Shown one piece after another: positions 1 through 39,962 of a stretch of 39,962 bases of DNA; the stretch's first letter is position 1; the number at the start of each line of letters is the position of its first letter. The DNA is from an uncultured Candidatus Melainabacteria bacterium. Its GTDB lineage: Bacteria > Cyanobacteriota > Vampirovibrionia > Gastranaerophilales > Gastranaerophilaceae. The stretch lies in contig CANAJP010000012.1 in NCBI GenBank assembly GCA_947361615.1, forward strand, positions 1-39,962. The letters are read 5' to 3'. The notes under the pieces were generated by a model, which was not told the origin of the DNA, made no database searches, and was given only the letters and a program-made list of their open reading frames with translations. Both the position numbers and the translations under genes were made by a program.

Positions 1-39
1 GTTCGCGAGAGCGAAACGGGCAGGGCACGAAACTGGACG

Positions 40-1095
40 ATGCCGCCGTTGCGACCAGAACGCGAGTGTCGGGAGCGTACAAATACCGCAACGATTGATA
101 ATCGTTGTGCGGTATTTGACAGGCGGGAGAACCAACGTTGCGCTTTCACTATGGCGGAGATACTCTTATCCCTCACAATTATTGGCGTAGTCGCGGCGAT
201 AACGTTACCGTCTTTGACTGGTAACATAAACGAGCGCACTTGGAACACGCAGCGAAAAGCGCTTTATGCTCGTATGTCGCAGGCAATTTCTCTTATGCCT
301 GCTTTGAACGGTTATGGAATATTAAAAGAAGAAAGTTCAGCCGGCGCAAGTGATGCCGTGGACACGGCCGCAGAAACTTTTGTAACTTCCGGCTTGTCAA
401 AAGTTCTCAAAATTAACAATATTTGCGATAGTGAACATTTGAATGATTGTGGGATCCCTGATAAAATAACACCGCTTGGCAGTGCTTCAATAGTTCAATT
501 AGATAATATAAAGACCCTTGTTGATTTTAATTCACTTTTTAGCGGGTCGTGGGATGCGGGTGTTTGGGGTTCAGGAGAATATCATCAACTTAATACTAAA
601 GCTGCTGCATTTGAAACACAAAATGGAGAAAGTGTACTAGTTTATTATAATCCTAATTGTGCTGCTGATATGAATGAAATTGGCTGGCATTATTCTCAGC
701 CTAAAATGTGTGTTAATTTTGTTTATGATTTGAACGGAAGCAAGGGTCCGAATACTTTTGGTAAAGATGTTGGATTTATTACAGTTTTATATCCAAGTGA
801 TTCCGTCGTTGTTGCTCCTATGCCAAACTTGCGTAAAGCCGGAACTGCAAAACAGACTGATGCTGGTCGGATTTGTCGAGAACAGGATAGTGAGAGCAGA
901 TTGCCTAACTTTGATGAGCTTGCTGCGTTATTTTATAATTCAAAATTTATAAATTTAGCTGCTCAGGATGCGTGGTCAAGCTCTGTTGTTAGCGGAGGTG
1001 AATCAGGTTATGCTTGGCGTGTTAACTTTGTATCAGGTAACAGAACTTTGGTGCCGCGTTCAACTAGTTTGGACTTTTGGTGCGTTAAGCGATAA
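40..1095 (+). CDS. Type IV pilin-like surface protein, copy 1, with lectin-like C-terminal domain
   Basis: The N-terminal methylation motif FTMAEILLSLTIIGVV (about residues 36-51) is a class III signal with Glu at +5 of the mature protein. Position -1 is Ala, not the usual Gly. The helix runs on into a stretch nearly identical to the second copy at 5.8-6.8 kb. The C-terminus (RLPNFDELAALF, WSSSVV, YAWRVNF, FWCVKR) resembles the DUF1566/C-type-lectin-like fold, so it may be a displayed binding domain; this is inference. The start is unsure. The frame is open from base 1, no Shine-Dalgarno sequence precedes ATG 40 or ATG 151, and the first 80 bases are about 65% GC, unlike the rest of the gene. 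The true start may lie outside the window, or the leader may be a recombined segment. It ends at a bidirectional terminator facing proS. Confidence 0.7.
   Translation: MPPLRPERECRERTNTATIDNRCAVFDRRENQRCAFTMAEILLSLTIIGVVAAITLPSLTGNINERTWNTQRKALYARMSQAISLMPALNGYGILKEESSAGASDAVDTAAETFVTSGLSKVLKINNICDSEHLNDCGIPDKITPLGSASIVQLDNIKTLVDFNSLFSGSWDAGVWGSGEYHQLNTKAAAFETQNGESVLVYYNPNCAADMNEIGWHYSQPKMCVNFVYDLNGSKGPNTFGKDVGFITVLYPSDSVVVAPMPNLRKAGTAKQTDAGRICREQDSESRLPNFDELAALFYNSKFINLAAQDAWSSSVVSGGESGYAWRVNFVSGNRTLVPRSTSLDFWCVKR
81..117. repeat. Inverted repeat in pilin 1 leader
   Basis: AAATACCGCA (81-90) pairs with TGCGGTATTT (108-117), and ACGAT (91-95) pairs with ATCGT (101-105), leaving a two-base bulge and a 5-base loop. 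It lies inside the putative leader-coding region, just downstream of a GC-rich patch. It could be an RNA hairpin over the translation start or a recombination-type repeat; the sequence alone does not decide. Confidence 0.5.
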
Positions 1096-1096
1096 A

Positions 1097-1128
1097 TAAA
1101 AAAAGCCCCGCGAGGGGCTTTTTATTTT
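1097..1128. terminator. Bidirectional intrinsic terminator between pilin 1 and proS
   Basis: GCCCC (1105-1109), loop GCGA, GGGGC (1114-1118), with an A-run on the left and TTTTTATTTT on the right, so it works on both strands. The T-run overlaps the proS stop codon (1122-1124). Confidence 0.9.
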
Positions 1129-2858
1129 GCTAATGTTTTTTTGACTTCGGTAATTATTCGCTCTGTTGCGGCTTCCGGTGTTAGGTTTTCCATCTCGCCT
1201 GTCGCGCGGGTTTTGAATTCTACAAGCCCGTCCGCGATTGTTTTACCGACTGTTATGCGGAATGGGAAGCCTATCAGGTCTGCATCTTTGAATTTTACGC
1301 CTGCACGTTCATCACGGTCGTCGATCACAACTTCAATGCCGGCATTTTGCAATTCTGAGTAAATTTTTTCAGCAACTGACATTTGAAGTTCGTCTTTTGT
1401 GCTTACTGGGATTACGATAGCGTGATATGGAGCAATTGCAATCGGCCATTTGATACCGTTTTCGTCGTTGTGTGCTTCGACTGCGGCGGCGGCTGTTCTT
1501 GAAATTCCGATTCCGTAGCATCCCATAATATAAGGTTTTGCCTTGCCGTCAACGTCAGTGTAAACTGCGTTCATAGGTTTTGAATACTTTGTACCAAGTT
1601 TGAAAATGTTGCCGACTTCAATACCTTTTGTTACGAAAAGCGGTTTGCCACATTCAGGGCAGAAGTCACCAGCTTCTACAAGTCTGATATCGGTAACGAT
1701 TTTAGGCATTTCAACATCCGTGCCGAAGTTTGCACCGACCATGTGTTTGTCTTTTTGGTTTACGCCGACAACGAAGTTTTTCAAGTCGCGTACGGTTTCA
1801 TCTGCAACAATTGTAACGCCTTTCATACCATTAGGGCCTATAAAGCCTTTTGCAGCGTCAAAGCCGTTCTCTTGCATAAGTTCTTCGATTTCACCTGCAA
1901 CCGCAATTCTGATATCCATTGCGCCGACAGCGTTCATAAGTTTTGTTTCTTCAACGGTTTTGTCTGCGCGGATTAATGCTAGAACCGGCTTTTTGTCTGC
2001 GATATAGACTAGAGTTTTAAGTATTACGGTCGGTTCAATATTCAGGAATTCGCACAATTCTTCGATTGAATGCGTGTTTGGCGTGTCGATTATTTCAGCC
2101 TTAGACCATTTACCAACAGTATTTACTGCAGGAAGTTTTGAAACCGCGTGGTTTGAGTTTGCGGAGTAATCGCAGGAGTTGCAGTAGAAAACGTCGTTTT
2201 CACCTGCGTCACCGTCTGTGATTACCATAAATTCGTGAGATACGCTTCCGCCGATTGCGCCTGAGTCAGATTGAACCATTTTGGTATCAAGTCCGCAGCG
2301 TTTGAAAATTCTTGTATAAGCGCGGGCCATATTTTGATATTCTTTATCAAGTCCTTCTTCTGAAGTGTCAAAGCTGTAAGCGTCTTTCATGATGAATTCA
2401 CGGCCACGGAGTAGTCCGTATCTAGGGCGGACTTCATCACGGAATTTTGATTGGATTTGGTATAAGTTAACCGGCATTTGTTTGTAAGATTTCAAACCAT
2501 CGCGCGCGATTGCAGTGATAACTTCTTCGTGCGTAGGACCTAAGCACATAACGCGGTCGTGGCGGTCTTTTAATCTCATTAATTCCTTGCCGTAAGCGTC
2601 CCATCTGCCTGATTCCTGCCAGAGTTCCTGCGGTTGAACAAAAGGCATTAAAAGTTCTTGTGCGCCTGCATCGTCCATCTCTTCGCGAACAATGTTTTCA
2701 ACTTTTTTTAATACGCGCCACATAAGCGGTAAAAAGTTGTAAACGCCGCTGGTAAGTTTTCTGATATAACCAGCGCGTGCAAGCATTTTATGTGAAATTA
2801 CTTCCGCATCTGACGGAAATTCTCTCAATGTTTGTACAAATAATTTTGACATTTTCAT
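1122..2858 (-). CDS. proS: Proline--tRNA ligase (bacterial type, with editing insertion)
   Basis: Charges tRNA-Pro with proline in the cytoplasm. It is a class II synthetase of 578 residues, normal for the bacterial ProS type. Motif 2 is seen in RPRYGLLRGREFIMKDAYSFD's core (about residues 140-160), motif 3 in GCYGIGISRT, and the His/Pro-type anticodon-binding domain follows. The long segment between motifs 2 and 3, with ADKTVEETKL and GPNGMKGV, is the INS editing domain that removes mischarged alanine. The start is ATG 2858, 7 nt after AAGGAGAG (2866-2873); the longer open frame to 2885 has no comparable site. Divergent from the histidine kinase at 2923 and convergent with pilin 1. Confidence 0.97.
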   Translation of the reverse strand: MKMSKLFVQTLREFPSDAEVISHKMLARAGYIRKLTSGVYNFLPLMWRVLKKVENIVREEMDDAGAQELLMPFVQPQELWQESGRWDAYGKELMRLKDRHDRVMCLGPTHEEVITAIARDGLKSYKQMPVNLYQIQSKFRDEVRPRYGLLRGREFIMKDAYSFDTSEEGLDKEYQNMARAYTRIFKRCGLDTKMVQSDSGAIGGSVSHEFMVITDGDAGENDVFYCNSCDYSANSNHAVSKLPAVNTVGKWSKAEIIDTPNTHSIEELCEFLNIEPTVILKTLVYIADKKPVLALIRADKTVEETKLMNAVGAMDIRIAVAGEIEELMQENGFDAAKGFIGPNGMKGVTIVADETVRDLKNFVVGVNQKDKHMVGANFGTDVEMPKIVTDIRLVEAGDFCPECGKPLFVTKGIEVGNIFKLGTKYSKPMNAVYTDVDGKAKPYIMGCYGIGISRTAAAAVEAHNDENGIKWPIAIAPYHAIVIPVSTKDELQMSVAEKIYSELQNAGIEVVIDDRDERAGVKFKDADLIGFPFRITVGKTIADGLVEFKTRATGEMENLTPEAATERIITEVKKTLAK

Positions 2859-2910
2859 ATTGGTACTCTCCTTAATTGTTTTCAATCTAGCATAAACACA
2901 AATTTTTTGC

Positions 2911-2923
2911 TATAATCGTGGTA
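2911..2923 (+). promoter_or_regulatory. Extended -10 promoter placing +1 at the kinase ATG (leaderless)
   Basis: TGCTATAAT, with TATAAT at 2911-2916, is followed by six bases and then ATG 2923. No Shine-Dalgarno sequence is present and no good -35 is seen, but the TGn extension can compensate. The geometry implies a leaderless mRNA. Confidence 0.6.
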
Positions 2924-3642
2924 TGAGCGAGAAATTTCAGGAAGATTTTATTTCAACAGTAAGCCACGAGCTTAGAACCCCTCTGACTTCCATCAGGGGG
3001 TTTTCTCAAACCATGCTTAATTCGTGGGATAAGCTTGATGATGAAAGTAAAAAGAAGTTTTTAAAAATTATCGAAGAACAGTCAAACCGTTTAATCCATC
3101 TGGTTGAAAATATGCTGGCTGTGACTAAATTGCAGGCTTGTTCTGATAAATTTATATTAAAAGAGGTTCAAGTGCGAAACGTTATTGATACTGTCGTTGC
3201 AATTGTTAGCAACCAGTACAAAAATCGTAAGTTTTTAATCTCTCAATACAAAAATCTTCCTTCAATTCTTGTTGATGCGGATAAATTTCAGCAGGTAATG
3301 ACTAATATTATAGAAAATTCTGCTAAATATTCATTTGAAAATACCACAATAACAATTGATTTGACCTTGAAAGGTGATTTTGTGTCAATAAAAGTGACCG
3401 ATAACGGGTACGAAATTGAAGAGAAAGATTATGAAAAGATTTTTGAAAAGTTCTCACGTCTTGATAACCCTCTTACACGTGCAGTTCAAGGAAATGGGCT
3501 TGGACTTTATATAACTAAAAATCTCGTTGATAAAATGGATGGGAAAATCATTGTGACTTCAAAAGATAAATTTACGACATTTGAAGTTCTTTTCCCTATT
3601 TATAACATCGAAAGGCAGGCCGGTTCAAAATGCGTACAGTAA
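2923..3642 (+). CDS. Sensorless cytoplasmic histidine kinase
   Basis: A two-component kinase of 239 residues with only the catalytic core. HisKA contains SHELRTPL with phospho-acceptor His15. HATPase_c shows the N box (NIIENSAKYS, about 128-137), F box (FEKFSRL) and G2 box (GNGLGLYITKN, about 190-200). There is no transmembrane segment and no input domain, so the signal must come from a partner. Oddly, the G1 box reads DNGYEI where DNGxGI is usual, so the second glycine is Glu164; this may lower ATP binding. It overlaps the next gene, a receiver protein, by 13 nt, which suggests they form a pair. Expression is probably from the leaderless promoter just upstream. Confidence 0.9.
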   Translation: MSEKFQEDFISTVSHELRTPLTSIRGFSQTMLNSWDKLDDESKKKFLKIIEEQSNRLIHLVENMLAVTKLQACSDKFILKEVQVRNVIDTVVAIVSNQYKNRKFLISQYKNLPSILVDADKFQQVMTNIIENSAKYSFENTTITIDLTLKGDFVSIKVTDNGYEIEEKDYEKIFEKFSRLDNPLTRAVQGNGLGLYITKNLVDKMDGKIIVTSKDKFTTFEVLFPIYNIERQAGSKCVQ

Positions 3643-4925
3643 CTTTGATTATTGATAAAAGAAAAGAACTTTCAACAAAGTACAAAAAACTTCTGAAAGA
3701 CCGTAATAATGACTGTTTTGTGACTAAAAATCTCATTTCGGCAATGAAAACAATTCAGGATTATGAGCCGGATTTGATTCTGATTTCAGATAGTATTGAT
3801 AGTGACCTTTCGGATTACTGCAAAAAAATTCGCGCATTGACTTATGATACACGTCCGATTATTGTTGCTATGTCAAAATCTGATGATATAGTTGATAAGC
3901 TTGATGTTCTGAGAAGCGGTGCCGACGATTTTATAAGCGAGCCGGTGAACGCTGAAGAATTTGTAATGCGTATTAAAGCACATCTTCGCCGTGAGTATGA
4001 GTCGAATTTGGACTTGAAAAAAAGTATTCCGAACCGTAGTTATTCGATGCGTGCACTAAAACGCATGATTGCTTCAAAAGGCTCACATGCAGCGCTTTTG
4101 ATTAGCATTGATAATTTCTTTAACTATAAAGAAAATTATACAGAATTGGCCTCTGACAAGCTTATTCAAACGTATTGGGCTATTATTAAGTCCACAATTG
4201 AAGAGGATGATTACTTTGGAGAAATAAAGGAAAACGAATTCCTCGTTATAACAGACCGTGAAAAAGCCGAAGCTGTGGCGAATTATCTTATTTATGCTTT
4301 TGAAACAGTGTCTTCTAAATTTTATTCGCTTGAGGATAACAAACGCGGTTATATGATGATGAAAGGGGACAGCGAAGCAGGGCGTCGTTCTAACTTTGTT
4401 CACACAACAATCGGGGCAGTGACAAATGAATTTGTCCACTATAAAGACGCAACGCAGTTATTTAACGCACTTGTTCGCATACATAAACTGGCAAAATTCC
4501 CTTCAAAGTCTAATTATTTAATCGAACGTCCTCAGATATCGGGCGAAACGTCTGAACAAACAGGCGTAAATAAAAGGATTGTTATAAGCGAAAAAGATGA
4601 AGCATTGACACTTCTTCTCAAAACAATACTTGATTTACAGGGGTATCAGGCAGAAGTCCTTACTGACGCGTCTGCAATCGTGAATGCGCCGGAGCCTCCT
4701 GCGTTAATAATTCTGGACGCCGGTGAACTTGAAACGCTTGAGGGGATTTCTCACTGCAAAAATATCAAGAATGATGTTAGATTTGCGGTGTCAAAAGTTA
4801 TTTTAACCTCTATTCTTCACGATAAAGAACTTATTTTGAACTGCGGGGCTGATCTTTATTTGCCTAAACCTTACGAACTTTCCAGCCTTATCAAATGGGT
4901 AGACACCTTGTTAAAAGAGGATTAA
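3630..4925 (+). CDS. Response regulator: pseudo-receiver, degenerate GGDEF, receiver
   Basis: 431 residues with three modules. Residues 1-120 have a receiver fold, but the acceptor Asp position in PDLILIS is Ser53 and the conserved Lys of the usual KP motif is Glu104 (SEPV), so this is a probable pseudo-receiver. Residues about 150-300 look like a GGDEF domain (LISIDNFF, then KENEFLVI where GGDEF is expected), so c-di-GMP synthesis is unlikely. Residues about 316-431 form a second receiver with Asp363 (LIILDAGE) and Lys413 (LPKPYE) intact. The order recalls PleD-type proteins, rearranged. Phosphorylation by the overlapping upstream kinase is the natural inference. No DNA-binding domain is present, so output is probably by protein contact. 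Confidence 0.8.
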   Translation: MRTVTLIIDKRKELSTKYKKLLKDRNNDCFVTKNLISAMKTIQDYEPDLILISDSIDSDLSDYCKKIRALTYDTRPIIVAMSKSDDIVDKLDVLRSGADDFISEPVNAEEFVMRIKAHLRREYESNLDLKKSIPNRSYSMRALKRMIASKGSHAALLISIDNFFNYKENYTELASDKLIQTYWAIIKSTIEEDDYFGEIKENEFLVITDREKAEAVANYLIYAFETVSSKFYSLEDNKRGYMMMKGDSEAGRRSNFVHTTIGAVTNEFVHYKDATQLFNALVRIHKLAKFPSKSNYLIERPQISGETSEQTGVNKRIVISEKDEALTLLLKTILDLQGYQAEVLTDASAIVNAPEPPALIILDAGELETLEGISHCKNIKNDVRFAVSKVILTSILHDKELILNCGADLYLPKPYELSSLIKWVDTLLKED

Positions 4926-5050
4926 CGTCATCTTTGTAACAAAACTTAATAAACTAAAACAAAAAGAGCAATTTTGATTTAACGAAATACTTTATATAAG
5001 TGTAAAAGGTTACAAAGGTTAGTTTAAAAAGTTATTGGTAGGTGATTGTT

Positions 5051-5566
5051 ATGTGTCTCTTTATGATACTGACGCGTAAGTTATTCCTCATACGTCAAAA
5101 GTATGATGTTAACGCAAAAATCATGAATATTACTAGAAAGATTACAGATCTTCAGAGATATGCAACGAATATCGCTGATGGTAAGATTTCCGGCAAAGAG
5201 ATGTACGATGTGCCGACGAAATTCTTTGGCAGACAATCAATCTTCCAACAATATGCTCATAACAGGTCATTGCAGATGGCAAATATGCAGATGGCTAGTA
5301 TGGCTCCAATGATGGCAATGCAAATGCAGGGGCTCAATCCGCAGTATGCTCAGATGTATCAGAATAATATGTTTATGAATTTATATAAAGAGGCTCGTCA
5401 AGAAGCAGCTGAAGAAGAAAAGAAACTTCTTAATGAACAGGAAAAAGAACTGGTTCTTGAGAAAGAAAAACTTCAATTGCTCGCACAAGAATATGACGTA
5501 GAACTCAAAGGTCTTAATGAGGCTCTGCCAAGATCATTAGAGATAGTTAAACCGACTTTAGCGTAG
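5051..5566 (+). CDS. Met-rich coiled-coil protein, unknown function
   Basis: 171 residues, not recognised. The N-terminus (CLFMILTRKLFLI) is short and hydrophobic but poorly shaped as a signal peptide. Residues about 75-115 are strikingly Met-, Gln- and Asn-rich (QMANMQMASMAPMMAMQMQ), followed by a charged helix (EEEKKLLNEQEKELVLEKEK) likely to form a coiled coil. The start is ATG 5051, six bases after AGGTG; a GTG at 5042 in the same frame has no such site. It is monocistronic, with an intrinsic terminator at 5669-5695. The Met-rich stretch could bind metal or a hydrophobic partner, but nothing in the sequence proves either. Confidence 0.7.
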   Translation: MCLFMILTRKLFLIRQKYDVNAKIMNITRKITDLQRYATNIADGKISGKEMYDVPTKFFGRQSIFQQYAHNRSLQMANMQMASMAPMMAMQMQGLNPQYAQMYQNNMFMNLYKEARQEAAEEEKKLLNEQEKELVLEKEKLQLLAQEYDVELKGLNEALPRSLEIVKPTLA

Positions 5567-5628
5567 ATTAGTGTGTGTAAAAAGTGAAGTAGTGTAGTTT
5601 GCTTAAATTTTTATTCCTAACTTATTTT

Positions 5629-5645
5629 ATAAGATAAAATCTTAT
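5629..5645. repeat. Short perfect inverted repeat
   Basis: ATAAGAT, AAA, ATCTTAT. An AT-only hairpin between the Met-rich gene and its terminator; role unknown. Confidence 0.5.
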
Positions 5646-5668
5646 CCTATCCTTAACTAACCATTTTT

Positions 5669-5695
5669 AAGGTCGAACTTGTTTCGGCCTTTTTC
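5669..5695 (+). terminator. Intrinsic terminator after the Met-rich gene
   Basis: AAGGTCGAA (5669-5677), short loop, TTCGGCCTT (5683-5691) with one G-T pair, then TTTT. It separates this gene from the pilin 2 promoter. Confidence 0.85.
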
Positions 5696-5703
5696 ATTTA
5701 GTA

Positions 5704-5732
5704 TTGACAAGTTCTAAAAAATGCAACATAAT
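5704..5732 (+). promoter_or_regulatory. Sigma-70 promoter of pilin 2
   Basis: TTGACA (5704-5709), 17-base spacer, CATAAT (5727-5732). This is the strongest promoter match in the window. It predicts a 5' leader of about 70 bases before ATG 5812, in which an AGGAG-like stretch (about 5744-5748) can fold with CCACCTCT (about 5758-5765). Confidence 0.8.
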
Positions 5733-5836
5733 GAGTTTATAGAAAGGAGTGGCTGAGCCACCTCTACAATTAGATAGCCTTAAAAAGTATCGAAGAAAGG
5801 ATGGAAAATTTATGAAAAACAAAAGTGTATTGATTT

Positions 5837-6814
5837 ATGCAGGGGGGGGGGGGGCCTCTCTTAACCGGCTTTACTATGGCCGAAATCTTATTATCCCTTA
5901 CAATCATTGGTGTGGTCGCCGCAATAACGTTGCCGTCTTTGACAGGTAACATTAACGAGCGAACATGGAACACGCAGAGAAAAGCGTTATATGCCCGTTT
6001 TAGTCAGGCAATTGCCCTTATGCCGGCACTTAACGGCTATGGAACTTTAACTGAGGGTGACTCTTCTACTTCCGCCGTTGATAATGCCGCAGAAACTTTT
6101 GTGACCTCTGGCTTATCTAAAGTTTTAAAAATAAACAATATTTGCGATAGTGAACACCTTGAGGATTGCGGGGTTCCGCAAAAGGTTACAGCGTTAAAAG
6201 GTAATATAGCATTTTCGTCGTTTCCTAAAACTCTTGTGGCTTATAACAATCAGTTTAATGGTTCTTATTCTCTTGCAGGTGGTACAACAGGTTCTTATTC
6301 ACAACTTGATACAAAGGCTGCGGCGTTTGAAACAGCTAACGGTGAATCTATTGTTGTTTACTATAATCCGTATTGTAAAGCCGATAACAATGAAACAAAT
6401 TATTATAAGACGCAACCTAAAATGTGTGCGAATTTCGTCTACGATTTGAATGGTACAAAAGGGCCTAATACTGTAGGTAAAGATATTGGCGTAATTACGG
6501 CGTTGTATTCTTCTGATTCAATGGTTGTCGCTCCAATGCCTGTTGTTCAGGGGCTTAGATCCGCAAACCATACGACGGCCTCAGCACTTTGTAAGGAAAT
6601 TGATAGCGAAAGCCGTATTCCAACTCGTGAAGAGGCTGCATCGTTGTTTTATAACAGAATTTTATTCGCCACGGATGCCTTTGAAGGCAGCATTTGGACT
6701 GGTTCTCGCAAGAGTACTGATACGCAGAGAGCATGGCTTATTGAGCTTTATGGCGGAACTATGTGGGATCAACCGTTGGATTATACATCTAATGTCCAAT
6801 GTGTTAAACGGTAA
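5837..6814 (+). CDS. Type IV pilin-like surface protein, copy 2, probably phase-variable
   Basis: Paralogue of the first gene: the mature N-terminal 40 or so residues are nearly identical, the middle is similar and the tail diverges. It has the FTMAEIL cleavage motif with Gly at -1 and a lectin-like end (IWTGSR, AWLIELYGG, NVQCVKR). In the sequence as given, the in-frame start is ATG 5837, which lacks a Shine-Dalgarno site. A better start, ATG 5812, lies 10 nt after AAAGGA (5796-5801). It reads MKNKSVLIYAGGGG and leaves the pilin frame at the 13-G tract, ending at 5949. With 12 or 15 Gs it would read MKNKSVLIYAGGGGPLLTG then FTMAEIL, a normal prepilin leader. So this copy appears off or low. 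Paralogues differ by many synonymous changes, so the duplication is old. The stop overlaps that of the convergent dehydrogenase by 11 nt. Confidence 0.8.
   Translation: MQGGGGPLLTGFTMAEILLSLTIIGVVAAITLPSLTGNINERTWNTQRKALYARFSQAIALMPALNGYGTLTEGDSSTSAVDNAAETFVTSGLSKVLKINNICDSEHLEDCGVPQKVTALKGNIAFSSFPKTLVAYNNQFNGSYSLAGGTTGSYSQLDTKAAAFETANGESIVVYYNPYCKADNNETNYYKTQPKMCANFVYDLNGTKGPNTVGKDIGVITALYSSDSMVVAPMPVVQGLRSANHTTASALCKEIDSESRIPTREEAASLFYNRILFATDAFEGSIWTGSRKSTDTQRAWLIELYGGTMWDQPLDYTSNVQCVKR
5842..5854 (+). repeat. 13-G homopolymer in pilin 2 leader (candidate contingency tract)
   Basis: Thirteen consecutive Gs lie between ATG 5812 and the prepilin cleavage site, in AT-rich DNA. ATG 5812 to the first base after the tract is 43 nt, so removing one G or adding two restores the pilin frame. 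Poly-G tracts of this size are classic slipped-strand phase-variation switches in Campylobacter, Neisseria and Helicobacter. Confidence 0.85.
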
Positions 6815-7625
6815 CATTAGCTTTAGTTCGCTGGCGAAGCTTTGCCTTGATTAATTGATTCAATATTCCTTGTGGCAGATGCGAAATAAGCTCTGCCACT
6901 TTTGCATCAAACCCTACAGTATAACTAGGACGCGGAGTTTTTGCCGCGTCGGCTTTCGCAACGGTCTGTACAACTTTGGCTACAGGTAAGCCTTTGACTC
7001 CGTTTGATTGCGCGTTTTTAACCATAAATTTGATTTCTTTTTGGTATTCAGTACAGGTAGAGAAAGACTTTTTATTTTCATTAATTGATTTCTCCCATAG
7101 CGGTGTTGCGATTGCCCCTGGTTTTATTGAAATGATTTTTATATCTTTTTTGATTTCTAGTTGTAAGGCGTTGAACATGATGTCTAACGCTCGTTTTGAG
7201 GCTCCGTAAGGCCCGATAAACGGGAAAATCCCAAAACTTGACATTGAACTTATATTGATAATTTTTCCGTTTTCAAGAAGCGGTAAAAGTTGTTGTGAAA
7301 GGTCAATGTGCGCAAAAACATTTACTTCAAACTGTCGGCGGAGTTCGTCAACAGATAAATGTTCCATAGCACCAGCAACGACGCAGCCTGAAACGTTAAT
7401 AAGTGTATCAAGTTTATCCGTTTTTGACTTTATAAATTCGGCTGCCTGCTTTATTGTTTCAGGTTTATTTGAATCTATAAAAAACGGAATTACTCCTTTG
7501 GGAAGCGTTGAAACTTTTTTTTCGTCGCGATAGCCAGCGAAAACAGTATTTTTTAGCGCAAAATGTTCTGTCAAAGCTTTGCCGATACCTGATGTTGAAC
7601 CTGTTATAACATAAATCTTTTTCAT
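6804..7625 (-). CDS. Short-chain dehydrogenase/reductase
   Basis: NAD(P)-dependent oxidoreductase of the classical SDR family, 273 residues. It shows TGSTSGIG (8-15), the structural INVSG variant of NNAG (76-80), Asn102, and the catalytic set Ser127, Tyr140 and Lys144 (YGASK), then PGAIATPL. The substrate cannot be read from the sequence. The start is ATG 7625 with AAAGG about eight bases upstream; the TTG at 7640 in the same frame is that site's own sequence. Its last codons and stop are antisense to the pilin 2 stop. A hairpin followed by a T-run sits immediately upstream of the ribosome binding site. Confidence 0.9.
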   Translation of the reverse strand: MKKIYVITGSTSGIGKALTEHFALKNTVFAGYRDEKKVSTLPKGVIPFFIDSNKPETIKQAAEFIKSKTDKLDTLINVSGCVVAGAMEHLSVDELRRQFEVNVFAHIDLSQQLLPLLENGKIINISSMSSFGIFPFIGPYGASKRALDIMFNALQLEIKKDIKIISIKPGAIATPLWEKSINENKKSFSTCTEYQKEIKFMVKNAQSNGVKGLPVAKVVQTVAKADAAKTPRPSYTVGFDAKVAELISHLPQGILNQLIKAKLRQRTKANVTV

Positions 7626-7640
7626 AGATGTGCCTTTCAA

Positions 7641-7680
7641 AATAAAAAAACGGGAAGTTTATGGGGGGGACTTCCCGTTC
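7641..7680 (-). terminator. Terminator-like hairpin between rubrerythrin and dehydrogenase
   Basis: On the minus strand, AACGGGAAGT pairs with ACTTCCCGTT (7670-7679 with 7650-7659), followed by a seven-T run. The loop holds seven cytosines on that strand. It can end rubrerythrin transcripts. It also abuts the dehydrogenase ribosome binding site, so it could act as an attenuator. Confidence 0.75.
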
Positions 7681-7681
7681 G

Positions 7682-7690
7682 AGTATAGCA
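7682..7690 (-). promoter_or_regulatory. Possible extended -10 promoter for the dehydrogenase
   Basis: TGCTATACT on the minus strand; transcription would start near 7675, inside the 5' arm of the hairpin. No clear -35 is seen. Confidence 0.35.
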
Positions 7691-7713
7691 CATAGAAAGG
7701 ATGATTAAAAGTG

Positions 7714-7815
7714 CCCGAGAAAATCGCACTTATTTTAGTGTGATTTTCGAGTGGCGTTTAGACAGCGCAGCCACGGGTTGACACACGTGAGTGTGGCAAG
7801 CAGGTGGCGGAGTAC
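7714..7815. repeat. Palindrome plus GC-rich patch between rubrerythrin and dehydrogenase
   Basis: GAAAATC (7719-7725) pairs with GATTTTC (7742-7748), with CACT/AGTG inside. The next 65 bases are GC-rich and hold CACACGTGAGTGTG, an imperfect palindrome. The stretch CGTGAGTGTGGCAAGCAGG loosely resembles CGCGAGTGTCGGGAGCG at 61-76. No gene is visible here. Confidence 0.4.
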
Positions 7816-7820
7816 TGCTT

Positions 7821-8357
7821 TTAGTTTTCGCTATGCTCCATAAAATAACCTTGTGGATGGCCGCAAACAGGACATTTTTTAGGTGCTTCGTTTGAACGGC
7901 TTAGAAAACCGCACTTTGAACATTCCCAGAGAATTTCTTCTTCTTTTTTGAACATTGTTTTATTTTCGACTTCTTCTAATAAAGCTTCAAATCTTTCGTG
8001 GTGCATGCCTTCAATTTCTGCAACATGTCTGAACTGCATCGCAATTTCACGGAAACCCTCTTCTTCTGCTTCTTTAGCAAAAACAGGGTACATTGTATAA
8101 TGTTCGTAAGCTTCGTTTTCAATACAGTCTTTAAGGTTTGTAATTGTGTCAGAAATGTCGCCGTCATGCAGATGTTTAAACCAGACTTTTGCGTGTTCTT
8201 TTTCGTTGTTTGCAGTTTCTTCATAAATTTTAGAAAGTTCTACATAACCTGCCTTTTTCGCTTCGGACGCGTAGAATGTATATTTGTTTCTTGCGTGGCA
8301 TTCGCCTGTAAATGCCGTAAGTAAATTTTTCTCTGTTTTAGAACCGTGAAATTCCAT
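7821..8357 (-). CDS. Rubrerythrin
   Basis: A non-haem diiron peroxidase that detoxifies hydrogen peroxide in anaerobes using electrons from rubredoxin-type donors. It has 178 residues. The N-terminal four-helix ferritin-like domain carries iron-ligand motifs (TGECHARNKY, ETANNEKEHAKVW, ENEAYEHY, EIEGMHHERF). The C-terminal rubredoxin-like domain has two CxxCG knuckles (CSKCG and CPVCGH). The start is ATG 8357, four bases after AAGGAGGG; the frame upstream to 8393 has no site. A TATAAT lies at 8380-8385 on the minus strand, with a weak -35. It suggests an anaerobic or microaerophilic lifestyle. Confidence 0.95.
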   Translation of the reverse strand: MEFHGSKTEKNLLTAFTGECHARNKYTFYASEAKKAGYVELSKIYEETANNEKEHAKVWFKHLHDGDISDTITNLKDCIENEAYEHYTMYPVFAKEAEEEGFREIAMQFRHVAEIEGMHHERFEALLEEVENKTMFKKEEEILWECSKCGFLSRSNEAPKKCPVCGHPQGYFMEHSEN

Positions 8358-8467
8358 TTTTCCCTCCTTGTGTATTTGAATTATAAAATTCACATTGGAT
8401 TTTTACATAAGTAAATATATTTAGGTCATCCGGGCAATTTTTAAGCGCGTTTTGTTTTATTAGAAGT

Positions 8468-8746
8468 ATGGCAGTAGTGTGTTCAGATAGTGTAAATAGT
8501 CATATGAAAACCCCTAAATGGAGCGTGGGTGTTTTGAATGTGCCTGATTCTCATCCTAATGTGGTTTTATATTCACCGCGTCAGGCTGAACATGATTTTC
8601 GCCAGATGGACATGGATATATACCAGAATAGCAGCAAGTATTCTTACCTTGATAATAAAAAGACGCCTAAATCTCTATGGGTATTTTTAGGACTGGGTGG
8701 AAGTTTCGGGCTTTATAAATTAATTAAATGTTTGATGAAAAAATAA
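8468..8746 (+). CDS. Small protein with C-terminal membrane segment, unknown function
   Basis: 92 residues, not recognised. The first 65 residues are polar (WSVGVLNVPDSHPNVVLYSP). Residues about 68-86 (SLWVFLGLGGSFGLYKLI) form one hydrophobic segment followed by a lysine-rich end, as in a tail-anchored protein with the N-terminus in the cytoplasm. There is no clear Shine-Dalgarno sequence before ATG 8468. Divergent from rubrerythrin. A long terminator hairpin follows at 8803-8858, so it is probably transcribed alone. Confidence 0.55.
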   Translation: MAVVCSDSVNSHMKTPKWSVGVLNVPDSHPNVVLYSPRQAEHDFRQMDMDIYQNSSKYSYLDNKKTPKSLWVFLGLGGSFGLYKLIKCLMKK

Positions 8747-8802
8747 CTTTTCATGCTTCTTTTTTGTGATAGAGTATATACTATAAGAGTTAATATTTTG
8801 GG

Positions 8803-8858
8803 AGCCGATAAATAGCGGGTATTCTGATGCCCTAAATTTTATCGGCTTGTTTTTATTT
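8803..8858 (+). terminator. Long intrinsic terminator, two-tier hairpin
   Basis: AGCCGATAAA (8803-8812) pairs with TTTATCGGCT (8838-8847), followed by TTGTTTTTATTT. An inner GGG/CCC stem (8817-8819 with 8830-8832) extends it. The region 8747-8931 holds nothing else I can support. Confidence 0.8.
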
Positions 8859-8931
8859 ATGGAATATGTTAAAATGTTATTGCTCAGGGCGGATGTCAAT
8901 TTTGTTCCTACATTTTTTATAAAAGGGAGAA

Positions 8932-9690
8932 TTGACTCTAACGGACTTGAAGTATACCCGCCGATTTTATAATCGCCAGCGGGAAACGGAATGGTTCGAG
9001 GCGTTCACCCACCTGCGAGACCAGCAGGTAACAAAATCGCGTCCGCTTAGGGCATTTTATAAGGGTTTATGTGGAGGTTTACCATTGGGATTGGCCGATA
9101 GATTTTCGAATAGTACACTGGCTTCTGAGGTGAAAGTTCAACCTGTTCCTGTACATGTTACTCCGCCTAAAGAAACTGTAATGCCGAAAATTCAAATACT
9201 CAAACAACAACTTTTTGAGAAAATTGTTACTATTCCATGCTGGTTTGAATACGATGAGGCTACGCGGTATAACCTTATTATTAAATTTTTGCAGGCAAAA
9301 GATGTTAAGACTCCTGAAATCTTTGCTAAAATCTTGCAGCATTCTATTTTAGGGTTCGGAATTTTTGATGATTATCTTTTAAAAAAAGATGTTAGCGCTA
9401 TTTTTTATGAAGAGGGAGAACCTTTGTTTTACACGCAAGGCGATAGAAATGTTGTAGATACAGCCATTTTACCCGTTGCAAAAGTTCGCTTAGCTGTTCA
9501 AAATATAATAAATATGTCACAATATAGTGATAGGAAAGGCGTTTATGAATTCAGGATTTCTGATTATTGGATTCAACTGCGCGCGGCTGAACATTCTAGA
9601 ATAAAACTTTCTATTCAGCTTGTTAGTGAAGAATTTTTGCAAGAACAGGTTGATAGCGCTAATTTGTCGCTTTTACTTTCGGATTTATAA
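8932..9690 (+). CDS. Orphan CpaF/TadA N-domain-like protein, no ATPase core
   Basis: 252 residues. Residues about 90-235 resemble the N-terminal part of CpaF/TadA secretion ATPases: a helical block, then [20 protein letters not shown] (compare the family's GxGPLexLLaDpeVtEI), [12 protein letters not shown], and a strand pattern ending at [14 protein letters not shown]. The protein ends where Walker A would begin, so it cannot be an ATPase. The first 43 residues come from DNA richer in GC than its surroundings and match nothing I know. The likely start is TTG 8932, five bases after AAGG; no ATG fits. It ends one base before uvrB's ATG, so the two are probably co-transcribed. It might be a pilus or secretion regulator that borrows the N-domain. 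The assignment is by pattern only. Confidence 0.5.
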
Positions 9691-9691
9691 T

Positions 9692-11682
9692 ATGAAAAAA
9701 CTGTTTAAAATTAATTCTAAATATTCACCGGCTGGCGACCAGCCAAAAGCTATTGAACAGCTTGTTGACGGCCTTGAAGCGGGGATGGATTCACAAACTC
9801 TGCTCGGGATTACGGGTTCGGGGAAAACTTTTACGATTGCAAATGTAATTGAAAAAATTCAGAAACCGACGCTTATTATCGCACACAATAAAACCCTTGC
9901 TGCACAGTTGTACAACGAATTCAAAGAACTTTTTCCTGAAAATGCCGTTGAATATTTTATCAGTTATTACGATTATTATCAGCCTGAGGCATATATTCCA
10001 AGAACCGATACTTATATCGAAAAAACAGCGTCTATTAACGAAGAGATTGACCGTTTGCGTCATAATACGACCCGAAGTCTTTACGAGCGCAATGATGTAA
10101 TTATTGTTGCATCGGTGAGTTGTATTTACGGTTTAGGATTGCCGGAAAACTATTTCCGAGGTTCTGTTGAGATTAAACTCGGAGATTGCATAGACCGCGA
10201 CGATTTGATTAAACACCTTGTGTCAATTCAGTATTCACGCAATGACCTTGTGCTTGAACGTGCGACATTCCGTGCCCGTGGTGATGTCGTTGAAATTATG
10301 CCGGCTTATGAAAAAGTTGTTACGCGTATTCAATTCTTTGGCGATGAAATCGAGAAAATAGTCAGAATTGATAACGTTACGGGTGAAATTCTGGAAATTT
10401 GCGATAGCGTTGTGATTTATCCTGCTGTTCACTATCTTTCTTATGATGAAAATGTAGATGAAACAATTCAGCTTATCCGTCAGGAACTCAAAAACAGGCT
10501 TGTTGAGTTGAATAACCAGAATAAAATTGTTGAGGCGCAAAGGCTTGAACAACGAGTTAAGTATGATATGGAAATGATTAAGGAGATGGGCTATTGTTCA
10601 GGAATTGAAAACTACTCCAGAATCATTGAACGCCGTCCTGCGGGTTCTGCACCGGCTACGCTTCTCGATTATTTTCAGGGTGATTTTCTTACAGTTATTG
10701 ATGAAAGTCACGTGACGCTTCCACAGTTGAAAGGTATGTCACATGGTGATGCTGCGCGTAAAGAAGTTCTTGTTGATTACGGGTTCAGGCTTCCGTGCGC
10801 GAAAGACAACAGACCGCTTACGAATGACGAATTTTTTGCAAAAGTTGGTAAGAAAATCTATATTTCGGCGACCCCCGGTGAGTTTGAAAAATCAACTTCC
10901 GCGCAGTCTGTTGAGCAAATCATTAGACCTACCGGCCTTGTGGATCCTAAAATACATATTCGTCCGATTGCAACGCAGATTACTGATTTGAAAGCGGAAA
11001 TTCTGAAACGTACAGAAAAGGATGAGCGCGTTTTAATTACGACTCTCACAAAACGAATGGCAGAAGATTTGACGGATTACTTTATTCAAGAGGGAATAAG
11101 GGTTCGTTATCTTCACAGTGAAATTCAGTCAATAGAGCGTGTGGAAATTTTGCGTGACCTGCGTCTTGGCGAATTTGATGTCCTTATCGGTGTAAACCTT
11201 CTGCGTGAGGGGCTTGATATTCCTGAAGTTTCGCTTGTAGCCATAATGGATGCGGACAAGGAGGGCTTCTTACGCTCTGAAACAAGTTTAATTCAGACGA
11301 TTGGCCGTGCCGCGCGTAACGCTTGCGGGGAAGTTATAATGTATGCGGATAAAATAACCGATTCTATGCAAAAAGCGATAGATGAAACCGAACGGCGTCG
11401 TGAAATTCAATTGGCGTATAATAAAAAATACGGAATTATTCCGCAAACTATTAAAAAACCAATTGAAAATAATCTGCTGTCACTCGTTGCAAGTTATCGT
11501 GACCTTGAAGATGTCGTTGCCGAAGAAATGGTTGATATGGGAATTGATACCAAAGATCTGCCGAAACTCATTGATAAACTTGAAAAAGACATGCATAAAG
11601 CTGCTAAAATTCTTGACTTTGAGCGTGCCGCGGAAATTCGTGATAAGTTAAAAAATTACGTGAGATGGTCAAGACTAAATAA
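9692..11682 (+). CDS. uvrB: UvrABC excinuclease subunit B, with apparent 3' frameshift
   Basis: Damage-verifying helicase-like subunit of nucleotide excision repair. It has Walker [11 protein letters not shown], the beta-hairpin [16 protein letters not shown] in motif II, motif [11 protein letters not shown], and a C-terminal UVR motif ([14 protein letters not shown]) that contacts UvrC. As sequenced, the frame runs past the UVR motif for about 90 odd residues, to 11938, antisense to the next gene. One extra A in the A6 run at 11650-11655 would give [13 protein letters not shown] and a stop at 11680-11682, the canonical family ending at about 663 residues. I give that end. It is a sequencing error or a real indel in a homopolymer. 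No Shine-Dalgarno sequence precedes ATG 9692; translation is likely coupled to the upstream gene. Confidence 0.93.
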
Positions 11683-12646
11683 TTATCCTGAACAAAGCGC
11701 CTTTGTTTTCTTCGCTTTCGACTTCGATTTTCCAGCCGTGCATATCACAGAATTTTTTCGTAACCGCAAGCCCAAGACCTGTGGAATTCTCTTTTACCTT
11801 GTTATTTGGCGCCTGCGTAAACTCTTTAAATATACGCTTCTGGCTTTTTTTAGGTATGCCTATTCCGTAATCGCACACTTCAATTATCCTATTTTGGTCA
11901 CTAATCCGTGTCGAAAGTTCTATTTTGTCACCGATTAGTGAAAATTTGATAGCGTTACTTAATAAATTAATTAGAATTTGCGTGGTCTTTCTATAATCCG
12001 CGTTGATAGTAAAATTTTCTATATTTTGTACCAGTTTCAAGTCCTTTTTTTTCAATAACGGTGCGATTGTATTAGTCACTTCAAAAAAGAGTTGTTCAAC
12101 GTCAAATTCCGCGAGGTTCAGAGTGTAATTGTTTTTTGAAAAATCTAATATATCGTTAATCATATTTAAAAGGTTCAGCCCTGATGTTTGAATTTCAAGC
12201 AAAAAGCCTTTTTGTTTTTCATTTAATTCTCCGCCTAAACCCTGCGACATAAGTTCTGAATAGCCGATAATTGCGTTAAGAGGTGTGCGAAGTTCGTGGG
12301 TGACGCTTGCAAAAAAGCTACTTTTCACCTTGCTTTCACTGTCGTGCGTGAGGATTCCTTGTTGAAGCGCCTCAATTTGCGCGGTCATAATCTGTTTAAA
12401 CTCGCGGTTTTTAATTTTCTCGGCAATGATTTCGCTAACAAGTCTGAAAAAGTCATTCTTTTCGGCGTTTTTTAGGCCAAGATACCCAAAGGTTACGCCT
12501 TGAATTTTTAATTCGAATTTGCAATCGCAAGTTTCGGGTGGTTCAGTTTCAAAAAATTCAGCAACAACCCCGCAATTCTCTTTCAAAATCGCAAAAATCT
12601 CGTCTATGTCATCTGTATTTATAATTTTAGATAATGTGGTCAGCAT
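11675..12646 (-). CDS. Soluble histidine kinase, last gene of the Clp-domain operon
   Basis: 323 residues without transmembrane segments. Residues 1-110 form a small N-terminal domain with a strand pattern like GAF or PAS ([19 protein letters not shown]). HisKA has VTHELRTPL with the phospho-acceptor His. HATPase_c has the N box ([12 protein letters not shown]), G1 (CDYGIGI), F box (IFKEFTQA) and G2 ([12 protein letters not shown]), all intact. The start is ATG 12646, which lies inside the end of hpt (20-nt overlap); the longer frame to 12748 is the hpt antiphase reading. No response regulator lies next to it; the nearest is at 22.5 kb. The stop is 8 bases inside the corrected uvrB end. Confidence 0.9.
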
Positions 12647-13160
12647 AAGCGATATATGGTAAGTTTCTATAGTGTCCGTCGTAGTCAAGTCCGTAGCCGA
12701 CAACGAATTTGTCGTCGATGTCAAAACAGTAATAGTCAGGTGAAACATCTGTTTTTCTGGTCATTTTTTTGTCTAAGAGCGAACAAAAGACGGTGCTTTT
12801 CGTGTGAAAATTCAGATTGATAAAGTCAATTAGAAATTTTGCAGTAAGCCCTGTATCAACGATATCTTCAATAATCATAACGTTTTTGCCGTTCAAATCA
12901 GGGAGTGCAATATCGACCGCGTTAACTTTTCCGCTTGTTGTCGTCGCGCTGCCGTAGCTTGAAAGGCGTATAAATTCCATTTTTACTGGCATATTGAGTT
13001 TTTTTACTAAATCGACGGCAAACATAACCGCACCCTTTAGAACGCAGATAGCATAAACTTCTTCATCTTTGTATATCTCGTTGAGTTTAGCCGCCAATTC
13101 GCCGATTTTGGCTTGAATTTCTTCTTCTGATATTAAAACCTTTAAATCTTTAGTGTTCAT
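12627..13160 (-). CDS. hpt: Hypoxanthine phosphoribosyltransferase
   Basis: Purine salvage: joins hypoxanthine or guanine to PRPP to give IMP or GMP. It has 177 residues, the usual length. The PRPP loop is VMIIEDIVDTGLTA (94-107), the flexible loop region is LSSYGS, and FVVGYGLDYDGHYRNLPYI near the end is the hallmark C-terminal segment that holds the purine. ATG 13160 overlaps the tilS stop by 11 nt, with GGAGAG upstream. The tilS-hpt order is common in bacteria. Confidence 0.95.
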   Translation of the reverse strand: MNTKDLKVLISEEEIQAKIGELAAKLNEIYKDEEVYAICVLKGAVMFAVDLVKKLNMPVKMEFIRLSSYGSATTTSGKVNAVDIALPDLNGKNVMIIEDIVDTGLTAKFLIDFINLNFHTKSTVFCSLLDKKMTRKTDVSPDYYCFDIDDKFVVGYGLDYDGHYRNLPYIAYADHII

Positions 13161-14400
13161 ATATTCTCTCCAATTTTAAAATGTGTGTGGGTTTGTCTTT
13201 AACTTTTATTTTTTCGCTGATACCGCAAAATGGCGCCCAGAGAACTTCTTTGCCATGACAGAGGAACAGCAGTTCATCGCGTTTGTCTTTTGGAATAGCT
13301 TTGTAATTAAGATATTTTTTCAGCTTTTGTGAACCCGTTGCGCCAAGCGGATGGATTATGTCGCCGTCTTCGCGGTGGCGGATTGTGTATCTCGTTATGG
13401 TTGAAAGGTCAACGTATGCAATTCCGTCACTATCCGGTGGAAATTTATCAGGTTTTACTGTGCATTCTTCTATTTTAATGCTATAACTTTGTTTTTTTAT
13501 CAGACGAATTTCTTTTTCGCTTGTAAAAAATAGCACTCCACTCGTAATAGAAAACGTTTTTCCGTTTTTAGTGCGGGCATTTTCGTTGATAAATTCTACG
13601 ATTTTTTCAATGCGTTTTTTGTCATATTCAAATCCGTTTTCGCACAGAAAGTCATAAATGATACGCTTTTGGACAGCAGGCGAAAAGTTTATAAAATTTT
13701 GAGTATTAAACTTGTCTTTCAGTGACGCGATGTATTCTTTTATAATTTCTGAGTCGTTATTGGCGTTTTCGCTTAGATTATTAAGTGCAATTTTTGTATC
13801 AGGATTGATTTTTTCAAGTTCCGGCAGAATATTTTTTCTTATAAAGTTGCGTTTGTACTTTGTGTTCTCATTAGAACTGTCACTGTTTGGTGTTATATTA
13901 TATTCTTTACAATATTGTTCAATCTCCGTGCGATAGATTGTCAAAAGTGGGCGATAGAATATGCCACGAACAGGTGCGATGCCTTTTAAGCCCTCAAGGC
14001 CTGTGCCTTTTGATATTCTATAAAGCAATGTTTCGGCATTATCATCAGCGTTATGAGCCGTAAAGACAACATTTGAGTTGAATTTTTTTGCGCAACATTC
14101 AAAAAAGTCATAGCGCGCTTCGCGCGCCGCTGTTTCTGTTGCGGGAATACCTGCAGAAAGAGTTTCAGAGTAGAATTCTATGCCGTGTGATTTACAGAAA
14201 ATTCGGCAATTTTCTTCTTCACGTTTACTTTCTTCTCCGCGCCAGTTGTGGTTTAAGTGGATTGCAATCGGGTTAAGGTTTAGTTCTAAAAGTACATTCA
14301 ACAGGCACATTGAGTCAAAACCGCCAGAAAACGCAACAAGTACGGTTTGTTCGCCGATTGAATGTTTCTTTAAAAATGCTTCTACATTATTTTTGAGCAT
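13150..14400 (-). CDS. tilS: tRNA(Ile)-lysidine synthetase
   Basis: Converts C34 of the CAU-anticodon isoleucine tRNA to lysidine using ATP and lysine, so that it reads AUA. The N-terminal PP-loop ATPase has SGGFDS (25-30), then HLNHNWRGEES and FTAHNADDNAET. The C-terminal TilS domain includes IRHREDGDIIHPLGATGSQKLK and WAPFCGISEKIKV. It has 416 residues, a normal length. Essential in most bacteria. ATG 14400 overlaps the end of the Clp_N-repeat gene by 14 nt. Confidence 0.95.
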   Translation of the reverse strand: MLKNNVEAFLKKHSIGEQTVLVAFSGGFDSMCLLNVLLELNLNPIAIHLNHNWRGEESKREEENCRIFCKSHGIEFYSETLSAGIPATETAAREARYDFFECCAKKFNSNVVFTAHNADDNAETLLYRISKGTGLEGLKGIAPVRGIFYRPLLTIYRTEIEQYCKEYNITPNSDSSNENTKYKRNFIRKNILPELEKINPDTKIALNNLSENANNDSEIIKEYIASLKDKFNTQNFINFSPAVQKRIIYDFLCENGFEYDKKRIEKIVEFINENARTKNGKTFSITSGVLFFTSEKEIRLIKKQSYSIKIEECTVKPDKFPPDSDGIAYVDLSTITRYTIRHREDGDIIHPLGATGSQKLKKYLNYKAIPKDKRDELLFLCHGKEVLWAPFCGISEKIKVKDKPTHILKLERIYEH

Positions 14401-15742
14401 TTGAGAACTTTTTTACACCCTCTCTTATTTCGACCGAATCAACTCCAAGCTGTTCTAATGCTTTCATTGCAAGGCTTGTAGGCTCAGTTGTGATTGCAAG
14501 CAGCATGTGTGAAGATTCGATTTTTGTCTTGTTTTCTTTTTTTGCTATATGCCATGCGGTTTCAAGAACGCGTTTTGCACGTGTTGTGAAAGTGATTTCG
14601 CGGTCGTAGTATTCATTTCCAAAGCCTACAATGTTTTCAACAACGTCACGTGCTTCTTTGATATTGATTTCAAGTTCTTTAAGCACTTTTGAACCTATTC
14701 CTGTCGGTTCTGCGATAATTCCAAGCAAGAACATTTCAGTACCAACCGTATTTCTTCCAATTCTGCGCGCTTCTTCTTTTGCAAGGCGCAAAATTGTAAG
14801 TGTTTCAGGCATTTGTTTTTCTATAGGTTTAATAATCGCATGGGCCAGATCATCATCAGAAATATGGAATTCTTTAATAATATCGTATGCAACGCCCTTT
14901 TTAGCCTTTAGTATTCCAAGGATAATGTGTTCGGGAAGAACGACGGAAGAACCTAGTTCTTTTGCTGTTTGGAGTGCAAGGTTCATTGTTTTGAATGCGT
15001 TAGGCGTAAAAATAATCTGTCTGCCTGCGTATTCGGAGGTTCTTGATTGAACATTTTTTAATTTTGCATCGAACCCGTCGCTTGTTATACCGAAGTTTTC
15101 TAAGATATTATAAAGGTTTGTACTTTTATCTTCAAGAATAGACGACAAAATTTGTTCTGTCCCAAGAATTTCATAGTTAGAAGTGGACAGTTTCGCAACC
15201 GCACGTTCAAAGACTTTAGCAGACTCTTCGCTATCAAAAATTGCGTCAGTATCGTCGGGTTTGTCTTCTTCTTTTGTTTCATCAGTTTCCGGATGTAGAA
15301 TTCTTTTAATCTTTTTTTGTACCAGTTTTTGCAGGAGTGTTCTGGTTTCTTCAATATTCAGTCCATAGTCGTTTAAAAAATTTATTTTTTGGAATTCTTT
15401 GTAACTAAGAACTGCAAGGAAAAGGTGTTCAAAAAGTACGGTGCTGTTACCTGAAACGTTAGCAAAATCGACAGCCCTTTTTAATAATTCTTTGTACTCT
15501 TCACCAAAGTGCAGGGTTCTGTTATCTGCTTTTGAGCCTTCTAAATCAGGGTAGAATTTTTCAAGCAGATTTTCGTATGTGATATTTTTGTTCTTGAAAA
15601 TTCTGAGCGAAACGCCTTTTGCTTCGCACACAAGTGCCAGTAAAAGGTGTTCGGGCAAGATTACGTTAAAACCGCATTCTCTTGCTATTTCCTGAGATTT
15701 GCTGACTACATTGACAGCCTTTTCCGTAAAACGTTCAAACAA
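14387..15742 (-). CDS. Protein of six Clp_N repeats (three Clp N-domains) without ATPase
   Basis: 451 residues that read as six consecutive Clp_N repeats: about 1-64, 77-141, 169-228, 242-302, 312-372 and 382-445. An acidic linker at 150-168 separates the first pair. Repeats 5 and 6 match ClpC best (ARRIGRNTVGTEMFLLGII and FTTRAKRVLETAWHIAK). Repeats 1 and 4 keep the LPEHLLLAL-type core. No AAA+ domain, Walker motif or ClpP-binding loop follows. In ClpC/ClpA this domain binds adaptors, substrates and phosphoarginine, so a free tandem array could be an adaptor, decoy or substrate-collecting scaffold; that is inference. The start is TTG 15742, seven bases after GAGGAG, which lies in the end of the DUF1292 gene. 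It belongs to the minus-strand operon. Confidence 0.88.
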   Translation of the reverse strand: MFERFTEKAVNVVSKSQEIARECGFNVILPEHLLLALVCEAKGVSLRIFKNKNITYENLLEKFYPDLEGSKADNRTLHFGEEYKELLKRAVDFANVSGNSTVLFEHLFLAVLSYKEFQKINFLNDYGLNIEETRTLLQKLVQKKIKRILHPETDETKEEDKPDDTDAIFDSEESAKVFERAVAKLSTSNYEILGTEQILSSILEDKSTNLYNILENFGITSDGFDAKLKNVQSRTSEYAGRQIIFTPNAFKTMNLALQTAKELGSSVVLPEHIILGILKAKKGVAYDIIKEFHISDDDLAHAIIKPIEKQMPETLTILRLAKEEARRIGRNTVGTEMFLLGIIAEPTGIGSKVLKELEINIKEARDVVENIVGFGNEYYDREITFTTRAKRVLETAWHIAKKENKTKIESSHMLLAITTEPTSLAMKALEQLGVDSVEIREGVKKFSNAQK

Positions 15743-15746
15743 TACT

Positions 15747-15998
15747 TTACTCCTCGTCTTCTAAGCTTTCAATATATTCTGATACTCTTTCAAATTCTTC
15801 ATCATCTTCGATTGTTTCAAAAGAGTAATCTTCACCGTCTTTAATGATTTCCATCAAAACGAGTTCTTCTGTGCCTTTTTCATCTTTTGGCAGAAGTAAT
15901 GCGTAATCTTTGCCTTCAAATTCAATGATGTTGTAAAGCTCAAATCTGACAGGATTGCCTTCTTCGTCGATTGTTTCGATAATTTTGTTTTCTTCCAT
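15747..15998 (-). CDS. DUF1292 (YrzB-like) small acidic protein
   Basis: 83 residues, strongly acidic. The family pattern is clear: IIETIDEEGNPVRFELYNIIEFEGKDYALLLP, then ELVLMEIIKDGEDYSFETIEDDEEFERVSEYI. Function is unknown in the family, but DUF1292 genes usually sit beside ruvX, as here. ATG 15998 has AAAGG upstream, with a longish spacer. Four bases separate its stop from the TTG of the next gene. Confidence 0.88.
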   Translation of the reverse strand: MEENKIIETIDEEGNPVRFELYNIIEFEGKDYALLLPKDEKGTEELVLMEIIKDGEDYSFETIEDDEEFERVSEYIESLEDEE

Positions 15999-16015
15999 AT
16001 TTATTGACCTTTCTT

Positions 16016-16414
16016 TTAGTTATTTCTTGATAAGTATTGTTCTAAGATTATGCCTGCGCTTTCAACATCGACCAAGCCTTTATCTTTTCTAAAATTTATT
16101 TTTTTAGCTTTAAGGTTTTCTTCTGCGGTATCGGAGGTTAGGCGTTCATCTTCAAATATTACTTCAAACCCCTGAATTTGGCCCGCAAAGTCGATACAAT
16201 CCTGAGCCTGAGACCCCTGAGTCCCATCCATGTTATATGGTACACCAATAATAATTTTTTTTACATTGTTTTCTTTTGCAATGTTTACAATTTTGTTTAC
16301 AGAATCGTTATCACGGGCGATATAGCTGTGGCGGTTAGCGATTATGTGAAGGTAGTCGCTTATTGCTATACCGATTCGTTTTGTGCCGACGTCGAGTGCC
16401 ATAATTTTATACAT
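16016..16414 (-). CDS. ruvX: RuvX/YqgF-family nuclease
   Basis: 132 residues of the RNase H-like YqgF family, proposed as a Holliday junction resolvase and linked to 16S pre-rRNA 5' end maturation. MALDVGTKRIGIAISD holds the first catalytic Asp, IIIGVPYNMDGTQGSQA the family signature, FEDERLTS the acidic pair, and VESAGIILEQYL the end. The start is ATG 16414, four bases after GGGGG; the frame upstream to 16444 lies in the neighbouring gene. It overlaps that gene by eight bases. Confidence 0.93.
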   Translation of the reverse strand: MYKIMALDVGTKRIGIAISDYLHIIANRHSYIARDNDSVNKIVNIAKENNVKKIIIGVPYNMDGTQGSQAQDCIDFAGQIQGFEVIFEDERLTSDTAEENLKAKKINFRKDKGLVDVESAGIILEQYLSRNN

Positions 16415-17993
16415 AAAACCCCCATAACTGTTCGAGATATGCAAGATTGTCTTCTATATTTGCCTGTTTGTATTTTAGGAAGTTGTTATCAGTTAACATA
16501 TTTAGAAAATACTGGAATACACTCTGTTTGAGTATGAACATGTAAAGCTCCTGCATAGCAGATGCATCTTCAGCAATTTTGTAAAGCGTCAAGGCCGTTT
16601 GTTCATCGTCTAATTTTGTGTACGCGGTTAGGAAAATTCTTTCTTTCCAGTTGGCTTTTTCCTCTTCATAAATAACTTTGTCAAGGTTTTCGGCAAGGAA
16701 GTTATCTATATCAATTTCATCAATTCGATTTTCTTTAAGTTTTTTGTCAAGTTCGTTGAAAAACTGTTCGGATTCGTCGCCGAAATTGTGCGTATAAAAC
16801 CACGGAACCGTAAAATCAGCGTCAAGAACATTGGTTATGTCGTTTGGAGTGATTGATTTACCGCTGAATTTTTCTCTTAAAATATCTTCAATCTCAAATT
16901 CTGCTGCCGGAATATCAAGGAAAATTCGTTTCCAGCAGTTGTATTCATAAGGCGGGGCTGATTTTTTGTAGTTTAGTTTTTCGCCCTGCAACATTAGTTT
17001 TTTGAACATATCAGGAGCAATTAGTGTTTTGTAATCGGTTCCTGTTAGTTTATCAAGTAAAAATGAAGCTTCGAATTCAGAAATTGCGCTAAACCCTAAG
17101 CACTCTCTAACCCCTGTGTAGTCGTCAATGACCATCCCGACAAGCTGAACGGTTTTATTATCATCGTTTGGTTTTTCGTAAATCAGGCTGATATTACCCT
17201 CTCCATCCGGCGGGATAATATAAAATTTAGCGTTTTTGTGTGAATCGGCAGCAGGCTGAAACTTCTTGCCTGCGCCTGAAAGTTTGAGTTCTGAAACGCA
17301 TTTTTTTATGTTTTGGCGTGTAATTTCATCCAGCGCGTCACTTGTTTGTACAAGAGTTTCATAGGCGTATGCGGATTTTGTACTGCTTAACATTTTTAGT
17401 GCATAAAGTCCGATTTCAGATTTTGGAAAGCTTAGAAATATTGGCACCAGAATATTCGCCAAATCTTCACCCTGCTGGTCCTCTTGAAGCGATTCAAGCA
17501 ACATCATCTGGTCTTTTGGCGGGATCGCGCTGAAAAAATCAATAAAATCAAGTTGTATTTCAGGATTCTCTTTGGAACTTTCCAGTAACTCCTGAGTTTC
17601 TTGGCGTACAAGCTCTTCATTATATTCAAGGTATGAATCGTAATGCTCTCCATGCCAGTCAGATTTGAAAGAACTTATAAGTTCAATAGCGTGAAGTTTC
17701 AGGTTGTTTTCATATTTCGGATTTTTGATGATGCTTTCCATCTCTTGAAGAAGTTCTTCCTCATCGGCATAACGCAGAAGCAAAAGTTTTATAACAGGCA
17801 TTGCGTCGTCGTTACAGAGCAGAAATTCTTTCAGCAGAATTTTAACGATGTTCTGCGGATTATTTTGTTCATCAAGAGTTTTAAATTCTGACGTATTAAC
17901 CAGAATAGTCGAATTTTCAAGCGCTTTTACAAGCCTTGAAATCTCGCTTTTAATCTCAAATGCGTTGAGTTGTTTTGGCATTTCTGACATCAT
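16407..17993 (-). CDS. Large alpha-helical (HEAT-like) protein, unknown function
   Basis: 528 residues, not recognised. Residues about 1-250 are helical pairs with HEAT-like spacing (VIKLLLLRYADEEELLQEM, LHAIELISSF, IGLYALKMLSST). Residues about 255-350 look like a mixed domain (KFYIIPPDGEGNISLIYEKP, TVQLVGMVIDDYTGVREC). The C-terminal third is helical and acidic again. It has no signal peptide or membrane segment. It overlaps the zinc-finger gene by ATGA upstream and ruvX by eight bases downstream, so it is translated with both. HEAT arrays are protein-binding, so a role with the two Clp-domain neighbours is plausible but unproven. Confidence 0.65.
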   Translation of the reverse strand: MMSEMPKQLNAFEIKSEISRLVKALENSTILVNTSEFKTLDEQNNPQNIVKILLKEFLLCNDDAMPVIKLLLLRYADEEELLQEMESIIKNPKYENNLKLHAIELISSFKSDWHGEHYDSYLEYNEELVRQETQELLESSKENPEIQLDFIDFFSAIPPKDQMMLLESLQEDQQGEDLANILVPIFLSFPKSEIGLYALKMLSSTKSAYAYETLVQTSDALDEITRQNIKKCVSELKLSGAGKKFQPAADSHKNAKFYIIPPDGEGNISLIYEKPNDDNKTVQLVGMVIDDYTGVRECLGFSAISEFEASFLLDKLTGTDYKTLIAPDMFKKLMLQGEKLNYKKSAPPYEYNCWKRIFLDIPAAEFEIEDILREKFSGKSITPNDITNVLDADFTVPWFYTHNFGDESEQFFNELDKKLKENRIDEIDIDNFLAENLDKVIYEEEKANWKERIFLTAYTKLDDEQTALTLYKIAEDASAMQELYMFILKQSVFQYFLNMLTDNNFLKYKQANIEDNLAYLEQLWGFYV

Positions 17994-18265
17994 TTTCTGG
18001 AAATTCCCCAGAGCGCGTCAATGATTTTTTGAACTTCGGCAGATGGTGCCTGTTCGCTCATTATTAAGTATTGTACTGCAATAAGCGTACATTCAGAACA
18101 AATATTAACCCCGGGGCCGAGAACCATTCTCAAAACTTGGTGGTTTGGGCGGCCGCAAAAGCTGCAATATTCGACTTTGCCCGTATTGATTTCTTCTTTA
18201 TGTTCTTGTTTAGGCTCTTTTTTATGACGTTTATCGCCCAAACTTACAACTTTTTCTTCTGACAT
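17990..18265 (-). CDS. Stand-alone ClpX-type zinc-binding domain protein
   Basis: 91 residues. Residues about 33-68 match the ClpX C4 zinc finger: C34-x2-C37 (CSFCGRPNHQV) and C56-x2-C59 (GVNICSECTLIAVQYL). In ClpX this domain dimerises and recruits adaptors and some substrates. Here it follows a Lys/Glu-rich, probably disordered tail and no AAA+ domain comes after. ATG 18265 has AGGAGA five bases upstream. First gene of the eight-gene operon, driven by the promoter at 18287-18315. Free domains of this type could recruit cargo or compete with ClpX; that is inference. Confidence 0.88.
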   Translation of the reverse strand: MSEEKVVSLGDKRHKKEPKQEHKEEINTGKVEYCSFCGRPNHQVLRMVLGPGVNICSECTLIAVQYLIMSEQAPSAEVQKIIDALWGISRK

Positions 18266-18286
18266 GTCTTTCTCCTATCCTTTATC

Positions 18287-18315
18287 ATTGTAACTGATTT
18301 TTTAAAATTTGCCAA
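18287..18315 (-). promoter_or_regulatory. Promoter of the Clp-domain operon
   Basis: On the minus strand, TTGGCA (18310-18315), exactly 17 bases, then TACAAT (18287-18292). Its -35 overlaps the -35 of the divergent promoter. Confidence 0.75.
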
Positions 18316-18337
18316 ATTGTTAAACTTATTTTATAAT
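18309..18337 (+). promoter_or_regulatory. Promoter of the lipoprotein-lgt operon
   Basis: TTGCCA (18309-18314), exactly 17 bases, then TATAAT (18332-18337). The palindrome TTTGCCAAA serves as -35 on both strands, so the two promoters probably exclude each other. Confidence 0.75.
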
Positions 18338-18377
18338 CAGTCTGTTAGAGGCATGTTATTGAGAGGGATTTTTATAT

Positions 18378-18920
18378 ATGAAAAGAGTTTTGCTTGTCGC
18401 AGGTGTGTTATTTATTTCTGTAATCTCGACAGCTTGTATAAACAATTTTGCAGTACAGGAATTAAATACAAGAGCCAAGGAATTCATCGAAAATGGTGAT
18501 TATACAAGCGCTGTAGAAAGACTTAAATCAAGCATTGACCTCGATTCATCTGCTTATGAATCTTATTATAATCTAGCGGTTGCATATACTAAATTAGATG
18601 ATTATATTAACGCTTTTGATAACTACAAAAAGACTCTTGAATTGAAAAATGACTTTGCTGACGGTTATTATTCCCTCGCAGTTTGTGAAGAAAACTTAAT
18701 ACTTGATATTGAAGAGGGTGTGCTTAAACTCGATGAAGACGCGAAACTTGTAAAAGTTGAAGATCAAAAGAAGAAAAAGTTAACCGAAGCAGAAGTAAAT
18801 TATGTTCAAGAATTGACGGCTGATGCGGTTAAGAATTACGAAAAGTACCTTTCATTGAGCGAAAATGCTCCTGATAAAGACGCTGTTCGTGATAGAATTC
18901 TGGAATTAAGCGCACAATGA
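18378..18920 (+). CDS. TPR-repeat lipoprotein
   Basis: 180 residues. A signal peptide with lipobox ISTAC puts the lipidated Cys at residue 20. Two tetratricopeptide repeats follow (YTSAVERLKSSIDLDSSAYESYYNLAVAY, shown here only in part, and YINAFDNYKKTLELKNDFADGYYSLA-type segments, about residues 45-115). A charged helical tail ends the protein. It is a membrane-anchored scaffold, compartment uncertain. GAGAGGGA precedes ATG 18378. The stop overlaps the lgt start (ATGA), fittingly next to the enzyme that lipidates it. Confidence 0.85.
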   Translation: MKRVLLVAGVLFISVISTACINNFAVQELNTRAKEFIENGDYTSAVERLKSSIDLDSSAYESYYNLAVAYTKLDDYINAFDNYKKTLELKNDFADGYYSLAVCEENLILDIEEGVLKLDEDAKLVKVEDQKKKKLTEAEVNYVQELTADAVKNYEKYLSLSENAPDKDAVRDRILELSAQ

Positions 18921-19696
18921 TATTGTCTTCGCCGGGTGCTGTTGCGTTAGATGTTTTCGGCCTTTCTGTTTACTGGTACGGAATAATAATGGCGTTCGCA
19001 ATACTTATTGGTGCTTTTATCGCTGATTGGGCTTATAAAAAAAATGGCGGTGATGATTTATTAATCGATTTAATCCCGTGGCTTGTTGTAATTGGTTTTG
19101 CGGGCGCAAGATTATATTATTGCATTTTAAATTTTTCTTACTACCTCGCGCATCCCTTGGAGATATTGAATGTTCGTCAAGGCGGACTTTCCATCCACGG
19201 AATGTTTTTGGCGTGCATTATCTTTTTAACTGTGTACTGTAAAAAGAAAAAAGTTGATATTTTTAATATTCTTGCACCTTTATGTCTTGGAGTTTCGTTT
19301 GCGCAAAGCATTGGGCGGTGGGGAAATTTTTTTAATTCTGAAGCGTTTGGAAAACCATTTGATGGTTTTTTAAAACTTTATATTACACCGGCTTTAAGAC
19401 CCGAAATTTATAGACATAATGAGTTTTTTCACCCTACTTTTCTTTACGAAAGCGTTTTGGATTTATTAATATTTGTTATTCTGTTTTTGCTGATACGTAA
19501 AAATAATTCATCGCCGCGTTTTGTAACTTTTCTTTATTTTATGCTTTACGGAATTGTAAGGATTATTGTGGAAAGTTTTAGGATAGATAGTGTGGTTTAT
19601 ATTTTTGGTCAACCCGTGGCTCTCGTTGTTTCTGCACTTCTTGTGATTATAGGTGGAATCGGAATTTTACTTGATTTAAAAATAAAATTCCGCTAA
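18917..19696 (+). CDS. lgt: Prolipoprotein diacylglyceryl transferase
   Basis: Transfers diacylglycerol from phosphatidylglycerol to the lipobox Cys of prolipoproteins; inner-membrane enzyme with about seven spans. Signature residues are visible: RQGGLSIHG with the key His, SIGRWGNFFNSEAFG with the Arg, Asn and Glu of the Lgt motif, and FHPTFLYES. It has 259 residues, normal. It overlaps the TPR lipoprotein gene upstream by four bases and is followed by a second lipoprotein gene. Confidence 0.95.
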   Translation: MILSSPGAVALDVFGLSVYWYGIIMAFAILIGAFIADWAYKKNGGDDLLIDLIPWLVVIGFAGARLYYCILNFSYYLAHPLEILNVRQGGLSIHGMFLACIIFLTVYCKKKKVDIFNILAPLCLGVSFAQSIGRWGNFFNSEAFGKPFDGFLKLYITPALRPEIYRHNEFFHPTFLYESVLDLLIFVILFLLIRKNNSSPRFVTFLYFMLYGIVRIIVESFRIDSVVYIFGQPVALVVSALLVIIGGIGILLDLKIKFR

Positions 19697-19706
19697 AATA
19701 AATTTA
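19671..19706 (+). promoter_or_regulatory. Intragenic promoter with leaderless geometry for the solute-binding lipoprotein
   Basis: TTGATT (19671-19676), 17 bases, TAAAAT (19694-19699), six bases, ATG 19706. It lies within the end of lgt. The start codon has no Shine-Dalgarno sequence. Confidence 0.55.
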
Positions 19707-20488
19707 TGCTTAAAAAATTATTGGTGATTTTATCGTTATTTACATTAATTCTAAGCGGTTGCGGCAAAAAAGAAGAGCCGTTAATCGACGATTTACAGGT
19801 TATTAAAGACCGTGGAAATCTTATTGTGGGTGTTCGTGACGATACTAAGCCGTTTGGTTATCGCGATAAAGACGGAAATCTTGTCGGTTTTGAGATTGAT
19901 TTGGCCAAAATGATTGCCGGTTTTTTACTTGGTGATGAGTCTAAAATTGAGTTTGTTGTTGTTGAAGCCGACGATAGAATAAGTATGTTAAACTCCAAAA
20001 AAGTCGATATGCTTACTGCGACGATGACCATTACTCCGCAGCGTTTGCGTGTGGTTGATTTCTCTGAATCTTATTATGTCGCCGGTCAGGCTGTAATGGT
20101 GCAGGCAAAATCACCATATACAACGTTAAACGAACTCGCTGATAAGCGTTTGATTGTTGTATTTGGAACTACGGGCGAAAAATCTTTACGTGACATTTAT
20201 CCAACTGCAAAAATTCTTGCGTTTAAGACCTATACGGAAGCTTTTTCAGCTCTTAAAAGAGGTGACGCTGATGCAATCGTTGCCGATGATACCGTACTTT
20301 TAGGCTATGCTATTGAAAATAAATCAGTGCGACTTTTTTCAAAACGCTATTCTCGAGAACCTTATGCCGTTGCGTTCAGGCGGGGAGATGAATCTAAAAA
20401 CTTACAGTTGCAAGTTAACGAATATATAAACTATCTGCTTTCTACCGGAAAGCTGAAACAGCTTATGCTAAAGTATAATTTATTGTAA
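19706..20488 (+). CDS. ABC-type amino acid-binding lipoprotein (SBP_bac_3)
   Basis: 260 residues. Lipobox LSGC anchors it after a short signal peptide. The family 3 solute-binding pattern follows: GNLIVGVRDDTKPFGYRD, VGFEIDLAKMIAG, DMLTATMTITPQR, VDFSESYYVAG, then the hinge and FGTTGEKSLRD, and ADAIVADDTVLLGYA. The Asp/Arg set suggests a polar amino acid such as glutamate or glutamine. No permease or ATPase gene is adjacent, so it either pairs with a distant transporter or acts as a sensor. It probably depends on the neighbouring lgt for anchoring. Confidence 0.88.
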   Translation: MLKKLLVILSLFTLILSGCGKKEEPLIDDLQVIKDRGNLIVGVRDDTKPFGYRDKDGNLVGFEIDLAKMIAGFLLGDESKIEFVVVEADDRISMLNSKKVDMLTATMTITPQRLRVVDFSESYYVAGQAVMVQAKSPYTTLNELADKRLIVVFGTTGEKSLRDIYPTAKILAFKTYTEAFSALKRGDADAIVADDTVLLGYAIENKSVRLFSKRYSREPYAVAFRRGDESKNLQLQVNEYINYLLSTGKLKQLMLKYNLL

Positions 20489-20549
20489 ATATTTCTTAAT
20501 ATTCGCGTATTACAAAGCAAATTTTTTCTTTACATAACTTGAAAAGAAT

Positions 20550-22109
20550 ATGTTTACCCCGATATCAAATAATATTCACAACAGAAACGTAAATTTTGGG
20601 AATTCTAAGGTTAATATGGTGTATATTAACGATATGCACGGAAGCCTTTCATTTATAGATTCCTTTGTCACCGCTCGTGATGAGTTTTATCGTAAAAATA
20701 CTGACGGTACTAACTGGACAGTCAGCGGTGGTGATATGTTTATTAAGGGTTCCGATAATAACCCTGTCGTTGCTAAATTTATTGATAAATACGTTGATGC
20801 AATTGGCGTTGGTAATCATGATATTTCCAATGCAAAAGATTTTACCAATCTGATTGAAAAAGCAAAAATAGCACACAAATTTCTCAGTGCAAATATGGAA
20901 GTTGAAGCCGACAATGAATTAGCTGGCAAAGTGGCAAAATCTACAATAATTACAGATGGTGATGAACGCATTGGCTTTATTGGCGTTTCTCCGATGGATT
21001 TTGATAAACATGTTTCCCGCAACCCTAACAACGAATTCGTTTCAGTAAAGGGGCTTAAAGAAACTGTTAAGGCCATAAAGCAGGAAGTCAAAAATATTGA
21101 AGCACAAGGCGTTGATAAAATAATTCTTCTTGCTCATACGGGACAGGCAACAAACGATTATGAAGGCGTCGATTTGTATAAGGTTTTTGCTAAAATCGGC
21201 GGAATTGACGTAATTGTCGGCGGACACGATCACATGATGGTTGACAGATGGGAAAATTCTTCAAGAACCAAGCTTGATAATCCTGATGAATTTGAACCTG
21301 TTCGTATTGTTTCAACCGGTTCAAGTGCAACGCATTATTTCAGCGGCAACCTCAACATATTCGGTACAATGAATTTAACTTTTGATGATGATGGTGTTCT
21401 CATTCCTGAAAAATGCCGTAATAAGATTAAATATTCTCATACCTTCCCTAAATCAAACTTTATTGGAAAATATTTAGGGAAAGATGCTCAAAGAGTTGTT
21501 GGTGTAATTCCGTCACCAATCGTAACTGACTCAGATCCGCTTTGTAATGAAAATAAAGTCGCAAACTTCGTCGCAGATTCAGATTTTCGTTATGCTTGTG
21601 AACATTCACAAGACGGACGCCGACCTGATTTTGCGTTCGTAAACGCCGGTACAATTAGAGATTCATTTACAGATGTCGAAATTACCAGAAATCAGATTAG
21701 GCAGGTTCTTCCGTTCAAAGAATCATTAGTTAAAGCTGAACTTACTAAAAAACAAATTTACGATGCTTTAGCTATATCAGCAGAATCTACTACATTCAAA
21801 AAGCCTACCCCGGGAATGATGCAGGTTTCTCATATGAGTTATCAAATAAATGCTGATTATTCCATTTCAGATGTAAAAATTCTAGATGATGATGGCAATG
21901 TTCGCTATAATCTTGATAAAATGGACGATGATGACACATTTACCTGTGTTTACGATTCTTTCCTAATGTCGGGGCCAAATCTTCTTGGTTGCCTTAAAGC
22001 TGAACCGCTTGAAGATTATAACGTGACACGTGCACAGGCGCTTGAAGAATATCTTCAATCAAATGAAGAAATTGCAGATTATGTGTCCGATAGAATTATT
22101 ATTCGTTAA
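20550..22109 (+). CDS. 5'-nucleotidase/UshA-like metallophosphoesterase without signal peptide
   Basis: 519 residues with the two-domain UshA/NTPase plan. The N-terminal metallophosphoesterase carries the metal motifs NDMHG (27-31), SGGDM, GNHD, LAHTG and GGHDHM. The C-terminal 5_nucleotid_C domain carries VNAGTIRDSF and LPFKESLVKAELTKKQIYDALA. Family members are normally exported, but here the protein starts MFTPISNNIHNRNVNFGN with no hydrophobic stretch. I recall similar short N-terminal motifs with an xFG or xFK core in proteins of this lineage; their role is unknown to me. It may be cytoplasmic or use another export route. There is no clear Shine-Dalgarno sequence and no terminator after it. 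Confidence 0.85.
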   Translation: MFTPISNNIHNRNVNFGNSKVNMVYINDMHGSLSFIDSFVTARDEFYRKNTDGTNWTVSGGDMFIKGSDNNPVVAKFIDKYVDAIGVGNHDISNAKDFTNLIEKAKIAHKFLSANMEVEADNELAGKVAKSTIITDGDERIGFIGVSPMDFDKHVSRNPNNEFVSVKGLKETVKAIKQEVKNIEAQGVDKIILLAHTGQATNDYEGVDLYKVFAKIGGIDVIVGGHDHMMVDRWENSSRTKLDNPDEFEPVRIVSTGSSATHYFSGNLNIFGTMNLTFDDDGVLIPEKCRNKIKYSHTFPKSNFIGKYLGKDAQRVVGVIPSPIVTDSDPLCNENKVANFVADSDFRYACEHSQDGRRPDFAFVNAGTIRDSFTDVEITRNQIRQVLPFKESLVKAELTKKQIYDALAISAESTTFKKPTPGMMQVSHMSYQINADYSISDVKILDDDGNVRYNLDKMDDDDTFTCVYDSFLMSGPNLLGCLKAEPLEDYNVTRAQALEEYLQSNEEIADYVSDRIIIR

Positions 22110-22215
22110 TAAGTGATATATTAACTTTTGTAAAAATTGTGGCTTTTTTGTAACAATATTTTACATTAATAAAACTTTATATATGTAAGGGAATTAAATA
22201 TGAGGCTCGGGAAAA

Positions 22216-22482
22216 ATGAGTTTCGATGTAAATGTTTTATCTTCAAAACCTGTGATTAAGCCTGCTGCAAGTATGCAAAACGATGGCGGTGGCGGGAACC
22301 TTGGCTATATGTATCAAGGCCGGAAGCAACAAGAAGAATCTCAAAATATTTTTGCGAAGAATAGCGAAATTGATACTTTTGTGAACGCTCCTACATTTGA
22401 GGCAGAAGATTTTACTTTTTCTTTTGTTGAGTTTATTCTAGAAGTTTGGGATGCGGTAAAAGCATTCTTCCGTCGTAAATAA
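22216..22482 (+). CDS. Small protein with C-terminal amphipathic helix, unknown function
   Basis: 88 residues, not recognised. Polar N-terminal part with a GGGGNLGYMYQG stretch, then an aromatic, amphipathic C-terminal helix (FTFSFVEFILEVWDAVKAFF) ending in RRK, which could lie on the membrane surface. ATG 22216 follows GGGAAAA, a weak ribosome binding site. It sits between the nucleotidase and the receiver gene with its own spacing on both sides. Confidence 0.55.
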   Translation: MSFDVNVLSSKPVIKPAASMQNDGGGGNLGYMYQGRKQQEESQNIFAKNSEIDTFVNAPTFEAEDFTFSFVEFILEVWDAVKAFFRRK

Positions 22483-22504
22483 ACTTAATAATTTTGACTA
22501 TACC

Positions 22505-22512
22505 TGTATAAT
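22505..22512 (+). promoter_or_regulatory. Extended -10 promoter of the receiver-PilB-like operon
   Basis: TGTATAAT with TATAAT at 22507-22512 and no good -35. It leaves a leader of about 37 bases before ATG 22556. Confidence 0.5.
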
Positions 22513-22555
22513 AGCGTATTATTTTAGTGTGTATTTTAGTATTGGCAGGTATGAA

Positions 22556-22942
22556 ATGAAAAAAATTCTTATTGTAGACGATGAACAGGATATTGTTGAA
22601 AGTTTGAAATTTGTGCTTGAGATTGCAAATTATACCTGTTATTGTGCGTATAACGGTGAAGATGGATTGCGTATGGCAAAAGAAATTGTGCCGGATTTAA
22701 TTATCCTTGACGTTATGATGCCTAAAATTAACGGGTTTAAAATAAGCCGTTTGCTCAAATTTGACAGCAAGTATAAGGATATTCCGATTTTAATGCTTAC
22801 TGCTCGTTCACAGATGGAGGATAAGCTTATCGGCGAAGAAACAGGCGTTAACGAATATATTACAAAGCCGTTTGATTTGGACGAAGTTGTTGCGAAAGTA
22901 GAACAGTATCTGGGTGCAAATAGTGCAAGCTGTAACAAATAA
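22556..22942 (+). CDS. Single-domain response regulator (CheY/Spo0F type)
   Basis: 128 residues, receiver domain only. ILIVDDEQD holds the acidic pocket, LIILDVMMP the phospho-acceptor Asp, MLTAR the switch Thr, and ITKPFD the conserved Lys, so it looks fully phosphorylatable. The start is ATG 22556 with AGG upstream; the longer frame from GTG 22529 has no site. It overlaps the PilB-like gene by 29 bases, which suggests it works on that protein. The cognate kinase may be either of the soluble kinases at 2.9 or 12.6 kb, but that is a guess. Confidence 0.92.
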   Translation: MKKILIVDDEQDIVESLKFVLEIANYTCYCAYNGEDGLRMAKEIVPDLIILDVMMPKINGFKISRLLKFDSKYKDIPILMLTARSQMEDKLIGEETGVNEYITKPFDLDEVVAKVEQYLGANSASCNK

Positions 22943-24305
22943 AACTCTGGAAAAATTGAAATATGACCTTGTTCGCGAAGGATTGGTGCCGTTTGATGTT
23001 GTTAATCAGGCGACTCAACTTGCGCAGTCACAAAATACGAACATAGGACAGGTTCTTATTAATTCAGGTGTTATCACCGAAGAAGCAATCCTGAAGTTTT
23101 TGGAGGAAAAACTTCATATCCCGTTTGTTAATCTTAACGACTATTCGCTTGATAAAAATACATTAAAGTATATTTCTTATAACGATGCGAAAAAATATAA
23201 GATTTTACCGCTGTTTAAGATTGAAAATGTTTTGACTGTTGCGATGGCCGATCCTATGGATTTGTTCGCTATAGACAAAATCGTCGAAACCGCAGAATGT
23301 TCTATTGAGGCGGTTATTGCATCTGAAAAGGTTGTATTGGAAAAAATCGACGAATATTATAATGAAGCTTCCGGTACCGATAAAATTGTGACATCGTTTG
23401 AAAATGTTGACTATGACTGGCGTGAAGAACTCCATAACGATGATTTAAGCGATGCGCATATACATAAAATTATTAGCTCTATTTTGCGTCAAGCTGTGAT
23501 TGAAAGTGTCCATGAAATCGTTTTCAGGCTTGAAAACGATGGTTTTGAAGTTACATTTAAGACAGTAAACGAAGTCTTGAATAAAGGCACAATCCCTACA
23601 GTTTTGATGGAATCCTTTATCGCTAAGCTTAAACACCTAGCACAATTGGATTCTACGGTGAGTGAGGTTCCGCAACTCGGTAAAATTAATTTTGCAATGG
23701 GGGATTTAACCCTTGTTGCGAGTGTTTCAACGTTCCCGACTATTATGGGTGAACGAATTTATATTAAGCTTTATAAGCCGCCAACTTGTCTGCGTTCGCT
23801 TATTAATTCCACACAAAATTACAACCTGTTGATTAACTCTGTTAAAGAACCGGGGGTGATATTTGTATGCGGTTCACAATTGAGCGGTAAAACCCACCTT
23901 ATTTATTCACTGTTGAATGAAATTTCTTCGCCTGATAAAAATATTATGACGCTTGAAAGTATTACTAAATACAATCTGCCTAACGTAAATCAGTGCGAAC
24001 TTAACGAAAATGTCGGCTTTAATATGGATAAAGCTTCAAGATTTATTGAGTTTCAATCTCCTGATATTATTTACCTTGAGGGGATGAAGAACAAAGAAAC
24101 TTTTGATTATTTTTCAGAACTCGTTTTCAACGATAAAGTTATTATTATGGAGTTTCTGGCAAATAACATGGAAGATTTGCGAAACAAAATTTCTTATTCT
24201 GACTTTGAAACCCTGAAATCTTTAATTTCTTGCCTTGTATTTATTCATTCACAAGATAGTATTGAGGTTTTTGATAAAGAAACCGCGCAAAAATATTTAG
24301 CATAG
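22914..24305 (+). CDS. Degenerate GspE/PilB-like type IV pilus ATPase homologue
   Basis: 463 residues in the PilB/GspE layout. The MshEN domain spans about 12-150 (NIGQVLINSGVITEEAILKFL, ILPLFKIENVLTVAMADP). The ATPase domain begins near 185. Walker A is kept (GSQLSGKT, 320-327). Other motifs are eroded: the usual SDIHIE reads SVHEIVF, the Asp-box TIEDP reads TLESI, Walker B GEIRD reads LEGMKNKET, and the LRxxLRxDPD stretch reads SRFIEFQSPD. The tetracysteine zinc site is missing. It may therefore bind a nucleotide but hydrolyse poorly. The start is GTG 22914 or 22923. It shares an operon with a receiver protein, so a regulatory role in pilus assembly is plausible. Its stop overlaps the convergent TPR gene by nine bases. 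Confidence 0.8.
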   Translation: MQIVQAVTNKTLEKLKYDLVREGLVPFDVVNQATQLAQSQNTNIGQVLINSGVITEEAILKFLEEKLHIPFVNLNDYSLDKNTLKYISYNDAKKYKILPLFKIENVLTVAMADPMDLFAIDKIVETAECSIEAVIASEKVVLEKIDEYYNEASGTDKIVTSFENVDYDWREELHNDDLSDAHIHKIISSILRQAVIESVHEIVFRLENDGFEVTFKTVNEVLNKGTIPTVLMESFIAKLKHLAQLDSTVSEVPQLGKINFAMGDLTLVASVSTFPTIMGERIYIKLYKPPTCLRSLINSTQNYNLLINSVKEPGVIFVCGSQLSGKTHLIYSLLNEISSPDKNIMTLESITKYNLPNVNQCELNENVGFNMDKASRFIEFQSPDIIYLEGMKNKETFDYFSELVFNDKVIIMEFLANNMEDLRNKISYSDFETLKSLISCLVFIHSQDSIEVFDKETAQKYLA

Positions 24306-24992
24306 TTGGAATTTTTGTTTTTGCTGTCCTTTTATCTCTTTAAGTTCACGAATAGCTTTGCCGCAGATGTCCACTGAGGCGTTTGTCGTCAAGATTTTAC
24401 GGAAGCATCTGGATGCATAGGTGGTTTTACCCAGCTTTTTGTAGCACTGACCTAGTTTTTCGTAAGCATGCACGTGGGTCGGATTTCTTTTAACCATCTG
24501 GTTTAAAAGAGGAATAGCGTCACTGTAATGTGACAGTTTTATGAATAATTCAGCTTTTTTTTCGTATGCAGGCAAAAAGTCAGGGGTTGTTTCTATTAAA
24601 CGTTCGTATATCATAAGTGCCATATCAGGTTCTTCACAGTATTCATGCGCGATACCAAGGTTTAGAACTGCGTAAGGGTTTGTAGGATTTGATTGGATGG
24701 CTTTAATGAAACTGTTAACTGCAATACAGGTTTTGTTGATTTTTAAACCGCAAAGCCCCATCTGATAAAAAGCGCTAAAGGCCATCTGATTTACCATTAT
24801 AGCTTTTTCAAAATATGAAATAGCTTTGTTAATTTTGTTCGTTTTTTTATAACAAAAGCCCAGAAGAGTGTAAATTCTGTCATTATTTCTTTCTGTTACA
24901 AGTCTGTTTAATAATTGTTTAATAACCTTTTTATAAATCGCATTTAGTGCAGTTTGATTCTCTTTCTGCTCTATTAATAAATCTTTTTTCAC
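24297..24992 (-). CDS. TPR-repeat protein, cytoplasmic
   Basis: 231 residues made of about five tetratricopeptide repeats from residue 40 on (RIYTLLGFCYKKTNKINKAI, AFYQMGLCGLKINKTCIAV, AVLNLGIAHEYCEEPDMAL, HAYEKLGQCYKKLGKTTYA). No signal peptide or membrane segment. The start is GTG 24992, five bases after AAGAGG; the ATG at 25067 in the same frame lacks a site and would overlap the opposite promoter region. It is probably a protein-protein scaffold. Its position end-to-end with the PilB-like gene is suggestive only. Confidence 0.8.
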   Translation of the reverse strand: MKKDLLIEQKENQTALNAIYKKVIKQLLNRLVTERNNDRIYTLLGFCYKKTNKINKAISYFEKAIMVNQMAFSAFYQMGLCGLKINKTCIAVNSFIKAIQSNPTNPYAVLNLGIAHEYCEEPDMALMIYERLIETTPDFLPAYEKKAELFIKLSHYSDAIPLLNQMVKRNPTHVHAYEKLGQCYKKLGKTTYASRCFRKILTTNASVDICGKAIRELKEIKGQQKQKFQLC

Positions 24993-25094
24993 ATTAACCT
25001 CTTTATATTGTAATTCTATGTGATTTTTGGCATGCAGGTAACAATCATTTGATGTATAAAATATCAATCGATGGATTTATAAAATTATCTGTGG

Positions 25095-25107
25095 TATAAC
25101 ATTGTTA
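25095..25107 (+). promoter_or_regulatory. -10 element with leaderless geometry for secreted paralogue A
   Basis: TATAAC (25095-25100), six bases, ATG 25107; no Shine-Dalgarno sequence. The -35 (TGGATT at 25072-25077, 17-base spacing) is weak. Confidence 0.5.
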
Positions 25108-25925
25108 TGAGAAGAGCTGTTTTATTATTGGGATTAATGTTATCAGGTTTGGCTGCTTATGGCGCGGAGCTTTCGCTTCCTAACGGTTCTACGAACATGC
25201 AGGGGCTTGAAATACCTAAAGTTAACGTGAACACAAAAGAATCTCTTTTGACGTCCGATGAAGAATATATGAAAGAAATCATCGGGCTTCAGCGTGAGAA
25301 AGATTTAGAAGATATTGAAAACCTGTGGGAGGGAACTGTTAACAACAATCAGGTTATTTCGTTTGCCTTGAAAAAACTTGCAACACCTGAAAGTCAGCGT
25401 AGAATTCACTCCTCTTTGATGTCTAAGACCCTTTCTGCTATGGTCGCAGGAGCCTCATTCGCCCCGATGTTTTTAGGGCAGAATTATATGCTTCAATCAG
25501 GTTCTTTTGCGGCTGGTCGTCTTGCGCAGAATTTAATTAATAAGAAAAATGTACCTCAGGAAATCCCGCTTACGGATACCGAAATGATTGAACTGGCAGG
25601 ATTAATTGAAAACTTGCAGGATACGATTATCAGCACTTATTACAATTATAAAAATTCTCTTACCCAGTTGAAAGAAACCAGAACAAAGCTTCTTTTGTAC
25701 AGTAAAAATTATTCAAACGCTCTGGAACGTGAGGATTTGTTGGAAATTACGATTTCTTCGTCACTGTATGAGAGTTTGCAGATTGATGAGTTCTACCATC
25801 TTGAGAACGCTAAGAAATACCATCTTGCGCTTCAAAGGCTTGCCGGTAAGAAAATTGTTGAGAATTTGAATCTTATTCAATTTAATAACAGTGTTTTATT
25901 AGACAAATCTGGAGGTAAAAAATGA
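25107..25925 (+). CDS. Secreted helical protein A (paralogue pair), unknown function
   Basis: 272 residues. A clear signal peptide (MRRAVLLLGLMLSGLAAYGA) precedes a helical, charged region with LWEGTVNNNQVISFALKKL. A small-residue hydrophobic stretch follows (MVAGASFAPMFLGQNYMLQSGSFAAG, cited in parts, about 110-135), then a long C-terminal helical part (DTIISTYYNYKNSL, then LEREDLLEI). The next gene shows the same order of elements, so the two are paralogues. The paired long helices recall TolC-like or coiled-coil envelope proteins, but I cannot assign a family. It overlaps the next start by ATGA. Confidence 0.75.
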   Translation: MRRAVLLLGLMLSGLAAYGAELSLPNGSTNMQGLEIPKVNVNTKESLLTSDEEYMKEIIGLQREKDLEDIENLWEGTVNNNQVISFALKKLATPESQRRIHSSLMSKTLSAMVAGASFAPMFLGQNYMLQSGSFAAGRLAQNLINKKNVPQEIPLTDTEMIELAGLIENLQDTIISTYYNYKNSLTQLKETRTKLLLYSKNYSNALEREDLLEITISSSLYESLQIDEFYHLENAKKYHLALQRLAGKKIVENLNLIQFNNSVLLDKSGGKK

Positions 25926-26842
25926 AGAAAATCTTGTTTATATTGGCGCTGATTTTATCTTCTTCCCAGCTTTTTGCCGCTGATTTGTCAGAACTTAATT
26001 CTCCTAAACCGCTTTTATACCGTATGGGATTAACAGATGATTCGGAGATTAAGTATTCACCGGTGGATAATAAAATCCATGCAAATGTTTCAGTTACCGA
26101 AAAGAAAATTGATTATTCGCTAGATAAAATTACGGCCGGTAATCTTGATACCTGTGATTTGAGTAAAATAACATACGCTGATTTGAGTATTAAAAGGCTT
26201 TCAAAGGAGATTGAAAAAGATCTTGCTGCAGATGAACGTGAAATGATGGCCGATTTGTCTTTGTTATGGCAAGGTGCAGCAACACAAAGTGACACTATTA
26301 ACTTCGCACTTTATAAACTTTCAAATCCCGAAGAGGATAAACCTGATAGTAAATCAATAAAGAGCGTTCTTGGAAACATTGCCAGTATGTCGACGCTTGC
26401 GGGTGCTACAATGGGCAGCCCTATGCTTGCAGCAGGTTCGCTTCTTGGCGGGAATTTAATGAGTATATTTGCACAGGATACAAAAGCTCTTAACTATAAA
26501 TACACAAAAGTTAACGACGCAGATATGATTATCCTTGTGCGTAAAGTCGAGGAATTACAGCAAAAAACTGTCGATTTGTATTATGACTATATGACGTCTC
26601 GAAAAAAAATGAATATGCTGCAAAAAATGGCTGTTGAGCGTAAAAAGAATTATGATTTGTCACAAAATGCGACAAGAGAAATTCTTCTTATTTCTGATGC
26701 ATACTATCGTAACGCTGTTGATTCTCTAGCCAAGGCAACATCTGAATTCTATACAATCCGCGCTACACTAGAGCAGTTTGTTGGTCATGATATTTTTGTT
26801 CAATTTGAGGAAGAAATAAATTCTCGTGAGAAAGATAAATAA
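25922..26842 (+). CDS. Secreted helical protein B (paralogue pair), unknown function
   Basis: 306 residues. Signal peptide ends at FAA (about residue 20). It has the same layout as its neighbour: LLWQGAATQSDTINFALYKL aligns with LWEGTVNNNQVISFALKKL, then a Gly/Ala/Met-rich stretch (LAGATMGSPMLAAGSLLGGNLM in outline, about 157-180), then VDLYYDYMTSRKKMN aligning with ISTYYNYKNSLTQLK, and a helical tail. The extra length lies in the N-terminal linker. GGAGG precedes ATG 25922. Translational overlap suggests a stoichiometric pair in the envelope. Confidence 0.75.
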   Translation: MKKILFILALILSSSQLFAADLSELNSPKPLLYRMGLTDDSEIKYSPVDNKIHANVSVTEKKIDYSLDKITAGNLDTCDLSKITYADLSIKRLSKEIEKDLAADEREMMADLSLLWQGAATQSDTINFALYKLSNPEEDKPDSKSIKSVLGNIASMSTLAGATMGSPMLAAGSLLGGNLMSIFAQDTKALNYKYTKVNDADMIILVRKVEELQQKTVDLYYDYMTSRKKMNMLQKMAVERKKNYDLSQNATREILLISDAYYRNAVDSLAKATSEFYTIRATLEQFVGHDIFVQFEEEINSREKDK

Positions 26843-26848
26843 TGTCAC

Positions 26849-27580
26849 TTATATGTGACGATTTGTTGTGTCAAATAGCATATTTGCAAGCTTTTCGCAA
26901 CCGTCAAATCCGTGAGAACGAATGATTTCTGATGCTATCTCTCTTTCATAATCGACGAAGTGGTGTTCGATAGTAAATTCACCGTTTTCGATTTCTAAAA
27001 TAGCATAGCACGGCATAGCATCAGGAGTCATGGAACGGCCAACACTGCCGACGTTGACAACTGTTTTTCTGCTGTTTAGCTGATAACCGCAAGGGATGTG
27101 TGTGTGACCGCAAAGAATTAAATCTGCGTCACTATTATGTGTCATTTCTTCCACAGTGTCCGGCATTAAGTCAGGATAAATGTTTTCATTATTTCTGCGT
27201 GGAGAGCCGTGAACAAGATGAATTTTTACACCATCAATTTCGACGATTTTTTCTGGAGGTAGTGACGCTAGAAAATTTATATATTTTTCAGGGAGAATAC
27301 TCATATCATACTTTAGGGCTTCCGCCATTACTGGAAAAGAAGCTTTGGCATCCTCGTAAGTTTTTTCACTGTAAGTCGCAATCATATTATCAGTGTTGCC
27401 CTGAATCATCTCCCACGGTTGTGTTAAGATGAATTGCAATGTTTCAATAGGCTGCGGGCCTGCCATTGCGTAGTCGCCGAGTGCAAAAACTTTTTTCACT
27501 CCGTGTTTTTCAAAGTCGTTTATAACTGCCGTGAGGGCATGTAAATTTGCGTGAATATCAGATATAACAGCGATTTTCAT
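26849..27580 (-). CDS. Metallophosphoesterase of the YfcE/MJ0936 type
   Basis: 243 residues, calcineurin-like fold. Metal-binding motifs are in order: SDIHANLHAL, LGDYAMAGP, GNTDN, LVHGSPR and CGHTHIP, then NVGSVGRSM. Family members are cytoplasmic phosphodiesterases of varied substrates. ATG 27580 follows AAAAGGAGAAAG with a long spacer of about 10 bases. Its leader overlaps the ispG promoter on the other strand. The stop lies seven bases from that of the secreted paralogue B. Confidence 0.9.
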   Translation of the reverse strand: MKIAVISDIHANLHALTAVINDFEKHGVKKVFALGDYAMAGPQPIETLQFILTQPWEMIQGNTDNMIATYSEKTYEDAKASFPVMAEALKYDMSILPEKYINFLASLPPEKIVEIDGVKIHLVHGSPRRNNENIYPDLMPDTVEEMTHNSDADLILCGHTHIPCGYQLNSRKTVVNVGSVGRSMTPDAMPCYAILEIENGEFTIEHHFVDYEREIASEIIRSHGFDGCEKLANMLFDTTNRHI

Positions 27581-27585
27581 GATTG

Positions 27586-27620
27586 TTGTCTTTCTCCTTT
27601 TACATGTTACGATATTATTA
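27586..27620 (+). promoter_or_regulatory. Promoter with leaderless geometry for ispG
   Basis: TTGTCT (27586-27591), 16 bases, TACGAT (27608-27613) with a TGn extension, six bases, ATG 27620. No Shine-Dalgarno sequence precedes ispG. Confidence 0.5.
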
Positions 27621-28678
27621 TGATTATAAGAAGAAAGTCAATAGGATTTAAAATAGGTGATATTGCAGTCGGTGCCGGCGCGCCTGTTTCTGTGCAATCG
27701 ATGTGCAATACTGATACACGTGATGTCAACGCAACATTAAGCCAGATTGCGGAATTAACCGAAGCGGGTTGTGAGATTATCAGGCTTGCAGTGCTTGATA
27801 TGGACGCTGCTGAGGCTTTGCGGCCGATTGTTGAGCGCTCGAAAATCCCTGTCATTGCGGATATACATTTTGATTATAAACTGGCAATTCAGGCGATAAA
27901 TTCGGGTGTCAGTGCTTTGCGTTTAAACCCCGGGAATATTGGCAAGCGTGAAAATGTTGAAAAAGTTGTTAAGCTTGCAAAACAACAACAGATCCCTATA
28001 AGAATTGGAGTTAATGCAGGGTCTTTAGAGCGCAACCTTATTGAAAATAAGGAGCTGTCGCTTGCAGAAAAGCTTGTAGAAAGTGCGATGGGGCATATAA
28101 AAATTCTTGAAGATTTAGATTTTGGACTTATAAAAGTTTCTTTAAAGTCTTCAGATGTTTTGACTACAATTGATGCTTACAGGCTTGTTGCTGAAAAAAT
28201 ACCTTATCCGCTTCACTTAGGAGTGACGGAAGCAGGAACTTTGAAAGCAGGACTTATTAAGTCTTCTGTTGGCATTGGAACGCTTCTTGCAGAAGGCATA
28301 GGCGATACAATCAGAGTTTCTCTGACAGAAAAACCAATTGAAGAGGTTTATGCCGGTTTTGAAATTCTGAAATCTCTCGGATTGAGGCAAAAAGGCGTTA
28401 ATTTTGTTTCCTGTCCGACTTGCGGCAGAACCCAAATTGATTTGATTTCGTTAGCAAAACAGGTTGAGGAAAGATTTAAAAATTTTGACAGACCGATAAC
28501 AATTGCGGTTATGGGCTGTGCGGTTAATGGCCCTGGAGAAGCACGGGGCGCAGATTTTGGTATTGCCGGTGGAGTTGGAGAGGGACTTGTTTTCAAAAAA
28601 GGTGAAATTATAGCGAAGGTTCCGGAAGACCAGCTTCTAGATAAACTTGAAGAGGTTATTAAAATCTCCTCTGTTTAG
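27620..28678 (+). CDS. ispG: 4-hydroxy-3-methylbut-2-enyl diphosphate synthase (IspG/GcpE)
   Basis: Penultimate step of the MEP isoprenoid pathway, a [4Fe-4S] reductase that forms HMBPP from MEcPP. 352 residues. The TIM-barrel signature includes VSVQSMCNTDTRD, EIIRLAV, PVIADIHFDYKLA and LRLNPGNIG. The iron-sulphur Cys residues are in CPTCGR and GCAVNGPGEA. The start is ATG 27620, as MIIRRKSIGFKIGD begins like the family; the longer frame from 27551 runs through the opposite gene's leader. Divergent from the phosphoesterase. Confidence 0.96.
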   Translation: MIIRRKSIGFKIGDIAVGAGAPVSVQSMCNTDTRDVNATLSQIAELTEAGCEIIRLAVLDMDAAEALRPIVERSKIPVIADIHFDYKLAIQAINSGVSALRLNPGNIGKRENVEKVVKLAKQQQIPIRIGVNAGSLERNLIENKELSLAEKLVESAMGHIKILEDLDFGLIKVSLKSSDVLTTIDAYRLVAEKIPYPLHLGVTEAGTLKAGLIKSSVGIGTLLAEGIGDTIRVSLTEKPIEEVYAGFEILKSLGLRQKGVNFVSCPTCGRTQIDLISLAKQVEERFKNFDRPITIAVMGCAVNGPGEARGADFGIAGGVGEGLVFKKGEIIAKVPEDQLLDKLEEVIKISSV

Positions 28679-28714
28679 TTCATGACAGTTTTATATTAAG
28701 TTTTTATAATAAAC

Positions 28715-28743
28715 TTGTACAATTCAAAGCTTGAGAATATAAT
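28715..28743 (+). promoter_or_regulatory. Promoter of the small secreted/TPR/GHL10 operon
   Basis: TTGTAC (28715-28720), 17 bases, TATAAT (28738-28743). Confidence 0.7.
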
Positions 28744-28769
28744 TTAAATAAGATGTAGGAGCATTTAAC

Positions 28770-29081
28770 ATGAAAAACAAAATTTTATTTACAGTATTGG
28801 CTTTATCAGTTGCAGTTCCGTCATTTGCTTATATTTCGCGCAGTGACACATATTCAAGTGATTTCTTGAAGATGAACGGATATTCTGATACTTCTATACA
28901 GATGGTAAACTATGAGCGTAATAAAGCGGCAGGGATTCCAAATGATATGCCGAAAAAAATTATTAAAAATAAATTTTTAAGAGTTTTATACAACGCATAT
29001 AATTACACTGATCCGGCTGCAGAAGGTAATACGTTCCTTAGACACAATATTGAGATTGAACCTAGTGTAAATGACCTTTAA
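28770..29081 (+). CDS. Small secreted protein, unknown function
   Basis: 103 residues with a signal peptide cleaved after FAY or SFA (about residue 20). The mature part is basic in the middle (NDMPKKIIKNKFLRVLY) and has several Tyr and Asn residues. No family recognised. TAGGAG precedes ATG 28770. First gene of a likely operon with a TPR protein and a glycoside hydrolase-like protein, so perhaps an envelope function. Confidence 0.65.
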   Translation: MKNKILFTVLALSVAVPSFAYISRSDTYSSDFLKMNGYSDTSIQMVNYERNKAAGIPNDMPKKIIKNKFLRVLYNAYNYTDPAAEGNTFLRHNIEIEPSVNDL

Positions 29082-29082
29082 T

Positions 29083-29715
29083 ATGCGCTTTTCAAAAATA
29101 TTATTATTGATTATATTTTTATTTTCAGCATCACCGGCTTTCTGTGCAAAGTCCGGTGGTGTTGAGTATCATGATTATCTTTTTGATTATTCAAATTTTG
29201 ATATTGAACCTATTGAACTTGAAGCTGACTCTTTCCTTTCAAAAGCTTTAGCCGAAAACGATAAGAGTGTTAAAGATGATTTGCTCCATCGGGCAATGAA
29301 AAATTATTATATTTTGTTGAAAATTAGTCCTGATAACGTAAGCTTTCTTAACAAAAGAGCGTTAATCTACGACATTCAGGATAGGAATTTGCTCGCTAGA
29401 TCTTATTTTTCTCGTTCTTTAAATATCGAAAAAGATAATCCTGAAACAAATTTTCTTGTAGGTGATTATTTTTACAAAAGACGTGATTATAAAAGAGCAT
29501 TAAGATATTTTTCCGCAGCGTACGAAAACGGTTATATTGACTATGATATAAACTTTAAGCTTGCGGTAGTATATGAAAAACTTGGCGATTTGTGTAACGC
29601 TAAGCGTTTTTATCAAGAGGCATATACAATGGATGAATCACAAAGCTTTCTTCTTGATAAAATAGAAAGTATTCCAGAGGAAAACGAGGAGTATCACGGT
29701 ACGATTAGGAGTTAG
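29083..29715 (+). CDS. Exported TPR-repeat protein
   Basis: 210 residues. Signal peptide MRFSKILLLIIFLFSASPAFC, cleaved near residue 22, followed by three to four TPR-like helix pairs (FLNKRALIYDIQDRNLLARSYFSRSL, in outline; NFLVGDYFYKRRDYKRALRYF; FKLAVVYEKLGDLCNAKRFY). ATG 29083 starts one base after the previous stop; ATG 29071 in the same frame is an alternative. Both lack a Shine-Dalgarno sequence, so reinitiation is likely. Its last codons hold the AGGAG site of the next gene. Confidence 0.75.
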   Translation: MRFSKILLLIIFLFSASPAFCAKSGGVEYHDYLFDYSNFDIEPIELEADSFLSKALAENDKSVKDDLLHRAMKNYYILLKISPDNVSFLNKRALIYDIQDRNLLARSYFSRSLNIEKDNPETNFLVGDYFYKRRDYKRALRYFSAAYENGYIDYDINFKLAVVYEKLGDLCNAKRFYQEAYTMDESQSFLLDKIESIPEENEEYHGTIRS

Positions 29716-29716
29716 G

Positions 29717-31585
29717 ATGAAACGTGTATTTATAATTTTTATATGTTTGATTTTAGGGATAGGTCAACAAATTTTTGCAGAGGAAAATACGCCAGAAACC
29801 GCTGACGGTAAAGTTATAGAAGGATATTTACCTTACGTTGCAAAAAAAGATGAGGTGATTTATTCCAGTTCTCACTATAAGATTAATAAGTTTGACCCTA
29901 CAGTGAAAACGAACGTTGAGGGGGTTAACGCTCCCGGGGCGCGTGGTCCGAATCAACTTGTAATTTATACTCCTAATTGCGGTGAAACGACAGGTACTAA
30001 CGAATACGGCTATGAAGCTATTGTTGTTGGTAATACTGTTGTGGATTTATCAGGTGCAAATTCACCAATTCCGTCTGATGGTTTTGTTATAAGCGGTCAC
30101 GGAAAAGCTAAAACCTGGATTACTAATGCAGTTAAAATTGGGACAAAAGTCTATTTAGATCTGGAAAATATGACTATTTATACTTATGTTACAAGTGAAA
30201 GCTATATTTTTCTGGCAAACAAAAAACTCGAGGAAACTGAACAGATGATTCAGTATTATTCACAGAATAATCCGTCTTTTAACCCGCGTTTTTCTAATAT
30301 GTATCTGGAAGATGCCAGAAAATTTATTAAAAAGGCAAAGAAAAATCCTCAGGCCGTGAAAAAGAATGTAACGCTTTCGATTGAGGCTTCTAACGATGCA
30401 TTGAAAAATATTATTCCATATAAATCAAAAGAGATGAAAGGCGTTTGGATTCGCCCTGTGGAGCGCAGTGCATATGAAATTCGAAATACCGTTAAAAAAT
30501 TAAAAAAACTTGGTGTTAATACTATTTTTCTTGAAACTTTTTATCATGGAAAAACAATTTATCCTAGTAAGTTAATGTCAACTTACGGTTTTATTCCGCA
30601 AAATGAAATATTTGTTGGTTTTGATCCGCTTGAAATTTGGCGTGATGAGTGCAAAAAGGAGAAGATTAAACTTCATATTTGGTTTGAAACATTCTACGTA
30701 GGTAACGATAATCCAAATATTAACCCGCAAAGTATTTTGTTTCTAAACCCATCGTGGAGTAATAAGAATAAAAAAGAATATGCTTCAATAAATCCGGTTA
30801 AAGTTTCGACGGAGCATAACGGTTATTTCCTAGACCCTGCTAACCCTGAGGTTCGCAAATTTTTGTTGGATTTGATAGAAGAAATTATAGTAACTTACTG
30901 TCCTGATGGTATAAATTTGGACTATATTCGTTATCCTCAGGCCGTTTCGGAAATGAATGCATGGGGCTATACCGAACATGCCAGAAATCTTTTTAAAGAA
31001 CAGTATGGCGTTGATCCGGTTGATTTAGGGCCGAGTGAGTACGCTGTTGCCTGGGGAAATTTCCGCCGAAATCACGTTACAGCTATGGTTAAGTCTGTTA
31101 ATGCGCTTTGTCGGAAGCATAAAGTATATCTTTCAGCGGTAATTTTCCCTGACAGATTGGCTGCATTCACATCAAAACTTCAAGACTGGAAAGAATGGTC
31201 ACAAAATGGTTATATTGATGGTGCTACACCTTTATTTCTGACGTGCGATGCAAGAACAGCCAGCAAAGCAATTCAGAAGGTCGCAAGCGTGCTTCAGCCG
31301 CGTACAGATCTTTATGCCGGCCTGTTTGTGACATTCATTGGCGGTAGTCCCGACGATTTAATCAGGCAGATTCACGAATCCAGAAAGCTTAACGTTGGCG
31401 GCGTAATCCTTTTTGACTATGCGCACATAACTAATCGTTACACCGATGCGCTTGCAATGTTTTTTAGACCGAAAGACGCCTCGCTTTTAGCTCAAATGAC
31501 AACACCTGAGCCAAATAAAGAGGAAAAAGTAAAAAAAGAAAAAGAAAAGAAAAGGAAACTTAATTGGATATTTAGTTTTGATTGA
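29717..31585 (+). CDS. Exported GHL10/DUF187-type glycoside hydrolase (DigH-like)
   Basis: 622 residues with a signal peptide. Residues about 240-590 form a GHL10 (DUF187) TIM barrel: MKGVWIRPVERS, LGVNTIFLETFYHG, LHIWFETFYVG, YFLDPANPEVRKFLLDLI, PDGINLDYIRYPQ, and GGVILFDYAHI. E. coli DigH of this family cuts denuded peptidoglycan glycan chains. An N-terminal module (about 50-165) with SDGFVISGHGKAKTWI resembles the region seen in phosphodiester glycosidase (NAGPA) domains; that match is tentative. The C-terminus ends in a Lys-rich tail (EEKVKKEKEKKRKL). AGGAG lies five bases before ATG 29717. It ends at a strong terminator. Confidence 0.85.
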   Translation: MKRVFIIFICLILGIGQQIFAEENTPETADGKVIEGYLPYVAKKDEVIYSSSHYKINKFDPTVKTNVEGVNAPGARGPNQLVIYTPNCGETTGTNEYGYEAIVVGNTVVDLSGANSPIPSDGFVISGHGKAKTWITNAVKIGTKVYLDLENMTIYTYVTSESYIFLANKKLEETEQMIQYYSQNNPSFNPRFSNMYLEDARKFIKKAKKNPQAVKKNVTLSIEASNDALKNIIPYKSKEMKGVWIRPVERSAYEIRNTVKKLKKLGVNTIFLETFYHGKTIYPSKLMSTYGFIPQNEIFVGFDPLEIWRDECKKEKIKLHIWFETFYVGNDNPNINPQSILFLNPSWSNKNKKEYASINPVKVSTEHNGYFLDPANPEVRKFLLDLIEEIIVTYCPDGINLDYIRYPQAVSEMNAWGYTEHARNLFKEQYGVDPVDLGPSEYAVAWGNFRRNHVTAMVKSVNALCRKHKVYLSAVIFPDRLAAFTSKLQDWKEWSQNGYIDGATPLFLTCDARTASKAIQKVASVLQPRTDLYAGLFVTFIGGSPDDLIRQIHESRKLNVGGVILFDYAHITNRYTDALAMFFRPKDASLLAQMTTPEPNKEEKVKKEKEKKRKLNWIFSFD

Positions 31586-31595
31586 TTATAGGAAA

Positions 31596-31626
31596 GGCGC
31601 GCTTCTCTGAAGCGCGCCCGACTTTT
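31596..31626. terminator. Intrinsic terminator, probably bidirectional
   Basis: GGCGCGCTTC (31596-31605), loop TCT, GAAGCGCGCC (31609-31618), then TTTT. On the minus strand it is followed by only a short T-run, so it serves the plus-strand operon best. Confidence 0.8.
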
Positions 31627-32227
31627 AAACCCCAGTATTTGAACTTGCAAGTTTTAGGAAATTTAAAATATTAGAGTTTACACTCTGGTTGACTGATGAT
31701 AATTGGTTCAGATAATTGTATCTGTTGTTCATTTCAGCCTCATAGAGTTCAGATTGTTTAGCCAGAATATTTTCGGTTAATGTTGCCAGTGCATTGGTTC
31801 GATTTTTTTCGATTTCGTTAAGGTTATCCATAAAGACAGAGTTATCAAGGTTGCCAAAACGTGACGCGATGTCATTTCTCAGATTTCTAAACATTGGTGT
31901 GTAGGTTTCGTTTAGTTTGTTTATGCCCTGACTTGTGTACGCTTTAACCTGATTATCAATGCTTTTTTGAACCTCAGGAGAAAATACGTTAATGTTTTCA
32001 AGACCTTTAAGTAGGTTTTTATTAGTGTAGTCTTGAAGCGCTTTTTCATCGTCTGACATATTGTAATTCGTTGAAATTTTGCCTTTGCGGACATTGGCAC
32101 TGGCAACTTCTTGACCATTGATAGAGTAACCTGTATTGTAAGTTTTAGGCTTTGAACCGCCTAAAAGTGAACCCAATAAAGAACCGCCTGCAGATGCAAG
32201 GCTTGTTGCTGTTGATGCTTTTCCCAT
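31625..32227 (-). CDS. Phage-like helical protein (possible DNA-ejection/tail protein homologue)
   Basis: 200 residues. It begins with a small-residue, glycine-rich segment (TATSLASAGGSLLGSLLGG) that looks like a membrane-active helix, then a linker, then two long helices (IASRFGNLDNSVFMDNLNEI, ELYEAEMNNRYNYLNQL). This layout recalls pilot/ejection proteins and tail-associated proteins of gut podovirus-like phages and microviruses. That is a resemblance by memory, not a search. No other phage gene is in the window, so it may be a relic or a domesticated copy. ATG 32227 has GAGGA upstream. Between convergent and divergent neighbours, it is a single-gene unit. Confidence 0.6.
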   Translation of the reverse strand: MGKASTATSLASAGGSLLGSLLGGSKPKTYNTGYSINGQEVASANVRKGKISTNYNMSDDEKALQDYTNKNLLKGLENINVFSPEVQKSIDNQVKAYTSQGINKLNETYTPMFRNLRNDIASRFGNLDNSVFMDNLNEIEKNRTNALATLTENILAKQSELYEAEMNNRYNYLNQLSSVNQSVNSNILNFLKLASSNTGV

Positions 32228-32350
32228 AATAAATTAATCCTCATTGTTTAACAACAAGGACAAAATAACAAAACAAGTATGATTAGTATAACATATATCG
32301 CGATTTTTGTCCAGTATTAATTTTTTTAATTCATATATTGTAAACTCTAC

Positions 32351-32379
32351 TTTACAGAATAGACTTCTTTGTATAGAAT
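32351..32379 (+). promoter_or_regulatory. Promoter for the gene at 32402
   Basis: TTTACA (32351-32356), 17 bases, TAGAAT (32374-32379). The rest of the 32228-32401 gap is AT-rich and holds nothing else I can support. Confidence 0.6.
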
Positions 32380-32401
32380 GTTAGTATTGAGGGCATAGTC
32401 T

Positions 32402-33043
32402 ATGAACAATTATGAAAATTTTGATAATATGGAAACGAATTCCAGAAAATCCGCGTTAATTCAAGAACGTGTGAATTTGGTGTCCTCACATATGTATAAA
32501 CAATTTTTAGATTATAGTCACGCTACAGTGAATACTAATAAGATTTTTGCAAGTATGAGCGATAATCTTGTTGCCATTGTTGAAACGTTGAAAGAGGGTT
32601 TTTCTTCCAGAGGCGTTACTACTCAAAATATTTATGTTGACACAGATCCGCAAAAATCTGTTATTATTGTTAATATTTTGTGGCATAAAATGAGTTTCAC
32701 AACCCGCTGTAATTTCCAGCCGCAAGCTTTATACCGCGAAGTTGGCCCGCATATTTTCTCCGGTCGTATTATGGCTATTAAGGGAAATTATAACGATATA
32801 ATGAAAGGCGTTACTGATCACGACGAAGAAATGGCAAGGCTTTTAGATAACGAAATTGCGTCATTGTTTATACCTGCTGAAATTAATCAGAATGCAATAA
32901 TGAAAATTAGACATTTATCCAGCAGAGATTTTCTCTTGAATATGGTCGACGCTCCGCGTGAATTCGCACTTAAAGTTGTTGAAACAATCTGTGGTGGCGG
33001 TTTATATCACGAAGAGGGCGCTCGGAAAAGTTTTAACTTATAA
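32402..33043 (+). CDS. Conserved-looking protein, unknown function
   Basis: 213 residues, not recognised. It is soluble, with no signal peptide. The middle part has alternating strands (NIYVDTDPQKSVIIVNILWHK, MSFTTRCNFQP), the last third is helical (DEEMARLLDNEIASLF, DAPREFALKVVETICGGGLY). GAGGG lies a few bases before ATG 32402. It is followed at short distance by another small orphan gene with its own promoter. Confidence 0.6.
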   Translation: MNNYENFDNMETNSRKSALIQERVNLVSSHMYKQFLDYSHATVNTNKIFASMSDNLVAIVETLKEGFSSRGVTTQNIYVDTDPQKSVIIVNILWHKMSFTTRCNFQPQALYREVGPHIFSGRIMAIKGNYNDIMKGVTDHDEEMARLLDNEIASLFIPAEINQNAIMKIRHLSSRDFLLNMVDAPREFALKVVETICGGGLYHEEGARKSFNL

Positions 33044-33045
33044 TT

Positions 33046-33073
33046 TTGACTTTTGACCGTTTATTACTAAAAT
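33046..33073 (+). promoter_or_regulatory. Promoter for the gene at 33098
   Basis: TTGACT (33046-33051), 16 bases, TAAAAT (33068-33073). Confidence 0.55.
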
Positions 33074-33097
33074 ATTATTAGAAGGTTGTTTTATATT

Positions 33098-33352
33098 ATG
33101 AAATTATTAGAAAAATTAAGGGATTTTGAAAATCAATATGTGTTTGTAAAATGGGCATTGGGAGCCGAATACGGAAAGCTTCTGACTGTCGGTGATGACT
33201 TTATCGAACTTGCAATTATTGACGTTGATACAATGGAATACCGTGAAACTTTGATGATTGTATCTTCTTTACTTCTTGAAATTTCAATCGGCGGCGCAGA
33301 TGTTGCAAGAATTATTGCTGAAGTTTCTTCACGCATGAGTCTGCACGAATAA
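33098..33352 (+). CDS. Small protein with Sm-like beta pattern, unknown function
   Basis: 84 residues. The strand pattern (YVFVKWALGAEYGKLLTVGDDFIELAIID, then ETLMIVSSLLLEISIGG) resembles small Sm-like or PRC-type barrels, in which a VGDDFIEL loop is common. That is a fold-level guess. ATG 33098 follows AAGG with a long spacer; the earlier ATG 33086 in the same frame has AAGG too close. It is flanked by promoters on both sides, so it is a single-gene unit. Confidence 0.6.
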   Translation: MKLLEKLRDFENQYVFVKWALGAEYGKLLTVGDDFIELAIIDVDTMEYRETLMIVSSLLLEISIGGADVARIIAEVSSRMSLHE

Positions 33353-33393
33353 TCGTAATTGTTAATATTTATTGTAATTTCGCCACTTTTCTC

Positions 33394-33421
33394 TTGTATT
33401 TAAAATTTGAGTACATATAAT
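33394..33421 (+). promoter_or_regulatory. Promoter of pgi
   Basis: TTGTAT (33394-33399), 16 bases, TATAAT (33416-33421). Leader of about 40 bases with AAAGGG before ATG 33468. Confidence 0.7.
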
Positions 33422-33467
33422 TTATATGTAACGTATTAATTAAGAAATGAGAAAGGGTATCTGAAAT

Positions 33468-34856
33468 ATGATTACATTAAATTACAAAAATGCAGATGCA
33501 ATGGTTATTGGAAACGCAAACGGTTTGAATATTGAACAAGAATTCTCAAACTATAAAGACTCTATTGCAAACATTATCACTAATTTAAACCAGAGAAAAG
33601 ATAAACCGGGTCAATGGCTTCAATGGATGAACCTTGGTTATAACGAAGAAACTATTTGGTACGTGAAAGAATTTGCTTCTCAAGTTAAAGGCAAATTTGA
33701 AAATATTTTGGTTTTGGGTATCGGCGGTTCTGCTCTTGGCGGTATTGCAGTTACCGAAGCTTTGTTGAAACCTTTCTGGAACCTTTTAACTCCGGAACAA
33801 AGAGATAATTACCCTAGAATTTTCTTCCTTGATAATATCGATCCTGATACTATCAATGGCTTGTTACAAGTTTTGGATTTGAAAAAAACTTTGGTTAACG
33901 TTATTACTAAATCAGGCTCTACTGCTGAAACAATGTCACAATTTATGATTGTTAAAAATATTCTTGAAAAAGAATTGGGCGCTGATTATAGAAACAATAT
34001 CGTTGCAACAACTGATAAGAAAACAGGCATTTTAAGACAAATTTCTGAACAAGAAGGCTATAAAACTTTTGTTGTTCCTGATGATGTTGGCGGCCGTTTT
34101 TCTGTATTTTCAGCAGTTGGCTTGTTGCCATTCGCTATGTTAGGACTTGATATTGATGCTATGGTTAATGGTATCAAAGACATGGATTTGGCTCTTAAAA
34201 ATACTAATATCAGCGAAAACATTGCTGCACAAAACGCTTTGATTCACTTCTTGATGGATACTCAAAAAGGTAAAAACCTTTCAGTTATGATGCCATATTC
34301 AAGCAGATTGAAATACGTTTCTGATTGGTATGTTCAATTATGGGCAGAATCTTTGGGCAAAAACAAAGACAATAACGGAAATGATGTTCACGTTGGCCCT
34401 ACACCTATCAAAGCTCTTGGTGCTACTGATCAACACTCTCAAATTCAACTTTACAACGAAGGTCCTAACGATAAAGTTATTAACTTCATCCGTGTTAAAG
34501 AATTTGATACAACTCTTGAAATCCCTAGTATTTTTGAATACACCGGAATTGGTTACTTAGGCGGAAAAACTATCAACCAGTTGATTAACGCAGAAGCTGA
34601 TTCAACAAGAGTTGCGCTTTCTGACTACTCAAGACCAACCATCACAATCACTCTTGATAAAGTTGATGCGTATAACGTTGCTCAGTTGCTTTATATGTTA
34701 GAAGTTCAAACTGCTATTGCCGGTGAACTTTATAACATCAATACATTCAACCAACCGGGTGTTGAACAGGCTAAAAACTATACATACGCTCTTATGGGCC
34801 GTGCAGGTTACGAAGACTCTGCAAAAGCCCTTCAAGACAAAATGGCTACAGTGTAG
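33468..34856 (+). CDS. pgi: Glucose-6-phosphate isomerase
   Basis: Interconverts glucose 6-phosphate and fructose 6-phosphate in glycolysis. 462 residues, the shorter bacterial type. Sugar-phosphate-binding motifs are clear: GIGGSALGGIA, TKSGSTAETMSQF, DVGGRFSVFSAVGLLP, and GATDQHSQIQL with the catalytic His region. The gene favours AAA, GAA and CTT/TTG codons more uniformly than its neighbours and has a clean promoter and a strong terminator, which fits high expression. Confidence 0.96.
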   Translation: MITLNYKNADAMVIGNANGLNIEQEFSNYKDSIANIITNLNQRKDKPGQWLQWMNLGYNEETIWYVKEFASQVKGKFENILVLGIGGSALGGIAVTEALLKPFWNLLTPEQRDNYPRIFFLDNIDPDTINGLLQVLDLKKTLVNVITKSGSTAETMSQFMIVKNILEKELGADYRNNIVATTDKKTGILRQISEQEGYKTFVVPDDVGGRFSVFSAVGLLPFAMLGLDIDAMVNGIKDMDLALKNTNISENIAAQNALIHFLMDTQKGKNLSVMMPYSSRLKYVSDWYVQLWAESLGKNKDNNGNDVHVGPTPIKALGATDQHSQIQLYNEGPNDKVINFIRVKEFDTTLEIPSIFEYTGIGYLGGKTINQLINAEADSTRVALSDYSRPTITITLDKVDAYNVAQLLYMLEVQTAIAGELYNINTFNQPGVEQAKNYTYALMGRAGYEDSAKALQDKMATV

Positions 34857-34871
34857 GTCGACTGAGTCGAC
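34857..34871. repeat. GTCGAC TGA GTCGAC repeat after pgi
   Basis: GTCGAC at 34857-34862 and 34866-34871, three bases apart; it can form a six-base-pair hairpin just past the pgi stop. Confidence 0.6.
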
Positions 34872-34912
34872 GGCTTTATTGGGCTTGGTGGCTATCGGTT
34901 ACGAATTAAATT

Positions 34913-34950
34913 TAAAAGGCAATAAGATAATTATCTTATTGCCTTTTTGT
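34913..34950 (+). terminator. Intrinsic terminator of pgi
   Basis: AAAGGCAATAAGATAA pairs perfectly with TTATCTTATTGCCTTT (34915-34946), then TTTGTATTTT. The palindrome also works on the other strand. Its 3' arm contains the TTGCCT -35 of the next gene. Confidence 0.9.
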
Positions 34951-34974
34951 ATTTTATTCATTAAAATATTTATA
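34939..34974 (+). promoter_or_regulatory. Promoter with leaderless geometry inside the pgi terminator
   Basis: TTGCCT (34939-34944), 17 bases, TAAAAT (34962-34967), six bases, ATG 34974; no Shine-Dalgarno sequence. Confidence 0.55.
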
Positions 34975-35477
34975 TGAGATTGCTTTTAAGTTTTATATTA
35001 TTATTTGTCGGGTTATTTTTACCGCAATGTGTAGTAGCCAAAGAGGCTGTTGTTTTGCAGGCAGGTATCTCGTTAGATGAAATGGTGCCTGATGCGTTGT
35101 TTGGAACCTGGAGAATTAATTCAAGTTTGCAAGAAACAAACGCCAGAGGATTCTTCAAACCTAATAACATAGATTTGTGGAACATTTCAAGAAGCAATTC
35201 CGTCATAACATTAGACAACCCTTTTTCAGGAGCAAAAGCATCAATATCAGTTACAGAGGTTGAGGGGAATAAGGTTGTTTTTGAAAAAGAAGGGCGTTAT
35301 GACAACAAAATATTGAGTGATAAGGTTGAATTATATCTTGATGGGGATAAATTCAAAGGCGTCAATTACTTAAAGTTAACGACGATTTCGGAGATTGACG
35401 GGCGTATAATGGATACCCAAACGGCAGAATATTCACTAATGGGTGATAGGGTCGCAGGATATAATGCACTAGAGTGA
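34974..35477 (+). CDS. Secreted protein, unknown function
   Basis: 167 residues. Signal peptide of about 22 residues (LLLSFILLFVGLFLPQCVVAK). The mature part begins with a short helix and then has regular strands (GTWRINSS, VITLDNPFSGAKASISVTEVEGNKVVFEKE, in outline, VELYLDGDKFKGV, DTQTAEYSLMG), a pattern like a lipocalin-type or similar beta barrel. No family recognised. It is 9 bases upstream of trxB and likely co-transcribed with it. Confidence 0.7.
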   Translation: MRLLLSFILLFVGLFLPQCVVAKEAVVLQAGISLDEMVPDALFGTWRINSSLQETNARGFFKPNNIDLWNISRSNSVITLDNPFSGAKASISVTEVEGNKVVFEKEGRYDNKILSDKVELYLDGDKFKGVNYLKLTTISEIDGRIMDTQTAEYSLMGDRVAGYNALE

Positions 35478-35486
35478 GGAGTAAAT

Positions 35487-36428
35487 ATGAATAAATCTTT
35501 TGATACAGTTATTTTAGGTGGAGGCCCTGCTGGTCTTTCAGCAGCGATTTATTCTTGCCGTGGGGCGTGTAGTACAGCTGTTATTGATACGTGTATAATG
35601 GGTGGTCAGCCGACGAATTATCTGGAATTAGAAAATTATCCCGGTTTTTCAAAGATTGGTGGCTTTGAATTGATGGAAAAATTTGAAGCACATGCAAATA
35701 TGTTTGGTGTTCAGCAACTGGCAATGCAGGAAATAGAATTCATTGATTTAAAATCTACCCCTAAAATAATTAAGACAAAAGAACATACAATTGAAGCCAA
35801 AACGGTTATTATTGCAACCGGCGCTAAGCCTATGAAATTGAATATCCCTGGTGAAAATGAGTTTATCGGGCGTGGTGTAAGTTACTGTGCTGTATGTGAT
35901 GCGGCGTTTTATAAGGATAAGGTTGTATCAGTTGTTGGTGGTGGAAATTCTGCGCTTGAAGAAGCAAATTATCTAACAAGATTCGCCAAGAAAGTTTATT
36001 TGATTCACCGTCGCGATAGCTTCAGGGCTGATAAAATCGTTCAGGAAAGGGTTCTGGCAAATCCTAAAATTGAACTTATATGTGACACTATTGTTGAAAA
36101 AATTATGGGACAAGAACTTGTTAACGGCCTTATGCTTAAAAATGTTAAAACAGAAGCAATTTCAGTTCTTCCGGTTGACGGTATTTTCCCTTATATCGGC
36201 ATAACTCCAAATGTTGAGTATATTTCAGGGCAATTGAATCAGGATGCCGGCGGGTTTATATTGACAGATGAAACAATGCAAACGTCACTAAATGGTGTCT
36301 TTGCTGTAGGTGATGTGAGAAAAACTCCGCTAAGGCAGGTTATTACAGCTGCCGCAGACGGCGCTGTTGGCGCTGTTTATGCCGCAAAATATCTGGAAAC
36401 GCTGTCACAGGTTCCACAAGAGGTCTAA
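35487..36428 (+). CDS. trxB: Thioredoxin-disulfide reductase
   Basis: FAD- and NADPH-dependent reductase of thioredoxin, 313 residues. FAD-binding GGGPAGLSAAIY (about 11-22), redox-active CAVCD, NADPH-binding VVGGGNSALEEA, and the C-terminal FAD motif GVFAVGDVRKTPLRQVITAAADGA. GAGGAG precedes ATG 35487. The stop overlaps that of the convergent small regulator by four bases. With rubrerythrin it fits an anaerobe managing oxidative stress. Confidence 0.95.
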   Translation: MNKSFDTVILGGGPAGLSAAIYSCRGACSTAVIDTCIMGGQPTNYLELENYPGFSKIGGFELMEKFEAHANMFGVQQLAMQEIEFIDLKSTPKIIKTKEHTIEAKTVIIATGAKPMKLNIPGENEFIGRGVSYCAVCDAAFYKDKVVSVVGGGNSALEEANYLTRFAKKVYLIHRRDSFRADKIVQERVLANPKIELICDTIVEKIMGQELVNGLMLKNVKTEAISVLPVDGIFPYIGITPNVEYISGQLNQDAGGFILTDETMQTSLNGVFAVGDVRKTPLRQVITAAADGAVGAVYAAKYLETLSQVPQEV

Positions 36429-36661
36429 TTTTTCTTTCTTAAAACAAGTTCATAGTTCAAAACCTCTGCTATTTCTTCCAGTTCACTTACACGAATTGTT
36501 CTGCGATTGAACTTATTGTAGAGGTTTCTGACACCATCGGCTTTGTTAAAAATTGCGTTAATCGTAAATTTTAACAAAGTCATATTTATGCCTTCTTTTT
36601 TAGCGATGGCTTTAATTTGTTTTAATAAATCTTTTGAGTTTAATAAAATTTCATCTTCCAT
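36425..36661 (-). CDS. Small HTH-like protein, probable regulator
   Basis: 78 residues. The helices LKQIKAIAKKEGINMTLLKFTINAI, in outline, and the end TIRVSELEEIAEVLNYELVLRKK resemble a compact XRE-type helix-turn-helix protein, the last part being the usual ExxxIAxxLxxxL helix. The start is ATG 36661, seven bases after a TTGACA-17-TAAATT promoter (36669-36697); the longer frame upstream would run through that promoter. Leaderless geometry. Its stop overlaps trxB's. A repressor or antitoxin-like role is possible, but no toxin gene is adjacent. Confidence 0.65.
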   Translation of the reverse strand: MEDEILLNSKDLLKQIKAIAKKEGINMTLLKFTINAIFNKADGVRNLYNKFNRRTIRVSELEEIAEVLNYELVLRKKN

Positions 36662-36668
36662 AAGCTTT

Positions 36669-36697
36669 AATTTAGCACAGGCGTCCCGTATTGTCAA
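36669..36697 (-). promoter_or_regulatory. Promoter of the small regulator, leaderless geometry
   Basis: Minus strand: TTGACA (36692-36697), 17 bases, TAAATT (36669-36674), seven bases, ATG 36661. A consensus -35 and no Shine-Dalgarno sequence. Confidence 0.7.
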
Positions 36698-36741
36698 CAA
36701 AATGACATTATATGGTGAATTGTAAAATGTTTGTAAACTAC

Positions 36742-36769
36742 TTGATATAGGCGAAGAGTGTTGTATTAT
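36742..36769 (+). promoter_or_regulatory. Promoter of rimO-flippase
   Basis: TTGATA (36742-36747), 16 bases, TATTAT (36764-36769); AGAGGG precedes ATG 36799. Confidence 0.6.
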
Positions 36770-36798
36770 TAATACATTATAGCGAATAGAGGGAAAAG

Positions 36799-38115
36799 AT
36801 GAAAATTGCACTTGTAAATCACGGTTGTCCAAAGAATCTTGTAGATTCTGAATTGATGTTGGGCGTGCTAGCAAAAAGTGGTTTTGAAGTTACACTTGAT
36901 GATAGAGAAGCTGATTTTGTTATTGTTAACACTTGTTCCTTCATTCATGACGCAGAAAAAGAATCTGTCCAATCTATTTTACAGTTAGTTGACGCAGGAA
37001 AGAAAGTTATTGTCACCGGTTGTCTTGCACAAAAACATAAGGCTGAATTAAAAGAAGCTATACCTGAAATTGTTGGTGTACTCGGGATTTCAGAGGTTGG
37101 ACAGATTGATAAATTAATTAAGGATATTATTGAAAAAAATGAGTATGTTCAGCTTGTTTCTGAAGAACCTAAGTATTGCTATCCAAAAAATGTTGAGCGT
37201 CAACAAATTACAATGGGCGCAAGTTCTTATTTGAAAATTTCTGAGGGCTGCAATTGTTCATGTGGTTATTGCATTATTCCTAAATTACGTGGCAAACAGG
37301 TTTCTAGACCTATTGAAGATATTATTGATGAAGCTAAAAAACTTGTTGCAAAAGGTGTAACTGAAATTATATTAATTGCTCAAGATACAACTTCGTATGG
37401 TATTGATTTATACGGCGAATATAAACTTGCCTATTTGCTGCGGGAACTCAACAAAATCGAGGGTTTAGGCTGGATTCGAATAATGTATGCTTATCCGTCA
37501 TTCGTCACTGATGAGTTACTTTTTGCAATTAGAGACTGCGAAAAGGTCGTTAAATATTTAGATTTGCCCCTGCAGCATTTTGATAAAGATGTTTTAGTTT
37601 CTATGAAACGTCCTGCCATTGATTATGATGAATTAATAGCGAGAATTCGTTCAATTGTGCCTGATATTGCAATAAGAACGACATTTATTGTTGGTTATCC
37701 AATGGAAACTGATGAACAATTTAATGCGTTGCATGAATTTGTAAAACGTACTAAATTTGAACGACTTGGTGTTTTTGAATATTGTCGTGAAAAGGGTACT
37801 TACTCTTACTCATTAAAACCTCAAATAAGCAAAAAGGTTAAACAGGAGCGTTTTAAAGCTATTATGCAGACGCAAAAAGAAATCTCTTTAGAAAAAAACA
37901 TGTCACGAATTGGTGAATCTATGCCTTGTATTATTGAAGCAATAACTGATGATAATGTGCTTGTTATGCGTTCACAATATGATGCACCGGAAATTGATGG
38001 ACTTGTATATGCGAATTCTGACGCCGATTTTTGTCCGGGGGATATTGTTATTGTAAAAATTACAAAAACCGATGAGTATGATCTCTTTGGTGAAGTTTTA
38101 GGAAGTGAAGAATAA
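36799..38115 (+). CDS. rimO: Ribosomal protein S12 methylthiotransferase RimO
   Basis: Radical-SAM enzyme that methylthiolates the conserved Asp of ribosomal protein S12. 438 residues in the standard order: N-terminal UPF0004 domain (MKIALVNHGCPKNLVDSE, NTCSFIHDAEKES, VTGCLAQ), radical-SAM domain with the cluster motif CNCSCGYC (CxxxCxxC), and a C-terminal TRAM domain (PGDIVIVKITKTDEYDLFGEV). The PKNLVDSE sequence separates it from MiaB. Its stop overlaps the next ATG by one base. Confidence 0.95.
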   Translation: MKIALVNHGCPKNLVDSELMLGVLAKSGFEVTLDDREADFVIVNTCSFIHDAEKESVQSILQLVDAGKKVIVTGCLAQKHKAELKEAIPEIVGVLGISEVGQIDKLIKDIIEKNEYVQLVSEEPKYCYPKNVERQQITMGASSYLKISEGCNCSCGYCIIPKLRGKQVSRPIEDIIDEAKKLVAKGVTEIILIAQDTTSYGIDLYGEYKLAYLLRELNKIEGLGWIRIMYAYPSFVTDELLFAIRDCEKVVKYLDLPLQHFDKDVLVSMKRPAIDYDELIARIRSIVPDIAIRTTFIVGYPMETDEQFNALHEFVKRTKFERLGVFEYCREKGTYSYSLKPQISKKVKQERFKAIMQTQKEISLEKNMSRIGESMPCIIEAITDDNVLVMRSQYDAPEIDGLVYANSDADFCPGDIVIVKITKTDEYDLFGEVLGSEE

Positions 38116-39569
38116 TGGAAGAAGTTAAATCTATAAGCTCTGAAATCGAGCAGGCTCAGGTAACAGAAATTTTTAAGGATGTATTTAAGTATGCACCTTC
38201 AAAATTATGTGGCATGCTTGGGAATGCTATTATAGTTCCAATATATACGAGTATGTTGTCAACTGAAGAATATGGACTTTATTCTCTTTCTATTGCTGTT
38301 CTTTCATTTCTTTGTATTTTATTTTCTGATTGGGTAGGATTGTCCGGATTAAGATTTTTTAGACAAAACCAATTAACCGATAATATTCCAAAATACTTAA
38401 CTACACTGGTTATTATGCTTGCATGTAACCTGTTGATAATGTTCTGTCTAGCAACGATTTTCAGGGAGCAGTTTTACAACTTTTTCCATATACCGTTTAA
38501 GTATTTTGTTTCAATTTTACTTTTGATAATTCCTGTCGCGATAAGAGCCTTATTATTCCAGCTTTTGCGGGCACAGCTGAAGTCAATAGCGTTTACTTTT
38601 TCAACAATTTTAAACCAGATTATGACAATCGGTTTGTCTGTATTTTTTGTAAAAGTTTACCATCTGGGCGCTTTATCATTACTGCTTGGTATGGCAATTG
38701 CAATTACGATTACTGATATAATTTTGATATTCCAGAGTGACATTGTTAAGCACTTTAAACTGCAAAAAATTGAATGGGTATCCGTATTGCCAATAGTAAA
38801 ATACGGAGTGCCTATTGCAGCGACTTCTTTAAGTGCTTGGATTATCAATCAGAGTAACAAGTTTATTATGAATAGTATAAGTGGATTTAGTGATGTCGGA
38901 ATTGTCGGTGTCGCGTACGGCTTGACGCTTCCACTTCTTATGACTATATTTTCAACGATTACAGTTGCGGCAATTCCTAGAATTATTAATCTTTACGAGG
39001 ATAAATTTGATGTTACCCCGATAATTTCAAAATTTGTAGGCTATTTTGTTTTGATTGCTCTACCACTTGTTATGACAATGTCAATTTATTCATTGGATTA
39101 TGTTCATGTATTTTCAGCAAATCAGCATTTTTATTCTGCTTTTAAAATAATTCCTTATTTTGCTTTTGGAACATTTTTCTTAGCGTTAACAGATTATACG
39201 ACATTGCAGTATCATCTGGCTAAAAAAACGCAGATTGACTTTGTTTTGAAGCTATTATCAGGTATTTTGGGGATAGTTTTGAACATAGTTTTAATTCCAA
39301 AATATTCACTAATTGGTGTCGGAATTGCAACTTTTTCAGCGAATTTATTCTATTTGATTTTGAGCTTGTTGATAATCATTCCGGGATTACGTGTGAAATA
39401 TCCAACTGCGATAATGAATAAAATTATACTGGCGTTTGTTCCATACTTTTTATGTGTATTTTTTGTTGTAGATAAGCTTGAATTTACGCCTGTTGTAAAA
39501 ATGGTATTTTTACTGATAGTTTTTCATTTTTCATACTGGTTTATCAACCGTTTGGGGCAAAGAACATAA
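38115..39569 (+). CDS. Polysaccharide flippase (Wzx/RfbX, MOP superfamily)
   Basis: 484 residues with roughly a dozen or more hydrophobic segments, characteristic of MOP-superfamily exporters of lipid-linked sugars. The start region FKDVFKYAPSKLCGMLGNAIIVPIYTSML and EEYGLYSLSIAVLSF, in outline, is typical of Wzx-like flippases, as is the middle YGVPIAATSLSAWIINQSNKFIM segment. It sits directly behind rimO with a one-base overlap and no sugar-transferase genes around it, so the cargo is unknown (O-antigen-like, capsule or other glycan). Confidence 0.88.
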   Translation: MEEVKSISSEIEQAQVTEIFKDVFKYAPSKLCGMLGNAIIVPIYTSMLSTEEYGLYSLSIAVLSFLCILFSDWVGLSGLRFFRQNQLTDNIPKYLTTLVIMLACNLLIMFCLATIFREQFYNFFHIPFKYFVSILLLIIPVAIRALLFQLLRAQLKSIAFTFSTILNQIMTIGLSVFFVKVYHLGALSLLLGMAIAITITDIILIFQSDIVKHFKLQKIEWVSVLPIVKYGVPIAATSLSAWIINQSNKFIMNSISGFSDVGIVGVAYGLTLPLLMTIFSTITVAAIPRIINLYEDKFDVTPIISKFVGYFVLIALPLVMTMSIYSLDYVHVFSANQHFYSAFKIIPYFAFGTFFLALTDYTTLQYHLAKKTQIDFVLKLLSGILGIVLNIVLIPKYSLIGVGIATFSANLFYLILSLLIIIPGLRVKYPTAIMNKIILAFVPYFLCVFFVVDKLEFTPVVKMVFLLIVFHFSYWFINRLGQRT

Positions 39570-39781
39570 ACTATTGTTAAGATAAGAATTGTTAAGAATT
39601 AAAGTTTTATTAGCAATTTCCGATATTATCATTACTTTATATTTGTTAGGTACAAAAATCCATGCTAATTTTGTGTGAAATTTTTTGTTAAATTTCGTAA
39701 CAAATGCTGGAAAAGAGTATAAAGAAGTGATATTATTGCAATACTTATATAAGATAGATATATGTCGAAAGGAAGTCCTGT
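39570..39781 (+). other. AT-rich intergenic region upstream of the adhesin gene
   Basis: It holds two tandem GTTAAGA-type words at about 39575-39600 and a possible promoter, TTGCAA, 17 bases, TATATG (about 39736-39765), then AAAGGAAG before ATG 39782. I see no terminator for the flippase and no gene. Confidence 0.4.
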
Positions 39782-39962
39782 ATGAACATTACTAAGAAGT
39801 GCAGACAAGCAAGAAAATTGTTTTCAGCAGTTGTTATAGCCTCATTTCTTACGCAGCAGATGTTGATATTACCCGCCTTAGCAACGAATATTACCGATGT
39901 TAAGGGAAATAATGGCGTTTATAACATTGACCCTACTGGCGTTAATAATGATATTGGTTTTA
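39782..39962 (+). CDS. Filamentous (two-partner-secretion-type) adhesin, 5' end only
   Basis: Open from ATG 39782 to the window edge, 60 codons. A long, extended signal peptide (KKCRQARKLFSAVVIASFL, ending near LPALA) is typical of large TPS-type exoproteins. It is followed by NITDVKGNNGVYNIDPTGVNN, in outline, which matches the opening of filamentous haemagglutinin-like adhesins seen in this lineage, as I recall. The full protein is probably very long. AAAGGAAG precedes ATG at a normal distance. A TpsB partner is not in the window. Confidence 0.65.
   Translation, partial: MNITKKCRQARKLFSAVVIASFLTQQMLILPALATNITDVKGNNGVYNIDPTGVNNDIGF

Follow-up and report, generated by a model that had tools for sequence, protein, structure and literature searches.

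A PilB-derived pseudo-ATPase as the probable effector of an order-wide phospho-signalling module in Gastranaerophilales

The receiver and PilB-like genes

The window, by which we mean the whole stretch of DNA analyzed, comprises 39,962 nucleotides from an uncultured Candidatus Melainabacteria bacterium of the order Gastranaerophilales. Two overlapping genes on its forward strand are the subject of this work. The first, at positions 22556 to 22942 (ATG at 22556, stop codon at 22940-22942), encodes a stand-alone receiver of 128 aa, i.e. a response regulator without output domain, which scores 94.1 bits with PF00072 (cut-off 30.2). Its phosphorylation site, D8, D9, E10, D52, T82 and K104, is complete, and is found so in all 116 aligned receiver rows (loci with a receiver above 140 bits, the window's own gene being present twice). 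The receiver dN/dS lies between 0.018 and 0.096 in nine pairs. Just upstream, at 22485-22522 of the same strand, there are two overlapping sigma-70-like promoter matches, 10/12 each, which point to a promoter only weakly, since the region shows 13 such matches and shuffles give an expected 9.2 (sd 2.8).

The second gene, at 22914-24305 of the forward strand, encodes a PilB-like pseudo-ATPase, from here on pseudo-PilB, of 463 aa if read from the GTG at 22914 or 460 aa if read from that at 22923. Relatives align from about the second GTG, which leaves both starts in consideration, and the frame overlaps the 3' end of the receiver gene by 20-29 bases accordingly. The protein matches PF00437 with 84.6 bits (cut-off 24.9) and the MshEN profile PF05157 with 63.5 bits (cut-off 23.1), and its score with TIGR02538, the type IV-A PilB model, is 181.4 bits, below the curated cut-off of 675.65. 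An AlphaFold2 model built from 58 sequences has a mean pLDDT of 82.5 and a pTM of 0.64. Residues 174-460 of the model superpose on PilB (5zfr_B) with a VIA-align Z of 24.9 and an rmsd of 3.3 over 281 aligned positions, the PilB fold (N2D plus RecA core) hence being present in the predicted structure. Residues 10-146 superpose on the MshEN domain 5htl_B with a Z of 18.2, an rmsd of 2.2, 137 aligned positions and 29% identity, so that the MshEN (GSPII/N1D) domain, about residues 10-148 of the 460-aa form, is placed at 22950-23366 of the forward strand by both profile and structure match.

An earlier note on this DNA, made from the sequence alone, had described a receiver with a complete phosphorylation site "fused by operon" to an eroded PilB-like ATPase. 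The site and the overlap of the reading frames are as it stated; a protein fusion was not seen, the window having two separate overlapping frames. One candidate fusion, a 587-aa open frame of genome G056 with receiver and pseudo-PilB in-frame, was rejected owing to a stop codon between them.

Two further stretches of the window deserve mention. At 2923-4925 lies another small two-component pair, made up of a short histidine kinase of 239 aa and, overlapping it, a 431-aa protein that combines a receiver with a weak, possibly degenerate GGDEF. At 25107-26842 there are two tandem genes of 272 and 306 aa, possibly related to each other, with signal-peptide-like starts as judged by reading the sequence and no Pfam match.

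Conserved replacement of the motor motifs

The family set comprises 127 distinct members (140 hits of 380-600 aa, from which duplicates were removed), and was compared with 11 canonical PilB rows longer than 600 aa, 10 of them distinct because the organism's own PilB is counted twice. The roles of these motifs in motors are taken as background, complemented by parts of a review (PMC11656802).

The Walker A GSQLSGKT (23871-23894, forward strand, as are all motifs below) keeps the GxxxxGK[TS] pattern, in agreement with the earlier note, and is intact in 123 of the 127 members. The four members without it are L125 and the clade L131-L133; their genes are retained, and nucleotide binding is probably dispensable at least in that clade, given the loss of Walker A there. 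The pseudo-PilBs of this clade, which belongs to family f6, also lack part of the C-terminus, with MshEN and the neighbouring receiver and kinase kept.

The remaining motifs are altered, each in a characteristic way. The Asp box (23949-23972) reads T-L-E-S-I-T-K-Y, where PilB has T-I-E-D-P-I-E-I; across the family the EDPxE pattern has become ESxxK (ESITK in the window), with the first Glu kept in 127/127, the Asp changed to Ser in 126/127 and the second Glu to Lys in 127/127. The Walker B (24057-24086) reads S-P-D-I-I-Y-L-E-G-M against D-P-D-I-I-L-I-G-E-I in PilB, so that its Glu stands one place closer to the N-terminus (EG in the window, GE in PilB), a shift seen in every one of the 127 members; the catalytic position itself holds Gly in 104 and Glu in 13, the latter having both (EE). 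In the region of the PilB His box (24126-24173) both His are replaced, the first by Lys in 124/127 and the second by Leu in 107/127. Within the PilB segment RxSTxP...R the first Arg is Ser in 109 members and the last Arg is Lys in 124. The zinc-cysteine segment is missing from all 127, and a median of 48 residues follows the His box, compared with 152 in PilB.

Pseudo-PilB dN/dS is 0.014-0.047 (about 0.01-0.05) in the eight computable pairs, a rough estimate because dS is 1.0-2.2, near saturation; a further pair (L007-L013) yielded no dS. In a FastTree phylogeny the family forms a single, monophyletic clade (support 0.81) borne on a long stem (2.9). The earlier comparison of active sites thus holds insofar as the catalytic motifs do differ from those of PilB, with Walker B, Asp box, His box and zinc segment changed or absent, whereas the words "degraded" and "eroded" do not: according to the alignments, these are lineage-wide, well conserved replacements and not decay, since dN/dS is low and most of the 127 members share the alternative residues.

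The MshEN domain and c-di-GMP

The c-di-GMP binding motif described in parts of the MshE paper, RLGxx(L/V/I)(L/V/I)xxG(L/V/I)(L/V/I)xxxxLxxxLxxQ, is present there twice (PMC5013675). With respect to Vibrio MshE (5htl), pseudo-PilB shares the fold and keeps the 24 + 5 + 24 residue spacing, and the hydrophobic positions of both motifs are mostly kept in the family as well; the c-di-GMP contacts, in contrast, are mostly replaced. The Arg and Gln of both 24-residue RLG...Q motifs are changed in the window protein and in most members: in motif I Arg is Lys or Thr in 127/127, Gly is Lys in 125, the last Leu is Glu or Gln in 117 and Gln is Ala in 116, and in motif II Arg is Asn in 118/127 and Gln is Lys in 120/127. 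The NF053729 score of the window protein, 27.5 bits, is below the cut-off of 38. It should be noted that part of this motif loss is not special to the family, since canonical PilB rows in the same alignment depart too (Pro for the motif II Arg in 10/11, Ser for the motif I Gln in 8/11).

As for the consequences of such changes, the portions of the MshE work available to us report that single Arg or Gln replacements lower c-di-GMP affinity by a factor of about five at the most and that binding may not require perfect motifs (PMC5013675), and those of a Thermus study that a shortened GSPII-A construct regained measurable binding once the motif II Arg and both Gln were reinstated (PMC12002112). 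The Thermus PilF GSPII-A domain, unlike that of pseudo-PilB, belongs to a pilus ATPase that is active and has two other binding domains besides. With most contact residues replaced family-wide, c-di-GMP binding through this MshEN, which the earlier note had brought up from other family members, appears doubtful. C-di-GMP signalling as such probably exists in the organism, because seven GGDEF matches occur in its genome, including a weak one inside the window.

The MshEN half is nevertheless the best conserved part of the protein, with a mean column identity of 0.67-0.68. The core and N2D follow with 0.60 and 0.57, and the tail and the linker come last with 0.47 and 0.38. From this high conservation together with the replaced contacts, we infer that the family MshEN may bind a protein, most simply the receiver. 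A precedent, going by the titles of the structure entries 7lko and 7lkm, is the solved complex of the X. citri PilB N-terminal domain with PilZ, in which an MshEN-type domain binds a small regulator. Bdellovibrio Bd2402, an MshEN-containing response regulator, resembles our case in coupling two-component signalling to MshEN, as far as described in the consulted part of PMC5013675; there it is reported as a tight c-di-GMP binder, whereas here receiver and MshEN are separate proteins and most contacts are gone.

The kinase-receiver-pseudo-PilB module

In relatives, a histidine kinase (mostly about 540-710 aa, with HisKA and HATPase domains) precedes the receiver; some of these kinases have a receiver-like N-terminus scoring below the Pfam cut-off. 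Among the best 80 of 143 related loci, the receiver lies directly upstream of pseudo-PilB in 77 according to our script; regarding the other three, two leave no room upstream and the third, L085, has a receiver recognized by eye that missed the script limit. Of those 80 loci, 65 extend at least 3.5 kb upstream, and in 43 of the 65 this upstream part includes the kinase, on the same strand. Downstream of the module in one genus (g47, L118:5382-7941) come genes for a phosphoribosyltransferase, a membrane protein of the YitT family and an alanine dehydrogenase-like protein.

Outside the window's taxonomic family the receiver adjoins pseudo-PilB in 12 of 19 loci, the kinase being directly upstream in 11 of these and one gene away in the twelfth. 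Of the other seven, six have the receiver next to the kinase at a different place in the genome, and the seventh genome, G078 (88% complete), gave no kinase match. In the window's own genus the division is a different one: kinase and pseudo-PilB are on different contigs in 7/7 genomes, both retained, and the receiver stays with pseudo-PilB. The own-genome kinase candidate (L137, 570 aa, contig C24, unlinked) is the best match in this genome to the kinase of relatives, at 40% identity and 411 bits, the next match having 103. Since receiver-kinase pairs occur in some lineages and receiver-pseudo-PilB pairs in others, the genes have been split at different junctions and usually kept. Adjacency of this kind speaks for association of the three genes, not for contact.

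A screen of 237 genomes of the order with a completeness of 95% or more, among which the window's own family accounts for 228, gave pseudo-PilB in 234 (E<=1e-40), the kinase in 233 (E<=1e-55) and both in 233. Three (G034, G163, G220) are without both, and in G219 pseudo-PilB runs into the contig end and the kinase match is absent. When completeness is disregarded, pseudo-PilB is present in 77 and the kinase (E<=1e-70) in 78 of 82 genomes of the order; G075 (66% complete) and G076 (92%), in the latter of which the kinase sits near a contig end with no receiver in the sequence covered, have only the kinase, G078 has only pseudo-PilB, and G034, G036 and G044 have neither. Co-loss was considered as support for the module and set aside: G034 is also missing a 7.1 kb block (L173 6152-13300) that includes other genes, and joint absences are not counted as evidence because they may reflect missing DNA.

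Concerning taxonomic range, those close relatives that carry a group name come mostly from Gastranaerophilales or Melainabacteria genomes, many from guts, a few being filed under other names. In 17 genomes of other orders of the class the family was not found; the matches there reach at most 108 bits, and those listed belong to long frames of the size of PilB. When 291 genomes of the phylum were searched with a profile, the matches listed fell into pseudo-PilBs of the order, with at least 472 bits, and all others, with at most 196; the listed matches outside the order are again in long PilB-size frames, except for a 470-aa frame (G303) whose start is 59 bases away from the end of a contig. Taking all genomes searched and all matches listed, the family is found only in Gastranaerophilales.

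No description of this module was found in the open-access literature within the search terms used. The consulted parts of PMC5877343, where pilB and other pilus genes of a Gastranaerophilus genome are mentioned, of PMC4451040 and of the review PMC11656802 do not mention it.

Pilus motors in the same genomes

The genome of the organism (1.83 Mb, 95.6% complete) has a canonical PilB (L001, 670 aa) with intact motifs, located between a secretin-like and a PilC-like ORF, and two PilT-type genes, all outside the window; "secretin-like" and "PilT-type" are judged from ORFs and scores, and PilC is confirmed by PF00482. The canonical pilB and pilT that the earlier note proposed to locate are therefore found elsewhere in the genome, and the window gene encodes a further protein, distinct from these. 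This genome also has another PilC-like gene (PF00482) outside the pilus cluster (L182, on contig G000:C68). Most other genomes of the order that were searched have a canonical PilB as well; G110, G177, G182, G204, G208 and G273 show weaker evidence of one. Pilus genes near pseudo-PilB were not found among the Pfam-scanned neighbours (8 in the window and 20 ORFs around relatives' copies).

With respect to INDEPENDENCE from the pilus motor, six of the 237 genomes have a single PF00437 match at E<=1e-15. They belong to two genera, g34 (G039, G249) and g40 (G045, G250, G251, G252), and are 96-99% complete, G252 with 6% contamination. In G039 and G045 the coordinates of the sole match are those of pseudo-PilB, further matches (E up to 0.001) staying under 20 bits, and in the other four the match was taken as pseudo-PilB from its E-value. 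PF00482 (PilC) was matched in none of the six, and it was matched in the other four genomes of the same search. These two genera appear to have lost type IV pilus motors and PilC.

Pseudo-PilB and the kinase are present in every one of the six genomes (6/6 each), and the receiver was found in the four checked (4/4). In the four corresponding loci (L174-L177) the open frames of receiver, kinase and pseudo-PilB lie side by side, the kinase of L174 on the opposite strand, and their pseudo-PilBs resemble the other family members in having Walker A together with the replaced motifs. Since six genomes without recognizable PilB, PilT or PilC keep the module, a pilus motor is not needed for its retention.

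Proposed role and alternative explanations

Our main reading, to which we give a probability of roughly two in three, is that the PilB-derived pseudo-ATPase is the effector of a phospho-signalling module, kinase-receiver-pseudo-PilB, that extends through the order. The window would hold the receiver-effector half of these three genes, associated by comparative genomics. The histidine kinase, a HisKA-HATPase protein without obvious membrane segment on a reading of the sequence, would phosphorylate the receiver, and the phosphorylated receiver would in turn act on pseudo-PilB by protein contact, most likely at the conserved MshEN domain. Pseudo-PilB itself probably binds nucleotide without driving a motor, and could serve as a conformational effector or a scaffold. 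In the window's genus the kinase, although separated to another contig, has been retained. Control by phosphorylation, as the earlier note had suggested, is plausible in view of the overlap of receiver and pseudo-PilB and of the upstream kinase in relatives. The other half of its suggestion, a partner of the real pilus motor, is not supported as a general role given the six genomes of two genera described above, and in at least these two genera the target could not be a recognizable type IV pilus motor.

A broader scenario, which we put forward tentatively and with less than even confidence, is that a pilus-motor ATPase became a non-motor signalling effector in a single event at the base of Gastranaerophilales. 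Its MshEN would have exchanged c-di-GMP for the phosphorylated receiver as ligand, its P-loop would have become a nucleotide-sensing switch, and its output would be a pilus-independent pathway, retained even in the absence of pilus motors.

The strongest alternative, which we nonetheless consider unlikely, is that pseudo-PilB is a phosphorylation-controlled regulator or a non-catalytic subunit of the canonical PilB assembly motor. It is related to PilB in sequence and fold, a canonical PilB is present in its own genome and in most members of the order searched, and small regulators of PilB, e.g. PilZ and FimX, are known (PMC11656802, in the parts consulted). A role in pili is indeed possible in piliated members, because most module-bearing genomes have type IV pilus motors. 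Against this, all six genomes of g34 and g40 keep the protein; in each of them PF00437 gives a single match at E<=1e-15, of pseudo-PilB strength, and PF00482 gives none. Moreover, no pilus genes appear among its scanned neighbours, and it is without the zinc segment and the greater part of the PilB C-terminal portion.

Less probable still, pseudo-PilB may be active in an unusual way and act as a signalling ATPase or switch, the role of the catalytic Glu having passed to the Asp-box Glu and the shifted Walker B Glu. Both of these Glu are invariant in the family, and together with the nearly universal Walker A and the 13 members with EE they make some residual ATPase activity possible. The loss of both His-box His and the Asp-to-Ser and Glu-to-Lys changes of the Asp box argue against this alternative, as do L125 and the clade L131-L133, whose genes are still kept without Walker A. 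Finally, the view that a second pilB is decaying as a pseudogene that its operon carries along would account for catalytic motifs unlike those of PilB and can be practically dismissed, being ruled out by purifying selection and by order-wide conservation with open frames in nearly all matches listed.

Returning to the effector reading, comparison with known systems helps to place the protein. PilB, PilF and GspE, the assembly ATPases of type IV pili and type II secretion (e.g. Geobacter PilB, 5zfr and 5tsh), share with it the MshEN, the N2D, the RecA-like core and Walker A, whereas pseudo-PilB has an altered Asp box and Walker B, neither the His-box His nor the zinc segment, a C-terminus about 100 residues shorter, no pilus genes among the neighbours scanned, and persists without PilB, PilT and PilC in two genera. 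PilU, the auxiliary retraction ATPase, is likewise a second ATPase paralogue beside a main motor (PMC11656802, parts consulted); PilU works with PilT, whereas pseudo-PilB is kept in six genomes without a PilT-level match. The nearest precedent we found for a PilB with a signalling role outside the pilus is Myxococcus PilB, whose nucleotide state signals to an exopolysaccharide process according to section 13 of the same review, with the difference that there the regulator is the active motor itself.

PilB/GspE secretion ATPases are normally read as motors, and annotation would be likely to call pseudo-PilB a second PilB. Should our main reading be true, a motor ATPase would have been recruited as a two-component output, with an MshEN domain whose partner is a protein and not c-di-GMP, and the module would be a core, lineage-wide signalling pathway in mostly uncultured gut bacteria. 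The genera without pilus motors offer natural motor knock-outs for asking what the module does.
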